Below, piece by piece: positions 1-64,000 of a stretch of 64,000 nucleotides of DNA (the first letter of the stretch is position 1; every line of letters starts with the position of its first letter). Both the position numbers and the translations under genes were made by a program. The notes below the pieces were generated by a model that saw only the letters and a program-made list of their open reading frames with translations, was not told the origin of the DNA and did not search any database. Source of the stretch: Phyllobacterium myrsinacearum (GTDB taxonomy: Bacteria; Pseudomonadota; Alphaproteobacteria; Rhizobiales; Rhizobiaceae); the NCBI RefSeq assembly GCF_002980555.1, contig NZ_PVBT01000001.1, positions 868,001 to 932,000 of the forward strand. The letters are read 5' to 3'.

Positions 1-398
1 TGCGTGTTGCCGGTGCTGACGGTGATATCCAGCGACGGAAATCCTTGCTGCAGGCTGCGCAGGAGCGGCGGCAGCAGATAGATGCAGGCCGTGGCTCCGG
101 TCCCCAGCCGCACCCGGCCGATTGTCTCGGTCGTGTATCTGGCCATGGCGTCCAGAGCGCCTGAAACCTCCCGGTTTATACGCCCGGCATGGGCCAGAAG
201 CTCCATACCGGCGGCAGTGGGAGTGGCCTTGCGGCCGATGCGCTCGATCAGGCGGACGCCAAGCCGCTTTTCCAGCTGGCGCACCTGCAGGCTCACCGCT
301 GGCTGGCTGATGTTCAGCCGGTCGGCGGCGGCGGAAAAGCTGCCGAGTTCGATGACTTCGACAAAGGTGGCCAGTTGATCAAGGCTGAGGGAAGACAC
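1..398 (-). CDS. LysR-family transcriptional regulator, N-terminal part (cut by window edge)
   Basis: About 132 residues are visible; the C-terminus lies left of the window. The N-terminus reads as a typical LysR winged helix-turn-helix: LDQLATFVEVIELGSF, then a recognition-helix stretch (AADRLNISQPAVSLQVRQLE) and the linker RLGVRLIER. It continues into the start of the substrate-binding domain (LGTGATACIYLLPPLLR). I chose the GTG at 396-398 because AAGGAAAG sits about 7 bases upstream and the first residues (VSSLSLDQ) match family starts. It is divergent from the acetyltransferase at 515, so the two may share a control region at 399-514, as is common for LysR regulators and their targets. 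The effector cannot be inferred. The family call is firm. Confidence 0.85.
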   Translation of the reverse strand, partial: MSSLSLDQLATFVEVIELGSFSAAADRLNISQPAVSLQVRQLEKRLGVRLIERIGRKATPTAAGMELLAHAGRINREVSGALDAMARYTTETIGRVRLGTGATACIYLLPPLLRSLQQGFPSLDITVSTGNT

Positions 399-514
399 AA
401 AGCTTTCCTTATAGTTCGTATAGTCACTCAAAGCTTCTTTTATATCTCCCGCAATGCAAAATGCCACCGGATTCCCCGCCGGACCGGGGCGAGACGATAC
501 GCAGGAGACAGGAC

Positions 515-1264
515 GTGAGCGGTCGAGCAGGTGGTATCCGCACAATGTTGCATCGGGTGGATTGCTTTCTGACCGCCGCGCCGCAATCGCGATGGCATCA
601 GCTTGAGGCATTGCGGGCGCTCGAGCCGCACCTGTTGCGGGATATTGGTCTGACGCCGGCGGACATCCGGCGCGGCAAACCGGAGAAACATTCATTGGAT
701 AATCAATTGTTTGCAGAAAAACTCTCTCATCTTGATTCCGCCGCCGTGCGGGTGCGCGATGCGCAAGACCGCGATATGGAGCCGGTACGGGCCATCTATG
801 CCTATCACGTGCTCAATGGCATTGCTTCCTTTGAACTCGAGGTGCCAGCGGCGGGCGAGATGGCAGCGCGCCGGGCGGCTGTGCTTGCTGCAGGGCTGCC
901 ATATCTGGTGGCCGAGGTGAACGGAGAGATCGCGGGGTACTGTTATGCAACGCCCTACCGGCCGCGCCCTGCCTACCGCTTCACGGTGGAGGATTCGGTT
1001 TATATCGCCAACGGCATGGCTGGCTGCGGGATAGGATCTCTGCTGCTCGGCGAGCTGATCCGGCGGTGCGAGGCCGGTAACTGGCGGCAGATGGTGGCGG
1101 TCATCGGCGATAGCGGTAATACGGGGTCGCTGCGGCTGCATGAGCGGCTTGGTTTTGCGCCGGTCGGTACGCTGCGCTCCGCCGGCTTCAAGTTCGGCCA
1201 ATGGGTCGACACGGTGCTCATGCAAAGGCCGCTGGGGCAGGGCGACGCGACTTTCCCGGCTTAG
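515..1264 (+). CDS. GNAT N-acetyltransferase (phosphinothricin/methionine sulfoximine type) with DUF1127-like N-terminus
   Basis: The last ~165 residues are a GNAT acetyltransferase of the PAT/YncA (MddA) group, which uses acetyl-CoA to acetylate small amines such as phosphinothricin or methionine sulfoximine. Visible hallmarks are VRDAQDRDMEPVRAIYAYHV, GYCYATPYRPRPAYRFTVEDSV, the acetyl-CoA loop NGMAGCGIGSLLLGEL and ENTGS/LHERLGF-like residues (GNTGSLRLHERLGF). The N-terminal ~40 residues carry a DUF1127-like helix pair (LEALRALEPHLLRDIGLTPADIRRG), which is unusual for this family. Three starts are possible: ATG 461, GTG 515 and ATG 545. GTG 515 has GGAG seven bases upstream and is preferred; all three keep the DUF1127-like segment. 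The gene is divergent from the LysR gene. The acetyltransferase call is firm; the substrate is not known. Confidence 0.85.
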   Translation: MSGRAGGIRTMLHRVDCFLTAAPQSRWHQLEALRALEPHLLRDIGLTPADIRRGKPEKHSLDNQLFAEKLSHLDSAAVRVRDAQDRDMEPVRAIYAYHVLNGIASFELEVPAAGEMAARRAAVLAAGLPYLVAEVNGEIAGYCYATPYRPRPAYRFTVEDSVYIANGMAGCGIGSLLLGELIRRCEAGNWRQMVAVIGDSGNTGSLRLHERLGFAPVGTLRSAGFKFGQWVDTVLMQRPLGQGDATFPA

Positions 1265-1336
1265 AAGGGGCGTTGTCGATGCGGGTGCCGATGAACCGGA
1301 TTATTGACGTCGGGATATACAGTTTGAAGAATAATT

Positions 1337-1410
1337 TGGAGGCCTCGCCCGGAATCGAACCGGGGTGCAAGGATTTGCAGTCCTCTGCGTAACCACTCCG
1401 CCACGAGGCC
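1337..1410 (-). tRNA. tRNA-Cys (GCA)
   Basis: The reverse strand folds as a full cloverleaf. The acceptor stem GGCCTCG pairs with CGAGGCC, the anticodon loop ACTGCAAAT gives anticodon GCA, and the T-arm contains GGTTCGAATCC. The discriminator is U73, as expected for tRNA-Cys, and CCA is encoded. No other tRNA lies next to it. Confidence 0.97.
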
Positions 1411-1581
1411 TCGTCACTGGAGACAATACACAAGACACAAGCCTGTGAATCTCCGGTGCCGTTGTCTATGAGACGAAGTCAGCGGCGTCAAGTCATTCCA
1501 GACAAAATCCTTCCGCTACCGCCATATGGCCGCGATCAGCCAAAACGGCAATGCTGTCGCCGCATGCCCGGCCACGCCAGA

Positions 1582-2127
1582 TCAATCGCTATTGGTATGG
1601 GTGCGGTTCAGTCTTTCGAGAGTGGTCTTGAATGGTACGGAAAAGGATAGGTGTTCTATAGTGGTGTCTGGCCGATAGAACGCACCGACCTGTACGCCAC
1701 CCTTGAGCCAGTAATCCCAATCGATTTCGTCGTCGTCCTGTTCCGTGTGATACGGAACTCCGAATTCGCGCAGTGCATCGGAACGGTTGCGAAGGGGACC
1801 GCGGGTGAAGGGAACAGGGCCATTATAGGCCTTTCGATCCTTCTTGGCTTTGTCATAGGCAAAGACACCCGACAGAACCGCCTTTCCTTCATCCTCTGGT
1901 GTTCCATAGGTCTCTTTGTAATCGGTGTGAAATTGGAAGGCGAGTTCGATGCCGAGGGGCTTGAGTTCAAGATGCCCGACACCGTGCCCACGCTGCACGC
2001 GGCCCAGCATCTGGGCAACATCAAACCCGGCAGATAAGAGAAGACTGGAGAGCCCAGCGCTTTGCTCGGTATGTCCAAGAAACGGCAAAATTTCACTCAC
2101 GTTCATCGCGTCAAGGGTTCCTGCCAT
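1582..2127 (-). CDS. Hypothetical protein, about 181 aa
   Basis: I do not recognise this protein. The ATG at 2127 is preferred over the upstream GTG (2148) because GGGGGAA lies just before it. The product is soluble-looking, has no signal peptide or membrane segment and is fairly acidic. It has an internal LELKPLGIELAFQFHTDY strand-like stretch, VLSGVFAYD, YNGPVPF, a SDALREFGVPY segment, and an acidic aromatic patch (DDDEIDWDYWL). The pattern of a small, acidic, aromatic-rich orphan resembles immunity-type proteins of toxin systems, but no toxin gene is adjacent, so this is only a thought. It stands alone between tRNA-Cys and the tRNA-like element at 2242. Coding potential is supported by the RBS and length. 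Confidence 0.6.
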   Translation of the reverse strand: MAGTLDAMNVSEILPFLGHTEQSAGLSSLLLSAGFDVAQMLGRVQRGHGVGHLELKPLGIELAFQFHTDYKETYGTPEDEGKAVLSGVFAYDKAKKDRKAYNGPVPFTRGPLRNRSDALREFGVPYHTEQDDDEIDWDYWLKGGVQVGAFYRPDTTIEHLSFSVPFKTTLERLNRTHTNSD

Positions 2128-2241
2128 CTGTTCCCCCGACTGGATCACAGATTATGGTCAAGTTCAATTATGCATGCGCTCAGAACACAGCGTTTCGACT
2201 GCTTTACAGGCAAGGGTTCACACACTACCAATCGGTCATAA

Positions 2242-2315
2242 TCCCGCCTCGTCTAATGGCAGGACACCGCCCTTTGAAGGCGTGAATCGTGGCTCGAGCC
2301 CATGAGCGCGAACCA
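2242..2315 (+). tRNA. tRNA-like sequence, degenerate; anticodon would be TTG (Gln)
   Basis: These 74 bases have tRNA layout: D-arm TCGTCTAATGGCAGGACA, anticodon arm CCGCC-CTTTGAA-GGCGT (anticodon TTG), T-arm CGTGG-CTCGAGC-CCATG, and a 3' end A-CCA. The body closely resembles tRNA-Glu (GTCTA-GGC-AGGACACCGCCCTTT) rather than usual tRNA-Gln. It is imperfect: the acceptor stem (TCCCGCC with AGCGCGA) pairs at 5 of 7 positions, the anticodon stem at 4 of 5, and the T-loop starts CTC instead of TTC. It may be a decayed tRNA-Glu copy, a divergent minor tRNA or an attachment-site relic. It ends just upstream of the Ldh-family gene. Confidence 0.5.
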
Positions 2316-2368
2316 TCATATGGGTGGATTTCAAGCCGGTAATTCGAATCCAGCGGAGAGGAAGCCAA

Positions 2369-3352
2369 TTGGAAATAACGATTGACGATGCGAAAGCGCT
2401 TGCCCGGCGGGCCTGTATTTCCGTAGGGGCAAGCAGTGCAAACGCAAATGCACTTGCAGATGCAACCGTTGCCGCTGAGTGCAACGGACGCAGCGCCGTG
2501 GGGTTTCGGCATCTTCTGGATTATCTGGCCGCATATTCGGAGGGGCGCATCAACGGCAATGCCGAACCGGAGGTTGCATTTCCAGCACCTGCACTTATTC
2601 GTGTTGATGCCGCGGGGGGAATAGCGCATCTCGGATTTGATCTTGTGATCGATGAATTGGTCACGCGGTCGCGTACATTTGGGCTCGCGGCGCTCGCCCT
2701 GCACAACAGCTATACAACAGGTGAGCTGGGATATTACGTCAGGCGTCTTGCGGATGCCGGATTGGTCGCATTCGCGGCAACGAACAGTCCTGCCCTGATG
2801 ACATCGGGAAAGAGCCGTGAGGCGGTGTTTGGCACCAATCCCCTTGCTTTTGCCGCGCCAAGCGAGAATTCGCGTCCACTGGTGATTGATCAAGCTTCCA
2901 GCGCCACAGCTTTCGTCACCATAAGGCAACTTGCCGAACAGGGAGAACAGATACCCGAGGGATGGGCCATAGACGCCGAAGGCCGTTCCACGACGGATGC
3001 CGGTGAAGCAATGCGGGGCGCACTCCTTGCCTTTGGCGGCACGCGAGGTGCGAATATTGCACTGATGGTTGAAACGCTTGCCGCAGGATTGACTGGTTCG
3101 AATTGGTCTCTTGATGCACCATCCTTTTCGCAAGGCGCTGTTTCGCCAGGGGTAGGGTTGTTTGTTTTTGCCATACAACCCAATTTGCTTGCTCCAGATT
3201 TCCCGGCACGTCTTGCGGCCCAGTTGGACCGGCTGCACAGCAAAGGCATTCATATTCCGGGTCGCGCGCCTGTCCTGCCATCGATTGATCTGCCGGCTGA
3301 TCTGCTCAACGCTTTGGAGGCCTTTAGCCTTCGTTCGCTCGCCCGGGATTGA
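2369..3352 (+). CDS. Ldh-family oxidoreductase (malate/L-lactate/ureidoglycolate dehydrogenase type)
   Basis: NAD(P)-dependent 2-hydroxyacid oxidoreductase of the malate/L-lactate dehydrogenase (YlbC/ComC/AllD) fold, unrelated to classical LDH. Signature parts are the N-terminal ISVGASSANANALADATVAAE, then SAVGFRHLLDYLAAYSEG, HNSYTTGELGYYVRRLADAGLVAFAATNSPA, and the nucleotide-binding FGTNPLAFAAPS. GALLAFGGTRGANIALMVE near the C-terminus corresponds to the family's KG-x-G-L segment. The open frame extends up to an ATG at 2324, but GGAGAGG sits seven bases before TTG 2369, which gives 327 residues starting next to the family's usual N-terminus. No transporter or regulator is coupled to it, so the physiological substrate is unclear. 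Confidence 0.85.
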   Translation: MEITIDDAKALARRACISVGASSANANALADATVAAECNGRSAVGFRHLLDYLAAYSEGRINGNAEPEVAFPAPALIRVDAAGGIAHLGFDLVIDELVTRSRTFGLAALALHNSYTTGELGYYVRRLADAGLVAFAATNSPALMTSGKSREAVFGTNPLAFAAPSENSRPLVIDQASSATAFVTIRQLAEQGEQIPEGWAIDAEGRSTTDAGEAMRGALLAFGGTRGANIALMVETLAAGLTGSNWSLDAPSFSQGAVSPGVGLFVFAIQPNLLAPDFPARLAAQLDRLHSKGIHIPGRAPVLPSIDLPADLLNALEAFSLRSLARD

Positions 3353-3396
3353 ATGCCTGCGGAAACGGTCCGCTGTTGTCGGGTAATACTAAGGGA

Positions 3397-3425
3397 TTGA
3401 CCTAAGTTTTGAACCAGCCTATAAC
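3397..3425 (+). promoter_or_regulatory. Sigma70-type promoter for the ArsR/SRPBCC pair
   Basis: TTGACC at 3397-3402 and TATAAC at 3420-3425 are separated by exactly 17 bases, close to the housekeeping consensus. The GTG start of the ArsR gene lies about 45 bases downstream. Proteins of this family usually repress their own promoter, so autoregulation here is likely but inferred. Confidence 0.6.
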
Positions 3426-3470
3426 CCGCTTCGGTCCAGATCGACGTGGATGCTTTCAAGGGAGGGGCCC

Positions 3471-3851
3471 GTGATACCACAGACCGGCGGCAGCATGCCG
3501 CCACGCCACCCCATGCCAGATCCGGCTGTCGTGGATCATATTTTCCGCGCGCTGTCCGACGCGACGCGGCGCGATGTGCTTGAACGGCTCACCGTCCGCC
3601 CCGCTTCGGTATCCGAACTCGCAGCACCCTACGGCATGGCACTGCCGTCCTTCGTCGAGCACCTGAAAGTGCTGGAGGGAAGCGGTCTTGTCCGGTCGCA
3701 CAAAACCGGACGTGTGCGGACATACGAACTTGCGGCGGAACGGCTCAAGCTTGCGGAAGATTGGCTCGGGCGCCAACGCGTGCTGTGGAAACGCCGCCTC
3801 GATCAACTGGACAACTATCTCATGAAACTCAAGGAGGAGGAAAGCAAATGA
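3471..3851 (+). CDS. ArsR-family winged-helix repressor
   Basis: A small (126 aa) winged-helix DNA-binding protein. [17 protein letters not shown] opens the HTH, followed by [42 protein letters not shown], the classic ArsR recognition helix and wing. There is no CXC metal-binding motif in the recognition helix, so it is of the non-metal type often paired with SRPBCC genes. GTG 3471 is preferred over ATG 3450 and ATG 3495 because of AGGGAGGGG directly upstream. Its stop overlaps the next gene's start (ATGA), so the two are translated together. Confidence 0.9.
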
Positions 3852-4339
3852 AGCTACCCGACATCACGATCAATCCCAAACTCGATCTCGTGCTTGAACG
3901 TGATCTCGACGTTCCCGTGGAGCTTGTATGGCGCGCCTGGACAACACCGGAGCACCTGCGCCAGTGGTTCGCACCAAAACCATGGTCAATCACCGCTTGC
4001 GACATCGACCTGCGGCCCGGTGGAACCGTCAACTTCACGATGCGTTCGCCCGATGGCCAGGAGTATCCGAACACCCATTGCTATCTCGAAGTGAAGCCGC
4101 ACGAGCGCCTGGTCATCACCGACGCGCTGATCGGCGGTTACCGGCCGTCAGCCAATCCGTTTTTCACAGCCACGCTCGACCTTGCGCGCAACGGAAACGG
4201 CACGCTCTATCGTGCGATTGCCATTCATGGTGACGAATCCAACCGCAAGAAGCACGAAGAGATGGGTTTTCACGAGGGCTGGGGCACCGTGGTCAGCCAG
4301 ATGGTCGATTATATCAAGACCGGACGCATGCATTCCTGA
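3848..4339 (+). CDS. SRPBCC (AHSA1-type) domain protein
   Basis: A 163-residue START-like hydrophobic-pocket protein of the AHSA1/ActivatorOfHsp90 family. Visible features are [27 protein letters not shown] near the N-terminus, the beta-sheet core [39 protein letters not shown]-like strands, and the C-terminal helix [20 protein letters not shown]. It overlaps the ArsR gene by four bases. ArsR-SRPBCC pairs are common in Rhizobiales, and the SRPBCC protein is thought to bind a small hydrophobic ligand, but no reaction is established. The family is firm and the function open. Confidence 0.9.
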
Positions 4340-4355
4340 GGAACGCTTGACCTAT

Positions 4356-4464
4356 CGGCGTTCAACGTATCCGGCACGCTGCCGGTTGCATTGAACGCCG
4401 GAAGCGTGGCGTTCACAGGGCCGCGAGCAGTGCGAGGCCCGGCTTTCATGAGATGTCGGGCCTC
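4356..4464. terminator. Two inverted repeats between convergent genes (likely terminators)
   Basis: The first is a 10-bp perfect stem, CGGCGTTCAA (4356-4365) with TTGAACGCCG (4391-4400), enclosing a smaller CCGGCA/TGCCGG hairpin. The second pairs GAGGCCCG (4434-4441) with CGGGCCTC (4457-4464). They sit between the converging SRPBCC and SDR genes, so a bidirectional termination role is likely. T-runs are weak. Confidence 0.5.
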
Positions 4465-4489
4465 CTCGTTTCAATGTCGTGCAGTTGCT

Positions 4490-5245
4490 TTAAGACGGGT
4501 TCATTGCGGCAAAAGTCTCCTCGTAGCGGCCCTCCCGCTCCGCCGAACGCCGGGCACGGTCGCGCTCGACCAGGACTTCGCCTCTCGGATGGTTTTCCGC
4601 CTCCAGCAATTGCATGACCTCGGCTACATAGGCGGCAACCGGCATGGCGCGGGGATCGGATGCCTGCCGGTCGCCGGTCAATTCCGTCTGGACATAAGGC
4701 GGTGCCAGCTCAAGCACGCCGACCGGAATATTGCGGAGTTGATGACGCAGCGACTGCAGCCATGAGTGCAGGAAGGCCTTGCTGGCGCAATAGGTGGGGA
4801 AATCGGCGCGGGGAATGAAGGCGAGGTTTGAACTGGTCGCGAGGATCGTCGCACCGGTCCGGGTTTTCAGCAGCGGCAGGAACGCCGCCGTCACGCGCAG
4901 CACGCCCAGGATGTTCGTCTCGATTATCGAGTGAGCGGCGGAAATGTCCCAGTCATCCGTCGTCATGTCCTCCGGCCGCGAGATGCCGGCATTCGCGATG
5001 AGCATGTTAAGCGCTGGAAAGCGTGTGCGAACCTCGCTGACAAGATGAGCCAACGAGTCCGGATCACCGAGATCAAGCGGGAGTCCCACCAGACCCGGCC
5101 GGGCGGCTGCAATCTCTTCAAGCAGGGATACGCGCCGCCCCGTGATGATGACGCGGTTGCCGCGGTCGTGGAACGCTTCAGCCAGTGCACGCCCGATGCC
5201 GCTGGTGCCGCCGGTGATGAGGATCGTGTTGCCAGTCATTTGCAT
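4490..5245 (-). CDS. SDR-family oxidoreductase (DltE-like)
   Basis: A 251-residue classical short-chain dehydrogenase/reductase. The NAD(P)-binding motif TGGTSGIG is at residues ~10-17, followed by ITGRR (Arg suggests NADP preference), the NAG motif at ~86-88, a catalytic Ser region (ILATSSNLAF) and the YCASK catalytic Tyr-Lys pair at about residue 153-157. APPYVQTEL follows the substrate loop. It resembles the DltE/YbbO-type oxidoreductases annotated in many Rhizobiales, but the substrate is unknown. AAGGAG lies about 10 bases before ATG 5245. It stands alone and converges with the SRPBCC gene. Confidence 0.9.
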   Translation of the reverse strand: MQMTGNTILITGGTSGIGRALAEAFHDRGNRVIITGRRVSLLEEIAAARPGLVGLPLDLGDPDSLAHLVSEVRTRFPALNMLIANAGISRPEDMTTDDWDISAAHSIIETNILGVLRVTAAFLPLLKTRTGATILATSSNLAFIPRADFPTYCASKAFLHSWLQSLRHQLRNIPVGVLELAPPYVQTELTGDRQASDPRAMPVAAYVAEVMQLLEAENHPRGEVLVERDRARRSAEREGRYEETFAAMNPS

Positions 5246-5738
5246 AGTATGTTGCTCCTTGGTTTCAATCCGGACATGAGGCCGACGGCTTGACCGTGTT
5301 CGGGCCTCTGTCTCGAGGTGTTGGCGCCAATGGAGAAAGGGTTTTGCCGAACGGCTCCCTGTTGCTCAGGCCGCACGACATTGCGCCGCAGCGTACCCGA
5401 TGCCGGGAACACAGCTGGAGCCGTCGAACGGCCGGGAATGGGAGGTTGGAAAACGATATCATACCATAAGCGCCTCTTGGATCGAGAACTCCCTGCTGGG
5501 ATCCTCTCGACAAAGGACGCGTTGGATGACGGTAACGCCTACGACAGCTGGCTGCACGCGCAACTGTAATTGGCCAACTAGACCCGCGTGCCGTGCTTGT
5601 CAACACGCTGCTGGAAGCCTGACATGTTGATGCCCGCTCCCCCGGATAGCACAATGCGGAATCTGGTCCGTATGCCGGCAAAGCAAAACCCGCACGGCCG
5701 TTGCGGTGGACCATGCGGGTTTGAAACGATAGGCGGGG
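5246..5738. other. Gene-poor stretch, possible coding remnant
   Basis: I see no convincing complete gene here. One short + frame (5318-5569) ends with KDALDDGNAYDSWLHAQL, which loosely recalls the tail of small antitoxin proteins, but it has no RBS and its first half is low-quality coding sequence. The opposite-strand open frame is Arg/Ser/Cys-rich and looks like a shadow. The region may hold the remains of a decayed gene plus the promoter of the SDR gene. Confidence 0.3.
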
Positions 5739-5900
5739 TTATTGAGGGAAGGCGCCGGGAATCAGGTCAGCGGGCAGGCTGGGCGCAGCAATGGGCTGGG
5801 AATCGCTTGCGGATTTGTTCTTGGCCAAAGCCTCGCGCAGCACCTGCCATTCGCGCTCATGGCGCTGGTAGACTTCCTGTGGAACGGTCTTGATCGTCAT
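5739..5900 (-). CDS. Small hypothetical protein, 53 aa
   Basis: A short reading frame, ATG 5900 to TAA 5739, encoding MTIKTVPQEVYQRHEREWQ at the start, then a charged helix (VLREALAKNKSAS) and a Pro/Ala-rich tail ending PGAFPQ. Codon use looks coding, with GC-rich third positions typical of the window, and GGAG lies about nine bases upstream of the ATG. It has no membrane segment or known motif. It is monocistronic, with about 220 AT-rich bases upstream. The function is unknown; existence is plausible but unproven. Confidence 0.5.
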   Translation of the reverse strand: MTIKTVPQEVYQRHEREWQVLREALAKNKSASDSQPIAAPSLPADLIPGAFPQ

Positions 5901-6116
5901 TCTATCATGCTCCGAATTGAATTGCCGGACGTCAAACGATCCAAATAGGCAAGAGTTCCGCAGTTCAAATCAACAATTGCGACGGTCTATTACAAAATCC
6001 GCGGAGGCGGCGGAGATTTTAATTTCAATTTTCAACAAGTGATATGACCGCACTTGTGTTCGACTGGAAATTGGCCAGTAAAATCGATTTAAAGTATTGT
6101 TGTTACACCGCTTATT

Positions 6117-6554
6117 TCAATTTTCATCATCAGGTGAGAGCGCATTGCGGATCTTTGCCTCGTCTGAATCTTTGAACGCCGAGAATATCTCATTGCCGAT
6201 CAAGCTGTGGATTTCGCGAAGATAGGCGCGCGCCTTTCCGGCCTGGCCGAGGGCGAGATAGGAGCGGGCAATGGAAAGCGACGCCAGCGGCTGTCCATGG
6301 CCGAGACACCATGAACGGGCGCTTTCGGACGCGGTGATGCTTTCGCCATAGCGATCGGCGTCGAAGAGTGCGGCGCCATAGCCGCTTTTGATCCAGAATC
6401 CGATATCCGTGCCCTGCAGGTATTCGTCGGCGATGCGGGAAGCCTTTTCCCAGTGTCTGACCGCGTGCAGATGGTCGCCGGCGGCACCGAGCCGGATGCC
6501 TTCATTGGCCTGATCGAAAGCCTCCCGTTCTCTCGGGTGCATGGAATCGGTCAT
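6117..6554 (-). CDS. TPR-like helical repeat protein
   Basis: A 145-residue soluble protein made of helix pairs in the tetratricopeptide style: AFDQANEGIRLGAAGDHLHAVRHWEKA, then GYGAALFDADRYGESITASESA, then LSIARSYLALGQAGKARAYLREI. It has no signal peptide. It lies directly downstream (42-base gap) of the diguanylate cyclase gene on the same strand, so it is probably the second gene of a two-gene unit. A role as a protein-interaction partner is inferred from the fold only. The family is moderately certain and the function unknown. Confidence 0.7.
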   Translation of the reverse strand: MTDSMHPREREAFDQANEGIRLGAAGDHLHAVRHWEKASRIADEYLQGTDIGFWIKSGYGAALFDADRYGESITASESARSWCLGHGQPLASLSIARSYLALGQAGKARAYLREIHSLIGNEIFSAFKDSDEAKIRNALSPDDEN

Positions 6555-6596
6555 TGCTGGGGCATCCTCATGAAAGCCGCGCGGCCGGTGAGCCTC

Positions 6597-7148
6597 TTAG
6601 CTGGAGCGGCGCTCGGAATAGCGGCGATAAACACCCCGGCCGGCGTTCTTGGCGATATAGAGCGCGGCGTCGCCGCACCAGAGCAGGCTCTCCGGCGTTT
6701 GTCCGTCACGCGGGGCGAGGGCAGCACCGATTGTCGCGGTTATCCGGATGGGTGTATCGCCGCCCAAATCATAGGGCTGCGAGATCGAGCCGATGATCCG
6801 GTCGGCAACGCGGGCGGTTTCTTCCGACGTGACCTGAACCAGTACAATTGCAAACTCGTCGCCGCCAAGACGATACACAACATCATTCTTGCGCAGACAG
6901 GACTGGAGCCGGTCCGCAACCAGTCTCAGAAGGTTATCGCCTTCAATGCGGCCGTGTTGTTCATTGATGACCTTGAAGTTGTCAATATCGATACAAAGAA
7001 TCGCAAATTCAATGCGGTCAACAAAGTCACTTTCGCTGTAAGATGCGCAAAGACTATCAAGATGTTCTTCAAGTGCATCCCTGTCGGCCAGCCCGGTGAG
7101 TTCGTCGTGACTGACGGGGAAATCGCCTAGTCCTTTGAAATCAATCAT
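6597..7148 (-). CDS. GGDEF diguanylate cyclase, minimal single-domain
   Basis: A 183-residue stand-alone GGDEF domain that should make cyclic di-GMP from two GTP. The domain opens with DELTGLADR (~15-23), has the Mg/GTP-binding IDIDNFKVIN (~53-62), an intact active-site GGDEF at residues 95-99, and an inhibitory I-site RxxD (RKND, 86-89) exactly five residues before it, so product feedback inhibition is likely. There is no sensor, transmembrane or EAL domain, so the N-terminal 14 residues cannot sense anything on their own. It is followed by the TPR-like gene, possibly its partner. Confidence 0.9.
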   Translation of the reverse strand: MIDFKGLGDFPVSHDELTGLADRDALEEHLDSLCASYSESDFVDRIEFAILCIDIDNFKVINEQHGRIEGDNLLRLVADRLQSCLRKNDVVYRLGGDEFAIVLVQVTSEETARVADRIIGSISQPYDLGGDTPIRITATIGAALAPRDGQTPESLLWCGDAALYIAKNAGRGVYRRYSERRSS

Positions 7149-7695
7149 TTACGCATAATTCCTATCGCCGCTTACCGATTCCTTGTGCCTGCTTGTGACA
7201 ATGGCAGGTGCTTGCTGTCAGTTCAATAACAGAATTGGGTGCATGCGTGAGCGGAAAACAATGGCAAGGTAAATAAAACTGACTTTACTTTCGCTACTTT
7301 AGCACGAATTTGCGAGCAATTCGACATCTCTTTGTTGCGAGGCGATAACCGGATATCGGCTTTCAGGGTCTTGCCGGGCTTATCCTGAATTGCGCGTCTC
7401 CGGTTGCGGGAGATTCGGAAAGAATCGCCTGATGGCACGCCGATGCCGGCGTCATAGCCACCGAAAAATGCGGCAAGAGTTGCACAAAGATTACGCCGCG
7501 TCAGAAAGATGCGATATTCGCGTGCAAATGGCCCGTGTGTCGCCTCGCCACGGCAGACATTGATTGACGATGGCTTAATTTTTTGCCACATCCTGTCCTA
7601 AATTATTGCTTCTGCTGAAATCATCCGGCAGGGGCCCGTTACGCGCTTGCAAGCGCTCTGTGTTGCAAGTGCCTTGCCAGGAAAGCTTGTGGACC
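7149..7695. other. Intergenic region, no gene seen
   Basis: About 550 bases between the divergent diguanylate cyclase and methyltransferase genes. A minus-strand open frame at 7223-7591 lacks an RBS and has shadow-like composition, so I do not call it. The region should carry the promoters of both flanking genes. No strong hairpin or consensus promoter stands out. Confidence 0.4.
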
Positions 7696-8370
7696 ATGAC
7701 GCTGAACTTTGAAGATCTTCGCATCAAGATGGTCGACAATCAGTTGCGTACGACTGATGTGACCGACAAACCGTTGCTTCAGGCGTTCCTCGATGTTCCC
7801 CGCGAAAAATTCGTACCAAGCGCCCGTCAGCCGCTCGCCTATATCGATGACGATGTTCTCGTGCTGGGTGCCAGCGCCGAATCGGGTGCGCGTTACCTGA
7901 TGCAGCCTTCCCCTTTCGCCAAATTGGTGCAGCTGGCCAATGTTCAGCCTGAAGATGTGGTTCTCGATGTCGGTTGCGCAACCGGATACTCGGCAGGGGT
8001 GCTTTCACGCATTGCCGGGTCGGTGATTGCGATTGAAAGCGATCAGGCGCTGGCGGAGCAGGCGACTGCCACATTGGCGCAGCTCGGATATGATAATGTG
8101 GTGGTGGTTAGCACGCCGCTGCAAAAAGGATATGCTGCGGAAGCGCCTTATGATGTGATTCTGTTTGAGGGTGGCATTGATCATGTTCCTGGTCCATTGT
8201 TTGACCAGTTGAAGGATGGGGGACGCCTCGTTGCCGTTGAGGGCGCGGGCAATTCCGGGCAGGCCATGATCTATGTCAAGAATGACGGGGTCGTATCCGG
8301 CCGTCCTGCTTTCAACTCTGCCGTGAAGCCGCTTCCCGGTTTTGAGAGGGTGCCTGAGTTCGAGTTTTGA
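7696..8370 (+). CDS. Protein-L-isoaspartate O-methyltransferase family protein
   Basis: A SAM-dependent methyltransferase of the PCMT fold, 224 residues from ATG 7696 (a TTG at 7687 is possible). The N-terminus NFEDLRIKMVDNQLRTTDVTD is the form found upstream of tolC in Rhizobiales. The SAM-binding motif I is VVLDVGCATGYSAGVLS, and later strands include VIAIESDQALAEQA and YDVILFEGGIDHVP. The region that in true PCMT binds the isoaspartyl substrate (TISQP-like) is replaced by GASAESGARYLMQPSP, so isoaspartyl repair activity is uncertain. It precedes the TolC gene in the same direction and may be linked to it. Confidence 0.85.
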   Translation: MTLNFEDLRIKMVDNQLRTTDVTDKPLLQAFLDVPREKFVPSARQPLAYIDDDVLVLGASAESGARYLMQPSPFAKLVQLANVQPEDVVLDVGCATGYSAGVLSRIAGSVIAIESDQALAEQATATLAQLGYDNVVVVSTPLQKGYAAEAPYDVILFEGGIDHVPGPLFDQLKDGGRLVAVEGAGNSGQAMIYVKNDGVVSGRPAFNSAVKPLPGFERVPEFEF

Positions 8371-8516
8371 GTGTCGCACATGAGACAAAAGTGCAACGGT
8401 TGACCACTTTGTTCGCATATCGAAAAATGTGCCTGTGGCCATCTTGCAAATTGAAAGCTAATGAACGACATGTGGTCGAACCAATCGGTTCGGTCTGGGG
8501 TTTCCAAGTTTAGAGA

Positions 8517-9908
8517 ATGAAGGGGTTTATGGTGTTCATACCGGGTAAGCGAGTACTCACCGCGGCGCTGCTGACGGCGACGGTCTTGACCTCTACGCCT
8601 TCAATGGCAGAAACGATCTTTGGCGCAATGGCCAAGGCGTATGACAACAATTCGACCCTCAATGCGGATCGCGCCGGTGTGCGGGTCACGGATGAGGGCG
8701 TTGCGATTGCCAAGTCAACCTACCGGCCAACCGTTTCGGCGACAGCGGGTTTGACGGCGACGTCACGCCGCATTGATGGGGGCAGCACAAGCAATTCGAA
8801 TGTCGGCACGTTCGGTATCTCGATTAATCAGATGCTGTTCGACGGCTTCCAGACCAAGAACAATGTTGCTTCGGCCAAGACCCAGGTTCTGGCCGCCCGC
8901 GAAAATCTGCGGAACAACACGCAGAACCTGCTGTTCAGCGCTGCACAGGCCTATATGGATGTGTACATGTTCCGGCAGATTGTGGTCCTGCGCCAGAAGA
9001 ACCTGGAATTCCTTGATGAGACGCTGCGCGCAGCCCGCGCGCGTTTCGATGTCGGTGAAGGCACCCGTACAGACGTTGCCCAGGCTGAAGCACAGAAGGC
9101 ATCGGCAATTGCCACGCTGAATGTGGCCCGTTCCGACGTGAAAACCGCCGAAGCCACCTATATCCAGATTGTCGGCGCAGCGCCGACGGGGCTGAAGCCT
9201 GCAAGCATTGCGGCAAAACACCTGCCGAAGTCGATGGACTCCGCCTTTGCCATTGCGGCAAAGGATCATCCGGGAATTCTCGCAACGCAATACGCCCTTG
9301 ATGCTGCGGGTTATTCGGTGAAGTCGAATGAAGGCGCCCTGCTGCCGCAGATCGGCCTCAGCGGTGGTGTGACCCGTACGGATGTGTTTTCGGGCAATGA
9401 CAGTTCGCAAAACGATGGAACGGCGGCATCGGCCGGCATCACGCTGACCATTCCGATCTATAGCGGCGGCCGGACACCGGCCCTTGTCCGTCAGGCCAAG
9501 GAAACCGCGGCACAGCGCCGGATTGAGGTGGATGTGACCCGCGACAGCGTGCGCCAGGCGATTGCCAAGGCATGGTCGCAGCTGGAAGCCGCCAAGGCAT
9601 CCATCGTTGCGCAGAAAGCCGTGATCTCGGCTGCGCAGCTCGCCTTGAATGGCGTTATCGAAGAACGCAAGGTCGGTCAGCGCACCACGCTCGACGTCTT
9701 GAACCAGCAGGCCCAGGTTCTGTCGGGGCAGATTGCCCTGGCTCAGGCCGAACATGACAGCGTCGTCACAAGCTACGCCGTTCTGCTTGCGGTCGGCCGG
9801 CTGCTGCCGGAACAGATCGGTCTGCAGGTCGCCCAGTACAAGCCGGAAGAGCACTACGACGCCGTCAAGGACAAGTGGTTCGGATTGCGCACGCCGGACG
9901 GCCGCTAG
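8517..9908 (+). CDS. bepC: TolC-family outer-membrane efflux channel (BepC type)
   Basis: A 463-residue outer-membrane channel that joins inner-membrane pumps to the outside. A signal peptide is visible (hydrophobic ALLTATVLTSTPSMA, cleavage near residue 31). The mature protein starts ETIFGAMAKAYDNNSTLNADRAGV, the usual TolC opening, and shows the two internal structural repeats of long helices and beta segments (SINQMLFDGFQTKNNVASAKTQVLAARENLR and TIPIYSGGRTPALVRQAKETAAQRR). ATG 8529 is an alternative start. In Brucella the equivalent protein, BepC, serves the BepDE and BepFG pumps; a BepDE-like pair lies at 45.6-50 kb here. It is followed by popZ and valS, the conserved Rhizobiales order. 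The family is certain and the orthology likely. Confidence 0.93.
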   Translation: MKGFMVFIPGKRVLTAALLTATVLTSTPSMAETIFGAMAKAYDNNSTLNADRAGVRVTDEGVAIAKSTYRPTVSATAGLTATSRRIDGGSTSNSNVGTFGISINQMLFDGFQTKNNVASAKTQVLAARENLRNNTQNLLFSAAQAYMDVYMFRQIVVLRQKNLEFLDETLRAARARFDVGEGTRTDVAQAEAQKASAIATLNVARSDVKTAEATYIQIVGAAPTGLKPASIAAKHLPKSMDSAFAIAAKDHPGILATQYALDAAGYSVKSNEGALLPQIGLSGGVTRTDVFSGNDSSQNDGTAASAGITLTIPIYSGGRTPALVRQAKETAAQRRIEVDVTRDSVRQAIAKAWSQLEAAKASIVAQKAVISAAQLALNGVIEERKVGQRTTLDVLNQQAQVLSGQIALAQAEHDSVVTSYAVLLAVGRLLPEQIGLQVAQYKPEEHYDAVKDKWFGLRTPDGR

Positions 9909-10130
9909 GCCACGGCCTGTTTTTCGCAACTGTTTTTATGCCGCTGGTGTCATCACGCCGGCGGCATTTTCATTGGCAGGGCAGACCTGCCGGTTTGAGG
10001 CCTTTCCAGAAAAGTCTGTGGGTTAGGCCGTATTCCCCGCCGCAGGGATTCTCAAAGACCATGTAAGCCTCTACACTGAATGCAGATTCGTTGCTCGGCA
10101 GCGAAACAAGATGTAGTAGGCGAGAGTATC

Positions 10131-10946
10131 ATGGCACAATCCTCCAGCGTGGCGCGTGAACCTTCTATGGAAGAGATTCTCGCCTCGATCCGTCGTATCA
10201 TCGAAGAGAGTGATACAACGCGCACGGAGGATAGTGTGCCGGCGCCGGTCAATTCCGATGTTCCAGCGCCCGCCGCCGCAATCCAGACGCCGCCGCGCGC
10301 CTATGATGCGCATGATGAGGAGGCGGACCTGCCGCCGCGCGAGGGCATTGCCGTCTCGCAGCCGCAGCCCCAATCCTACGAAATGCCATTGGGCCGGCCA
10401 TTCTCGCCGCTGCAGTCCAAGCTTGTCGAGCGCGAAGCGGTTGCAACGCCGCCGGAGGTTTTGAAGGCCCCGGTTGTTGCCGAGCCGGAGATTCATGACC
10501 CGGCGGATTATGCCGTTCCGGAGCCCGAGGCTTTTGCCGCGCCGGAACCTCAGGTTGAAATTCAAACCCCTGTTGTCCCTGTGCCGCCGCATGTACCGGC
10601 GGTTGAGCAGGACATTCTGGCCGAAGCACCGGAACCGGCGCATGTGCCAGAACCGGTTGCACCGACGGCTGAATCGACAGAGGCCGCCATCGGCGACGAG
10701 GTTTCGCTCGATCTTGAGCGTGCGCTGGAACCGATCCTGTCGGAAGCAACGGAACGGCAGGTCAGCGCCGCTTTCGATGATCTTTCCTTTGCCGTTCAGC
10801 ACGAGCAGCGCCGGTCCTTCGACGATATTGCGCAGGAAATCATGCGGCCCCTGCTGCAGGACTGGCTCGACAACAATCTTCCCAATCTGGTTGAGCGGCT
10901 GGTGCGCGAGGAAATCGAGCGCGTGGCGCGCGGCGCCAAGCGCTGA
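10131..10946 (+). CDS. popZ: Polar organising protein PopZ (DUF2497)
   Basis: A 271-residue self-assembling scaffold that forms a matrix at the cell pole and anchors the chromosome origin region in alphaproteobacteria. It has the conserved short N-terminal helix (EPSMEEILASIRRIIEE, ~8-23), a long acidic Pro/Ala/Glu-rich disordered middle (~25-225), and the C-terminal DUF2497 helices (DIAQEIMRPLLQDWLDNN then LVERLVREEIERVARG) that drive oligomerisation. ATG 10131 is chosen over upstream ATG 10080 because the conserved peptide begins right after MAQSSSVAR. Position between tolC and valS is the conserved order. The identification is strong. Confidence 0.93.
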   Translation: MAQSSSVAREPSMEEILASIRRIIEESDTTRTEDSVPAPVNSDVPAPAAAIQTPPRAYDAHDEEADLPPREGIAVSQPQPQSYEMPLGRPFSPLQSKLVEREAVATPPEVLKAPVVAEPEIHDPADYAVPEPEAFAAPEPQVEIQTPVVPVPPHVPAVEQDILAEAPEPAHVPEPVAPTAESTEAAIGDEVSLDLERALEPILSEATERQVSAAFDDLSFAVQHEQRRSFDDIAQEIMRPLLQDWLDNNLPNLVERLVREEIERVARGAKR

Positions 10947-10960
10947 TTTCATTCCAGTGG

Positions 10961-11302
10961 CTATCTGCCCTGAATCACTTTGAACGCACCCGGCGTAAGG
11001 CTGCCATTGCTCACGGAATTGATGTCAGCACGGGTGAGCTTGCCACTGACAATGCCTTGAACCAGTCGTTTGCACAGGATCGTTGGCATGCTCGAAACGC
11101 TCAGTCCTGATATGACGGCTATGTTCTGGCGACTTTTCATCGGCATGTTGCCGAACATATTGGAGCAGTATCCTATTTCGGCTTTTTGCCTCTCGGGTTT
11201 TGCCAGGAGGCCCTGTACTTCCTTATACCGGCCTTCAGATACCCCGCAGCCAGCCAGAATTGTCACAGCAGCGCATGCTGTGACGAGCTTGTAGAATTTC
11301 AT
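10961..11302 (-). CDS. Small predicted lipoprotein
   Basis: A 113-residue secreted protein with the lipobox ILAGC at the end of a short signal peptide (MKFYKLVTACAAVTILAGC), so it should be lipid-anchored. The mature part has EGRYKEVQGLLAKPERQKAE, two further cysteines and a C-terminal GKLTRADINSVSNGSLTPGAF segment. ATG 11302 has AAGGGGGA upstream, which decides the start. It is on the opposite strand between popZ and valS, so it interrupts that conserved block as an inserted single gene. I do not recognise a family. Confidence 0.7.
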   Translation of the reverse strand: MKFYKLVTACAAVTILAGCGVSEGRYKEVQGLLAKPERQKAEIGYCSNMFGNMPMKSRQNIAVISGLSVSSMPTILCKRLVQGIVSGKLTRADINSVSNGSLTPGAFKVIQGR

Positions 11303-11470
11303 GCTTTCCCCCTTACCAGTCGGCGATGTGCGACAGTTCATTCGGTAGCGTCCCGATCTTCTAAGTCAAGATTGCATCGTCGACATTCGGCAAGTCATCA
11401 TTGACTTATGTCCAGCCATTCGGTTTACACCGTAGCTAACCTTTTTCCGCAAAAATGACGGACTATTCGC

Positions 11471-14257
11471 ATGCTTGAGAAGACCTATGATGCCGCGGCC
11501 ATAGAGCCGAAGATCGCAGAACGCTGGGACGACGCTGGCGCATTCAAGGCGGGGGCCGGTTCAAAGCCCGGCGCGGATCCTTTTGCCATCGTCATTCCGC
11601 CGCCGAATGTGACCGGTTCGCTGCATATGGGTCATGCGCTGAACAACACGATTCAGGACATTCTCGTGCGTTTCGAACGCATGCGCGGCAAGAATGTGCT
11701 GTGGCAGCCGGGCATGGACCATGCGGGTATCGCGACGCAGATGGTTGTCGAGCGCCAGCTGATGGAGCGCCAGCAGCCGGGCCGCCGCGCCATGGGCCGC
11801 GAGAAGTTCGTGGAGCGCGTGTGGGAATGGAAATCCGAGTCCGGCGGCATCATTGCCGGACAATTGAAGCGTCTGGGTGCGTCCTGCGACTGGTCGCGCG
11901 AACGCTTCACCATGGATGAGGGGCTGTCGAAGGCGGTTCTGGAAGTTTTCGTGACGCTCTACAAGCAGGGGCTGATCTACAAGGACAAGCGGCTAGTCAA
12001 CTGGGACCCGAAGCTGCTGACGGCGATTTCAGACATTGAGGTCGAGCAGCGCGAAATCAAGGGGCACCTCTGGCATTTCCGGTATCCGCTCGAAAACGTG
12101 GCTTTCGATCCGGAAAACCCGCACACCTACATCGTGGTCGCGACCACCCGGCCGGAAACCATGCTGGGCGATACGGGCGTTGCCGTTAATCCCGCCGACG
12201 AGCGCTATCATGCCGTCCTCGACAACAATGTCGTGCTGCCGCTGGTCGGCCGCCTGATACCCATCGTTGCCGATGACTATGCTGATCCGGAAGCCGGGTC
12301 CGGTGCGGTCAAGATCACACCTGCGCATGACTTCAACGACGCGGAAGTCGGCAAGCGCAACGATCTTCGGCAGATCAATATTCTCAATACCGACGCTTCG
12401 ATCTTCTTGAAGGATAACAACGACTTCCTCGAAGGACTGGAGAAAACGAGTCATCTCGATCAGCTGATTCATGCGCTCGATGGCAAAGACCGCTTTGCCG
12501 CGCGCAAGCTGATTGTCGCGATGATGGAAGAGGGCGGCTATCTCGAAAAAATCGAGGATCACACGCATATGGTCCCGCATGGCGACCGCGGCGACGTGCC
12601 GATCGAGCCCTATCTGACGGACCAGTGGTATGTGAACGCGGCGGAGCTGGCCAAGCCAGCCATTGCCAGCGTGCGTGAGGGCCGCACCAATTTCGTGCCG
12701 AAGAACTGGGAAAAGACCTATTTCGAGTGGATGGAGAACATCCAGCCCTGGACGATCTCGCGCCAGCTCTGGTGGGGACACCAGATTCCGGCGTGGTATG
12801 GTCCGGATGGTCAGGTCTTTGTTGAAAAGACCGAGGAAGAAGCGCTCAGCGCCGCGGTTCAGCACTATCTCGCGCATGAGGGGCCGATGAAGGCCCATGT
12901 GCAGAACCTGCTCGAAGACTTCAAGCCCGGCGATATTCTCACGCGCGACGAAGATGTGCTCGACACCTGGTTCTCGTCGGCGCTTTGGCCATTCTCGACG
13001 CTGGGCTGGCCGGACAAGACGCCGGAGCTTGCCACCTACTATCAGACCGACGTGCTGGTCACCGGTTTTGACATCATCTTCTTCTGGGTCGCCCGCATGA
13101 TGATGATGGGCCTGCATTTCATGAATGAAGAACCGTTCCACACGGTCTATGTCCATGCCCTGGTGCGCGACAAGAACGGCGCCAAGATGTCGAAGTCGAA
13201 AGGCAACGTCATCGATCCCCTGGAGCTGATCGACGAATATGGCGCAGATGCGTTGCGTTTCACGCTTGCCATCATGGCGGCGCAGGGCCGCGACGTGAAG
13301 CTCGATCCGAGCCGCATCGCCGGATACCGCAATTTTGGAACAAAACTCTGGAACTCGACACGTTTCGCCGAGATGAACGGCGTTGCGCGCAATCCGGCGT
13401 TCCGGCCGCAAGACGCAAAGCTCACTGTCAACCGCTGGATATTGACGGAGCTGACCAATGCGGTGCGCGATGTCACAGACGGCATCACCAGCTATCGCTT
13501 CAATGAAGCCGCCGGTGCGGCATACCGCTTTGTCTGGAACCAGTTCTGCGACTGGTACATCGAATTGCTGAAGCCGGTCTTCAATGGCGAGGACGCGGAA
13601 GCCAAGGAGGAAGCACAGGCCTGCGCCGCCTATGTCCTCGATGAAATCTACAAGCTGCTGCATCCGTTCATGCCGTTCATGACGGAAGAGCTCTGGGCGC
13701 ATACGGCCGGTGAGGGGCAGGTACGCGATACCCTGCTCTGCCATGCCGGCTGGCCGGAGCCGGATTTCCTCGACGGGGAAGCTGCCGCTGATATCAACTG
13801 GCTGATCGATCTGGTGACCGGCATCCGTTCCGTACGGGCGGAAATGAACGTTCCGGCCTCTGCCACAGCACCGCTGGTGGTCGTCGGCGCAGGCGATGTG
13901 ACCAGCGAGCGCCTGGCCCGCCATGAAGCTTCGATCAAATGGCGCGCACGTGTCGAAACGATCGAACGCGCCGATGAAGCCCCCAAGGGATCGGCCCAGT
14001 TTGTCATTGGCGAAGCAACCGCCTGCCTGCCGCTTGGCAGCCTGATCGACGTGAAGGCGGAAGTCGCCCGGCTTGGCAAGGAAGCCGGGAAAATCAACGA
14101 CGAAATCGACAAGATCGGCAAGAAACTCGGCAATGAAAAATTTGTCGCCAACGCAAAGCCGGAAATTGTCGAGGCTGAACGCGAACGGCTGGTGGAACTG
14201 CAGGCAGCCATCGAAAAGATCGAAACGGCCATTCGCCGCGTCAGCGAAGCCGGCTGA
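11471..14257 (+). CDS. valS: Valine--tRNA ligase
   Basis: The class I synthetase that charges tRNA-Val, 928 residues. It has the HIGH-type motif in PPPNVTGSLHMGHALNN (HMGH near residue 52), the editing domain with YIVVATTRPETMLGDTGVAV, the KMSKS motif (AKMSKSKGNVIDPLELI, KMSKS from ~572), the anticodon-binding helical domain (WNQFCDWYIELLKP), and the C-terminal coiled coil (LGKEAGKINDEIDKIGKKL) that touches the tRNA elbow. The length is usual for bacterial ValRS. It lies downstream of popZ with the small lipoprotein gene between on the other strand. A hairpin at 14309 closes the unit. Confidence 0.98.
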   Translation: MLEKTYDAAAIEPKIAERWDDAGAFKAGAGSKPGADPFAIVIPPPNVTGSLHMGHALNNTIQDILVRFERMRGKNVLWQPGMDHAGIATQMVVERQLMERQQPGRRAMGREKFVERVWEWKSESGGIIAGQLKRLGASCDWSRERFTMDEGLSKAVLEVFVTLYKQGLIYKDKRLVNWDPKLLTAISDIEVEQREIKGHLWHFRYPLENVAFDPENPHTYIVVATTRPETMLGDTGVAVNPADERYHAVLDNNVVLPLVGRLIPIVADDYADPEAGSGAVKITPAHDFNDAEVGKRNDLRQINILNTDASIFLKDNNDFLEGLEKTSHLDQLIHALDGKDRFAARKLIVAMMEEGGYLEKIEDHTHMVPHGDRGDVPIEPYLTDQWYVNAAELAKPAIASVREGRTNFVPKNWEKTYFEWMENIQPWTISRQLWWGHQIPAWYGPDGQVFVEKTEEEALSAAVQHYLAHEGPMKAHVQNLLEDFKPGDILTRDEDVLDTWFSSALWPFSTLGWPDKTPELATYYQTDVLVTGFDIIFFWVARMMMMGLHFMNEEPFHTVYVHALVRDKNGAKMSKSKGNVIDPLELIDEYGADALRFTLAIMAAQGRDVKLDPSRIAGYRNFGTKLWNSTRFAEMNGVARNPAFRPQDAKLTVNRWILTELTNAVRDVTDGITSYRFNEAAGAAYRFVWNQFCDWYIELLKPVFNGEDAEAKEEAQACAAYVLDEIYKLLHPFMPFMTEELWAHTAGEGQVRDTLLCHAGWPEPDFLDGEAAADINWLIDLVTGIRSVRAEMNVPASATAPLVVVGAGDVTSERLARHEASIKWRARVETIERADEAPKGSAQFVIGEATACLPLGSLIDVKAEVARLGKEAGKINDEIDKIGKKLGNEKFVANAKPEIVEAERERLVELQAAIEKIETAIRRVSEAG

Positions 14258-14308
14258 TCGAGCTAATCATTTTGGGCTAATTGATTCTCAATTTGATTGA
14301 ATTATTCT

Positions 14309-14336
14309 GTGCTCCCCTTGAATGACGGGGGAGCAC
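14309..14336 (+). terminator. Terminator hairpin after valS
   Basis: GTGCTCCCC (14309-14317) pairs with GGGGAGCAC (14328-14336) around a 10-base loop, about 50 bases after the valS stop. The following T-run is poor (ACACCCCATTTT), so termination may be partial. Confidence 0.6.
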
Positions 14337-14654
14337 ACCCCATTTTCGACAGTCATTCGCCCCATTTCGGTCATTTTTGGCCGCCGTTGCATTTGAGCAA
14401 CATTCCTGTTTTTTCACTGAAAATCAGCTGTTTCAGGCCTTAGACGATGGTCTGATGCGCAAAAAATCGGGCAAATGCGGGCTAAAAATCGCGAAATTTC
14501 CATGTTTTGAAAATTTACGCCTCGACCCCAGCCAAAAGCCTGTTCGCAAACAAGTTGCACGATTCGCCCGCTTTGTTACCTATTACGTATTGGTAACAAT
14601 TTTGCTGAACTTTGATCGCGGGTTCAGAGGTTTTCAGGTCTCGGGGAGGACTTA
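14337..14654. other. Intergenic leader of the FadL-type gene
   Basis: About 320 AT-richer bases with no gene. It contains the inverted repeat GTTACC-N11-GGTAAC (14575-14597), about 57 bases before the start codon and in the right place for an operator. A strong Shine-Dalgarno (GGGGAGGA) directly precedes ATG 14655. Confidence 0.45.
14575..14597. promoter_or_regulatory. Inverted repeat, candidate operator upstream of FadL-type gene
   Basis: A perfect 6-bp inverted repeat GTTACC / GGTAAC separated by 11 bases, within a 23-base symmetric AT-rich block (TATTACGTATT in the middle). The position fits repression or activation of the porin gene. The binding protein is unknown. Confidence 0.35.
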
Positions 14655-15896
14655 ATGACTAAGACTATTTCCACAATCGTCGGCAGCGCGCTTCTTTTGG
14701 CAAGTGTTGCTACTGCTGCACAAGCGGGGGGGCTTGAGCGCGGTGGCTACAACTGGGATCTCCTCTTTAGTGAAGAGCGTTTTGTGACCGAAGGTGGCGT
14801 GATCTACGTCATGCCTGACCGCAAGATCAAGAATGCCAAGGATATTGATCCGCGGGACGGAAATAACAACAATAAGAGTTCGACAGCGAACGAAACCCCG
14901 GATTATTCCGTTTACAAGTTTGGCGCGAAGGTCGGCATCACACCGGATCTGGACTGCCTGGGCTCGTACAGCCAGCCTTGGGGCGTTCACACCAAGCCAG
15001 GCAACAATTGGGCTGGCGTAAACCAGAACATCGAAACCAAGGTCAGCAGTGACGATTGGGGTCTAACGTGTTCCTACAAGTTTAATGTCGGTGAAAAGGG
15101 CGACATTCGACTTATTGGTGGCGTATCCTATCAGGAGGTTTCCGGCTTCAAAACGCGTCAGGTTACTCCAGGTTTCCCCGGTCGGTTTGATGGTACAGGT
15201 CGGCTTGATCTCGAAGGGCATGGTGTTGGTTGGCGCATTGGCGCGGCGTACGAAATTCCAGAAATCGCACTGCGTGCCAGCTTGATGTATAATTCCGAGG
15301 TCGATCTTGGAACGGTTACTGGCACCCTCGATCTCACTCAGGCGCCACTGGCACCAGCAATTGGTGGACGTATCACCAATGTGTATGGCACTGCAACGAT
15401 GCCACAGTCTGTTGAGTTTAAGCTTCAGAGCGGCTTTGCACCAAATTGGCTGGCATACGGTTCAGTGAAATGGGTAGATTGGAGCGTTTTGAATGTTGTT
15501 GGTTTCTGCGCTGTAGCAAATCCAAACTGCACGCCGGCGGGATATCTTACTTCGCTGGATCTGATGTTTAAGGATGGCTGGACGGTAACTGGTGGTGTCG
15601 GCCATAAGTTCAACGATCAGTGGAGCGGTCAGCTTCAGGTCAGCTGGGACAAGGGCACGACAACCGGCCTGACCACCCAGACAGATACGTACCTCCTTTC
15701 GGGCGGTATTGCTTATTCGCCAAACAAGAATGTTGAGCTTCGTCTTGGCGGCGCAATTGGAATGCTGACTTCTGGTTCGTACGGCGGTGCCCGCCCTTGC
15801 CCAAGTAGGTCGGGCAGCTGTGGCGGTGATGCCACCTATGACTTCGGCAATGATCTCGTCACCGCCGTATCGCTTTCCGGCAAGATGAAGTTCTGA
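14655..15896 (+). CDS. OmpP1/FadL-family outer-membrane transporter
   Basis: A 413-residue outer-membrane beta-barrel for hydrophobic compounds such as long-chain fatty acids. A signal peptide (TIVGSALLLASVATAAQA) is followed by the FadL-type start GGLERGGYNWDLLFSEERF. The barrel has alternating strands with family signatures (GWRIGAAYEIPEIALRASLMYNSEV, SVEFKLQSGFAPNWLAYGSVKWVDWS, GGIAYSPNKNVELRLGGAIGML) and ends in KMKF, a usual terminal aromatic for barrel assembly. Paired cysteines sit in the loops. It is monocistronic, with an operator-like repeat upstream and a strong terminator downstream. The substrate is inferred from the family only. Confidence 0.92.
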   Translation: MTKTISTIVGSALLLASVATAAQAGGLERGGYNWDLLFSEERFVTEGGVIYVMPDRKIKNAKDIDPRDGNNNNKSSTANETPDYSVYKFGAKVGITPDLDCLGSYSQPWGVHTKPGNNWAGVNQNIETKVSSDDWGLTCSYKFNVGEKGDIRLIGGVSYQEVSGFKTRQVTPGFPGRFDGTGRLDLEGHGVGWRIGAAYEIPEIALRASLMYNSEVDLGTVTGTLDLTQAPLAPAIGGRITNVYGTATMPQSVEFKLQSGFAPNWLAYGSVKWVDWSVLNVVGFCAVANPNCTPAGYLTSLDLMFKDGWTVTGGVGHKFNDQWSGQLQVSWDKGTTTGLTTQTDTYLLSGGIAYSPNKNVELRLGGAIGMLTSGSYGGARPCPSRSGSCGGDATYDFGNDLVTAVSLSGKMKF

Positions 15897-15915
15897 TCCG
15901 GTCAGGATCAAACAG

Positions 15916-15944
15916 AAAAGCCCGGTATTCGTACCGGGCTTTTT
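15916..15944 (+). terminator. Rho-independent terminator after FadL-type gene
   Basis: A perfect 12-bp stem, AAAAGCCCGGTA with TACCGGGCTTTT, closed by a UUCG tetraloop and followed by T residues, 20 bases after the stop codon. Very stable. Confidence 0.92.
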
Positions 15945-16506
15945 CAGTATTTGGACGTTGGTTTGTTGTGCACTGCAATGCCGGCGCTCCGAAAGTAAGA
16001 GTTTCTCCATTACGTTTTGTGACGATTCAGCAACACTTCTGAGCGATGATCTGCAAGGCGGAGGCAAGGGGCCATTTTGCCCATTTTGCGCCACAAACCC
16101 GGAGCACCTCGATAGGGCGGCGACCGATAAGTGGTTGAAGAAATGTCGTGCAATGGTGCCGATGTTCCGCCCGGGGCAATGATGGACGCAAAACCGATCT
16201 TACTGGCTTACATCAACAGCCTTTATGCGATGTCGGAACTGACGCGCTCCCCCGGTGATTCCACTTTTCCAGGCACATCCCATTCCCTGATCTCTGGCCG
16301 TACTATTGCCGGAAAGCGGTCAAACGATCGCTGGAATGATGCGTCATATTCATTCTCAACAACATCCACAGCGCAAAAGTTGTGCGCTCAAAATGGGGCG
16401 GCAGGCGGCGTTTTCGCCGGTGCCGCCGTCAATCGGGTCCTGACAGGGGGTGCCGGGCGCAGCGAAGCTGCGACGCATCCGGTCCGGGCAAAGGAAGTGT
16501 ATTGCC
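15945..16506. other. Long structured leader region upstream of exoR
   Basis: About 560 bases without a convincing gene; the two short + frames lack RBS and look accidental. The last ~140 bases hold strong stem-loops: AGCGCA/TGCGCT (16370-16388), GGCGGCA/TGCCGCC with an inner CGGCG-TTTT-CGCCG (16397-16427), and CGCAGC-GAA-GCTGCG (16458-16472). These probably lie in the exoR 5' untranslated region or contain a terminator-like element. AAGGAAG precedes the exoR start. Confidence 0.4.
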
Positions 16507-17301
16507 ATGCTCATTGTTGATCGCTTCGCAGCTCCGTTTTTCGGGATCGGGCTTGCTTTGAGTGTCATGACGCTGCCGTGCCACGCGTTCGACACCAGCA
16601 ATGAGATGAATGAGGATTCCAGTCCTTTTGCCCTCTTCAAATTCGGATTTTCCGCCTACAAGAAGGGCGACAAGGATGAAGCCGTCAAGGCATTGAGATT
16701 TGCCGCGGAGAAAGGCCATCAGGGCGCCAACTGGAAGCTCGGCCGCATGTATGCGGATGGCGACGGCGTCAAGGAAGACGACTACGAAGCCTACAAGATG
16801 TTCGAGCAGGTCGTGCATGAGGGCGCCGAACAGGGCACGCAGAACGAGAGCTATGTGGCCGATGCGCTTGTCGCTCTCGCCGGTTATGTCAAACGCGGCA
16901 TCCCGAACTCGCCGATCAAGTCCAATCCGAGCGCAGCGCGCGATCTCTATCTGCAGGCCGCCTCCAATTTCGGTGACTCCGACGCTCAGTTTGAACTCGG
17001 CAAGATGCTGATGAAGGGTGAGGGCGGCCAGCCCAATCCCAACCAGGCGGCCCGTTGGTTCCGCCTGTCGGCCCAGAAGGGCCATGCCGGCGCGCAGGCC
17101 ATGCTGGGCAACCTGCTGTTCCAGGCCGGAAAGACCGTGCGCGGCCTGGCCATGATGACCGCCGCATTCGAGCGGGCGTCAAAACAGGATCGCGTGTGGA
17201 TCGGCGATATTCAGGAACAGGCGTTTTCCATTGCCAATGAAGCCGACCGCCGGACGGCCATTGTGCTTGCCGAAGACATCATCAAAACCGGCGACTTCTG
17301 A
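16507..17301 (+). CDS. exoR: ExoR, periplasmic Sel1-repeat regulator of exopolysaccharide/ChvI signalling
   Basis: A 264-residue secreted Sel1-like repeat protein. In Sinorhizobium and Agrobacterium, ExoR binds the ExoS/ChvG sensor in the periplasm and holds the ChvI pathway off until it is proteolysed. A signal peptide (FFGIGLALSVMTLPCHA) is followed by FALFKFGFSAYKKGDKDEAVKALRFAAEKGH, the ExoR opening, and Sel1 repeats GANWKLGRMYADGDGVKEDDYEA, SDAQFELGKMLMKGEGG and AGAQAMLGNLLFQAGKTVRG. ATG 16507 is chosen over 16450 because the signal peptide and RBS (AAGGAAG) fit it. The gene is alone, with a structured leader. The orthology is likely from repeat content and N-terminus, without alignment. 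Confidence 0.87.
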   Translation: MLIVDRFAAPFFGIGLALSVMTLPCHAFDTSNEMNEDSSPFALFKFGFSAYKKGDKDEAVKALRFAAEKGHQGANWKLGRMYADGDGVKEDDYEAYKMFEQVVHEGAEQGTQNESYVADALVALAGYVKRGIPNSPIKSNPSAARDLYLQAASNFGDSDAQFELGKMLMKGEGGQPNPNQAARWFRLSAQKGHAGAQAMLGNLLFQAGKTVRGLAMMTAAFERASKQDRVWIGDIQEQAFSIANEADRRTAIVLAEDIIKTGDF

Positions 17302-17339
17302 TCGGCAAGATCTGGCCCGAGAGGGGCCTTAGCTGCACA

Positions 17340-18119
17340 TCATGTAAGGGCGATTGCGACAGGCACGTGATCCGAAGGTTTTTCCCAGGCGCGGACATGT
17401 TTTTCGATGCTGGCTGATGCAAGGCGGTTGGCGGCTTCCGGCGACAGCATCAGGTAGTCAATGCGGATGCCGTTGTTCTTCTGCCAGGCTCCAGCCTGAT
17501 AATCCCAGAATGTGTATGTCCCGGCCTCGTCCGTGACGGAACGGGTCGCATCGGTAAAGCCGAGATTTTCCAGCCGGCGCAATGCCTGGCGCGATTCCGG
17601 CTGGAACAGCGCATCATTCAGCCATGCCTCGGGGTGTTTGGCATCCTTCGGTTGGGCAATGACGTTATAGTCGCCCGCCAGTATCAGCGGTTCCTCCAGC
17701 GCAAGCCGGTCTTCCGCCCAGCGTTCCATGCGCTCCATCCATCGCAGCTTGTAGGGGAATTTTTCGGTATCGATGGGGTTGCCGTTGGGCAGATACAGCG
17801 AAACAACGCGAATGGCGCCGGTTTCCGTCGAAAATACCGCTTCGATGAAACGCGATTGCTCGTCGCTGTCCTCGCCGGGCAGTCCCCGGATTACCTCGTC
17901 GGGGCTCTTCTTCGACAGGATGGCAACGCCGTTGAAACCCTTCTGGCCATGGGTTTCGACGTGATAGCCAAGAGCTTCAATCTCGGCCCGCGGAAACTGC
18001 TCGTCGACGGACTTGATTTCCTGCAGGCAGACGATGTCCGGGTTGGATTCCTGCAGCCATGCCGTCAGAACTTCGATCCGCGCTTTCACACCATTGATGT
18101 TCCAGGTGACAATTTTCAT
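17340..18119 (-). CDS. xth: Exodeoxyribonuclease III (AP endonuclease)
   Basis: A 259-residue DNA-repair nuclease that cuts at abasic sites and has 3'-5' exonuclease activity. The family motifs are all present: MKIVTWNINGVKARI at the N-terminus, CLQEIKSVDEQFP with the metal-binding Glu, GDYNVIAQPKDAKHPEAW with the Asp-Asn pair, RIDYLMLSP, and the C-terminal catalytic SDHVPV. The open frame extends three codons to a TTG, but ATG 18119 is the normal family start. The gene is head-to-tail after erpA, converges with exoR and is probably co-transcribed with erpA (52-base gap). Confidence 0.96.
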   Translation of the reverse strand: MKIVTWNINGVKARIEVLTAWLQESNPDIVCLQEIKSVDEQFPRAEIEALGYHVETHGQKGFNGVAILSKKSPDEVIRGLPGEDSDEQSRFIEAVFSTETGAIRVVSLYLPNGNPIDTEKFPYKLRWMERMERWAEDRLALEEPLILAGDYNVIAQPKDAKHPEAWLNDALFQPESRQALRRLENLGFTDATRSVTDEAGTYTFWDYQAGAWQKNNGIRIDYLMLSPEAANRLASASIEKHVRAWEKPSDHVPVAIALT

Positions 18120-18171
18120 GGGAAACAACGACTTTGCTGAGTTTTTGATTGCGCGAAATCTGAAACGCCGG

Positions 18172-18507
18172 TCAGACGGAAAAACTGGTGCCGCAGCCGC
18201 AGGAGGACGTGGCGTTGGGATTGCGGATCTGGAATGACTGTCCCATCAGGTCATCGACGAAATCGATTTCCGAGCCGCCAATATAGGGCAGGGATATCGA
18301 ATCGATCAGCACCTTTGCGCCGAGTTTCTCAATGACGATGTCATCGGCGTCCTGGGCATCGACGAGATCATATTTGTAGGAAAAGCCCGAGCAGCCGCCA
18401 CCTTCGACGGAAATGCGCAAGGCAGTCTTCTCAGGATCGGATTTCAGAATTGCCGAAATGCGCTTGGCAGCAGCATCGGATACGGAAACATTCATTGCAT
18501 CGCTCAT
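18172..18507 (-). CDS. erpA: Iron-sulfur cluster insertion protein ErpA (A-type carrier)
   Basis: A 111-residue A-type Fe-S carrier that delivers clusters to target enzymes. The three conserved cysteines are present: GGCSGF near residue 40 and the C-terminal SSCGCGTSFS. The core VSDAAAKRISAIL and LPYIGGSEIDFVDDLMGQSFQIRNPNA are characteristic of ErpA/IscA. It is divergent from dgt, a conserved Rhizobiales arrangement, and upstream of xth on the same strand. Confidence 0.95.
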   Translation of the reverse strand: MSDAMNVSVSDAAAKRISAILKSDPEKTALRISVEGGGCSGFSYKYDLVDAQDADDIVIEKLGAKVLIDSISLPYIGGSEIDFVDDLMGQSFQIRNPNATSSCGCGTSFSV

Positions 18508-18667
18508 TTCTTCACGCTCCAGGGGCGAACCAAGTTCGCAGCGCTTCGGCTTAAGTTGACATTGTCATGTCACACCTTGCCATTCATCATACACCATAGC
18601 TAAGAATTGGCGACCGCGAAGTCAACGACCGGCGCGGCCGCAAAGTGGAAAGGCATTCAATTCAATC

Positions 18668-19876
18668 ATGTCGATGCAGGGAATTGGCTTCGGATACAGG
18701 GAGAGGGCGCCCTATGCCTGCGATCCGCAGAGCAGTCGCGGCCGCCTTGTTCCGGAAAACGAGAGTCCGACGCGCACGGTTTTCCAGCGTGATCGCGACC
18801 GTATCATCCATTCCACCGCCTTTCGGCGCCTGAAGCACAAGACACAGGTGTTCATCGCCCATGAGGGGGATCACTACCGCACCCGGCTGACCCACACGAT
18901 CGAAGTGGCGCAGATTGCCCGGGCATTGGCACGGTCGATGCGGCTTGATGAAGATCTGGCCGAGGCGATCGCCTTGGTGCACGACTTTGGCCACACGCCG
19001 TTCGGCCATACGGGGGAGGACGCACTCAATGAAAAAATGAAGGATTTTGGCGGGTTTGACCACAATGCCCAGTCATTGCGTATCGTCACCAGCCTTGAAC
19101 GGCGCTATGCGGAGTTTGACGGGCTGAACCTGACATGGGAGACGCTTGAAGGACTGGTGAAGCACAACGGTCCGCTGACAGGGGCGGATGGAAATGGGCT
19201 GAAGCATCCCGTGCCTGCGGCTATTCTCGAATATAACAGCCAGCATGATCTCGAACTCAACCGTTTTGCCTCGCTCGAAGCGCAGTGTGCGGCGATTGCC
19301 GATGACATCGCCTACAACGCGCATGACATCGATGATGGCCTGCGTTCCGGGCTCTTGTCGCTGGAGGCCCTGGAGGATGTCCCGCTGACGGGCGACATCC
19401 TGCGCGGCGTAAGACAGAAATACCCTGGGCTGGATGAAGTGCGCACGGCGCATGAAATCGTGCGGCGTCAGATCACTCTCATGGTCGAAGACGTGATCCT
19501 CACGGCGCAGACCAATATCGAGGCGCTGCAACCGCAATGCGTGGACGATATTCACAATGCCGGACGTATGCTGATCGGGTTTTCCGCTGCCATGCGGGAC
19601 AAGGAAAAGCTGCTCAAATCGTTCCTTTATAAAAATCTCTATTTCCATGACAGCGTCATCCGCATCAGGAAGTCCGCGGATCAGATCGTGCGGGATCTGT
19701 TCGATGCATACATGGCTGACGAGCAGATGATGCCGGAAGGCTGGCGCGAGGGGCCGAAACAGGACGGTTTGGCGCCGCGCGCGCGGCTGGTCGCGGATTT
19801 TCTGGCGGGCATGACCGACACTTATGCTGTGCGCGAGCATCGCCGCTTGTTTGACCATACGCCCGAATTGGCTTAA
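18668..19876 (+). CDS. dgt: Deoxyguanosinetriphosphate triphosphohydrolase-like protein
   Basis: A 402-residue HD-superfamily dNTP triphosphohydrolase that hydrolyses dNTPs to nucleosides and tripolyphosphate. Signatures are [22 protein letters not shown], then the metal-binding HD set: [34 protein letters not shown] and [15 protein letters not shown]. The length matches the type 2 dGTPase-like subfamily common in alphaproteobacteria. It is divergent from erpA and directly followed by argS (63-base gap containing a 16-base palindrome). Confidence 0.95.
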
Positions 19877-19890
19877 GCGAAGGGCCAATC

Positions 19891-19906
19891 GCGGTCATAT
19901 GACCGC
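19891..19906. promoter_or_regulatory. Perfect 16-base palindrome before argS
   Basis: GCGGTCATATGACCGC reads the same on both strands and sits in the dgt-argS gap, 34 bases before the argS ATG. It could be a dimeric repressor or activator site. With no loop it is a poor RNA hairpin. No known regulator is assigned. Confidence 0.4.
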
Positions 19907-19939
19907 ACCAACGTGAAAAACCCGATCGAGTATAACGTC

Positions 19940-21697
19940 ATGAACATCTTCGCCGATTTCGATGCGCGGATTAAAAAAGCCCTGCAAGCGCTTGAATTGA
20001 AAACCATTGATGGCGCCGAAGTGGATCTGTCCCGTGTTGGTGTCGAGCCGCCGCGCGATCCGAGCCACGGTGATATCGCAACGAATGCCGCGATGGTTCT
20101 GTCGAAAGCTGTCGGCCAAAACCCGCGCGAACTGGCGATAAAGATCGGCGATGCGCTGAAAAATGACCCGGATGTCGGCTCGGTCGACGTTGCCGGACCG
20201 GGTTTTATCAACCTGCGCTTGAAAGATACATACTGGCACGGGCAGCTGGCGGGCATGCTGGGCGCCGGTCTCGATTACGGCCGGTCGAAGCTGGGCTATG
20301 GCCATAGGGTCAATGTCGAGTTCGTTTCGGCCAATCCGACCGGGCCAATGCATGTGGGGCATTGCCGGGGCGCCGTTGTCGGCGATGCGCTGGCCAATCT
20401 CCTGTCCTTCGCCGGTTACGATGTGACCAAGGAATATTATATCAACGATGCGGGCGCGCAGATCGATGTGCTCGCCAATTCGGTGATGCTGCGTTACCGC
20501 GAAGCGCTGGGCGAGCATATCGGCGAGATTCCGGCCGGCCTTTATCCCGGCGATTATCTTGTTCCGGTCGGGCAGGCGCTTGCCGCCGACTACGGCACCA
20601 AGCTTTTGACGATGCCGGAAGAGGAAGCCATTGCGATCATCAAGGACCGGACCATCGATGCCATGATGGCGATGATCCGCGACGATCTTGCCTCGCTCAA
20701 CGTGCATCACGACGTGTTTTTCTCCGAACGGACACTGCATGCGGACAATGCCAAGCAGATCCGGTCGGCGATCAATGACTTGACGCTGAAGGGGCACGTG
20801 TACAAGGGCAAGCTGCCGCCGCCCAAGGGCCAGCTGCCGGAGGATTGGGAAGATCGCGAGCAGACCCTGTTCCGTTCGACCGATGTGGGGGATGATATCG
20901 ACCGTCCTTTGGTGAAGTCTGACGGCCAGTTCACCTACTTTGCCGCCGACGTTGCCTATTTCAAGGACAAGTATGACCGGCATTTCGATGAAATGATCTA
21001 CGTGCTGGGCGCGGATCATGGCGGGTACGTCAAGCGGCTGGAATCGCTGGCGCGCGCCGTATCCGGCGGTACGGCCAAGCTGACGGTTCTCATCTGCCAG
21101 CTCGTCAAGCTTTATCGCAATGGCGAGCCGGTGCGCATGTCGAAACGCTCGGGCGAGTTCGTCACGCTGCGCGACGTGGTGGAAGAAGTCGGGCGCGATC
21201 CCGTCCGGTTCATGATGCTGTACCGGAAGAACGATGCGCCGCTGGATTTCGATTTTGCCAAGGTCACCGAGCATTCCAAGGACAACCCGGTCTTCTACGT
21301 CCAATATGCATCCGCGCGGTGCCATTCCGTATTCCGGCAGGCGATCGAACAGCTTGGACTGGGTGAAGAATCACTGGCGGCCAGTGCCCAGCACTTCGGT
21401 TTGCTGACGGATGAAAGCGAAATTGCGCTCATCCGCAAGCTCGCCGAATACCCGCGTTTGATTGAAACGGCGGCCGTCCATCAAGAGCCGCACCGGCTTG
21501 CTTTCTACCTCTACGACCTGGCAAGTTCGCTGCACGCGCAGTGGAATAAGGGAACCGAAAACGCGGACTTACGTTTTATTAAGGTTAACGATCCAAACTT
21601 GTCCCAAGCCAGGCTAGGGCTGGTGCAGGTTGTTTCTAAGGTTTTGGCGTCCGGATTGTCTATCATTGGTGCGGACGCCCCAACCGAAATGCGCTGA
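19940..21697 (+). CDS. argS: Arginine--tRNA ligase
   Basis: The class I synthetase that charges tRNA-Arg, 585 residues. The HIGH-type motif is in [20 protein letters not shown] (HVGH from residue ~138), with the ArgRS-specific N-terminal Add1 domain before it and the KMSKS-equivalent [15 protein letters not shown] (MSK from ~400). The anticodon-binding domain follows ([19 protein letters not shown]). [15 protein letters not shown] at 19940 is the family's start, although the frame is open back to GTG 19913. It precedes the SPOR-domain gene, as in other Rhizobiales. Confidence 0.97.
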
Positions 21698-21796
21698 AAG
21701 GCGCGGAAATCCTGTCAACTTTTGCCCACATTGCGCTGGTATGGCCAATGCGTGACGTCTTTTGACGTCCATAGTTGAGAGTACAGGATTAACGCC

Positions 21797-24424
21797 ATGG
21801 CGGACAACTATCTTCAGCGTTCTCACCGGCAGGATGATTCGCGATTCGGTAACGACGATCCTCTGATGGAGCTTTCCCGTATCATGGGAACGCCCGTCGA
21901 AGAGGAGCATGCGGCAACCGGATCTGGCGAGGATCTTGCCATGGATCTGGAGCGCGAGCTCATGGGCGATTTTGAGGAACATCCTCAGGTTGCCGCTCCA
22001 GCGGCAGCCCCGGCGCCCGCGCACAATCATGGTGAAACGGATCAGTTTGCCCACTTCGATCTTCAGGATGCGGTGGAGCGGGAATTGATGTCGAACGAGG
22101 ATCATTCTCATTCGCACGCCGCGGCCGAACCTGTTCGTCAGGTGGTTTCCGAGCCGGTGGCGATCTATGAGGAACCCGATTACGCCGATTATGAGCCGGA
22201 AGCAGTTTATGCCGACGGCGAAGCGGGCGAGGGGCAGGAGCCGGTCCATTTTTCACCCGAACCGGTGCAGCCGGAGCGCACGGTCGTCGCCGCGCCGTCC
22301 TTAAGCCTTGAAGATGAACTTGAGACGCTTCTTGCCGGTTCGGCGAAGCCCGTGGTTCAGCGCTCGGCCAATGCGTCCTGGGGATATGGTTCGCAGGCGC
22401 CGGTCATCGGCCGCACCGAAGCTGCTCCCATTATCAGCCGCGCAACCTCCTATGCGCCGTCCGTGAGCCAGCCGGTCGCCGAGGCGAAACCGGCCACTGC
22501 GCCGGAACCAGCCGCCTATCAGGCCGCGCCTGTCCCGGCATCGCCAGCCTACGAGCCGGCGCCAGTGCACGAAAGCACCGCAGCGGTTCAGGGCGATCCG
22601 CTTGAGGACTTCGACACGGAAGAGCTGATGGCCGCCTTCGACGATTTCGAAGTGCCGCTGGACGTTGAAGATGAGACGGCCGTGGCGCATGCGCCGGAGG
22701 CTGAATTGCCCCGTTACCAGAGCCCCGCACATTCCTATGCGGCGGTTCGTGAGCCGGAGCCAGCTCCAGCTGCGCCATCGGTTGCCGCTGAGACCCATCA
22801 TCTGCCGGAACCGCAGGATTTGAGCGATTATGCGGATGAACTCGACCGGGCCGCATCATCGATCTCCTCTGCGCCCGATGTCCACACCGTTGCGGTGACG
22901 GAGAACCGGGTCGAGTACACGGAATCGCTTGATCTGCCTGAAGTGCATTACGAAGACGATGTTCCGCAGCACAATGGCCTGGGCGAGCTTGAAACCGAAT
23001 TTTCTGAAGTCTTCGGCTCGATCGAGGCGGACGATTCCCGCGCTGCCCATGCGGCGCCGCAGGAAGAGCCGCAGCAGCCGGCGCCTGCCGCCAAGGATGA
23101 ATATGCCGATATCTTTGCCGATGTCTTCGGCAATGAGGCTGAACAGGGGCACTATACCCCGGCAAGCTATGCGGCTGCCGGAGCCGGTGTTGCCGCAGCA
23201 GCGGCTGTCGGCGTGGCTGCTGCCAGCGCGCATCAGTCCCGTCCGGTTGCCAACAGCTACAGCAACGGCCCCGAAGACGACATGGATTTTGGCTACGATC
23301 CAAAACGCGACAATGTCGGCATGGCGGCGACCACCTATGCCCAGCCAGTGAGCCGCAAGCGCAGCTTCGTTGTACCGGGCGCCGTAGCGGCGGCCGTTCT
23401 CCTCGCGGTGTCCGGTGCCGTTGCCTACAAATGGACCAGCGGATCGGGCGGCGCGCCCGTGGTGATCATGGCCGACAAAACCCCGATCAAGGTTCAGCCG
23501 GAAACCACGGCGAACACGACGGCGCCCGCTCAGGACAAGATCGTTTATGAAAAGGGTGCCACCGCGGATACGTCTCCGCCAAAGCAGCAGCAGCTTGTAA
23601 CGACCCAGGAAAAGCCGGTCGATCTGACTGCCGATACGGATGAGGATATTGCCGGAACCAAGGCCGAGGAGAGGGTCGATCCCGCAGCGGCCAACATGGC
23701 TTCGAGCGAACAGCAGGCCCAGCCGAACGATGCCATCGCACCGCGCAAGGTTCAGACCATGGTGGTGAAGCCCGATGGCACCATGGTTGCGGCTATTCCG
23801 CAGGCTGCCGATCCCGTTGCCTCGGGCCCTGCCGCCGCGCCTATGGCACGTCCGGCACCGGCAGCTCCGGCTCCGGTCAGCGCAATGCCTGACGGCAATG
23901 ATCAGATCGGCTCGCTTGCGGCAGCCAGCAATCCTGCAACGCCAAAACCGGCAGTTGAGCCCCTGGTTGCCAAGCCGCAGGCTCCGGCAACCGGCAAGCT
24001 TCCGGCCAAGACAGTTGAAACCAAGAAGATCACGGCAGAGACTGTTGCCTCCGTTGCGCCGAAGAATGTCCCGATTGTCGACTCCCGTCCGGCTGAACAG
24101 CCCCTCAACGTTGTTGATCGCGTTGCGCCGCAAAAGCCGGCCGGTCAGCCGCAGCAGCAGGTTGCTTCGGCCGTGGCGCCGGGCACCTATCTGATCCAGG
24201 TGGCTTCGCAGCCGACGGCGGAAGGTGCGCAGAAGACCTATGCTTCGCTCGCCCAGCGCTATCCCGGTGTGATCGCCGGTCGCGGTGTCGATATCAAGCA
24301 GGCCGAAATTGCTGGCAAGGGTACGTTCTACCGTGTGCGTATCCCGGCTGGTACCAAGGATGCTGCCGTCAATCTCTGCACCAAGTTCAAGTCAGCGGGC
24401 GGCAGCTGCTTCGTCACTCAGTGA
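21797..24424 (+). CDS. SPOR-domain inner-membrane protein, very long N-terminal region
   Basis: An 875-residue protein that probably binds denuded septal glycan strands during division. The C-terminal SPOR domain (~796-875) reads TYLIQVASQPTAEGAQKTYASL and later FYRVRIPAGTKDAAVNLC. One transmembrane segment (~521-543, FVVPGAVAAAVLLAVSGAVAY) follows a basic patch, giving a cytoplasmic N-terminus of about 520 residues. That N-terminus is acidic, Pro/Ala/Glu-rich and largely disordered, and the periplasmic linker is also Pro/Ala-rich. The place between argS and nagZ-scpAB is conserved in Rhizobiales. It is functionally FtsN/DedD-like by inference. A strong terminator follows. Confidence 0.85.
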   Translation: MADNYLQRSHRQDDSRFGNDDPLMELSRIMGTPVEEEHAATGSGEDLAMDLERELMGDFEEHPQVAAPAAAPAPAHNHGETDQFAHFDLQDAVERELMSNEDHSHSHAAAEPVRQVVSEPVAIYEEPDYADYEPEAVYADGEAGEGQEPVHFSPEPVQPERTVVAAPSLSLEDELETLLAGSAKPVVQRSANASWGYGSQAPVIGRTEAAPIISRATSYAPSVSQPVAEAKPATAPEPAAYQAAPVPASPAYEPAPVHESTAAVQGDPLEDFDTEELMAAFDDFEVPLDVEDETAVAHAPEAELPRYQSPAHSYAAVREPEPAPAAPSVAAETHHLPEPQDLSDYADELDRAASSISSAPDVHTVAVTENRVEYTESLDLPEVHYEDDVPQHNGLGELETEFSEVFGSIEADDSRAAHAAPQEEPQQPAPAAKDEYADIFADVFGNEAEQGHYTPASYAAAGAGVAAAAAVGVAAASAHQSRPVANSYSNGPEDDMDFGYDPKRDNVGMAATTYAQPVSRKRSFVVPGAVAAAVLLAVSGAVAYKWTSGSGGAPVVIMADKTPIKVQPETTANTTAPAQDKIVYEKGATADTSPPKQQQLVTTQEKPVDLTADTDEDIAGTKAEERVDPAAANMASSEQQAQPNDAIAPRKVQTMVVKPDGTMVAAIPQAADPVASGPAAAPMARPAPAAPAPVSAMPDGNDQIGSLAAASNPATPKPAVEPLVAKPQAPATGKLPAKTVETKKITAETVASVAPKNVPIVDSRPAEQPLNVVDRVAPQKPAGQPQQQVASAVAPGTYLIQVASQPTAEGAQKTYASLAQRYPGVIAGRGVDIKQAEIAGKGTFYRVRIPAGTKDAAVNLCTKFKSAGGSCFVTQ

Positions 24425-24445
24425 TCCGCAATCCGGTAATCCGGC

Positions 24446-24476
24446 AAAGGCGGCCAATGGCCGCCTTTTCCTTTTT
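24446..24476 (+). terminator. Rho-independent terminator after SPOR gene
   Basis: AAAGGCGGCC pairs with GGCCGCCTTT around a 3-base loop, followed by TTCCTTTTTT, about 20 bases after the stop codon. It separates the argS-SPOR unit from nagZ. Confidence 0.9.
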
Positions 24477-24501
24477 TGCATCAACGCAGTAGACTTTACC
24501 C

Positions 24502-25521
24502 ATGAGCGAATCAAAAGCATGGATTGCCGGCACGTCCGGTCTGAAGCTGACCCCTGACGAAATCGCGTTCTTCCGCGATGAACGCCCGTGGGGTTTTATC
24601 TTGTTTGCCCGCAATGTCGGCGAAGCGGCGCAGGTCGAGGATTTGACCGCGCATCTGCGTGATCTGGTGCGGCGCGACGAAGCCCCGGTGCTGATCGATC
24701 AGGAAGGCGGGCGGGTGCAGCGTCTGCGCCCGCCGCTGGCGCCCAATTACCCCGCCGGTTCCGCGCTGGGCGCGTTGTTCAAGCAGGATGAGGAGGCGGG
24801 ATTGCGCGCCGCCTGGCTGCTGTCGCGCCTTCACGCATTCGATCTCATGAAACTCGGCGTCAATGTCGATTGTCTTCCGGTTCTCGATGTTCCGGTTGAG
24901 GGGGCCAACGAGGTCATCGGCAGCCGCGCCTATGGCAACCACCCGGAAATCGTCACGGCGATGGGCAGGGCTGCGGCGGAAGGCCTTCTGGCGGGCGGCA
25001 TGCTGCCCGTGATGAAGCATATTCCCGGCCATGGCCGCGCATTTGCCGACACCCATCACGAATTGCCGACCGTGACAACACCGCTCGATGAATTGGCCGA
25101 ACATGATTTTGCCCCGTTCCGGGCTCTGGCGCATCTGCCCATGGCGATGAGCGCCCATGTCATCTTCTCGGCCATCGATCCGAAGCATCCGGCGACGACA
25201 TCCGGCAAGGTCGTGGAGGAGATCATTCGCGGCCATATCGGCTTTGACGGGCTGCTGATGAGCGACGATGTGTCGATGAATGCACTTTCTGGGGATTATT
25301 TCGACCGGACCAAAGCAATCTTTGCGGCGGGCCTCGATATCGTGCTTCACTGCCACGGCATTATGGAGCAGATGACGGCCGTTGCTTCCTGCACGCCCGA
25401 GCTGAACGGCAAGGCGCTGGAGCGGGCCCAGCGGGCAATCCAATATGCGAGAAAGCCGGATGCTTCGGATGAAGCGGAAATCCGGGAAGAATTCCAGCGT
25501 TTCTTCGAAGTGGTGGCATAG
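24502..25521 (+). CDS. nagZ: Beta-N-acetylhexosaminidase NagZ
   Basis: A 339-residue cytoplasmic glycoside hydrolase family 3 enzyme that removes GlcNAc from anhydromuropeptides in peptidoglycan recycling. The catalytic general acid/base loop is present in MKHIPGHGRAFADTHHELP, and the nucleophile Asp in GLLMSDDVSMNAL. VLIDQEGGRVQRLRPP is the substrate-binding N-terminal motif. No signal peptide, as expected. It starts the nagZ-scpA-scpB run, with scpA only 12 bases downstream. Confidence 0.95.
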   Translation: MSESKAWIAGTSGLKLTPDEIAFFRDERPWGFILFARNVGEAAQVEDLTAHLRDLVRRDEAPVLIDQEGGRVQRLRPPLAPNYPAGSALGALFKQDEEAGLRAAWLLSRLHAFDLMKLGVNVDCLPVLDVPVEGANEVIGSRAYGNHPEIVTAMGRAAAEGLLAGGMLPVMKHIPGHGRAFADTHHELPTVTTPLDELAEHDFAPFRALAHLPMAMSAHVIFSAIDPKHPATTSGKVVEEIIRGHIGFDGLLMSDDVSMNALSGDYFDRTKAIFAAGLDIVLHCHGIMEQMTAVASCTPELNGKALERAQRAIQYARKPDASDEAEIREEFQRFFEVVA

Positions 25522-25533
25522 AGCGAGAGAGAT

Positions 25534-26409
25534 TTGACGGCGACGGAGCAAAAGACCAATGGCAAGACTGCGGCACCCATGGAGGCGCTGTGGGAAAGTG
25601 CATCCGATCGTGGTGTCAGCGAGCCATCGCTTCTGATCGACATCAAGGGTTTTGAAGGCCCGCTCGATCTGCTTCTGCATCTGGCACGCAACCAGCGCGT
25701 CGATCTCGCCCGCATTTCCGTGCTTGCCCTTGTCGAACAGTATCTGATCTTCATCCGGCAGGCTCAGGCTTTGCGGCTGGAGCTTGCCGCCGACTATCTG
25801 GTCATGGCGGCCTGGCTGACCTACCTCAAGTCCAAACTGCTGATTCCGAAGACCCCCGGCGATGAGGGCGAGAGCGGCGAGGAGCTGGCGGCGACGCTGC
25901 AATTCCGTCTGAAGCGGCTGGAAGCGATGCGCGATGCGGCCACGAAGCTGGTCAACCGCAACCGCCTTGGCCGCGATATCTTTGCGCGCGGCATGCCGGA
26001 AGCCGTCATTGTCGACCAGACCAACATCTATTCGGCAACGCTGTACGAACTCCTGACCGCCTATGCCTCGCAGCGGCAGAAGCAGGCGATTTCCCACGTG
26101 CAGATCGCCCGCCGCAGCGTCTGGTCACTGAAGGAAGCACGCACCATCCTGATGCGCCTCGTCGGCGAGATGAAGGACTGGACGGCGCTGGATCAATACC
26201 TCCTCGACTTCATCGCGTCGCCCAGCGAGCGCGCCACCGTGCTTGCCAGTTCCTTTGCCGCCAGCCTTGAAATGGTGCGGGAAGGGCATATGGAAATCCA
26301 GCAGACCGGCGCATTCAAGCCGATTTTCCTGCGGGACCGGCCGCCAAGACCAGTGGAAAAGACCGATCAGCCGCCGCTGACGACGATGAGGGACGTGGTC
26401 AATGGCTGA
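25534..26409 (+). CDS. scpA: Segregation and condensation protein A
   Basis: A 291-residue kleisin that bridges the SMC heads and binds ScpB in the chromosome-condensing complex. The N-terminal SMC-neck-binding part contains GFEGPLDLLLHLARNQRVDL and ISVLALVEQYLIF; the C-terminal winged-helix region follows (MRLVGEMKDWTALDQYLLDF). The start is TTG 25534 with GAGAGAGA before it; ATG 25579 is an alternative. The 3' end overlaps scpB by eight bases, so translation is coupled. The window contains no smc gene. Confidence 0.95.
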   Translation: MTATEQKTNGKTAAPMEALWESASDRGVSEPSLLIDIKGFEGPLDLLLHLARNQRVDLARISVLALVEQYLIFIRQAQALRLELAADYLVMAAWLTYLKSKLLIPKTPGDEGESGEELAATLQFRLKRLEAMRDAATKLVNRNRLGRDIFARGMPEAVIVDQTNIYSATLYELLTAYASQRQKQAISHVQIARRSVWSLKEARTILMRLVGEMKDWTALDQYLLDFIASPSERATVLASSFAASLEMVREGHMEIQQTGAFKPIFLRDRPPRPVEKTDQPPLTTMRDVVNG

Positions 26410-27133
26410 AACCGGTCCCCTGCATATCCAGCCCGACAATGATGAAAACGACAGCCGCGAGGCCGACTGGAAGTCGACGATCTCCGTATCCGATGCACTG
26501 CGCATGGCCGAGGCCATCCTGTTTGCCTCAGCCGAACCGGTGACGGTGCGGGCGCTGGAGGAGCGGCTGCCGTCGGGGATCGACGTTCCGGCCCTGCTTG
26601 GCGAGCTGCAGTCGGTGTATTCCAAGCGCGGTATCAATCTTCTGCAGGTTGGCGGCGCATGGGCCTTCCGCACCGCCGCCGATCTTGCCTTCCTGATGAA
26701 CCGCGAGGCGGTGCAGCAGAAGAAACTGTCCCGGGCCGCGCTCGAAGTTCTCGCGGTGATTGCCTATCACCAGCCGGTGACGCGGGCCGAGCTTGAAGAT
26801 ATTCGCGGCGTGGAGACGTCAAAGGGCACGCTCGATGTGCTGATGGAGACGGGCTGGATCAAATTCCGCGGGCGCCGGCGCACGCCGGGGCGGCCGATCA
26901 CCTATGGCACGACATCCTCGTTCCTCGATCATTTCGGCCTGCAGGAAGTGCGTGATCTGCCGGGTATCGACGAATTGCGCGGTGCCGGACTGTTGTCCGC
27001 GCGCATGCCCGCCAATTTTGCCATTCCCATTCCGGTCAACGATCCCGATGAGCTGACCGAGGACGAAGATCCGCTAACCGATATCGATCTGGAAGAACTC
27101 GGCCTTTTGACACCGCGTGTCGAACACGATTGA
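26402..27133 (+). CDS. scpB: Segregation and condensation protein B
   Basis: A 243-residue winged-helix protein that dimerises and binds ScpA in the SMC complex. It shows the two winged-helix domains: ALRMAEAILFASAEPVTVRALEERL and, in the second, ALEVLAVIAYHQPVTRAELEDIRGVETSKGTLDVLMETGWIKFRGRRRTPGRP. The tail is acidic (DPDELTEDEDPLTDIDLEEL). It overlaps scpA and is followed by tatA after 190 bases, the common alphaproteobacterial order. Confidence 0.96.
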   Translation: MAETGPLHIQPDNDENDSREADWKSTISVSDALRMAEAILFASAEPVTVRALEERLPSGIDVPALLGELQSVYSKRGINLLQVGGAWAFRTAADLAFLMNREAVQQKKLSRAALEVLAVIAYHQPVTRAELEDIRGVETSKGTLDVLMETGWIKFRGRRRTPGRPITYGTTSSFLDHFGLQEVRDLPGIDELRGAGLLSARMPANFAIPIPVNDPDELTEDEDPLTDIDLEELGLLTPRVEHD

Positions 27134-27323
27134 ATTTTTATTTGCCATATTTGTGCGCAATGGTGGCGCAGGAGATGCCGGTTCGGAAAATTCGTGCTGA
27201 AGATTTCAATTCGCACTTGCGCCGAACTTACATGAATGTGAAACAACAATATGCACTTGTGTTTGAAAAGCACGGGGAAAAGGCATAGATGAGCTCAAAC
27301 TGTTGAGCGAATGCGAGGGTAAA

Positions 27324-27545
27324 ATGGGTAGTTTTTCAATCTGGCACTGGCTGATCGTCCTGGCGATCGTGCTTCTGGTTTTTGGCCGCGGCAAGATTCC
27401 CGAACTGATGGGTGACGTTGCCAAGGGCATCAAGAACTTCAAGAGCGGCATGGCCGATGATGATACGGCTGACAATTCCAAGACGATCGACAATCAGCCG
27501 AACCAGCCGGTGAATTCCGTCAAGGAAAAGACAACGAAGTCCTGA
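27324..27545 (+). CDS. tatA: Twin-arginine translocase subunit TatA
   Basis: A 73-residue pore-forming subunit of the Tat system, which exports folded proteins. It has the single N-terminal membrane helix ([26 protein letters not shown]) with the FGRGKIPEL hinge, the amphipathic helix [12 protein letters not shown] and an acidic/polar tail. ATG 27324 is chosen over 27303 because [10 protein letters not shown] is the family's start. It heads the tatABC operon. Confidence 0.95.
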
Positions 27546-27609
27546 GCGGCTTGATATAGTTTTTTCCTGCGCGGGGCTTTGCTGCCTCGCTGCGGCCGGA
27601 GCATGATGA

Positions 27610-28260
27610 ATGTTTGATGTTGGTTGGTCGGAAATCCTGGTGATCGTGATCGTGGTGATCGTGGTGGTCGGGCCAAAAGATTTGCCGAAAATGCTGCGCG
27701 CCTTTGGCAAGGCGACGGCAAAGTTTCGTGCGACTGCAGGTGAATTCCGGCGGCAATTCGATGAAGCCCTCAAAGAGGCGGAGCTTGATGATGTGCGCGA
27801 TATCATCAACGATGCCAAGAGCCTCGATCCGCGCAACGATATCCGCAAGGTTTTCGATCCCGTCCGCACGATTGGCGAAGAAATCCGCTCATCTCTGAAA
27901 GACGATGGCACGGCTGGCAAAACCAATATTGCCGTACCCGATCCGTCTGCTCCCGGCGCGACGCAGCTGCAGCCGCAGACGATGGAGCCCGTCGCGCCCT
28001 TGATGACGGCCGCAGCGCCGAAGAAAGCCCGCCGGGCCAGCAAGCCCAAGGCCGCGGCTGAAACACCGGCTTCCGCCGCCGTATCCGGGAAGGCGGCACC
28101 AGCCAGGGCAGCGGCCAAGGCCGCCGCGCCTGCCAAAGTTGCGGCCAGGTCATCTGCTGCCAAAACACCGGCAGAAACGCCTGCACAGACTGCACCAGCG
28201 AAAAGAACGACCAAGCCGCGTGCCAAGGCCAAAGCTGGCGATACGGGGACAAAATCTTGA
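27610..28260 (+). CDS. tatB: Twin-arginine translocase subunit TatB
   Basis: A 216-residue substrate-receptor subunit of the Tat complex. It starts MFDVGWSEILVIVIVVIVVVGPKDLPKMLRAFGKA, the TatB membrane helix with the GPKDLP hinge, followed by amphipathic helices (RRQFDEALKEAELDDVRDIIND). The last ~90 residues are Ala/Pro/Lys-rich and low-complexity, a common alphaproteobacterial extension. The stop overlaps the tatC start (TTGA). Confidence 0.95.
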   Translation: MFDVGWSEILVIVIVVIVVVGPKDLPKMLRAFGKATAKFRATAGEFRRQFDEALKEAELDDVRDIINDAKSLDPRNDIRKVFDPVRTIGEEIRSSLKDDGTAGKTNIAVPDPSAPGATQLQPQTMEPVAPLMTAAAPKKARRASKPKAAAETPASAAVSGKAAPARAAAKAAAPAKVAARSSAAKTPAETPAQTAPAKRTTKPRAKAKAGDTGTKS

Positions 28261-29087
28261 GCAAGACCGACGACGACATTGATAAGAGCTCGGCCCCGCT
28301 GATCGAACATCTCATCGAATTGCGCCGCCGTCTGATCTGGGCACTGGTGGCATTTTTCGTGGCTTTCCTGATCTGCTTCCATTTTGGCCGGCAGTTGTTC
28401 AATGTTCTGGTCATCCCGTACCAGTGGGCCGTGTCCTGGGCCGGCTTTGATCCGGCAAAGGCGCAATTGATCTATACCGCCCCGCAGGAGTTTTTCTTCA
28501 CGCAGGTCAAGATCGCCATGTTCGGCGGCATTGTTCTGGCCTTTCCGGTCATTGCCTCGCAGATTTACAAGTTTGTTGCGCCGGGCCTGTACAAGAATGA
28601 ACGGATGGCATTTCTGCCATTCCTGATCGCATCGCCGGTGCTGTTCCTGATGGGCGGCGCGCTGGTGTTCTTCTTCTTCACCCCCATGGTGATGTGGTTC
28701 TTCCTTGCCATGCAGCAGACAGGCGGCGCCGGGGAAGTGCAGATTTCGCTTCTGCCCAAGGTTTCGGAATATCTGAGCCTGATCATGACGCTGATTTTCG
28801 CGTTTGGCCTGGTGTTCCAGTTGCCGGTGGTGACATCGCTGCTCGCACGGGTGGGGCTTGTCAGCTATGAAGGCCTGCGGTCGAAGCGCAAATATGCCAT
28901 CGTCATTGCCTTTATCGTCGCGGCGGTGATCACCCCGCCCGACCCCCTCAGCCAAATCGGTCTTGCGCTCCCGACGATCCTTCTCTACGAGGTTTCCATC
29001 TGGATGGCGCGTCTGATCGAGAAAAAGCGTGAGGCAGCTGAAGCCGAAGCACAATCAGGGTCCAGCGATAGCGATATCTCGTCCTGA
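28257..29087 (+). CDS. tatC: Twin-arginine translocase subunit TatC
   Basis: A 276-residue six-helix membrane protein that recognises Tat signal peptides with TatB. It contains LIEHLIELRRRLIWALVAF near the N-terminus with the conserved Glu, the first periplasmic loop with IYTAPQEFFFTQVKIAMFGG, and the later ANTITPPDPLSQ-type motif seen here as VITPPDPLSQIGLALPTILLYEVSIW. The start is TTG 28257, overlapping tatB by four bases, so expression is coupled. The tail is charged (EAEAQSGSSDSDISS). Confidence 0.96.
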   Translation: MSKTDDDIDKSSAPLIEHLIELRRRLIWALVAFFVAFLICFHFGRQLFNVLVIPYQWAVSWAGFDPAKAQLIYTAPQEFFFTQVKIAMFGGIVLAFPVIASQIYKFVAPGLYKNERMAFLPFLIASPVLFLMGGALVFFFFTPMVMWFFLAMQQTGGAGEVQISLLPKVSEYLSLIMTLIFAFGLVFQLPVVTSLLARVGLVSYEGLRSKRKYAIVIAFIVAAVITPPDPLSQIGLALPTILLYEVSIWMARLIEKKREAAEAEAQSGSSDSDISS

Positions 29088-29156
29088 CGCAGCTCCAGCT
29101 TTCGCCGGACAATCACGTCCTCAATCCAACGAACACTTCAAGACGGCTTTATTACC

Positions 29157-30440
29157 ATGCTCGACATCAAATGGATCCGCGAGAATCCTCAGGCGCTTGA
29201 CGCAGCTTTGGCGAAACGGAGCGTCGAGCCGCAGTCGTCCCGCCTGATCGAACTGGATGAGAAGCGCCGCCAGCATATTGCCAAATTGCAGGATGCACAG
29301 GAACGCCGCAATGCCGCCTCCAAGGAGATCGGCAAGGCCATGGGCGCCAAGGACCAGGCCACGGCCGACCGTCTGAAGGCCGAAGTCGCCGAGATCAAGG
29401 TGTTCCTGCAGAGTGCCGAGGAAGAAGAGCGTCAGCTCGACCGCGCGTTGAACGATGCGCTGGCGGTGCTTCCCAACCTGCCGCTCGACAATGTTCCGGT
29501 TGGCAAGGATGAGAGCGGCAATGTCGAGACGCGCCGTGTCGGTCATCTCAAGAACTTCTCCTTTGAGCCCAAGGAGCATTTCGAGATTGGTGAAAACCTC
29601 GGCTACATGGATTTTGAGCGTGCAGCAAAGCTGTCCGGCAGCCGCTTCACCGTCCTGAAGAGCCAACTGGCACGGCTGGAGCGCGCGCTCGGTCAGTTCA
29701 TGATCGATCTGCACACGACCGAGCATGGCTATACCGAGGTCAATCCGCCGCTTCTGGTCAATGCCGACGTGCTTTACGGCACGGGGCAGTTGCCGAAGTT
29801 CGAAGAGGATCTCTTCAAGACAGGCGATGGCCGCTATCTCATTCCGACGGCCGAGGTGCCGCTGACCAATCTGGTGCGCGAAGAAATCCTCGACATTCGC
29901 GATCTGCCGATCCGGATGACGGCACTGACGGCCTGCTTCCGCTCGGAGGCCGGTTCTGCCGGGCGCGACACACGCGGCATGCTGCGTCAGCACCAGTTCA
30001 TGAAGGTCGAGCTTGTGTCGGTGACGGATGCCGAGGGTTCCATTGCCGAGCATGAGCGCATGACGGCCTGCGCCGAGGAAGTGCTGAAGCGCCTCGACCT
30101 GTCGTTCCGCACGATGACGCTGTGCACGGGCGACATGGGCTTTGGCGCGCAGAAGACCTATGATCTGGAAGTCTGGCTTCCCGGCCAGAAGGCCTATCGC
30201 GAAATCTCCAGCTGCTCCGTCTGCGGTGATTTCCAGGCACGCCGCATGAATGCGCGCTACCGGCCGGAAGGCGAGAAATCGACACGTTTCGTCCATACGC
30301 TCAACGGTTCCGGCACTGCCGTCGGACGCGCACTGATCGCTGTTGTCGAAAATTATCAGAACGAGGACGGCAGCGTCACAGTTCCTGAAGCACTTGTGCC
30401 TTACATGGGTGGACTGAAACGAATCGAAAAAGCTGCATAG
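29157..30440 (+). CDS. serS: Serine--tRNA ligase
   Basis: The class II synthetase that charges tRNA-Ser and tRNA-Sec-like substrates, 427 residues. The N-terminal antiparallel coiled coil (~27-105, [20 protein letters not shown] onwards) contacts the tRNA long arm. Motif 2 is [21 protein letters not shown] and motif 3 is [16 protein letters not shown] (~383-398). It is followed ten bases later by surE in the same direction, as in Caulobacter and Rhizobiales. Confidence 0.97.
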
Positions 30441-30449
30441 GAGAGGGCG

Positions 30450-31208
30450 ATGCGCATTCTGCTGACCAACGATGATGGTATTCATGCGGAAGGTCTGGCT
30501 GTTCTGGAACGTATCGCCCGCCAGCTTTCCGACGATGTCTGGGTGATCGCACCCGAAACCGACCAGAGCGGCCTGGCCCATTCGCTGACGCTGTCGACGC
30601 CGTTGCGTCTGCGCCAGATCGATGACCGGCACTACGCCGTTCGCGGTACGCCGACGGACTGCGTGATCATGGGCGTCAAGCATCTGATGCCTGAGCCGCC
30701 TGACCTGATCCTGTCCGGGGTCAATTCCGGCTCGAACACGGCCGATGATGTCACCTATTCCGGCACCATCGCTGCGGCCATCGAAGGCACGCTCCTCGGC
30801 ATCAACTCCATTGCCCTGTCGCAGGAATACAATCTGGATGGCGGGACACGCGTCCTGCCATGGGACATTGTTGAACAGCGGGCACCGGCGCTCCTGAAAA
30901 AGCTTCTGGGCGTCACGCTGGCCAAAGGCGTGCTTCTCAATGTGAATTTCCCCAGCTGCAGCGGCGGCGAACTGGCCGGCGTCCGCGTGACGGCACAGGG
31001 CAAGCTCTCCCATGGATTGACCATCGAAGAGCGGCAGGATGGACGCGGCCTGCCATATTACTGGCTGCGCTACGGCCGCGGCAAGGATGAACCGGCGGAA
31101 GACAGCGATGTTGCGGCCATCCGCAAAAACTACATCTCTGTGACGCCGCTGCAGCTCGATTTGACCGCACACGAGATGCGCCAGACCTTGGAGGATGCGT
31201 TCGCATGA
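30450..31208 (+). CDS. surE: 5'/3'-nucleotidase SurE
   Basis: A 252-residue survival protein with nucleoside monophosphatase activity. The N-terminal metal-binding motif [16 protein letters not shown] holds the two catalytic Asp, and [30 protein letters not shown] supplies the Asn and glycine-rich loop. [11 protein letters not shown] is also family-typical. It overlaps pcm by four bases (ATGA), the classic surE-pcm coupling linked to stationary-phase survival. Confidence 0.96.
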
Positions 31209-31858
31209 AGCCTGCGCTTTCAGAACGGGAGGGCTTTGCCGCCTTCGTCCTGCGGATGCGGTCTTTGGGGTTGTCGGACCAGCGGCTTATGGCGGCCTTT
31301 GAAGCCACGTCGCGCATGGCCTTTGTTTCCGGCAATCTGGGAACGCTGGCCTATGGCGACCGGATGCTGCCGATCGAATGCGGTGAGTTCATGGAAGGGC
31401 TCGACCTGCAGGCGCGGCTGATCAAGGCACTCGATCTTGAGCCGGCGCACCGGGTTCTGGAAATCGGCACAGGCACCGGATTTACCGCCGCCATCATGGC
31501 CAGGCTTGCCGGACGGGTTCTGTCCATCGAGCGTTATCGCACTCTGGTTGAACTTGCCCAACAGCGCCACCAGACATTGAAGATCGAAAATATCTTCATC
31601 AAGCACGCCGATGGCAAGCTTGGCCTGACCCATGACGGACCGTTTGACCGCATTGTCGTCTGGGCCGCTTTTGAAAGCATGCCGCGCCAGTTCGTCGAGC
31701 TTCTGTCATCGAACGGGGTCATGATTGCCCCGATCGGTCCGGTTGACGGCAAGCAGGTGGTGTCGCGCTTGTCGAAGATCGGAAGCCGTTTCGAGCGCGA
31801 GGATATGATGCCCGCGCGCTTTTTGCCGCTGCTGGACGGCGTCGCCACAGCCCTTTGA
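31205..31858 (+). CDS. pcm: Protein-L-isoaspartate O-methyltransferase family protein (pcm position)
   Basis: A 217-residue SAM methyltransferase of the PCMT family, translationally coupled to surE. The SAM motif I is [31 protein letters not shown], and later [32 protein letters not shown] is the family's product-face region. The canonical substrate-binding segment (G-x-TISQP) reads [18 protein letters not shown] instead, so the active-site Ser/Thr cluster seems altered. Position supports pcm; repair activity is less sure. This is the second PCMT-like gene in the window (the other is at 7.7 kb). Confidence 0.85.
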
Positions 31859-32003
31859 CACGGACGTTCTGCCGCAGGACAGGCGCAACCCTTTACGGGT
31901 TTGGTGAATCTTTTACAAATTTTCTGCCCGTTTTAACGGTCGAGTAACATTAACGCGGTTTAATGGCTCAATATTCTTGTATTGAGTACGGGCGGGATAA
32001 GCG

Positions 32004-33344
32004 ATGCGTTTGAGTGTACTAGACAAAGCGTCACGGCGGCTGGCACTGAATGCCAGCATTCTCATGATTGCCGGTTTGGCTGCAGGCTGCAGCTCCGGGG
32101 TATCGCGCTTTACCAGTGCTGACTTCAGCTCCGGCTATAGCGACAACCAGCGTGCGATCATTCAGCCGCAGAATGCGGGTGCAAGAGGTTACACGCCTCC
32201 AGTCGATTCAACCTATACGGCTTCGGTCAACCGCAATGCGGTGCCAGCGGCGGGCGGTGTCCAGCGGGGCGCCTTGCCGCCGGTGGGTGCGGTCAGCGCC
32301 TCGACGCTTCCGCCGGTCTCCTCGCAGCCGGTGCGTCAGGTCGCCAACAATGCCCCCGTTCGCCAGCAGGTGGCATCGGCGCAGCCCATGGGCAATGTGC
32401 AGGCTCCGCCGCTTGCCGCGCCAGCGGGAACGCTGAAGACGCCGGACGGCCGCGAAGCGCGCATGCCGACCAAGCCGGCGACACCGGGGCAGGCATCCGC
32501 CAACACGGCAGCCATTCTTCCACAGGCCCCGCAGGTCAAGGACCGGAACGGCGCGGCAACGACGACGGCAAACAATACGACGCCACCCAGCCATGCCGGT
32601 TCCTACACGGTTCAAAGCGGCGATACGCTGCATGCGATCTCCCGCAAGACGGGCACCAATGTCGAGGCCATCAAGCAGGCCAACAACATGAAGGACGGCA
32701 CCGTTCGTGTTGGCCAGTCGCTGGTTATTCCGGCGTCAAGTGCCTCGATGGCGCAGAATGTCGCCAACAACATGAAATCGAAGGGTTCCGTCGATCAGGT
32801 GAAGACCGCCGCGACGCCACCGGTTGAACAGCCGAAGGTTGTTGCAAGTACAGCGCCGAACGCGGCGATTGCTGCGCCGCAGGCCGACGGCCAGGCAAAA
32901 CCCTATACGCCGCCGCAGGCGAGCGAAAAGGTGATCGACGATGCCGAGAAGGATGTTGCATCAGCACCGTCCGCCACGGGTGCATCGCAGATGCGCTGGC
33001 CGGTTCGCGGCCGGGTTGTCGCCAATTATGGCAAGGGCAATGACGGTATCGACATTTCGGTTCCCGAGGGCACGCCGATCAAGGCCGCTGAAAACGGCGT
33101 GGTCATTTACTCCGGCGATGGCCTGAAGGAGTTCGGCAATACCGTTCTCGTGCGCCACGACAATGGTCTGGTCACGGTTTACGGCAATGCGAGCAAGCTG
33201 AACGTGCAGCGCGGCCAGAAGGTGAAACGCGGCGAGGAACTTGGCCGGTCGGGCATGACAGGCAATGCGACATCGCCAAAGCTGCACTTCGAGGTGCGCA
33301 AGAACTCGACCCCGGTCGATCCGACGAAATTTCTCGAATCCTGA
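32004..33344 (+). CDS. LysM/M23 peptidoglycan lipoprotein (NlpD-like)
   Basis: A 446-residue lipoprotein (lipobox LAAGC near residue 29). After a long Pro/Ala/Gln-rich linker there is a LysM glycan-binding domain (GSYTVQSGDTLHAISRKTGTNVEAIKQANNM, ~198-228), and at the C-terminus a LytM/M23 domain (RWPVRGRVVANYGKGNDGIDISVPEGTPIKAAENGVV onwards). The M23 zinc set is degenerate: the usual H-x-x-x-D is GNDGIDIS and the late HxH is KLHFEV, so it is probably an NlpD/EnvC-type activator of amidases, not a hydrolase. It closes the surE-pcm run, the position of nlpD in proteobacteria. Confidence 0.9.
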   Translation: MRLSVLDKASRRLALNASILMIAGLAAGCSSGVSRFTSADFSSGYSDNQRAIIQPQNAGARGYTPPVDSTYTASVNRNAVPAAGGVQRGALPPVGAVSASTLPPVSSQPVRQVANNAPVRQQVASAQPMGNVQAPPLAAPAGTLKTPDGREARMPTKPATPGQASANTAAILPQAPQVKDRNGAATTTANNTTPPSHAGSYTVQSGDTLHAISRKTGTNVEAIKQANNMKDGTVRVGQSLVIPASSASMAQNVANNMKSKGSVDQVKTAATPPVEQPKVVASTAPNAAIAAPQADGQAKPYTPPQASEKVIDDAEKDVASAPSATGASQMRWPVRGRVVANYGKGNDGIDISVPEGTPIKAAENGVVIYSGDGLKEFGNTVLVRHDNGLVTVYGNASKLNVQRGQKVKRGEELGRSGMTGNATSPKLHFEVRKNSTPVDPTKFLES

Positions 33345-33364
33345 TCGGGTCAGGTTTGAATCAG

Positions 33365-33395
33365 AAGGCCCGCGCAGCGATGCGCGGGCCTTTTC
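33365..33395. terminator. Bidirectional terminator between converging genes
   Basis: AAGGCCCGCGCA (33365-33376) pairs perfectly with TGCGCGGGCCTT (33381-33392) around a GCGA tetraloop, followed by TTTTCG on the + strand. It lies between the NlpD-like gene and the converging ATPase gene. Confidence 0.9.
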
Positions 33396-33400
33396 GTTTG

Positions 33401-34264
33401 TCAGAGCTTCTTGCCGAGCCGTCCGGCCAGATCCTGCGTGAACTGCCACGCGACGCGGCCGGAGCGTGAACCGCGGGTGGTCGACCATTCCAGCGCTTCC
33501 GCATGCAATTGTTCCTTCTGCATCGGCAGGTCGAAATGCGCGGCATAGCCATCGATCATCGATAGATAATCGTCCTGGCTGCATTTGTGGAAACCGAGCC
33601 ATAGGCCGAAGCGATCCGACAGGGACACTTTTTCTTCAACGGCTTCGGATGGATTGATCGCCGTCGAGCGCTCGTTCTCGATCATGTCGCGCGGCAACAG
33701 ATGCCTGCGGTTCGAGGTGGCGTAGAAGATGACATTGTCGGGACGGCCTTCCACGCCGCCTTCCAGTGCCGCCTTCAATGACTTGTAGGACGTATCGTCA
33801 TGGTCGAAGGAAAGATCGTCGCAGAACAGGATGAAACGATATTTCGTGTCCTTGATGGCTGCCATCAGGGAGGGGAGGCTGTCGATGTCCTCGCGGTGGA
33901 TCTCAACCAGCTTCAGCGTGCTGGTATCGTCGGGTGCGGCCATGTTGACGGAGGCATGGACGGCCTTCACCAGGGATGACTTGCCCATGCCGCGGGCGCC
34001 CCACAAAAGCACGTTGTTGGCCTGCAACCCATCGGCAAAGCGCTTGGTATTGTCGAAGAGGATATCCCGGACGCGATCGACCCCGCGAATGAGTGAAATA
34101 TCGACCCGGTTGACCTTTTTGACGGGGTCGAAGGCAAGTTTGTCCGGGTTCCAGACAAAGCAATCCGCCGTATCGAGATCGACGGGTTGCGGTTTTGGCG
34201 GTGCCATGCGCTCCAGCACTGCAATCAGACGGTCAAGCTTATCTGCCAGCAATTCCTCGGACAT
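33401..34264 (-). CDS. DUF815-family ATP-binding protein
   Basis: A 287-residue AAA-like ATPase. Walker A is LLWGARGMGKSSLVKAVHA (~88-106), Walker B is YRFILFCDDLSFD, and sensor-like FYATSNRRHLLPRDM follows; ends with the helical lid SGRVAWQFTQDLAGRL. The family is widespread in alphaproteobacteria, often beside yajC-secDF as here, but has no clear biochemical role. ATG 34264 is preferred over the upstream ATG. It is divergent from yajC and shares its promoter region. Confidence 0.92.
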   Translation of the reverse strand: MSEELLADKLDRLIAVLERMAPPKPQPVDLDTADCFVWNPDKLAFDPVKKVNRVDISLIRGVDRVRDILFDNTKRFADGLQANNVLLWGARGMGKSSLVKAVHASVNMAAPDDTSTLKLVEIHREDIDSLPSLMAAIKDTKYRFILFCDDLSFDHDDTSYKSLKAALEGGVEGRPDNVIFYATSNRRHLLPRDMIENERSTAINPSEAVEEKVSLSDRFGLWLGFHKCSQDDYLSMIDGYAAHFDLPMQKEQLHAEALEWSTTRGSRSGRVAWQFTQDLAGRLGKKL

Positions 34265-34427
34265 TCTTATCAAGCCTTTGTTTTTTCTACGTTCAAGCCA
34301 CTATCATGTTGATGGGAAATCGAAAAGCGCGGTACGGGATTTTGCACGGTTGCTTTTCCCATTCCAAACATTGTATTGCGCAGGCTCTATAAACTTTCAA
34401 ACACGTATTACTCTGGAGATTGTCTCT

Positions 34428-34766
34428 ATGTTCGTAACTCCCGCATATGCACAGACAACAGGTATCGGTGGTGCGCCGGAAATGCTGATGAGCATCCTGC
34501 CATTCATCCTGATTTTCGTGATCATGTACTTCCTGATCATCCGCCCGCAGCGCACGCAGATGAAGAAGCGCGAAGAGCAGCTTAAGAACATCCGCCGCGG
34601 TGATACGATCATCACCGGCGGTTTCGTTGCCAAGGTGACGAAAGTGTTCGATGACAGCGGTGAACTCGAGGTCGAAATCGGCGAGGGCGTCAAGGCTCGC
34701 GTCATCCGCGCACTGGTGTCCGACGTGCGCGTCAAAGGTGAACCGGTTGCCGATAACAAGAAATAA
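34428..34766 (+). CDS. yajC: Preprotein translocase subunit YajC
   Basis: A 112-residue single-span membrane protein that accompanies SecDF. The membrane helix ILPFILIFVIMYFLIIRPQRTQMKKREEQLKNIRRGD carries the family's RPQ signature, followed by the small beta domain TIITGGFVAKVTKVFDDSGELEVEIG. The N-terminal MFVTPAYAQT is typical of alphaproteobacterial YajC. ATG 34428 is well inside the longer open frame and fits the start. It is followed by secDF. Confidence 0.95.
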   Translation: MFVTPAYAQTTGIGGAPEMLMSILPFILIFVIMYFLIIRPQRTQMKKREEQLKNIRRGDTIITGGFVAKVTKVFDDSGELEVEIGEGVKARVIRALVSDVRVKGEPVADNKK

Positions 34767-34778
34767 GTCATAGTGACG

Positions 34779-34797
34779 GGGCGGCATCAGGCCGCCC
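34779..34797 (+). terminator. Short hairpin between yajC and secDF
   Basis: GGGCGGC pairs with GCCGCCC around ATCAG, 12 bases after yajC and 26 bases before secDF. There is no T-run beyond TGTTG, so it probably sets relative expression or mRNA stability within the operon without ending it. Confidence 0.5.
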
Positions 34798-34822
34798 TGT
34801 TGATTCTTGAGGTCGGGACTGC

Positions 34823-37084
34823 ATGCTCTATTTTAGCCGCTGGAAGACACTTCTCATCTGGGCCGTTGTTCTCGTCGGCGTGATCCTGGCTCTGCCAAAT
34901 CTCTTTACGCCCATCCAGCTGGCGAACCTGCCGAACTGGCTGCCGAAGAAGCAGCTTGCCCTCGGACTTGATCTGGAAGGCGGCTCGCGCATCCGGCTGC
35001 AGGTGGACAAGGACAAGCTGGCGCAGACCGGCGCGGCCATCGAGGTGATGAACCGCCGTCTCAGCGAACTCGGCTATACCAATCCCAATGTGGAGAGCCA
35101 GAGAAGCGGGCGTGTGCTCGTCGAGGTTTCGGGTCTCTATGACTCGCAGCTGCTCAAGGATATTTTGAGCCTGACCGGCCAGCTGAGCTTCCGCATGATC
35201 GATACATCCGTGCCGGTGCAGCAGGCGATTGACGGCACGCCGCCGGAAGGCTCCGATGTTGTCTATTCCTTTGACGATCCGCCCGTGGCCTACCTCGTCA
35301 AGAAGGAAGCCATCGTCACCAACCAGAATTTCGTCGGGGCGCAGGCGGGTGTCGATACGGCCACCCAGCAGCCGGTCATCACCTTCAAGCTGGACAGCGC
35401 CGGCGCGGAACGGTTCTCCCGGGCGACCAAGGAAAACATCGGAAAGTCCTTCGCCATCGTGCTTGACGATCAGGTGCTGTCGGCACCGGTGATCAGCGAA
35501 GCCATTCCCGGCGATACGGGCCAGATCACCGGCAATTTCGACCTGTCCGGTGCCAGCAACCTTGCCATCGTCATGCGTGCCGGAGCATTGCCTGCACCTG
35601 TCACCGTGATTGAAGAACGCTCAGTCGGTACCGACCTTGGCGCCGCTGCCGTGTCTGCAGGCAAGATCGCTGCGCTCATCGGCGCCGGTCTCGTCATCCT
35701 GTTCATGCTGCTGACCTATGGCCTGCTGGGCGTGATTGCGAGCATCGCGCTTGTTGTCAACATCGTCCTGATCCTGGCGGTTCTGACCATATTCGGCGTG
35801 CCGCTCAGCCTTGCAGGCGTTGCCGGTATCGTCCTGACCATCGGCATGGCAGTGGACTCCAACGTTCTGATCTATGAGCGCATTCGTGAAGACCGGCGCG
35901 CCGGCTTTTCGGTCATTCAGGCCATCGATTCCGGATTTGCCCGCGCACAGGCCACAATCGTCGATGCCAATGTGACAACGCTGATTGCTGCGCTCGTCCT
36001 GTTTATCCTGGGCACCGGCCCCGTGCATGGCTTCGCCGTCACGGTCACCATCGGCATCGTCACCACGCTGTTCACCACCTTCACGCTGACGCGCTGGATG
36101 GTATCCGCCTGGGTGCAGTGGTCGAAGCCCAAGGAAGTGCCGCGCGCGCCGCTGAAGCTCGTTCCCAACAACACCAGAATACCCTTCATGCGCCTGCGCG
36201 GGCTGACGCTGGGTTTCTCCGCGCTGTCGAGCATTGCCGTCATCGTGCTGTTCCTTGTCGTCGGCATGAATTTCGGCATCGATTTCAAAGGCGGAACCAT
36301 GGTCGAGATCGCCTCCAATGAAGGGCCGATCGATCTGGACGATGTCTACAGCCGGCTGGATGACCTGAACATCGGCGATGTGAAGATCGAGCCGTTCAAA
36401 TCGGACAGCCGGGCGCTGATCACGGTCGGCAGTCAGCGCGAGGGCGAAAACGCCGAGCAGACCGTCGGTGTCAAAATCCGCGGCGAGCTTGATCAGGATT
36501 ATGAATTCCGCCGGGTTGATGTCATCGGCCCGACCGTATCGGGCGAGCTTGCCAAGGCAGGCGGACTGGCGGTCGCGCTCTCTCTGGCGGCAATCTTCGC
36601 CTATGTGTGGTTCCGCTTCGAATGGCACTTTGCCCTTGGCGCAATCATCGCGACCATCCATGACGTGGTGCTGCTGCTTGGCATGTTCATTGTCTTCCAG
36701 ATGGAGTTCAATCTCTGGAGCATCGCGGCGCTTCTGGCCATTGTCGGCTATTCGCTCAACGACACGGTGGTGATTTACGACCGCGTCCGGGAAAACCTGC
36801 GGCGGCATGGCAACAGCGTTTCGCTGTCGGCGGTTCTCGATGCCTCGATCAACCAGACATTGTCGCGCACCATCCTGACGTCGCTGGCCACCTTCCTTGC
36901 GCTGGTCGTGCTCTATGCCTATGGCGGCGACGATGTCCGCTCCTTTGCGCTGACCATCGCGGTCGGTATTGTCGTTGCGACCTATTCGTCGATCTTCATT
37001 GCCGGACCCTTGCTGATGCTGTTCGGGCTCAAGGGACGCGATGTGATCGACGATGCTCACCCCGCCGGGCAGAGCGGGGCATAA
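34823..37084 (+). CDS. secDF: Fused protein translocase SecDF, compact form
   Basis: A 753-residue fusion of SecD and SecF that uses the proton gradient to complete Sec export. It has the N-terminal helix (~10-26), the P1 periplasmic region with LALGLDLEGGSRIRLQVD and ANIVLDDQV-type sequences (SFAIVLDDQVLSAPVISE), the SecD helices (IVLTIGMAVDSNVLIYERIRED), then the SecF half (VGMNFGIDFKGGTMVEI, AIVGYSLNDTVVIYDRVREN). The P1 first half looks about 90 residues shorter than the rhizobial SecDF proteins I recall, closer to the compact SecDF of Bacillus and Thermus. It is downstream of yajC. Confidence 0.95.
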   Translation: MLYFSRWKTLLIWAVVLVGVILALPNLFTPIQLANLPNWLPKKQLALGLDLEGGSRIRLQVDKDKLAQTGAAIEVMNRRLSELGYTNPNVESQRSGRVLVEVSGLYDSQLLKDILSLTGQLSFRMIDTSVPVQQAIDGTPPEGSDVVYSFDDPPVAYLVKKEAIVTNQNFVGAQAGVDTATQQPVITFKLDSAGAERFSRATKENIGKSFAIVLDDQVLSAPVISEAIPGDTGQITGNFDLSGASNLAIVMRAGALPAPVTVIEERSVGTDLGAAAVSAGKIAALIGAGLVILFMLLTYGLLGVIASIALVVNIVLILAVLTIFGVPLSLAGVAGIVLTIGMAVDSNVLIYERIREDRRAGFSVIQAIDSGFARAQATIVDANVTTLIAALVLFILGTGPVHGFAVTVTIGIVTTLFTTFTLTRWMVSAWVQWSKPKEVPRAPLKLVPNNTRIPFMRLRGLTLGFSALSSIAVIVLFLVVGMNFGIDFKGGTMVEIASNEGPIDLDDVYSRLDDLNIGDVKIEPFKSDSRALITVGSQREGENAEQTVGVKIRGELDQDYEFRRVDVIGPTVSGELAKAGGLAVALSLAAIFAYVWFRFEWHFALGAIIATIHDVVLLLGMFIVFQMEFNLWSIAALLAIVGYSLNDTVVIYDRVRENLRRHGNSVSLSAVLDASINQTLSRTILTSLATFLALVVLYAYGGDDVRSFALTIAVGIVVATYSSIFIAGPLLMLFGLKGRDVIDDAHPAGQSGA

Positions 37085-37088
37085 GGCC

Positions 37089-37478
37089 GTGGCCAAGGGC
37101 ATTGAAATCCGCGACGCGCATTTTCCGGGCCGGGCACCCATCGATGCCTATGGCAATGGCGGATTCCGGTTTGCCGACATGTCGCATCGCGGGTCTATTT
37201 TGTGCCTGCCATCGGGCATCCATGGCTGGGCACCGAAGATCGAGACCGCGCTGACGGCGGAGGATCTGGCGCTCGTGTTCAAAGAGGCCGCCGATATCGA
37301 GATTCTGCTGGTGGGAACGGGCACCGAGTTGCGCCGCCTGCCGCAGGCCTTGCGTGACCTTTTGCGCGAGCACCGCATTTCCTCCGATCCCATGAGCACC
37401 GGTGCGGCCGTGCGCACCTACAATGTTCTGCTGGCGGAAGACCGCGCCGTCGCTGCGGCACTGATTGCAGTGGATTAA
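37089..37478 (+). CDS. Mth938-like (DUF498/NDUFAF3-like) protein
   Basis: A 129-residue protein of the Mth938/DUF498 fold, the bacterial relative of the mitochondrial complex I assembly factor NDUFAF3. Signatures are IEIRDAHFPGRAPIDAYGNGGFRFADMSHRGSILCLPSGI and the conserved EILLVGTGTELRRLP and ISSDPMSTGAAVRTYNVLLAEDRAVAAALI. GTG 37089 follows AAGG and fits the family; ATG 37053 would overlap secDF by 32 bases. In alphaproteobacteria this gene commonly follows secDF. It is followed 27 bases later by the phytoene-synthase-like gene. The biochemical role in bacteria is not established. Confidence 0.88.
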   Translation: MAKGIEIRDAHFPGRAPIDAYGNGGFRFADMSHRGSILCLPSGIHGWAPKIETALTAEDLALVFKEAADIEILLVGTGTELRRLPQALRDLLREHRISSDPMSTGAAVRTYNVLLAEDRAVAAALIAVD

Positions 37479-37505
37479 ACCAGCGGTTCTCTGTATCTCA
37501 ACCCC

Positions 37506-38342
37506 ATGAACGCGAACCAGACCCACTGCCTGCAATTGCTGCGCGATGCCGACCCCGACCGCTACCTCTCGGTGCTGTATGCGCCGGAGGACAAGCGGGG
37601 TGCCCTGGCCGCCCTTTACGCCTTTAATGTCGAGATTGCCCGTATCCGCGACCTGATTCATGATCCGCTGCCGGGCGAGGTGCGCCTGCAATGGTGGCGC
37701 GATCTGATCAACGGCACGGAGCATGGCGAGGCCGTCGGCAATCCGGTGGCGGCGGCGCTGCTGGAGGCGATCAAGGTCCACAATCTGCCGCGCGCGGCTT
37801 TCGACAATTACTGCGAAGCCCGCATCTTCGACCTCTATGACGATCCGATGCCGAGCCGCAACGATCTTGAGGGCTATTGCGGCGAGACGGCCTCGGCCTT
37901 GATCCAGCTTGCCTGTCTTGTGCTCGATGCGCAAAAGGCGCCCGCCCATGCGGATATGGCGGGGCATGCGGGGGTTGCGCAGGCCATTACCGGCCTTCTG
38001 CGTCTCCTGCCGCTGCACCGGCGGCGCGGTCAGGTCTATATTCCGGCCGATATTCTTTCTGCCGTCGGCTGCAGCGCCGAAACAGTGCTTGACGGCGCCG
38101 ACAAGGACGGGGTCAAGCGCGCCATCGATGCGATGATTGCACTGGCGGAAGATCATCTCGGCAAATACGAGGCCGGTGCAAAATCGCTCCCCGCCGCTTT
38201 GCGTCCGGCCTATCTGCCGGTCAGCCTGACGAGAACCTATCTGAAGGGGATCAAGGCCAGCGGCGCCGCCGCAGCCGATGAAACAGCGGTGGTTTCACCG
38301 TTGAAGCGCCAGTGGGTGATGTTCAGGGCATCCATGCGCTAG
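37506..38342 (+). CDS. Squalene/phytoene synthase family protein, NDUFAF6-like
   Basis: A 278-residue all-helical protein of the trans-isoprenyl synthase family. RYLSVLYAPEDKRGALAALYAFNVEIARIRDLI is the family's N-terminus, and QAITGLLRLLPLHRRRGQVYIPADIL is the second conserved region. Both Asp-rich metal-binding motifs of real phytoene synthases (DDxxD and the NILRD-x-x-ED region) are missing, so catalysis is doubtful. Homologues without these residues include mitochondrial NDUFAF6, and the neighbour is an NDUFAF3-like gene. I therefore read it as a complex-I-related assembly protein, by inference only. Confidence 0.82.
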   Translation: MNANQTHCLQLLRDADPDRYLSVLYAPEDKRGALAALYAFNVEIARIRDLIHDPLPGEVRLQWWRDLINGTEHGEAVGNPVAAALLEAIKVHNLPRAAFDNYCEARIFDLYDDPMPSRNDLEGYCGETASALIQLACLVLDAQKAPAHADMAGHAGVAQAITGLLRLLPLHRRRGQVYIPADILSAVGCSAETVLDGADKDGVKRAIDAMIALAEDHLGKYEAGAKSLPAALRPAYLPVSLTRTYLKGIKASGAAAADETAVVSPLKRQWVMFRASMR

Positions 38343-38388
38343 CCTTGGATGGTGTTAGCGTTGTGCGTGTTTCGACACGCTTTGCTCG

Positions 38389-39798
38389 TTACTCCGCAGC
38401 CTCGGCCACCGCAGGCAGGCCCAGCCATGCCCGGCAATCCGCAAGTGCGCGCGCGCTCATGGCCCGTTTCTTGGCGTTGGTCTTTTCCTTGCCGCGCAGC
38501 CGTTTGCCTTCTGACTTCGGTGCTTCAATCGGCGGGAACAGGCCGAAATTGACATTCATCGGCTGGAAGGAGCGTTTGCCGGGTTCTTCGTCACTGACGA
38601 TGTGCCCGCCGGTGATGTGTCCGAGCAGCGCGCCGAACGCCGTGGTGAGCGGCGGCGGTGCCAAAGTCTGCCCCAGTCTTTCCGCCGCGGCGAACCGTCC
38701 GGCAAGCAGGCCGATGGCCGCCGATTCCACATAACCTTCGCAGCCGGTGATCTGACCGGCAAAGCGCAGGCCCGGACGGGATTTCAGCTGCAGCGTCGGA
38801 TCCAGCAGGATGGGCGAATTCAGGTAGGTATTGCGGTGCAGGCCGCCCAGCCGCGCAAACTCCGCATGCTCGAGGCCGGGGATCATCCGGAAAATCTCGG
38901 TCTGCGCCCCATATTTCAGCTTCGTCTGGAAACCGACCATGTTGTAGAGCGTGCCAAGCGCATTGTCCTGCCGCAGCTGCACGACGGCATAGGCCTTGAC
39001 CGTGGGGTTGTGTTCGTTGGTCAGGCCCATCGGCTTCATCGGGCCGTGACGCAGCGTTTCGACACCGCGTTCGGCCATGACTTCGATGGGCAGGCAGCCG
39101 TCGAAATAGGGCGTGCCTTCCCATTGCTTGAATTCGGTCTTGTCGCCGGCAATCAGCGCCTGCACGAAAGCCTCATACTGCTCCTTGGTCATCGGGCAGT
39201 TGATGTAGTCCTTGCCGGTGCCGCCGGGGCCGACCTTGTCATAGCGCGACTGGAACCAGCAGGTGTTCATGTCGATGCTGTCGAAGTGCACGATGGGTGC
39301 AATGGCATCGAAGAAGGCGAGGGCATCGGCGCCGGTCTGCCTGCCGATGGCTTCGGCCAGCGATGGTGCCGTCAACGGCCCGGTGGCGATGATGACCTTG
39401 TCCCACTCTGCCGGGGGCAGGCCGGTGATCTCTTCGCGCTCGATGGTGATCAGCGGGTGGGCTTCAAGCTTCGCCGTCACAGCCTGGGCAAAACCGTCCC
39501 GGTCCACGGCGAGGGCGCCGCCTGCGGGAACCTGATGGGAATCGGCCGATGCCATGATCAGCGAATTGGCGAGACGCATTTCCGCATGCAGCACGCCGAC
39601 GGCATTGGTTTGCGCGTCATCGGAGCGGAACGAATTGGAGCAGACAAGCTCGGCAAGATCCTGCGTCTTGTGCGCGTCCGTGCCGCGAACAGGACGCATC
39701 TCGTGCAGGATGACGGGAATGCCTGCCTCGGCGAGTTGCCATGAAGCTTCGGAACCGGCGAGACCGCCGCCAATGATGTGTACGGGTGTGTGTGACAT
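38389..39798 (-). CDS. trmFO: Methylenetetrahydrofolate--tRNA-(uracil-5-)-methyltransferase TrmFO
   Basis: A 469-residue flavoenzyme that makes 5-methyluridine at position 54 of tRNA using folate as the methyl donor. The FAD-binding opening [31 protein letters not shown] is at residues ~5-35, followed by [12 protein letters not shown], and later [19 protein letters not shown] and [24 protein letters not shown]. The open frame runs 143 codons further upstream, but that extension is a shadow of the aldo/keto reductase; ATG 39798 with GGGGTCC before it is the family start. It converges with the NDUFAF6-like gene. Confidence 0.96.
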
Positions 39799-39843
39799 AG
39801 GACCCCAATAAACCGTTTGGCGTCCGGCTTCAATGGTGCAAAA

Positions 39844-39868
39844 GCCGCTGCGGATATTCCGCAGCGGC
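39844..39868 (-). terminator. Terminator after the aldo/keto reductase gene
   Basis: GCCGCTGCGGA pairs with TCCGCAGCGGC around a 3-base loop, 11 bases beyond the reductase stop on the minus strand, followed by TTTTG. It separates that gene from trmFO downstream. Confidence 0.85.
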
Positions 39869-39878
39869 CTGCGGTGTG

Positions 39879-40823
39879 TCAGGCGCTGGCTTTGTCGAGT
39901 TCGGCGATGTCCGCCGTGTCGAGTGTCAGGGACGCCGCCTTGATCAGGCTTTCCAGCTGTTGCAGCGACGTGGCGCTGGCGATGGGGGCGGTGACGCCTT
40001 CGCGTGCGATAATCCAGGCCAGGGCAATCTCGGCCTGCTTGGCGCCATGCTTGGCTGCAATCGCGTCCAGCGCCGCGAGGATGCGGTAGCCGCGCGCATT
40101 GAGATAGGCTTTGACAGCGCCGCCGCGCTGGCTCTGTCCAAGATCGGCTTCGCTGCGGTATTTGCCCGAGAGAAACCCGCGCGCAAGGCTGAAATAGGTG
40201 ATGACGCCGATATCCTCGGCCATGCACAGGTCGCGCAGCGCGCCATCATAGCCGGCGCGGTCATAGAGATTGTATTCCGGCTGGAGCACGTCATAGCGCG
40301 GCAGGCCATCGGCCTTGGCGGTGTCGAGCGCTGCGCGCAGCTGGTTGGCATCGTAATTGGACGCGCCGATGGATTTGATCTTGCCGGCTTTCAGCAGCTT
40401 GTCGTAGGCGGCAAGCGATTCCGCATGCGGCGTTGCCGGATCCGGCCAATGGGAGAGGTAGAGATCGATGGCATCCACCTGCAGGCGCTTCAGCGATGCT
40501 TCGACGGCCTCGGCGATATTGGCGGCCTGAAGGTTCTTGCCCTTGCCCATGTCGCCGCCGACCTTGGTGATGATGATCATCCTGTCGCGGGTGCCGCGGG
40601 ATTTCATCCATTCGCCGATGATGGTTTCCGATTCACCGCCGCTGTTTCCCGGAACCCAGCTTGAATAGACATTGGCCGTATCGACCGTGTTGAGGCCCGC
40701 ATCGGCAAAGCGGTCAAGCAGGTCAAAGGAGGTTTTCTTGTCGGCGGTCCAGCCGAAGACATTGCCGCCGAAAACCAGCGGAGCAATCGACAGGCCTGTG
40801 CGGCCAAGAGGGCGTTTATGCAT
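39879..40823 (-). CDS. Aldo/keto reductase
   Basis: A 314-residue NADPH-dependent oxidoreductase of the AKR superfamily (YajO/Tas-like). The catalytic tetrad is visible: Asp and Tyr in [12 protein letters not shown] (~45-56), Lys in IIITKVGG, and His in DLYLSHWPD. The NADPH-binding region is in [12 protein letters not shown] and [14 protein letters not shown]. The carbonyl substrate cannot be told from sequence. ATG 40823 opens with the family's [20 protein letters not shown]. It ends in the hairpin at 39844. Confidence 0.93.
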
Positions 40824-40984
40824 GGTAAGTCTCCCGGGGAGGACGTGAAGGGGGACTCAGACTGTAGAACTCCGGCGTTCGTCTTTCCAGCCTGGCTTTG
40901 ACCCGAATGGTCGCAGGCGTGGATTGCAACGGACGTCGTTTGAAATGCAGGCGGTGAGCAGATGTCTCGAACCGCATACCCCTG

Positions 40985-41110
40985 AAACAACAACACCCAC
41001 CGCGGGAGGAGGTGCGGTGGGTGCCGTTTTGTAAAGACCGGCTGGGAGGAGGAGTGCCGGCCTTTGATCGCGGGGGCTCTGGGAGGAGGATGAACCCCGG
41101 CGATATTCTG
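40985..41110 (-). ncRNA. CcsR/cuckoo-type small RNA, three CCUCCUCCC hairpins
   Basis: On the minus strand, just 15 bases after the DUF1127 stop, three hairpins follow in series, and each exposes CCTCCTCCC in its loop: stem 41067-41076 with 41095-41104 (motif 41081-41089), stem 41033-41042 with 41056-41065 (motif 41044-41052), and stem 40994-41003 with 41014-41023 (motif 41004-41012, perfect 10-bp stem). Stems one and two each have one mismatch. A downstream gene for a DUF1127 protein plus repeated anti-Shine-Dalgarno loops is the layout of the CcsR/cuckoo RNA family of alphaproteobacteria, processed from the mRNA 3' end. The RNA is predicted to base-pair with GGAGG ribosome-binding sites. 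RNA ends are estimates. Confidence 0.85.
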
Positions 41111-41118
41111 TTATGCGA

Positions 41119-41265
41119 TTAGCGTACTGCGGACTTCTTGGCGACGAACGGGATGTCCGAGCGGGAGATGCCCAGGTCGTTCAGTTCGCGGGTCGACAGA
41201 CGGTTCAGCTCGGAAACCGTGTCACGGTAACGGCGCCAGTTGCTGTAGGAGCGGATAAGGTTCAT
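41119..41265 (-). CDS. DUF1127 small protein
   Basis: A 48-residue basic protein, MNLIRSYSNWRRYRDTVSEL at the start, then the DUF1127 core LNRLSTRELNDLGISRSDIPF and an AKKSAVR tail. In-frame ATG 41277 is an alternative, four codons upstream. Related proteins (CcaF1 in Rhodobacter) are small RNA-binding proteins made from the same transcript as CcsR RNAs. The three CCTCCTCCC hairpins directly downstream support that role here. An inverted repeat CTTGGC-N11-GCCAAG lies upstream at 41334-41356, possibly an operator. Too short for standard ORF calling. Confidence 0.9.
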   Translation of the reverse strand: MNLIRSYSNWRRYRDTVSELNRLSTRELNDLGISRSDIPFVAKKSAVR

Positions 41266-41534
41266 TTCATTCACCATTCGGTTCAGTTGTTTCGTTGATC
41301 ACTCTTGATCGTTGAGCTGAAGATAGTGGATGCCTTGGCGAATGTGCAGAGCCAAGTTTGCAGATCAGCTATGCATATGTTGCATTGCATCATTAATCGA
41401 TTTTAATTGCTGCGTCGCACAAATGTCATCTTCATGACCTTTAGCCCGAATCCGGCTGCAATTGCGTTTTCAATGTGGCTGGCATTATCAGGGGCAGGAC
41501 CCTAATCTTACATCTCGAGTCGGGAGAAGAATGC

Positions 41535-42647
41535 ATGATAGTCGGTTTTACCCTGCGCAAGCACATTGCACGGTGGCAGCGTGACGGGTTGATCGATGAC
41601 GCCACGGCGGAACGCCTGCGCAAGGATATTGCCGGGCAGGGCCCGGGTTTCGGCCTGGGGAATGTTTTGGCCATACTGGGCGTCATTCTGCTTGGCGCTG
41701 CCCTGCTGTCGCTGATTGCCGCCAATTGGGAAGCCATGCCGCGCCTTGTTCGCGTCGGGTTGATCTTTGCCGTGCTCTGGTGCGGTTATCTCGGCGGCGC
41801 ATGGCGGGCGAACAAGGGCGATGCGATTTTCAGTGAGGCGCTCTATCTCCTGGGGGCCATCGCCTTCGGTGCGGGGATCGCCCTGGTCGGCCAGATGTAT
41901 CATCTGTCGGGGGATGTGGCGTCCGCGGCGCTGCTCTGGGCTGGAGGGACGGTTGTCGCCGCGCTGCTGTTGCGCTCGTCGACACTGGTCTCCACTAGCA
42001 TCGTGATTGCCGGTTTCTATCTCGTGGCCAGCCTGGAACCGGAAACGGCATCGCGCCTGTCCTATATCTGGATCGTTCCGGTCTTCGCGGTGATTGCGGC
42101 GGGCCTGATATGGTATACGGGCGCGCAGGTGGCCCGGCATTTTCTCGCTGTCCTCGTGCTGGCCTTTGTCTGCATCGTTCACTTCGACCGGGATGTCACT
42201 GTCGTCTTGTGGATGACGCTGATTGCCGGGCTTGGCCTGTTTCTGCTCGACGCCTTGTATCCGGACATACTGGACCGGGCGACCGGATGGAGCATCGGTC
42301 TTGGCGCTTATGGATTTCTCGCGGTGCAGATGGTGCTGCTGATTTTCCAGTTCAATGACCACATCTTTGCCCGGACTCGCGATGTCATGACGGGTATTGT
42401 CATCCTTGCCGTGGCGATCGCCGGTCTGGCCCTGTCGGGGCATCGCAATCTCGCGATACGGTGGAGCGCCTATGGATTGTTTTCGCTTGAGGTCCTCTAC
42501 ATCGCGTTCGAGACCATCGGCACAATGATCGGCACGGCGGGCTTCTTCCTGACCGTCGGCGTGCTTGTCCTGTTGCTTGCGGTGTTCGTTATCCGCATGG
42601 AGCGCCGTCTTCACAAAAAGAGTCTGGTGAAAGGTGCAGCATCATGA
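41535..42647 (+). CDS. DUF2157 multi-pass membrane protein
   Basis: A 370-residue membrane protein with about ten hydrophobic segments after a short cytosolic N-terminus (RKHIARWQRDGLIDDATAERLRKDI, the DUF2157 opening). The first helices include GNVLAILGVILLGAALLSLIAANWEAMPRL, also family-typical. GGGAGAAG precedes ATG 41535, which decides the start over the longer open frame. It overlaps the next gene by four bases (ATGA), a conserved pairing with GDYXXLXY-domain proteins. The function is unknown; a role in envelope or transport is only a guess. Confidence 0.85.
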   Translation: MIVGFTLRKHIARWQRDGLIDDATAERLRKDIAGQGPGFGLGNVLAILGVILLGAALLSLIAANWEAMPRLVRVGLIFAVLWCGYLGGAWRANKGDAIFSEALYLLGAIAFGAGIALVGQMYHLSGDVASAALLWAGGTVVAALLLRSSTLVSTSIVIAGFYLVASLEPETASRLSYIWIVPVFAVIAAGLIWYTGAQVARHFLAVLVLAFVCIVHFDRDVTVVLWMTLIAGLGLFLLDALYPDILDRATGWSIGLGAYGFLAVQMVLLIFQFNDHIFARTRDVMTGIVILAVAIAGLALSGHRNLAIRWSAYGLFSLEVLYIAFETIGTMIGTAGFFLTVGVLVLLLAVFVIRMERRLHKKSLVKGAAS

Positions 42648-43201
42648 AAACAAAGTATTTTTTGCTGCCGGCTTTGATTGTTGCGCTTCTGCAGTCGGGC
42701 GCGCTTTATGCCATGGTGGAAAAGCACGCGATGATTTTGCGCCATGGCACAATGATCACGCTGGCCACGCAGCCGGTCGATCCGCGTGACCTGTTGCGCG
42801 GCGAATATGTGCGGCTCGGCTATGGGATTTCATCCGTCGAAGCCGACAAGGTGAGCGGCACCAAGCCGGATACCACCGGTCTTGCCGACATCTATGTCAC
42901 GCTGAAAGAGGGGGCGGACGGCCGGTGGAGTCTTACTGGTGCCTCCTGGCAGAAGCGCCGGGATCTGGCGGCGGGTGAAGTCCAGATGCGTGGTCAGACG
43001 CTGACGGGTGCCATGGGCGCCTTTGCGGTGCAGTACGGCATTGAACGCTATTACCTCCCCGAAGGATGGGGCCGTGCGGTCGAGAAGGTGCAGGGCGAAC
43101 GCGGCGTCGATGCGGTGATTGCCGTCTCCGGTTCGGGTGAAGCCCAGATTCGCTCGCTCAAATACAATGGACGCCTGCTTTATCAGGAGCCGGCATACTG
43201 A
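42644..43201 (+). CDS. GDYXXLXY-domain protein
   Basis: A 185-residue protein with an N-terminal membrane anchor or signal (YFLLPALIVALLQSGALYA). The conserved motif appears as GEYVRLGY near residue 52, in DPRDLLRGEYVRLGYGIS, and the remainder is beta-rich (YVTLKEGADGRW, YGIERYYLPEGWGRAVE). The family is annotated after this motif and nearly always follows a DUF2157 gene, as here with overlapping ATGA. The two are probably one functional unit in the envelope; the activity is unknown. Confidence 0.87.
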   Translation: MKTKYFLLPALIVALLQSGALYAMVEKHAMILRHGTMITLATQPVDPRDLLRGEYVRLGYGISSVEADKVSGTKPDTTGLADIYVTLKEGADGRWSLTGASWQKRRDLAAGEVQMRGQTLTGAMGAFAVQYGIERYYLPEGWGRAVEKVQGERGVDAVIAVSGSGEAQIRSLKYNGRLLYQEPAY

Positions 43202-43263
43202 AGCAGCGTCATCGCGCAGCTTTGAAAAAGCCATTCAACCTATTGAAATATTTGAAAAAAGAG

Positions 43264-43346
43264 TGGTGCGGATAGAGGGACTCGAACCCCCACGGTCTCC
43301 CGCCAGAACCTAAATCTGGTGCGTCTACCAATTTCGCCATATCCGC
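43264..43346 (-). tRNA. tRNA-Leu (TAG)
   Basis: The reverse strand folds with acceptor GCGGATA/TATCCGC, a D-arm (GGCGAAATTGGTAGACGC), anticodon loop ATTTAGGTT giving TAG, a long variable arm as in tRNA-Leu (GGCGGGAGACC), a T-arm GGTTCGAGTCC, and encoded CCA. It is 83 bases long. Confidence 0.97.
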
Positions 43347-43435
43347 AGATGAGGGCCGTATCCGGCCCTCAAGCGCCGGTCTCTATATCACCCTCTTTCC
43401 GGGGGTCAAAGGAAAAAGCCGCCGCTTGAACAGGA

Positions 43436-45517
43436 TTACGCCGGCGTCCAGCCGATTGCATCCCGCAGGAAGGCGTAGCCCAGCGCAATGAAGCTGGCAC
43501 GCTCCCTGTTATCCTTGCCATATCCGTGTCCGCCCGCCTCTGGCTCATAGAAAGAGGCGGTGTAGCCGAGTTCCTGCAGCTTTGCCGCCATCTTGCGGGC
43601 ATGTCCGGGGTGGACGCGGTCATCCCTGCGGGTTGTGGCTATGAGGATCGGCGGATAGGGACGGCCGGGTACAGCCGCGTGATAGGCCGACATTTCCTTC
43701 AGGAAGGCCCAGTCTTCCGGCTTGTCCGGGTCGCCATACTCGTCGACCCAGCTCGCCCCGGCGAGAAGCTTGTTGTAGCGGCGCATGTCGATCAGCGGAA
43801 TGGTGCAGAACAGGGCGCCGAAGCGTTCGGGATAGCGCGTCAGCATGTTGGAAATCAGCAGGCCGCCATTGGAGCCGCCTTCCGCCGCGATACGGTCCGG
43901 CCGTGTGACGCCGCGCCGCACGAGATCGGCGGCCACGGCGGCAAAATCATCGTGGGAGAGCCTTTTGCCTGCGCGGCGCCCGGCATCGTGCCAGGGCGTG
44001 CCGAATTCGCCGCCGCCGCGCAGATTGGCGACCACGCTGGTGCCGCCGCGCTCGAGCCAGAGCTTGCCCACGGATGCGCTGTAATAGGGCTCCATCGACA
44101 GACCAAACCCGCCATAACCGGTCATGTGCACCGGTGCATCGCCGGTTTCGGCCCTGGGGCCGATCTGCGTATAGGGGATTGACTCGCCGTCGCTGGAGAT
44201 CGCCTCGTGCCGGGTCACCACCAGTCCGGTGGCGTCGAAGACCGCAGGGCTTTGTTTCAGCAGCGTGGGCGCAGCCAGTGTGTCGGGTTCGGCAATGTCG
44301 AGGAGCAGGACCTGCGCTGGGGTTATCGGGTCCTGCGCCGCAACCAGCAGTTCCCCATTGGTGTGGTTGTGTTCGACATCCAGCGACCAGACGTGGACCA
44401 TGCCTTCGGCCGGCAGAACGGCGATGGGCCGCCTCGTCCATTTGCCAGTAGCAGGCTCGAAAATCTCGAAGCGCGGCGCAAGGTTGTCGAGATAGGAGAC
44501 GACCAGTTTCTTGTCGTTCCAGAAGAACCCTTGCAGGGCGCGGCGCGGTGCCGGTTCGAACAGAACCTGGAAATCACGGTCTCCGGCGAGAAATGCCTGG
44601 AGCGAAATGCCGAGCAGCGTGTCGGCGGGGTGGGTGACACCGGCGACTGTCCAGTCTTCCCTTGGCTTGACCGTCAGCCATTGGTCGTAGGAATTCCACC
44701 ATGCCGTCGCAGGCACATCCATGCGCTGCCTGGGGCCGCTGCGATCGCCCTGCCAGCCAGCGGTTTCAAAGAAGGAACGCTGTTCGACAAACCAGAGGCG
44801 TTCGCTGCCCGTGCTGTGATCGATGTCGACGCCAACAGCCATGGAGTCCGGCGGGCATTCAAAAATCACGGCCGCTGCCCGCGGATCGGTCCCGCGGGGC
44901 CACAGGCGGACGGTGCGCGCATAGCCCGATTGCGTGGCCATGCCTTCGCCAAGGGCGCTTGATATCAGCACCGTGTCAGGATCGAGCCAGCCAAGACCGC
45001 CCTTTGCCTCGGGAAGGTTGAATCCATCCGCGATGAACCGCAGCGTTTCCAGATCGAACTCGCGGTTGACCACCGCATCGCTGCCGCCGCGCGACAGGGA
45101 GAGAATGGCGCGTTGCCGCTTCTCCGGCTCGATCTGCGCGCCCGCCCAGATCCAGTCGTCATTTTCGGCTGTGGCCAAAGCGTCGATGTCGAGCAGAAGT
45201 TCCCATTCGGGCTCCGGCGTCTTGTAGGACACCATGGTGGTCCGGCGCCACAGACCGCGCGGGTTCTTCTCGTCCTGCCAGAGGTTGTAGAGGTAATCGC
45301 CGCGCCGTGCGACCATCGGGATCTTGTCCGGCCGGTTGAGAATGGCGGTCAAAACATCGCGGTCATGCTCGAACTGCTGGCCGCCGAAGCGCTGCATGGT
45401 GATGGCGGATTGTTTCTCCACCCATTCAAGCGGTTTTGCGCCGTCGATTTCTTCGAGCCAGATGCGCGGATCGTCATCGGGAGCATCGATGGTCGGGCGA
45501 ATATCCTGATTGGTCAT
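43436..45517 (-). CDS. Prolyl oligopeptidase family serine peptidase (S9A)
   Basis: A 693-residue cytoplasmic peptidase with an N-terminal seven-bladed propeller and a C-terminal alpha/beta-hydrolase domain. It opens DDDPRIWLEEIDGAKPLEWVEKQ, typical of the family. The catalytic Ser is in GGSNGGLLISNML, the Asp in TTRRDDRVHPGHARKMA and the His in EAGGHGYGKDN. It lacks a signal peptide. ATG 45517 fits the family better than the upstream ATG 45601. It is single, with tRNA-Leu downstream on the same strand. The substrate range is unknown; prolyl-peptide cleavage is inferred from the family. Confidence 0.93.
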   Translation of the reverse strand: MTNQDIRPTIDAPDDDPRIWLEEIDGAKPLEWVEKQSAITMQRFGGQQFEHDRDVLTAILNRPDKIPMVARRGDYLYNLWQDEKNPRGLWRRTTMVSYKTPEPEWELLLDIDALATAENDDWIWAGAQIEPEKRQRAILSLSRGGSDAVVNREFDLETLRFIADGFNLPEAKGGLGWLDPDTVLISSALGEGMATQSGYARTVRLWPRGTDPRAAAVIFECPPDSMAVGVDIDHSTGSERLWFVEQRSFFETAGWQGDRSGPRQRMDVPATAWWNSYDQWLTVKPREDWTVAGVTHPADTLLGISLQAFLAGDRDFQVLFEPAPRRALQGFFWNDKKLVVSYLDNLAPRFEIFEPATGKWTRRPIAVLPAEGMVHVWSLDVEHNHTNGELLVAAQDPITPAQVLLLDIAEPDTLAAPTLLKQSPAVFDATGLVVTRHEAISSDGESIPYTQIGPRAETGDAPVHMTGYGGFGLSMEPYYSASVGKLWLERGGTSVVANLRGGGEFGTPWHDAGRRAGKRLSHDDFAAVAADLVRRGVTRPDRIAAEGGSNGGLLISNMLTRYPERFGALFCTIPLIDMRRYNKLLAGASWVDEYGDPDKPEDWAFLKEMSAYHAAVPGRPYPPILIATTRRDDRVHPGHARKMAAKLQELGYTASFYEPEAGGHGYGKDNRERASFIALGYAFLRDAIGWTPA

Positions 45518-45610
45518 GAGCGTCACTTTCCCTTGGAATCTGCCAGGCAGTGTCTTGAAAGCACGGTTTTTTGCAATGCCTCGAACCATCAAATTCGGCA
45601 TTGATGAAAA

Positions 45611-45637
45611 ATCGCGCCGGTGATGAGCCGGCGCGAT
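45611..45637 (-). terminator. Terminator after the RND efflux operon
   Basis: ATCGCGCCGG (45611-45620) pairs perfectly with CCGGCGCGAT (45628-45637) around a 7-base loop. On the minus strand it is followed by TTTTTC, about 25 bases beyond the RND gene stop. Confidence 0.85.
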
Positions 45638-45660
45638 CTTTCGTATTGGAGGCTTTGACC

Positions 45661-48600
45661 TTAGTGGGCCGCTGCTTCTTCCGCCGGTTTTTCGGCCGGA
45701 GCCTTCTTGCGTCCGAAGGAACGGAGCGCAACGTAGAACACCGGTGTCAGGAACAGGCCGAAGAAGGTCACGCCCAGCATGCCGGAGAACACCGCCGTGC
45801 CGAGTGACTGGCGCATTTCCGCGCCGGGGCCCTGGGCAATCATCAGCGGCACGACACCGAAGATGAAGGCAAAGGCGGTCATCAGGATCGGGCGCAGCCG
45901 CAGACGGCTGGCTTCGATGGCGGCTTCGACCGGCGTTGCACCTTCCGCCTGATGCTGGCGGGCGAATTCCACGATCAGGATCGCGTTCTTCGCCGCCAGG
46001 CCGATCAGAACGACAAGGCCGATCTGCGTCAGGATGTTGTTGTCCATCCCGCGCAGGAACACGCCGATCAGCGCGGCCAGAACCGCCAGCGGCACGATCA
46101 GGATGATCGCCAGCGGCAGCACCCAGCTTTCATACTGTGCAGCAAGGGCGAGGAAGACGAACACCACTGACAGTCCAAAGATCAAGATTGCCGTGTTTCC
46201 GGTCTGCCGTTCCTGAAGTGCCAGTTCTGTCCACTGGAACGTCGTTCCGCTGGGCAGCGTCTTGGCGGCGAGGGCCTCCATCTTGTCGAGCGCCGTACCG
46301 GTGGAAACCCCGGGCGCGGCGTTGCCCTGCAGCGGCACCGATACGTACATGTTGTACCGCTGCACGAGCGAGGGGCCGTTGGTGTCCTTGATGTTGATCA
46401 GCGTGCCCAACGGGACCAGAGCGCCCGTTGCCGAGCGTACTTTCAGGGCAAGGATGTCGGTTCGATCAAGCCGGTATTGCTGATCGGCCTGCGCCCGCAC
46501 CTGATAGACGCGGCCGAAGGCATTGAAGTCATTGACATAGGAGGTGCCAAGGTTGGTTGAAAGCGCCTCAAAAATGTTGGGAATGGGCACATTCAAGGCC
46601 TGTGCCTTGTCACGGTCCACCTCAAGGAAATATTGCGGGCTGTTGGCGGAGAACGTGGTGTAGACGCCGGTCAGGCCCGGTGTCTGATTGGCTTCGCCCA
46701 TCATCTGATAGGCCAATCCCAGGACGCGGCGCATATCGGAGCTGTCGCGGTCGAGGAGCTGCATCTTGAAGCCGCCGGCATTGCCGACACCGCGGATCGG
46801 CGGCGGCGGCACGGCGATGATGAAGGCCTCCTGAATGCTTTGCAGGCTGCCATAGACCTGGCCAATGATGGAATTGGCCGTTTGTCCATTCTTGATCCGC
46901 TCGGCGAAAGGCTGGAACGGAACGAACACCACGCCGGAATTCGACGCATTGGTGAAGGTCGCGCCGTTGAACCCGGCAAAGGCAATGGCGTTGCGCACGC
47001 CCGGAATGCCCTTGATGATCTTCGATGCCTTTTCGATCACCGCGTCCGTGCGGGCGAGCGAAGCGCCGTCGGGCAGCTGGACCACGACGATGGCATAGCC
47101 CTGATCCATCGGCGGCACAAAGCCGCGGGGGATCGTCACCGCCATGAACCAGGTGGCGACCAGCAGCCCTGCGAACACCAGCAGGGAGGCGAGGAGGCCG
47201 ATGGTCGACCCGACGAGATGCCGGACAATCCAGGAATAACCGTTCGCCATCCTGTCGAAGCCGGTGTTGAAGCCATTGGCCAAGGCCCGGCCAAACCGCG
47301 CCAGAGGGTTGTTGGAGACAGCATGGCCGTGCGGGCGCAACACGATCGCTGCAAGGGCAGGAGAGAGCGTGAGCGAGTTGATGGCCGAAATGGCGGTTGC
47401 TGCCGAGATGGTCACGGCAAACTGGATGTAGAACTGGCCCGATATGCCAGGAATGAATGCTGTTGGCGCGAACACCGCAATCAGCACCAGCGAAATGGCG
47501 ATAACGGCGGTTCCCACCTCATCCATGGTCACATGCGAGGCCTGTTTGGGGCTCATGCCCGCCGCAAGGTTTCGCTCGACGTTCTCCACCACGACGATGG
47601 CGTCGTCCACCACGATACCGATGGCAAGGACCAGACCGAACAGGGTCAGCATGTTGAGCGAGAAGCCGAAGGCCGAGAGGATGGCGAAGGTACCGATCAA
47701 TGAAACCGGGATGGCCACGATCGGGATGATCGCCGTCCGCCAGGATTGCAGGAAGACGAGAACGACCAGCGCCACAAGGATCACGGCTTCGAAGATCGTC
47801 TTGTAAACGTCGGAGATCGATTCAGCGATGAACTCCGTCGGATCATAGACGATGTCGTATTTCAGGCCCGGAGGGAAATCCTTGGAGAGTTCCGCCATGG
47901 TGGACCGGATTGATTCTGCGGCGGCCAGCGCATTGGTGCCCGGACGGCTGAAGATACCCAGCGCAACGGCAGGACTGCCGTCGAGATAACTGTTGGTTAC
48001 ATAATCCTTGGCGCCGAGTTCAATGCGCGCGACATCCTGCAACTGTACCAGTCGGCCGTCACCGCCGGTTTTGACGATGACATAACGGAATTGCCGCGCA
48101 TCGCTGAACCGGCCCTGCATGGTGACTGTGTACTGGAAGGCGCTTGTGCCCGGTGTGGGCGGTCCGCCAATGGCACCGCCATTGACCTGCACGTTCTGGT
48201 CGCGCAGTGCCTGAACCACGTCAGCCGATGTCATGGAGTAGGCGGCCAGTTTCTGCGGATCGAGCCAGATACGCATGGAATATTGCCGCTCGCCGAAGAT
48301 GGTGACTTCGCCGACGCCGTCAAGCCGCAGCAGCACGTCGCGGATTCGGGTGTTGGCGTAGTTGGAGGCATAGAGCTGGTCATAACGGTTGTCAGGCGAA
48401 AGCACGTGCACGACCATCATCAGGTCGGGTGAGCTTTTCGTCGTGGTGATGCCGTTGCGCTGCACGTCCTGCGGCAATTGCGGTACGGCAATGGCGACGC
48501 GGTTCTGTACCAGGACCTGTGCCTTGTCGAGATCGGTGCCGAGCTTGAAGGTGATGGTCAGCGCCATCGACCCGTCGGCGGTCGAGTAGGAGGACATATA

Positions 48601-48834
48601 GAGCATGTCCTCGACGCCGTTGATCTGCTGTTCGATGGGGGTGGCGACCGTGTTGGCAATGGTTTCGGCATCGGCGCCGGGATAGGCGGTGCGCACGACA
48701 ATGGTCGGCGGCGCGATTTCCGGATACTGGGCGACGGGGAGCTGCGTGTAGGCGATACCGCCTACAATCAGCAGCACAATCGACAGGACGGATGCGAAGA
48801 TCGGCCTGTCGATGAAAAAATGCGCAAATCTCAT
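45661..48834 (-). CDS. bepE: RND efflux permease, HAE1/AcrB family (BepE-like)
   Basis: A 1057-residue inner-membrane drug/proton antiporter with 12 membrane helices and two large periplasmic loops. The start MRFAHFFIDRPIFASVLSIV and VAQYPEIAPPTIVVRTAYPGA are typical, as are the TM4 proton-relay Asp pair in AIGIVVDDAIVVVENVE and the later NILTQIGLVVLIGLAAKNAILIVEFA. The N-terminal sequence resembles Brucella BepE more than BepG, from memory, so the gene symbol is tentative. It overlaps the adaptor gene by four bases and would pair with the TolC protein at 8.5 kb to form a tripartite pump. A terminator follows. Confidence 0.93.
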   Translation of the reverse strand: MRFAHFFIDRPIFASVLSIVLLIVGGIAYTQLPVAQYPEIAPPTIVVRTAYPGADAETIANTVATPIEQQINGVEDMLYMSSYSTADGSMALTITFKLGTDLDKAQVLVQNRVAIAVPQLPQDVQRNGITTTKSSPDLMMVVHVLSPDNRYDQLYASNYANTRIRDVLLRLDGVGEVTIFGERQYSMRIWLDPQKLAAYSMTSADVVQALRDQNVQVNGGAIGGPPTPGTSAFQYTVTMQGRFSDARQFRYVIVKTGGDGRLVQLQDVARIELGAKDYVTNSYLDGSPAVALGIFSRPGTNALAAAESIRSTMAELSKDFPPGLKYDIVYDPTEFIAESISDVYKTIFEAVILVALVVLVFLQSWRTAIIPIVAIPVSLIGTFAILSAFGFSLNMLTLFGLVLAIGIVVDDAIVVVENVERNLAAGMSPKQASHVTMDEVGTAVIAISLVLIAVFAPTAFIPGISGQFYIQFAVTISAATAISAINSLTLSPALAAIVLRPHGHAVSNNPLARFGRALANGFNTGFDRMANGYSWIVRHLVGSTIGLLASLLVFAGLLVATWFMAVTIPRGFVPPMDQGYAIVVVQLPDGASLARTDAVIEKASKIIKGIPGVRNAIAFAGFNGATFTNASNSGVVFVPFQPFAERIKNGQTANSIIGQVYGSLQSIQEAFIIAVPPPPIRGVGNAGGFKMQLLDRDSSDMRRVLGLAYQMMGEANQTPGLTGVYTTFSANSPQYFLEVDRDKAQALNVPIPNIFEALSTNLGTSYVNDFNAFGRVYQVRAQADQQYRLDRTDILALKVRSATGALVPLGTLINIKDTNGPSLVQRYNMYVSVPLQGNAAPGVSTGTALDKMEALAAKTLPSGTTFQWTELALQERQTGNTAILIFGLSVVFVFLALAAQYESWVLPLAIILIVPLAVLAALIGVFLRGMDNNILTQIGLVVLIGLAAKNAILIVEFARQHQAEGATPVEAAIEASRLRLRPILMTAFAFIFGVVPLMIAQGPGAEMRQSLGTAVFSGMLGVTFFGLFLTPVFYVALRSFGRKKAPAEKPAEEAAAH

Positions 48835-49988
48835 TGGCCCGCCTCCGCAGCCTTCACCTCCGGCGGAAGCTGGACGACGTCGGGTTTGACCTTGATGCCG
48901 GGGCGAATCCGCATCAGGCCATTGACCACGATGGTCTCATCGCCGGTTATGCCGCTGCGGATCACCCGGTAACCGTAGAGTTTGGGGCCGAGACGCACGG
49001 GCTTGGTCGTGACGGAGTTGTCCGCATTGAGGACATAGACAACCCGCTCGTTCTGATCGGAGCCAACCGCTTCGTCAGGCACCAGAATGCCCTTATAGGT
49101 GTTCGAGGCCGCCACTTCGACCCGGCCGAACAGCCCTGGCTGCAGCACGAAATCCGGATTGTTGAAGCGGGCACGCACCCGCATCGTTCCGGTGGCATCA
49201 TCAAGCCGGTTCTCGGCAAAATCCAGCTTGCCCTTGAAGGGCGGCTGATTGGAATCGGTCAGCTTGACCGTCACTTCGAGGCCGCCGCCGCCTTCCTGCA
49301 GATTGCTGCCGTTTTCACGCGCCGTCTTGGCATAGGACAGAAGGTTGCGCTCATCCACGTCGAAATAGAAATCGATCGGATCGAGCGAAACGATGGTTGT
49401 CAGGATGGTGTTGTTGGCATTGACGAGATTGCCGACGGAAATGAGCCTGCGGTCGATGCGGCCATCCTGCGGTGCCGTGATCTGCGTATAGTTCAGGTTG
49501 AGCTGCGCCGCATCGACGGCGGCCTGGGCGCCGGCCACGCTGGCCTGACCGGCGAGATAGGCGCGGCGCTGATCGTCCAGCGTCGATACGGACAGCGTGC
49601 CGCTGCCGGTGAGCGACTGGGTGCGCTTGAACTGGGCTTCCGCATAGGTTTCCGTTGTTTTGGCTACTTCGAGCGCGGATTGGGCCTGCGCCAGGGCGGA
49701 TATATAGGGGCGCTGGTCGATGGTGAAGAGCGGATCGCCCTTCTTGACCAGTGAGCCATCCTTGAAATGCACGGTGTCGAGATAGCCGTCGATGCGCGAG
49801 CGCACCGAAACCTGATCGACCGCTTCAAAGCGGCCGATGAATTCATCGCTGTCGATGACATCGCGGACAACAGGCTTTGCCACCGTGACGGTTGGAGGCG
49901 GGGGCGCAGTCTGCGCCAATGCCGGAGAGGCGGCCATAAGCGCAATTGCAACACCGATTTTGAAGGTAGAGAGAGAATTCCGTGACAA
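48831..49988 (-). CDS. bepD: RND efflux periplasmic adaptor subunit (BepD-like)
   Basis: A 385-residue membrane-fusion protein that joins the RND pump to TolC. It has a signal peptide (FKIGVAIALMAASPALAQ), the lipoyl half-motifs RFEAVDQVSVRSRIDGYLDTVHFKDGSLVKKGDPLFTID and TAPQDGRIDRRLISVGNLV, a helical hairpin between them, and the barrel/MP domains (VRARFNNPDFVLQPGLFGRVEV, VPDEAVGSDQNERVVYVLN). The ORF is open further upstream, but GGAGG sits seven bases before TTG 49988 and the signal peptide starts right there. The start is the least sure point. It overlaps the pump gene and was named after Brucella BepD tentatively. Confidence 0.9.
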   Translation of the reverse strand: MSRNSLSTFKIGVAIALMAASPALAQTAPPPPTVTVAKPVVRDVIDSDEFIGRFEAVDQVSVRSRIDGYLDTVHFKDGSLVKKGDPLFTIDQRPYISALAQAQSALEVAKTTETYAEAQFKRTQSLTGSGTLSVSTLDDQRRAYLAGQASVAGAQAAVDAAQLNLNYTQITAPQDGRIDRRLISVGNLVNANNTILTTIVSLDPIDFYFDVDERNLLSYAKTARENGSNLQEGGGGLEVTVKLTDSNQPPFKGKLDFAENRLDDATGTMRVRARFNNPDFVLQPGLFGRVEVAASNTYKGILVPDEAVGSDQNERVVYVLNADNSVTTKPVRLGPKLYGYRVIRSGITGDETIVVNGLMRIRPGIKVKPDVVQLPPEVKAAEAGQ

Positions 49989-50631
49989 GGGCAGGCCTCC
50001 ATGACGATCAGACTTCCAGGCATATCGGGATGCCTGGGCATCGCGGTTCAGCGCTGGTGATTCATCGTACGGCCAAGGGTCAGGTGATGAGTTGACCCGA
50101 ACAGCTGGAATGCTGGCGCCGCAGACAAACAAGTCAATTTCTCAGATTGTATCGATTTAGTATTTAGTTTCGATAGGGACCAGCGCAAGGGCAGTTCCAA
50201 ATTCCGTGAAGGCATATTTCCAGTTGGCTATCGATGGTCCCCACGCGGGGAAGATTTGCACAGTTGCACATTGTTGTCATCAGGCAAATATTCACGTGTT
50301 GTTGTGATCATGAAAGTGGCTGACCGGCCGTGCACAAGTTTGTCCGACCCTGAGGCTCTGCCATTGATTTTTGTACGCAGTGCAAGTAAATGGAGCCACC
50401 AATCGGTAAGGGTGCAATTTCTTGCGCGGCTTTGTGACGGGTTCTGTGATATGAATTGTGTCACAAAAAATGAGCTGAAAGAGAAATAAAGCAATAAAAT
50501 CAACGTGGATGGTGAGGGCATGGCTCGCCCCATCTGCACCAGAAGCCACGATGGCAGACAGTTTTTCTCCCGCAAATTGGCTCAAAGGCCGGCGACGGCG
50601 GGACAAATGTTAAAAAAGTGAAGGTTTGGAC
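49989..50631. other. Divergent intergenic region between efflux operon and tig
   Basis: About 640 bases between the divergent adaptor and tig starts without a supported gene; the small frames here lack RBS. It contains the inverted repeat TATCGA-N14-TCGATA at 50150-50175, about 165 bases upstream of the adaptor start. AT-rich sequence (AAAATGAGCTG, GAAATAAAGCAATAAAATC) near 50470 may be part of the tig promoter. Confidence 0.4.
50150..50175. promoter_or_regulatory. Inverted repeat upstream of the efflux operon, candidate operator
   Basis: TATCGA and TCGATA are separated by 14 AT-rich bases. RND operons are commonly repressed by TetR-type proteins that bind such repeats, but no regulator gene is adjacent. 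Position and symmetry are the only evidence. Confidence 0.3.
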
Positions 50632-52056
50632 ATGCAGGTTACTGAAACGCTCAATGAAGGGCTGAAGCGCGAGATCAAGGTCGTCGTTCCGGCCAAGGAT
50701 CTGGAAGCAAAGCTTTCCGAACGCCTCCAAGGTGCCAGCGCCAAGGCGCGCATCAATGGCTTCCGCCCCGGCAAAGTGCCGCTCAACCACCTGCGCAAGA
50801 TGTACGGCAAGTCGTTTATGGCTGAAGTCGTCAACGAGATCCTCAGCGATTCCTCGCGCACGATCCTTGCAGAGCGCAACGAAAAGTCGGCGACCCAGCC
50901 GGAAGTTGCGATGACGGAAGACGAGAAGGAAGCGGACAAGGTTCTGAACGGCGAAGCCGATTTCGAATTCACCCTGAACTACGAAGTCCTGCCGGTCATC
51001 GAGCTCAAGGACGCCTCCAAGATCAGCGTCACGCGCGAAGTCGTCGATGTGACGGACGAGGAAGTTGAAGAGCAGGTCAAGCGCGTTGCCAGCTCCGCCC
51101 AGACGTTCGAGCCCAAGAAGGGCAAGGCCGAAACCGGCGATCGCGTCACCATGGACTATCTCGGCAAGATCGACGGCGTGCCGTTCGATGGCGGCGCCGA
51201 CACCGATGCGACCCTGATCCTCGGTTCGGGCCAGTTCATTCCCGGCTTCGAAGATCAGCTGATCGGCACCAAGGCTGGCGACGAAAAGCAGATCAAGGTG
51301 ACGTTCCCGGCTGAATACGGTGCAGCGCACCTCGCCGGCAAGGATGCAACCTTCGACATCACCGTCAAGGAAATCGGCAAGCCGGGCGAACTCGAAATCA
51401 ACGACGAGACCGCCAAGAAGCTCGGCATCGAAAGCGCCGACCGTCTGCGTCAGGTTATCCGCGAACAGATCGAAAGCCAGTACGGCTCGTTCACCCGCCA
51501 GAAGGTCAAGCGTCAGATTCTCGATGCGCTCGACGGCGAGTACAAGTTCGAATCGCCGGAACGCCTGATCAATGCCGAGTTCAACAACATCTGGGCACAG
51601 ATCGGCCAGGACCTCGCCCAGGCCGGCAAGACGTTCGAAGACGAAGAGACAACGGAAGAAGAAGCACGCGAAGAATATCGCAAGCTGGCTGAACGCCGCG
51701 TTCGTCTCGGCCTCGTTCTCTCCGAAATCGGCAACAAGGCCGGCATCGAAGTGACCGAAGAGGAACTGCAGCGCGCCGTTTACGATCAGGTTCGCCAGTA
51801 TCCGGGCCAGGAACAGCAGATTTATGAATTCTTCCGCAAGACTCCGGAAGCGATCAACAATCTGCGCGCTCCGATCTTCGAAGAAAAGGTTGTCGATCAC
51901 CTTCTCACCTCGATCAACGTCACCGACAAGAAGGTGACGAAGGAAGAGCTGATGGCTGAAGACGAGTCGGATGAAAAGTCCGGCGAAGCCAAGAAGCCTG
52001 CCAAGAAGGCAGCGCCGAAGAAGGCCGCCAAGAAGAAGACCGAAGACGAAGCGTAA
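50632..52056 (+). CDS. tig: Trigger factor
   Basis: A 474-residue ribosome-associated chaperone. The N-terminal ribosome-binding domain ([20 protein letters not shown] onwards) contains the family loop [17 protein letters not shown]. The middle FKBP-type PPIase domain follows ([17 protein letters not shown] and [25 protein letters not shown]). The C-terminal chaperone arms are helical, and the extreme end is Lys/Ala-rich ([17 protein letters not shown]), common in rhizobia. ATG 50632 has AAGG upstream and is the usual start; TTG 50626 is an alternative. It is monocistronic, with a strong terminator. Confidence 0.97.
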
Positions 52057-52078
52057 GCTTTTTATCATTCACATTGGA

Positions 52079-52105
52079 AAGGCCGCCTTCGGGCGGCCTT
52101 TTTAT
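52079..52105 (+). terminator. Rho-independent terminator after tig
   Basis: AAGGCCGCC pairs with GGCGGCCTT around a UUCG tetraloop and is followed by TTTATTTT, about 22 bases after the tig stop. It may also act on the converging gene at 52127. Confidence 0.92.
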
Positions 52106-52126
52106 TTTCGCCGTGTGGCAACAGTC

Positions 52127-52843
52127 TCAGCGGGGCGCGAGGGCAAGGGCGGCGCGGATCAACTCGGCATTATCCCCAGCCATTCGTCCCGAGGGCAGGA
52201 GATTGCCGTCCTCAAGGCCGATACGGCTGTCAAAACCCCTCGCCATGGCTTCGCTGTAGATGGGCCAGACACTGGCTTCATCGCCGTGCATGAGGATGGG
52301 CAATGTGCTGCCTGCCTGCCGCAGAACCGCCTGAATACCGGCGGCGGCGCGCAGTCCCTCATCGATATCCTGCTCGTTGATTTCGATCAGCACGCGCAAG
52401 CATTTTGCCGCATCCTTCAGGCCGACAAAGCGCTGCGCATCGCTGACGGACCAAAGACCCGCTTCGACGCCGATACCCTTGCCGAGCACAAGCGCAATCA
52501 TATCCTCAGCGTCTTCTTCGATCAGGTTGATCGAGACGTAGTCGGGCAGGGTCGTCCAGCGGCGGATGGGTTCCTGCCGCGACAGGCCGCCGGGAGGGAT
52601 ACGCCAATGGGTGGAAAGGCCGACGGGAATGCCCGGCACGGCCGAACGAACGGCCTGCAGGGTTTCGGCGATATGCTCCGGCTCCAGCGTTTCCGCTCCA
52701 TCCGGTCCACGCGGGTGGATATGCAGCTCGCGGGCGCCAGCGGCCACGGCGAGCGCGGCGTCGCTGGCGATTTCCGTTGCTGTAAACGGAAGCGCCGGGT
52801 GAAAATCCCGCATGCGTCCGCCATTCAGACATGCCTGCAACAT
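52127..52843 (-). CDS. BKACE (DUF849) beta-keto acid cleavage family protein
   Basis: A 238-residue TIM-barrel enzyme of the beta-keto acid cleavage family, known for the lysine-fermentation enzyme Kce, which condenses a beta-keto acid with acetyl-CoA. The core includes LHIHPRGPDGAETLEPEHIAETLQAVR (zinc-binding HIH), GIPVGLSTHWRIPP, DYVSINLIEEDAEDMIALVL, and a later HGDEASVWPIYSEAMARGFDSRIGLED. It is shorter than the usual ~270-310 residues and starts directly at MLQACLNGG, ATG 52843. It is a single gene beside a divergent or same-strand AraC gene. The substrate is not known. Confidence 0.85.
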   Translation of the reverse strand: MLQACLNGGRMRDFHPALPFTATEIASDAALAVAAGARELHIHPRGPDGAETLEPEHIAETLQAVRSAVPGIPVGLSTHWRIPPGGLSRQEPIRRWTTLPDYVSINLIEEDAEDMIALVLGKGIGVEAGLWSVSDAQRFVGLKDAAKCLRVLIEINEQDIDEGLRAAAGIQAVLRQAGSTLPILMHGDEASVWPIYSEAMARGFDSRIGLEDGNLLPSGRMAGDNAELIRAALALAPR

Positions 52844-52916
52844 TGTGGTGTCTCCGCTACAAAGACCCATCATAGCGGATTTCCTCCTGACAGCACTCCG
52901 TCAGCATGGATCGGGG

Positions 52917-53750
52917 TCACGGCTCGACGGGAATCCAGATCTCCATTCCGCCATTGCCGGTCCGCGGGTCGAATTCCGGACCATAACGTTCGAAATTCGG
53001 CGCGTCTGCCACCTTGCGGCCGGATTCGGGCAGCCATTTGCCCCAGATCGTCATGATCGTGCTGCGAATGGTCGAAATATGCGCGCGGTGTGAAAACACC
53101 AGATAGGTCTGGCCGGGGATGCGTATGCGGGCAAATTCCGGCGGTACATCGGAAAAATCCCTGACTTCGGCACCGGCGATGTAGTCGAAATTGTCCGCGT
53201 CATCGCTGTTGCAGCAGACGCCATAGGCGACGTCGCCGATCTGGCCGGTGATATGGCCGAAATAGGGGGTAAAACGCTGCCATTGCGCCGGAATGCCACT
53301 GCTGGTTTGGCAGGTGTATCGCTCGCCTATGCCGGCAATGAGCATGGGTTTGCCGTTCTCGATGCGCGGCTCCTCGATATCGGTGATAAATTGTTCGTCC
53401 ATTTTGATCGGCTCCACCAATGGGATGTTGCGGGTATGGCGCTGTGCGCGGACCTGTTCGGGTGTCAGGCCGAACTGATCGCGGAACGCCCGTGTGAAGG
53501 CCTCATGGGAGCTGTAGCCGGCATCGAGCGCGACGCTGAGAATATCCGGAGCACCGTCGCACAGGGATTTTGCCGCTTCGGACAACCGGCGTCCACGGAT
53601 GTGGCTGCTGACGGAACGGCCGGCAAAAACGCCGAAGGCGCGGGACATGTGAAACCGCGACAGGCCCGCCACAGCGGCGATGTCGTCGAGCGTGATCTCC
53701 TCGGCGAAATGACTTTCCACATACCAGATCGCTTTCTCAACCGAATTCAT
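52917..53750 (-). CDS. AraC-family regulator with GyrI-like effector domain
   Basis: A 277-residue protein with an N-terminal AraC-type double helix-turn-helix (EKAIWYVESHFAEEITLDDIAAVAGLSRFHMSRAFG and ILSVALDAGYSSHEAFTRAFRDQFGLTPEQVR) and a C-terminal GyrI-like small-molecule binding domain (~125-277, ending GNGGMEIWIPVEP). This layout is that of Rob/SoxS-type and TipA-type multidrug-responsive regulators. ATG 53750 has GGAG six bases upstream and is chosen over three upstream in-frame starts. It lies just upstream of the BKACE gene on the same strand, which it may control, by inference only. Confidence 0.9.
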   Translation of the reverse strand: MNSVEKAIWYVESHFAEEITLDDIAAVAGLSRFHMSRAFGVFAGRSVSSHIRGRRLSEAAKSLCDGAPDILSVALDAGYSSHEAFTRAFRDQFGLTPEQVRAQRHTRNIPLVEPIKMDEQFITDIEEPRIENGKPMLIAGIGERYTCQTSSGIPAQWQRFTPYFGHITGQIGDVAYGVCCNSDDADNFDYIAGAEVRDFSDVPPEFARIRIPGQTYLVFSHRAHISTIRSTIMTIWGKWLPESGRKVADAPNFERYGPEFDPRTGNGGMEIWIPVEP

Positions 53751-53834
53751 GCAACTCTCCATTGAGACACGGCACAGCAATACACGGTACCGGCGGCGTG
53801 CATTTGATCACGCTTGCGGTTCGATCCGCCAGCC

Positions 53835-54620
53835 TCAGAAGAGTTTCATGCCCTTCAGGCTGGCATGGCCGTTCTTGCCGATAATGATGTGGTCATGAAC
53901 GATGATTCCCATCTGTCCGCCGATGCTGGCAATGGTCTTTGTCATCTCGACATCCGCCTTCGACGGCGTCGGGTCGCCCGAGGGATGATTGTGCACGAGA
54001 ATGAGCGCGCTTGCCGACAATTGCAGGGCGCGGGCGATCACCTCGCGCGGATAGACCGGGGTATGGTCGACGGTGCCCACCTGCTGCACCTCGTCGGCAA
54101 TCAGCGTGTTCTTCTTGTCGAGAAAGAGGATGCGCAGTTGTTCGCGTGATTCATGCGCCATGGCCGCGGTACAATAGTCGATCAGTTTGTTCCATGAGCC
54201 AAGTGTCATGCGTTCGCCCATGCCGCTGCGCATGGCCCTGTGGGCGAGGGCGGCGATGAATTTGAGATCAAAGGCCACGGTCGGGCCGCAGCCCTTTACC
54301 TCCCGCAGGAGATGTTCCGGCGCGCCGAGGACCTCCGCCAGGCTGCCGAAGCGGGCGAGAAGCGCCTTGGCCAGCGGCTTGGTGTCGCCCTGCCTAATGG
54401 GGCGGTACAGCAGCATTTCCAGCATTTCATAATCGGCAAAGCCCTGATGGCCGATTTTCTGGAAACGCTCCTTCATCCGCTCGCGGTGGCCGGTGTAATG
54501 CGGCTCCGCGGGATGGCTATTGGATGTACCGGCGGCTTTCTCAACACCAGGTTGTTTCGGCAGCGGTTTCGGTGAGGGCTCTTTGAGGAAGAAGGTCTTG
54601 GGTGGCTCGTCTTCGCTCAT
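53835..54620 (-). CDS. radC: RadC-family JAB-domain protein
   Basis: A 261-residue RadC/DUF2466 protein with an N-terminal helix-hairpin-helix-like region ([47 protein letters not shown]) and the C-terminal JAMM metal-binding set ([23 protein letters not shown]). It is often annotated as a DNA-repair protein, but the activity has not been shown. The N-terminal 35 residues are Pro-rich. ATG 54620 is a reasonable start. It lies 14 bases downstream of map on the same strand. Confidence 0.93.
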
Positions 54621-54634
54621 GGGCCCCGGCGTTC

Positions 54635-55465
54635 CTAATCGAGTTTCAAACCCGGAGCGAACAGGCCAGCGGGTGAGAGGGTGAAGACTTCACAGCCGTC
54701 CTTGGTGACGCCGACCGTGTGTTCGTACTGCGCTGTGAGCGAACGGTCACGGGTCACGGCGGTCCAGCCATCGGCAAGGACTTTCACATGCGGGCGGCCG
54801 AGATTGATCATCGGCTCGATGGTGAAGATCATGCCTTCGCGCAGTTCGACGCCTTCATTCGGCGTGCCGTAATGCAGGATGTTCGGTGCGTCGTGGAAAA
54901 GCTGGCCGACGCCGTGGCCGCAGAAATCGCGAACGACGGAGCAGCGCTCGGCTTCCGCGTAATTCTGGATGGCGGCGCCGATCGCGCCGGTCCGGGCACC
55001 GGGGCGAACCGCTGCGATGCCGCGCATCAGGCTTTCATGCGTCACTTCCATCAGGCGTTCGGCGGCGCGCTTGATCTCGCCCACGGGGTACATGCGGCTG
55101 GAATCGCCGTGCCAGCCGTCGAGTATGTAGGTGACGTCGATATTGACGATATCGCCCTCGCGCAGCGGCTTGTCATCGGGAATGCCGTGGCAAACGACGT
55201 GGTTGATCGACGTGCAGGATGATTTCGTGTAGCCGCGATAGTTGAGGGTCGCGGGCAGGGCACCATGATCGGCACCGAATTCGAAGACAAAGCGGTCGAT
55301 GGTGTTGGTGGTCACGCCCGGCGCAACAAGGCCGGCGAGTTCGTCGAGGCAGCGCGCTGTGAGCTGGCACGCCTTGCGCATGGCCGCGAAACCCTCGGGG
55401 CCGTGAAGCCTGATCTGTCCGGTGTTCTTCAGGGGCGCTGTCTGCGCATCGAGATAGGTGACCAT
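54635..55465 (-). CDS. map: Methionine aminopeptidase, type I
   Basis: A 276-residue metallopeptidase that removes the N-terminal Met from new proteins. The metal ligands are visible in context: [20 protein letters not shown] (two Asp), [19 protein letters not shown] (His), [13 protein letters not shown] (Glu) and QYEHTVGVT (Glu). [16 protein letters not shown] is the family's substrate loop. The sequence has no zinc-finger N-extension. It is followed by radC and preceded by sfsA, a common Rhizobiales order. Confidence 0.97.
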
Positions 55466-55483
55466 GGTGCTTTCCGCTTGGCG

Positions 55484-56185
55484 TCAATCAATAATGGGTA
55501 TCGCAGCTGTCGCAGCAATTCCCGAAGGCGTGATGTGGCATCTTATTGCGTAAGCTTCAACCCCGCGGCCCATTGCCCGCTCGAATGCCCTTGCGTAGAC
55601 CGGATCCAGGTCGCCGCAAATTCTCAGGCGGTCGCAATCGTCGCGCTGGATCACGTAAAGCATGACACCACGATGACCATTCTCAACCATGTTGCCAAGC
55701 TCGTCCAGATGTTTTGCGCCGCGGGCGGTCGGAGAATCGGGAAATTCCGCCAGGTCTGCCGTGCGGGAGAAGTGCACGTTCTTCACTTCGACATAGGCAG
55801 CCGGCCGTTCGGGATCGGTCAGCAAAATGTCGATGCGGGAATTCGCGCCATATTTCTGCTCGCGCTTGAGGTCGCGATAGCCGCTGAGGGCGGGCAGAAG
55901 CCCGGCCAGAATGGCTTCCTCGGCGATCCGGTTGGGCAGGCCCGTATTGATGCCGACCAGCGTGCCCTGCGCCTCAACGATCTGCAGCGTGTGGGCATAT
56001 TTGCGCTTGCTGTCATCCGACTGGGACAGCCAGACCCGGATGCCGGGATCGGTCAGCCCGAGCATGGAGCCGGTATTGGGCACGGAACTGGTGATCGGGC
56101 CGCCATCATCGAGGATGATATCGGCAAGAAAGCGCTTGTAGCGCTGGACCAGTCGGCCGGTGACGAGGGGCGCAGAGAAAATCAT
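55484..56185 (-). CDS. sfsA: DNA/RNA nuclease SfsA
   Basis: A 233-residue protein of the SfsA family, first described as a sugar-fermentation stimulation factor and now known as a DNA/RNA-binding nuclease-like fold. Signatures are [14 protein letters not shown] at the N-terminus, [23 protein letters not shown] and later [23 protein letters not shown], which carries the PD-(D/E)xK-like D-x-(n)-E-x-K residues. It precedes map in the same direction with a 18-base gap. Confidence 0.95.
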
Positions 56186-56224
56186 GCGCGAGGTCTACCC
56201 GACCGCGACAGGCCGGACAATCGC

Positions 56225-56498
56225 TAGAGCGGTTTGCGACCATATTGAATCGTTCTGCCGGAGGGATTTTGGTTCAAGGTCGAGGGGTTTGGCGAGACCG
56301 ATGCCTTTCCATCGGGCGAAGCCGAAGCCCGATGGCATTGGGCCAAATTCACCCGGCCCTTCGGGTTTCCGGCTGGCGGACACCCACTTTGTCAGGCAGC
56401 TTCGTCCGATGGATAAACATCGGCCTCGCTACCTTCCGCGTGGATTGTCTCGCCATCCGGGAAACAGAACTGATCCAATATGGCCGCAAACCGCTCTA
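56225..56498. mobile_element. Inverted-repeat element, MITE-like, about 274 bp
   Basis: The ends are imperfect inverted repeats of ~33 bases: AGAGCGGTTTGCG, then CCATATTG and a GTTCTG end, at 56226-56257 and reversed at 56466-56497. The element is flanked by TA on each side (56225-56226 and 56497-56498), which suggests insertion into TA, and AATCGC occurs on both flanks (56219-56224 and 56498-56503). Inside is a perfect hairpin, CCATCGGGC (56309-56317) with GCCCGATGG (56327-56335). No transposase is encoded; the small frames inside are shadow-like. It is probably a non-autonomous transposable element. Confidence 0.65.
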
Positions 56499-56511
56499 AT
56501 CGCCTGAAAGG

Positions 56512-56634
56512 TCAGGACAGGCCCTGAACCGTCCTGATCACATCGGCCAGGGACAGATTGGCCATGAGCATGGCGGCCGTCGCCGCGAGGCCCGCCAGAA
56601 AGAACGTCACTGTAATCTTTGTTTGTCTGCTCAT
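56512..56634 (-). CDS. Small single-span membrane protein, about 40 aa
   Basis: A short frame, ATG 56634 to TGA 56512, giving MSRQTKITVTFFLAGLAATA, then a hydrophobic run AAMLMANLSLA and a DVIRTVQGLS tail. The centre (~9-30) is one membrane helix, with a basic N-terminus, so the N-terminus should face the cytosol. AGGAA lies about ten bases upstream. An in-frame ATG six codons earlier (56652) has no RBS. It sits between the inverted-repeat element and a terminator-like hairpin. The function is unknown. Confidence 0.45.
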   Translation of the reverse strand: MSRQTKITVTFFLAGLAATAAMLMANLSLADVIRTVQGLS

Positions 56635-57056
56635 GAATATGTTTTCCTGCATGGTGACAGAGGATGGGAAAAACATGCTGAGATTATGGCCCCTCTATGC
56701 CTATTCGCAGGCAGCGAGGCGCACTTGAAAAGATAGGCCGAACCGGTTGGTGAACAAAAAAGGCCTGCCTTGGGAAAGGCAGGCAAATTTGCTCTGGGGT
56801 GGGAGAATTCGGGCTGGTTTGGAGGTTAAACCGAACCCTACTGCCAAAGATCGGAATCTTAGCAGTGATTGATGATAGGTCAGGTCAGGAATAGAGCCTC
56901 ATAACTTTCTTTAACAGCCAGTGACAAAGCTTGAACGGCTGGAAAAGAGTGGCAAGCGGGCAGCATGTGCCGGGAACTGGCCGTTCCGCATGGATTGATA
57001 AACCGGCAGTGTATGAGCCGGCTTTTGCAATATGCTGATTTTACAGGGAGAAAGCC
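56635..57056. other. Intergenic region with two minus-strand hairpins
   Basis: About 420 bases without a supported gene. A strong hairpin (56763-56784) with a T-run on the minus strand marks the end of some minus-strand transcript. A second, CCGGC with GCCGG (57003-57021), about 40 bases downstream of tRNA-Glu, may be that tRNA's terminator. If so, the first hairpin would end a separate RNA located at about 56785-57000. Confidence 0.4.
56763..56784 (-). terminator. Terminator hairpin, minus strand
   Basis: GCCTGCCTT pairs with AAGGCAGGC around a 4-base loop and is followed on the minus strand by TTTTTTG. It is about 275 bases past tRNA-Glu. Confidence 0.75.
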
Positions 57057-57131
57057 TGGTACGCCCAAGGGGAATCGAACCCCTGTTTGCGCCGTGAAAG
57101 GGCGCCGTCCTAACCGCTAGACGATGGGCGC
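57057..57131 (-). tRNA. tRNA-Glu (TTC)
   Basis: The reverse strand folds with acceptor GCGCCCA/TGGGCGT (closed by a G-U pair), D-arm TCGTCTAGCGGTTAGGACG, anticodon loop CCTTTCACG giving TTC, T-arm GGTTCGATTCC, and encoded CCA after discriminator A. The D-arm and anticodon arm are very similar to the tRNA-like element at 2242. Confidence 0.96.
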
Positions 57132-57276
57132 CTGCAGGTAAGCGGCTTATAGTGAAACAGTTTTTCGACTGCAACCCCATATTTCATTCTTTTTCGGGAA
57201 AAGTGAAAATTCTTCGCGGGTCTGTGCACAAATGCTGCTTGCATGGGCGATTGCGAGCGGCCGCAATCGATCCGGA

Positions 57277-58575
57277 TCAGCCGCGGCGGCTACCGCAACG
57301 CCAATTCCAGTCGCGAGTCGGGCCGATATCGACGTGGACCGATTCGGTGTAGCAATAGGTGCCCACACCGCCGCGGCCGGGCATTGTCCGGGCAAAATTC
57401 GCCAGATCCCACTTGGAAACGCCGGGAACCTGGATATCCGCAGCCGCGCAGGACATATGGAGAGAAGCCTTTGCGCCGTTCACCAGCCGGTTATAGGGCG
57501 GGCTGCGATAGCCCGACGTTACGATCACCGATTTGCCGAAGCGGCGTTCGATCGTCTTGAGCATGCCGACCAGTTGCGGTTTCAGGCAGGCGACGTCGAC
57601 GCTTTCGCGCTGAACCTTGAGGCCGTTGGGGGCCAGCCGGGCCAGTCCCGCCGCCGAGGCCAGAATCACCGGCGCCGCCGCTGATTCGTCATCGTCCTGA
57701 TAAAGACTGTCGCGCTGCATGATCTGAATGCCGCCATTCGGGCGCACGCCGGGCAGGGACGAGAGATGTTCGGTCGGCCTGTAATTGGATGGCGAAGGCA
57801 AGCCGGCGGCGCTGGCCACCTGTCCGGTGGCATTGCCGCTGATGGCCTTGAGCTGCGCCTGTGCCTTGGGCTGAATGACGGCCACCTGGCGTTTTGAGGC
57901 GGAAGCGCCTGCATTGTTGGCAAAGAGCCGCATCAGCAAGCCATTGTCCTTGCCGGATGCTGGCGCATGCACCGCTGGTTTGGCGTCGGGAACGGCAATC
58001 GTCTGCCCGGCTTCGCTGGAAGCAGCCTGCGCCGCCTTGGTTTCCACGTCCGCCTTGGTTGGCTTTGCCCCGGTCTCCGGCGCGGCATGCGCTTCAGCCG
58101 CCTGCGGCTGCTCGGCCGTTTCCGGCGCAGCGCTTCCGAAGAGGGATGTCTTTACCGGCGGCTTCACGGCGGCGGGCGCAAAGGCTGTGACATGCTGCCC
58201 CGTTTCCGCCGTGGCTTTGGCCGCTTGCTGGGCTGCGGCTGCCTCCTTCGGTGATTGCGGGTGGCCGGCAACCGTTTTGCCCTGCGCTTCCGCTGCGGCA
58301 GCCTGAGTGGCTGCCTTGGCAGCGTTCGTCTCGGTGCCGCCCGCAAGAGCCAGTGCTTCGGGGGATGTTTTTTCAGATCCGGCTGCCGGTATCGCATGCG
58401 GATCGGCGCTGGCTGTCGCCGTGCTTGTCGTGGCTGATGCGACATTGAGGACGGAGCCGGCAGTCGGCGCGGAGCCCGTCGACGTGCAGGACGCCGTCGC
58501 CATCGCAAAAATCGTTACGAAGCAAATAGCGGTGCTTGCCCGGAAGGCTGCTACTGAGGCTGACAGCTTGTTCAA
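57277..58575 (-). CDS. Lipoprotein with M15-type (YcbK/DD-peptidase-like) C-terminal domain
   Basis: A 432-residue envelope protein. The signal peptide ends in a lipobox-like FAMATASC. A long Ala/Thr/Pro/Glu-rich linker (~30-290) follows, then the C-terminal peptidase M15A-like domain: GKSVIVTSGYRSPPYNRLV, HMSCAAADIQVPG (the first His and the Asp), and YTESVHVDIGPTRDWNWRC (the second His). The family cleaves or binds peptidoglycan peptides. GGGGGAA just before TTG 58575 favours that start over TTG 58623. It stands alone, downstream of the phaC gene on the same strand. Confidence 0.85.
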   Translation of the reverse strand: MNKLSASVAAFRASTAICFVTIFAMATASCTSTGSAPTAGSVLNVASATTSTATASADPHAIPAAGSEKTSPEALALAGGTETNAAKAATQAAAAEAQGKTVAGHPQSPKEAAAAQQAAKATAETGQHVTAFAPAAVKPPVKTSLFGSAAPETAEQPQAAEAHAAPETGAKPTKADVETKAAQAASSEAGQTIAVPDAKPAVHAPASGKDNGLLMRLFANNAGASASKRQVAVIQPKAQAQLKAISGNATGQVASAAGLPSPSNYRPTEHLSSLPGVRPNGGIQIMQRDSLYQDDDESAAAPVILASAAGLARLAPNGLKVQRESVDVACLKPQLVGMLKTIERRFGKSVIVTSGYRSPPYNRLVNGAKASLHMSCAAADIQVPGVSKWDLANFARTMPGRGGVGTYCYTESVHVDIGPTRDWNWRCGSRRG

Positions 58576-58825
58576 CGATTCCCCCGTCTCGTCTTTTCCG
58601 GCTTTTGCAATTGTTCGGTCCAATCCGCTTTGAGATGAGCAGGATGCTCGCGAAGTTTAGGTGAAGTGCAAAAACACCGGCAGAGAGAGCGTAAAGTTAA
58701 CGATTTTTAAACGTCTCCACAAGCTCCGGGCTATCGCCAGAATAAGGCGAAAACGTGATTGGCCACCTTCCTGCCATGGTTTTCATGGCCGGGATCAACT
58801 CAAAAGCCAGCAAAATAGCGGGTTT

Positions 58826-60646
58826 TCAGACGCGGATGCGGACATAGGTTCCCGGCGCTTCGCCGAGAATTTCTGTGCCATTTTCACCGGGCTGGCGTGC
58901 GGAAACACGCGCATCGTCCTGCGATTCGATCCATTTCTGCCAATGATTCCACCAGGAGCCGGGATGCTCCGACGTGTTGGTGAGCCATTCATCGAACGCG
59001 CCGGCGGGCGAGCCGCCGGTCCAATACTGGTATTTGTTCTTGGCGGGCGGGTTGACCACACCGGCGATATGGCCGGAGCCGGCCAGGACGTAGGTGACAT
59101 CGCCGCCGAAATATTTGCAGCCGGTAAAAACCGACAGCGCCGGTGCAATGTGGTCCTCCTTGGCGGCGAGATTGTAGATGGGGATTTTGACATCGCCCAG
59201 TGACAGGTTTTGTCCGGCGAGCTTCATCATCCCGCGCACCAGATTGTTGTCGAGATAGCAGTTGCGCAGATAGTAGGAATGATTGGCCGCGCTCATGCGC
59301 GTGGCATCCGCATTCCAGTAGAGAAGGTCAAAGGGCACGGGATCGCGGCCGCGCATGTAATTGTTGACGACATAGGGCCAGATCAGGTCGCCGGACCGCA
59401 GCATGTTGAAAGCGGTCGCCATGCGCGTGCCGTCCAGATAGCCTTCGGCCGACATGGCGGCTTCCAGGGCGCGAATCTGATCCTCGTCAACAAAAACCTT
59501 GAGATCGCCTGCATAGGTGAAATCGACCTGCGTGGTGAAAAGGGTCGCGCTCCTGATCCTGTTTTCGCCTTCCTGGGCAAACAGGGCAAGGGCGGCGCTC
59601 AGGAGCGTTCCGCCGACGCAATAGCCGATAGCATTGACGGCCTTTTCGCCCGTTGCGTTCTCGATGGTGTCGAGGCCAAAGCGCAGGCCTTCATTGATAT
59701 AGGCAGTCCAGTCCTTCATGGCGTGACGCTGGTCCGGATTGACCCAGGAGATCACGAACACGGTATGTCCCTGGTCGATGGCCCATTTGATGAAGGATTT
59801 TTCCGCGTTGAGATCGAGAATATAGAATTTGTTGATCCAGGGCGGGCAGATCAAAAGGGGACGCTTCAGGACATCCGGCGTCGAAGGTTCATACTGGATG
59901 ATTTCGGCGACATCGCTGCGCGCGATCACCTTGCCGGGGGTGGTCGCCACATTTTCGCCAAGGGCGAACTTGGTCATATCCGATTGCCGCAGGCGCAGGT
60001 CGCCGCCGCCGGCGACGATGTCCTCCGCCAGCATCTTCATGCCCTTGACCAGATTCTCGCCATTGCTGGCGACCGTTTCCTTGTAGAGTTCCGGATTGGT
60101 CAGCAGGAAGTTGCTGGGCGATATCGCCGTGGTCAGCTGCTTGACGTAGAACGCTGCCTTGTGGCGCGTGTGATCGTCGAGGCCTTCGGCATGGGTGACC
60201 AGTTCCCCGGCCCAGTTTGCCGTGACGAGATAGGCCTGCTTGAGGAAGTCGAAGAAAGCGTTCTTGCCCCAGTCCTCATCGGCAAAGCGCTTGTCGCCCT
60301 TGTCGGGCTTGACGACATCGTCGACCTGTTCGCCGCTCATGCGGCGGATGGAATTGGACCAGATGGCCATGTAGCTGGCGAACAGCTTCGTCTGCGCTTC
60401 CAGCGCGCGGCCCGGTTCGGACAGCCAGTATTCGGAAACACGCGAGAGGGTTTTCACCACATCGGTGACGGGATCGGCGATCGTGTCGCGTTTCAAGCCT
60501 TTTTCACGCGGCTCGACCCAGGCGGAGGCGGCCTTGCCGGCCTGTTCGATCATATGGGCGACATTGCGTGCGAAGGCTTCCGGATCCTTGATGACATAAT
60601 TGTCGAGGTTCGGCGTTTTAGCGCTCTTGTCGCCTGGGTTATCCAT
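58826..60646 (-). CDS. phaC: Class I poly(3-hydroxyalkanoate) synthase
   Basis: A 606-residue alpha/beta-hydrolase-fold enzyme that polymerises (R)-3-hydroxyacyl-CoA into PHA granules. The nucleophile Cys is in the lipase-like box NAIGYCVGGTLL (Cys ~343), the catalytic Asp in NLAAKEDHIAPAL, and the His in LAGSGHIAGVVNPP. PLLICPPWINKFYILDL and VISWVNPDQRHAMKDW are class I signatures. The length is typical of class I. ATG 60646 has GGGAGGG upstream, whereas the upstream ATG at 60718 adds a non-conserved stretch. No phasin or phaAB gene is nearby. Confidence 0.96.
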   Translation of the reverse strand: MDNPGDKSAKTPNLDNYVIKDPEAFARNVAHMIEQAGKAASAWVEPREKGLKRDTIADPVTDVVKTLSRVSEYWLSEPGRALEAQTKLFASYMAIWSNSIRRMSGEQVDDVVKPDKGDKRFADEDWGKNAFFDFLKQAYLVTANWAGELVTHAEGLDDHTRHKAAFYVKQLTTAISPSNFLLTNPELYKETVASNGENLVKGMKMLAEDIVAGGGDLRLRQSDMTKFALGENVATTPGKVIARSDVAEIIQYEPSTPDVLKRPLLICPPWINKFYILDLNAEKSFIKWAIDQGHTVFVISWVNPDQRHAMKDWTAYINEGLRFGLDTIENATGEKAVNAIGYCVGGTLLSAALALFAQEGENRIRSATLFTTQVDFTYAGDLKVFVDEDQIRALEAAMSAEGYLDGTRMATAFNMLRSGDLIWPYVVNNYMRGRDPVPFDLLYWNADATRMSAANHSYYLRNCYLDNNLVRGMMKLAGQNLSLGDVKIPIYNLAAKEDHIAPALSVFTGCKYFGGDVTYVLAGSGHIAGVVNPPAKNKYQYWTGGSPAGAFDEWLTNTSEHPGSWWNHWQKWIESQDDARVSARQPGENGTEILGEAPGTYVRIRV

Positions 60647-60894
60647 ATATTCGCTCCCTCCCGCCGATCCTCCGATCAGCTTAGTAGATATGATACCACA
60701 AGTCAGAGCAACGGACATTCAATTGCGGTCATTGTGCAGGAAAGATCACGGCCTTGTCACCTGTTTCGCAGATTGTATTTCCATGGGAGAAACGGAGTTG
60801 AACCTATTTGAATGTCGGTTGCTCTAATGCTATCCCTCTAATGTGCATTTCATATCACTATGATGAATATCGATTCCGGCAGTCAGGACAAACA

Positions 60895-61239
60895 ATGAAT
60901 ATCTCGGTCAAGACCATCACAAGCTACGCGGTTGGCGCCGTTCTGATTGCCGGTTTGAGCGCCTGCGCGAACATGCCGCCCGAGCCCATGTCGAATTCGC
61001 CGCTGACCGGTCCGGTCAACACCGGCACCTTTCCGGTTTTCACGCCCGATCCGAAGGGCGAAACCGCGCAGCTCACGCCGCAGGAGAAGGACAATCTGCA
61101 CAAGAACCTCGTCGCGGCCAAGGGCGGGCAGGGCAATGCCACCGCCGATCCGGCCGCCGTTGCCAGACGGCAGGCGGAGATGAAGAAGCTGGTCCAGCAG
61201 CAGCAGGATGATTTGAAGGCCATTGAAAGCGGGCAATAA
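60895..61239 (+). CDS. Small predicted lipoprotein
   Basis: A 114-residue secreted protein with a signal peptide (TITSYAVGAVLIAGLSAC) and a lipobox LSAC. The mature part is Pro-rich (MPPEPMSNSPLTGPVNTGTFPVF), followed by a charged helix (TPQEKDNLHKNLVAAKG) and a coiled-coil-like tail (RRQAEMKKLVQQQQDDLKAIE). AGGA precedes ATG 60895. It resembles small SclB/Lpp-like Rhizobiales lipoproteins, but I do not recognise a family. It is divergent from phaC. Confidence 0.75.
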   Translation: MNISVKTITSYAVGAVLIAGLSACANMPPEPMSNSPLTGPVNTGTFPVFTPDPKGETAQLTPQEKDNLHKNLVAAKGGQGNATADPAAVARRQAEMKKLVQQQQDDLKAIESGQ

Positions 61240-61425
61240 CGCGCCGCAGGCAAGGCCATGAAGACACCATGAACGGGTGTCTTTATCAGGGAAATCCCGA
61301 ACTGGATGGCATGAGGGCGATGGCCCCGGCGCTCAATGCGCGATGCCAATGATCGCTCGACCGCCGTGCAGTTTGGGTGTATAGCGCACCCGCACATTGA
61401 ACCCATTTTTACCGGACCCAAACCT

Positions 61426-62643
61426 ATGGAAGAATTTCATAAAGTTCGCCGCCTGCCACCTTACGTTTTTGAACAGGTCAATCGCCTGAAGGCGAGCGCG
61501 CGAGCGGCGGGTGCGGACATTATCGATCTGGGTATGGGCAATCCCGATTTGCCGACGCCGCAGGGTATTGTCGACAAGCTGTGCGAAGCCGTCCAGGACC
61601 CGCGCACGCACCGCTATTCCTCGTCGAAAGGCATTCCCGGCCTGCGCCGCGCCCAGGCCGCCTATTACGAGCGGCGTTTCGGCGTCAAGCTCAATCCCGA
61701 CACGCAGGTCGTGGCGACCCTTGGCTCGAAGGAAGGCTTTGCCAACATGGCGCAGGCGATCACCGCGCCCGGCGATGTCGTGCTGTGCCCCGATCCGACC
61801 TATCCGATCCATGCGTTCGGCTTCATCATGTCCGGCGGCGTCATCCGTTCCATCCCGGCGATGCCCGACGATCAGTTCATTCCGGCTTTGGAACGCGGCA
61901 TTCGTCATTCGATCCCCAAGCCGCTGGCGCTGATCCTCAACTACCCCTCCAATCCGACCGCCCATGTGGCATCGCTGGATTTCTACAAGGATGTGGTCGC
62001 CTTTGCCCGCAAGAATGAAATCATCATTCTGTCGGATCTGGCCTATTCCGAAATTTACTTCGACGATGCGCCGCCTCCGTCCGTCCTGCAGGTGCCGGGC
62101 GCGATCGATGTCGCGGTGGAATTCACCTCCATGTCGAAGACATTCTCGATGCCGGGCTGGCGCATGGGTTTTGCCGTCGGCAATGAACGCCTGATCTCGG
62201 CGCTCACCCGGGTCAAATCCTATCTCGATTATGGTGCGTTCACGCCCATTCAGGTTGCCGCCGCGGCGGCGCTGAACGGCGATGGTTCCGACATTGCGGA
62301 AGTGCGTGCGGTCTACAAGCATCGCCGCGATGTGCTGGTCGACAGTTTTGCCCGCGCCGGCTGGGATATCCCGTCACCGGCGGCGACGATGTTTGCCTGG
62401 GCGCCGATCCCGGAAAAGTTCCGCAGCCTTGGCTCGCTGGAATTCTCCAAGCTGCTGATCGAGCACGCGGATGTGGCCGTGGCGCCCGGCATCGGCTTCG
62501 GCGAGCATGGCGATGACTATATCCGCATCGCGCTGGTCGAGAACGAGCATCGCATTCGTCAGGCAGCCCGCAACCTCAAGCGGTTCCTTGCAACGGCGGA
62601 TGAAAAGCTGCACAACGTCATTCCGTTGAACGCGCGCCGCTGA
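61426..62643 (+). CDS. Class I/II PLP-dependent aminotransferase (AlaC / LL-DAP-AT-like)
   Basis: A 405-residue fold-type I aminotransferase. Key residues are DIIDLGMGNPDLPTP at the N-terminus, YSSSKGIPGLRRAQAAYY, CPDPTYPIHAFGF, ILNYPSNPT, the PLP-binding Lys in SMSKTFSMPGWRMGF (~235), and a C-terminal YIRIALVENEHRIRQA. The closest relatives I know are E. coli AlaC and LL-diaminopimelate aminotransferases, often mis-labelled. Its place 75 bases upstream of hom suggests it helps amino-acid synthesis from aspartate or pyruvate. ATG 61426 is the family start. The substrate is uncertain. Confidence 0.9.
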   Translation: MEEFHKVRRLPPYVFEQVNRLKASARAAGADIIDLGMGNPDLPTPQGIVDKLCEAVQDPRTHRYSSSKGIPGLRRAQAAYYERRFGVKLNPDTQVVATLGSKEGFANMAQAITAPGDVVLCPDPTYPIHAFGFIMSGGVIRSIPAMPDDQFIPALERGIRHSIPKPLALILNYPSNPTAHVASLDFYKDVVAFARKNEIIILSDLAYSEIYFDDAPPPSVLQVPGAIDVAVEFTSMSKTFSMPGWRMGFAVGNERLISALTRVKSYLDYGAFTPIQVAAAAALNGDGSDIAEVRAVYKHRRDVLVDSFARAGWDIPSPAATMFAWAPIPEKFRSLGSLEFSKLLIEHADVAVAPGIGFGEHGDDYIRIALVENEHRIRQAARNLKRFLATADEKLHNVIPLNARR

Positions 62644-62718
62644 CGCGGCGTGCCGACACCGGAACTCGCGGCGCCGCCGGGCGCCGCTTCAGGCTAAAAC
62701 ACTTCAGGGAAATGAACG

Positions 62719-64000
62719 ATGAGTGATGCGCTGCGCGTGGGAATCGCCGGACTGGGCACTGTTGGTGCCTCGGTCCTGAAAATTTTGCGGGACAAGGGCG
62801 ACATGCTCACCCGTCAGTGCGGCAAGGAAATCATCGTCACCGCCGTGTCCGCCCGTGATGCCAAGCGGGATCGCGGCGTGGATTTCTCGTCGGCCACCTG
62901 GTTCGACGATCCGGTTGCCCTGGCCAAGTCGAACAATATCGACGTGTTCATCGAGCTGATCGGCGGCGACGAAGGTCCGGCGCGCGTTGCCGTTGAGGCG
63001 GCGCTCAAGTCGGGACGGCATGTGGTCACCGCCAACAAGGCGCTTCTGGCCAAGCACGGTGTTTCTCTCGCCAAGATCGCCGAGGAAAAAGGTGTCCTGC
63101 TCAACTTCGAAGCGGCGGTGGCTGGCGGTATTCCCGTTATCAAGGCCCTGCGCGAGTCCCTGACCGGCAATACCGTGTCGCGCGTCTACGGCATCATGAA
63201 CGGCACCTGCAACTACATCCTGACGCGGATGTGGGACGAGGGCATTTCCTTCGAGGATTGCCTCGCCGACGCCCAGCGTCTCGGCTATGCGGAAGCCGAT
63301 CCGACATTCGATATCGAGGGCAATGACACGGCGCACAAACTGGCGATTCTGACCAGCCTTGCCTTCGGCACGCAGATTGCCGCCGACGATATCTATCTCG
63401 AAGGGATCAGCAATATCTCGCTGGCCGATATCAAGGCCGCCGATGAACTTGGTTACCGCATCAAGCTGCTTGGCGTCGCATTGAAGACCGACAGCGGCAT
63501 CGAACAGCGCGTGCATCCGACCATGGTGCCGGTCGAATCGGTGATTGCGCAGGTGCATGGCGTAACCAATGCGGTGGCCATTGAAACCGATCTTCTCGGC
63601 GAACTGCTATTGTCGGGTCCGGGGGCGGGCGGTGCGGCAACCGCATCGGCGGTTATCGGTGATCTCGCCGATATCGCCAAGAGCCGTCCGGGCTTCCAGC
63701 ATGGGCCCGTCTTCGGCACGCCGGCAAAGGCGCTGGCTCCGTACAAACGCGCCAAAATGCGTTCGCATGAGGGCGGATACTTCATCCGCCTGACCGTGCA
63801 TGACCGCGCGGGCGTCTTTGCGGCGATTGCCAAGCGCATGGCCGACAATGAGATTTCGCTGGAATCCATCGTCCAGCGCCAGAGTGCCGTGAATCACCCG
63901 GATGCCACCAAGACGGTCATCCTCGTTACCCACGAAACCACCGAAGCGGCAGTCAAGAAAGCGCTTGAGGGCATCGTCAAGGATGGTCATTCCACGGATA
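62719..64000 (+). CDS. hom: Homoserine dehydrogenase (3' end cut by window edge)
   Basis: 427 codons are visible; perhaps the last ten or so are missing. The enzyme reduces aspartate semialdehyde to homoserine, the branch point to Thr and Met. The NAD(P)-binding opening RVGIAGLGTVGASVLKIL is at residues ~6-23, followed by VVTANKALLAKHG, the substrate region NFEAAVAGGIPVIKALRE, GIMNGTCNYILTRM, ADPTFDIEGNDTAHKL, and a C-terminal ACT domain (FIRLTVHDRAGVFAAIAKRMADNEISLESIVQR) that allows threonine feedback. ATG 62719 fits the family start. It follows the aminotransferase gene, probably in one unit. Confidence 0.97.
   Translation, partial: MSDALRVGIAGLGTVGASVLKILRDKGDMLTRQCGKEIIVTAVSARDAKRDRGVDFSSATWFDDPVALAKSNNIDVFIELIGGDEGPARVAVEAALKSGRHVVTANKALLAKHGVSLAKIAEEKGVLLNFEAAVAGGIPVIKALRESLTGNTVSRVYGIMNGTCNYILTRMWDEGISFEDCLADAQRLGYAEADPTFDIEGNDTAHKLAILTSLAFGTQIAADDIYLEGISNISLADIKAADELGYRIKLLGVALKTDSGIEQRVHPTMVPVESVIAQVHGVTNAVAIETDLLGELLLSGPGAGGAATASAVIGDLADIAKSRPGFQHGPVFGTPAKALAPYKRAKMRSHEGGYFIRLTVHDRAGVFAAIAKRMADNEISLESIVQRQSAVNHPDATKTVILVTHETTEAAVKKALEGIVKDGHSTD

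Follow-up and report, generated by a model that had tools for sequence, protein, structure and literature searches.

We found that the 64-kb window analysed here (the whole stretch of DNA under study, from a Phyllobacterium genome) carries on its minus strand a short DUF1127 gene that is followed directly by an RNA of the Rfam family ar14, with three hairpins whose loops all present the same sequence, CCTCCTCCC. The best reading of this arrangement is that the 3' end of the mRNA would give a single RNA, about 120 nt long, whose three anti-Shine-Dalgarno seeds would be redundant, by analogy with NfeR1 of Sinorhizobium meliloti. We think it likely that the locus is a two-product unit of the CIN1/cuckoo type, in which a DUF1127 mRNA driven by an LsrB/VtlR regulator would end in a trans-acting ar14 RNA. 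The locus is confirmed to be of the published DUF1127 plus cuckoo-RNA (CIN1) type, and in this respect it is mostly known already.

The locus and its predicted fold

The features of the locus, in positions of the window, are the following.

41475-42647, plus strand: DUF2157 membrane protein gene, upstream of the DUF1127 gene on the opposite strand
41277, minus strand: start of an alternative, longer DUF1127 frame
41265-41119, minus strand: DUF1127 gene, 48 codons plus stop codon (Pfam PF06568, 60.9 bits versus a cut-off of 23.3)
41118-41105, minus strand: linker from the DUF1127 stop codon to hairpin 1, 14 bases, unpaired over the part covered by the predicted fold (41112-41105)
41104-41067, minus strand: hairpin 1, loop CCTCCTCCC at 41089-41081
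41065-41033, minus strand: hairpin 2, loop CCTCCTCCC at 41052-41044
41028-40989, minus strand: hairpin 3, loop CCTCCTCCC at 41012-41004, with a long stem and a U-rich 3' side
40823-39879, minus strand: aldo/keto reductase gene, downstream of the hairpins on the same strand as DUF1127

The original prediction of a 48-codon DUF1127 gene ahead of the hairpins is borne out by the Pfam match, and its loop coordinates are exact, each CCTCCTCCC being unpaired within a predicted hairpin loop. The DUF1127 protein has no match in NCBIfam; over 52 residues it is identical to its counterparts in Phyllobacterium sp. OV277 and P. calauticae. Elsewhere in the window, a single frame at 461-1264 (plus strand) combines a GNAT acetyltransferase with a DUF1127 domain (28.5 bits) on its N-terminal side, and the stray frame 868-1020 has no match in Pfam.

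Because hairpin 1 begins only 14 bases past the stop codon, it is likely that DUF1127 and ar14 share one transcript. In the modelled fold the linker would be the likeliest point for release of the RNA, and hairpin 3 probably doubles as the terminator. A terminator scan that allowed loops of 3-8 bases reported none on the minus strand. The fold energy is -61.7 kcal/mol compared to -38.5 +/- 3.5 for shuffled sequences (z -6.7, with 0 of 200 shuffles as low), just 1 and 4 unpaired bases separate the predicted hairpins, and all motif bases have an unpaired probability of 1.00 that does not change when 330 upstream bases are added to the fold. There are only three copies of CCTCCTCCC on both strands of the 64 kb, where 0.44 per window would be expected from 200 dinucleotide shuffles.

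Assignment to the ar14 family

The original prediction had called this a CcsR/cuckoo RNA locus and had named a covariance-model search as a check. That search gave a full-length match to ar14 (RF02344) at 41108-40988 on the minus strand, with 112 bits versus a cut-off of 58.8, model positions 1-123 of 123 and an E-value of 6.7e-20 over the whole window. CcsR1 (RF02791) missed its gathering score, with 26.8 bits versus 65.3 (E 0.00034 in a 1-kb search). The combination of a DUF1127 gene with a cuckoo-type anti-Shine-Dalgarno RNA thus stands and the membership in CcsR does not: we place the RNA in the ar14 branch of the cuckoo type because it matches the full ar14 model and falls far short of CcsR1. 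The Streptomyces Scr3202 and the 6C RNA were also considered and rejected; they share C-rich loops with this RNA, and both score 29.2 bits, short of their respective cut-offs (52 and 47).

As in the cuckoo RNAs described in PMC3927594, there are three hairpins with fixed loops, and stems 1 and 2 covary. As in the CIN1 loci described in PMC10253847, a short DUF1127 gene adjoins a CcsR-like RNA. The further suggestion that the hairpins are three separate sRNAs is unlikely, since the ar14 model describes one three-hairpin RNA, NfeR1 is reported as one 115-nt transcript (PMC8844928) and the gaps are of just 1 and 4 bases.

Copies, covariation and loop conservation in the genus

We searched 21 genomes of the genus and counted ar14 matches at E-values up to 0.001. 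There are 4-7 matches per genome and 106 in total, with 99 above the Rfam cut-off. Taking DUF1127 neighbours by pattern recognition within 450 bases upstream, 42 of the 106 matches lie behind such a gene, two per genome in all 21 genomes, and 64 have none within this range. The distance from gene to match is 12 bases or less in 41 of the 42 and 276 bases in one, and the N-terminus MNLIRSY is common to all 42 DUF1127-linked loci. In one species (locus L112 of genome G020) the DUF1127 stop and ar14 are separated by an inserted sequence of about 270 bases that has inverted ends, and both gene and RNA are kept. The copies were sorted by eye from their sequence into the following groups, leaving 4 of the 106 unassigned.

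Group A: the window's locus, behind a DUF1127 gene, 21 of 21 genomes
Group B: a paralogous locus, behind a DUF1127 gene, 21 of 21 genomes
Group C: no DUF1127 gene within 450 bases upstream, 21 of 21 genomes
Group D: behind a phasin gene in the host, and in 17 of 21 genomes by alignment of the upstream coding sequence
Group E: 22 copies in 18 genomes

The host has four copies, one each of groups A, B, C and D. Its group D copy (G000:C7:92456-92571) lies about 21 bases behind the phasin gene L004:1638-2093 (minus strand, 120 bits); the phasin mRNA is a second kind of 3' end that hosts ar14.

The stems had been said to differ while the loops are identical, and this agrees with what we see in the genus, where stems 1 and 2 change in a compensated way. 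Taking groups A and B together (42 copies, of which 40 are distinct), 94.7% of cells are paired in a structure derived from one aligned sequence, which favours it somewhat on this measure; 0 of 500 shuffles are as high, and slid structures are paired at 39-52% of cells. Changes on both sides are found at 19 of 37 pairs, and there are 113 double-change cells compared to 45 in shuffles and 13-29 in slid structures. The evidence is supplied by hairpins 1 and 2, where 18 of 22 pairs are changed on both sides (12 of 12 in hairpin 1 and 6 of 10 in hairpin 2). Hairpin 3 says little on covariation because its stem hardly varies in the genus, with 9 of 15 pairs constant and one both-side change.

All three loops are exactly CCTCCTCCC in 20 of the 21 group A orthologues, and the single exception is in loop 2. 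The group B loops have eroded, such that all three 9-mers are exact in 8 of 21 loci and none is exact in 6 of 21; three copies of TCCTCCC are kept in 20 of 21. Over the grouped copies, TCCTCCC is present three times in 99 of 102. In six species (L183, L184, L185, L188, L189 and L199) all three B loops are reduced from CCTCCTCCC to CTCCTCCC, to TCCTCCC or to a still shorter form, and in the same six the sister locus A retains the full motif.

Linkage in other relatives

For the named relatives we used the best 80 of 210 DUF1127 loci found, a set that overlaps the 21 genus genomes. At least one CCTCCTCCC lies within 300 bases behind the DUF1127 stop in 63 of these best 80 of 210, compared to a background of 15 same-strand matches in 369,504 other bases. 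Within the same best 80 of 210, the spacing of the motifs is commonly 36-41 bases, and 19 loci have four or more copies. In the Mesorhizobium loci L064, L067, L069, L074, L075, L078, L079, L084-L088 and L091, three motifs are followed by a second series of two or three, counted within 300 bases behind DUF1127 and from the motif letters alone.

No exact motif was found within 300 bases behind the gene in 17 of the best 80 of 210 loci, which include 6 of 6 from Bartonella, several from Rhizobium and Brucella, and L026. The DUF1127 gene of L026 is 90% identical to that of the window, with the promoter box in the same place and no motif within 300 bases behind it; box and RNA can therefore be parted. 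In an order-wide search, ar14 matches at an E-value of 0.001 or less are present in at least 63 of 199 genomes, and at least 29 of 199 have one above the cut-off, counts that are low because at most 16 candidates were scored per genome and stricter filters lose weak matches. None of the control genomes (0 of 14) gave an ar14 match in this search.

The promoter region and its likely regulator

Upstream of the DUF1127 gene the following candidate elements were found.

41384-41371, minus strand: TGCA-N6-GCAT, candidate LsrB motif, 21 of 21 orthologues
41374-41362, minus strand: GCAT-N3-TG-N3-T, candidate VtlR box, present 106-110 bases before the gene start in 21 of 21 orthologues
41326-41321, minus strand: CTATCT, candidate -10 element within CTATCTTC, 21 of 21 orthologues

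In the upstream alignment of the 21 genomes a block TGCA-N6-GCATAGCTG-NNN-TGCAA is conserved, with CTATCTTC further down, and in a few rows of the block one base differs, outside the motifs. TGCA-N6-GCAT has been reported as the LsrB motif of the NfeR1 promoter, for which CTATAT is the -10 element (PMC10746234), and CTATAT is what stands at the candidate -10 in 21 of 21 paralogous (B) loci. GCAT-N3-TG-N3-T is described as the VtlR box in B. abortus and has been proposed for A. tumefaciens (PMC7486931). If the start is assumed about 7 bases past CTATCT, near 41314, the LsrB motif would be at about -70 to -57; it ends 44 bases before the candidate -10, and in NfeR1 it is described within about -72 to -57. 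The candidate promoter has a poor-looking -35 region. Using a scan for sigma-70 type promoters, the sole minus-strand match in 40900-41600 is at 41429-41400, upstream of the box. A dyad-like block at about 41422-41400 (minus strand), TGTGCG-N-CGCA and then CAATTAA, is conserved in most orthologues and overlaps that match.

The VtlR box is found in 3.4% of shuffled regions when shuffling preserves base content only, and the 21 of 21 found in group A are orthologues of one genus and not independent witnesses. The box is inverted at a similar distance in 20 of 21 B loci; for the remaining groups the counts are 12 of 21 in C, 4 of 22 in E and 0 of 17 in the phasin-linked D. Among the best 80 of 210 relatives it is present in 45 (shuffles less than 4%), and TGCA-N6-GCAT is within 300 bases upstream in 25, with about 0.9 of 80 expected. 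The 15-base Brucella VtlR motif is matched with 3 mismatches or fewer in 20 of 21 B loci versus 0 of 420 shuffles that likewise preserve base content only, and with 3-4 mismatches in 21 of 21 A loci, which 23 of 420 shuffles equal. The shorter published box fits both groups; the 15-base version fits B better.

A LysR gene is found in the host between trxB and the ar15/AbcR RNA, and the order trxB - lysR - ar15 has been described for vtlR (PMC7486931). The host protein scores 483 bits against the A. tumefaciens LsrB structure 9HH1, and the next solved LysR scores 108; in the best 25 of 56 NCBIfam matches listed for it, no model is above its cut-off. On these comparisons the host genome has an LsrB orthologue. 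From the conserved upstream motifs, LsrB/VtlR appears more likely as the input to the locus than the RpoH promoter known from Rhodobacter. Regarding the AbcR RNAs, no LsrB control was reported in S. meliloti under the conditions used (PMC7486931), and LsrB is described as indispensable for AbcR1 (PMC8844928).

Candidate targets

The sequence GGGAGGAG is found 3-10 bases before an ATG 32 times in the host versus 4 times for the reversed pattern, and the genes with these perfect 8-base start sites include many ABC/TRAP uptake transporter genes. In the host, ABC/TRAP components make up 8 of 19 genes with a perfect site versus 2 of 12 with the control sequence AAAGGAGG (P 0.14, not significant), and in a second species (G019) 9 of 20 versus 0 of 15. 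Pooling the two genomes gives 17 of 39 versus 2 of 27 (Fisher P 0.001, or 0.0014 with cross-species orthologues, judged by eye, merged), where both control sequence and second genome were picked once the first host result had been seen. These counts use frames of at least 100 residues only, with one double-listed gene and one duplicate transposase merged, and leave out a solute-binding-like protein without a Pfam match (L289) and an MFS transporter (L290). For the test we retrieved 30 of 32 sites in the host and 30 of 48 in G019; for the control, all 23 of 23 and all 28 of 28. ABC and TRAP uptake systems are likely among the targets, and the transporter excess fits the predicted NfeR1 targets (PMC10746234) and is not proof of regulation.

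We rejected ntrB as a conserved target. It is a proven NfeR1 target in S. meliloti (PMC10746234), whereas the presumed Phyllobacterium ntrB, called from its position before ntrC (TIGR01818, 706.5 bits) and not by family search, has AAGAAGG at its start instead of GGGAGGAG and so no strong site. Self-regulation of DUF1127 through its own loops was also set aside because there is no GGAGG upstream of its start.

Comparison with known systems

NfeR1 (alpha-r14) is the closest in form, with three hairpins that each present CCUCCUCCC, and its 115-nt transcript (PMC8844928) compares to about 120 nt predicted for the Phyllobacterium RNA. It has a promoter of its own, and the word DUF1127 is absent from PMC10746234, whereas the RNA of the window follows the gene. 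In Rhodobacter sphaeroides, the CcsR1-4/CcaF1 locus (CIN1) is described, like that of the window, as a DUF1127 gene followed by RNAs of the cuckoo kind. A single transcript has been shown there. The Rhodobacter locus also differs in having four RNAs rather than one three-hairpin RNA, a CcaF1 of 71 residues versus 48 for the window's protein, and an RpoHI/HII promoter where the window has a VtlR/LsrB box.

The SmelA075/SmelA099 cuckoo models of Rhizobiales are described with three or four hairpins, CCUCCUCCC loops, variable stems and several copies per genome (PMC3927594), and the Phyllobacterium copies are further members of this kind. Short DUF1127 genes in Brucella are reported to be under VtlR (PMC12595884), which resembles the candidate VtlR box found here, and the 15-base motif of that study contains the box in reverse, as in Phyllobacterium locus B. 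The available portions of the same paper treat these as protein genes and mention no 3' RNA. In the portions of the literature covered we found no paper that joins DUF1127, a 3' RNA and LsrB/VtlR, which may still be published, and no title among the matches listed names a DUF1127-ar14 unit in Phyllobacterium.

Proposed mechanism and alternatives

In the mechanism that we propose, an LsrB/VtlR-type LysR regulator would bind and activate a promoter located some 60-120 bases before the DUF1127 gene, giving a short single mRNA that would end in hairpin 3. Cleavage in the unpaired linker past the stop, by RNase E if the analogy with Rhodobacter ccaF1-CcsR holds, would then free the ar14 RNA (about 120 nt), whose three loops would each offer CCUCCUCCC for pairing with GGGAGGAG-like Shine-Dalgarno sites, which would block translation. 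The three seeds could be redundant, by their likeness to NfeR1, for which mutation of all three abolished repression of an ntrB reporter in S. meliloti (PMC10746234). The DUF1127 protein may have a role of its own: such proteins are reported to bind RNA and assist sRNA maturation in Rhodobacter and to contact PhoR in Agrobacterium, and some of them work via protein contacts (PMC12501420).

The alternatives differ in what becomes of the hairpins. In a true CcsR-type locus an RpoH-driven precursor would be processed by RNase E and the DUF1127 protein into several separate sRNAs. The gene order and loop motif are indeed those of ccaF1-CcsR1-4 (PMC10253847), and the weak CcsR1 match points the same way. 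However, that match stays well below the gathering score, just 1 and 4 unpaired bases lie between the hairpins, and what is conserved upstream fits a VtlR/LsrB box, such that we regard this possibility as unlikely. The hairpins could also act in cis only, terminating the DUF1127 mRNA and stabilising its 3' end, with loops that have no role in trans. Their position directly 3' of the gene and the resemblance of hairpin 3 to a terminator stem would suit this, but a stabiliser has no need of three 9-base loops that stay identical while the stems change, most ar14 matches in the genus (64 of 106) lack a DUF1127 gene in the 450 bases upstream, and the NfeR1 loops are reported to silence in trans (PMC10746234). 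A purely cis-acting role is for these reasons very improbable.

Another view is that the multiple copies serve as a general damper of translation led by Shine-Dalgarno sites, with no defined regulon. The core of the 16S tail is CCTCC, which the seed includes, and both the 4-7 matches per genome and the persistence of TCCTCCC in nearly all grouped copies agree with such a role. Against it, the perfect sites are enriched for transporters and the published effects of NfeR1 concern chosen targets (PMC10746234), and we hold general damping to be quite unlikely. The two-product unit with a trans-acting ar14 RNA is thus the reading that we prefer.

Implications

As a known regulatory unit confirmed from sequence in Phyllobacterium, the locus is an ordinary find; the probable promoter link to the redox regulator LsrB is of somewhat more interest. 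It also bears on whether the protein or the RNA is responsible for the phenotypes of short DUF1127 genes, a matter framed in the available parts of PMC12501420 in terms of RNA or protein binding. We tentatively suggest, as a possibility that we would not yet favour, that the short DUF1127 genes of Rhizobiales under LsrB/VtlR are often units of a protein and an anti-Shine-Dalgarno RNA, which together would form a largely LsrB-led brake on nutrient uptake. If this is true, part of the effects ascribed to DUF1127 proteins or to LsrB/VtlR would be the work of the 3'-end RNA, and the uptake brake would come from several dispersed copies, whose boxes face either way and of which one follows a phasin gene.
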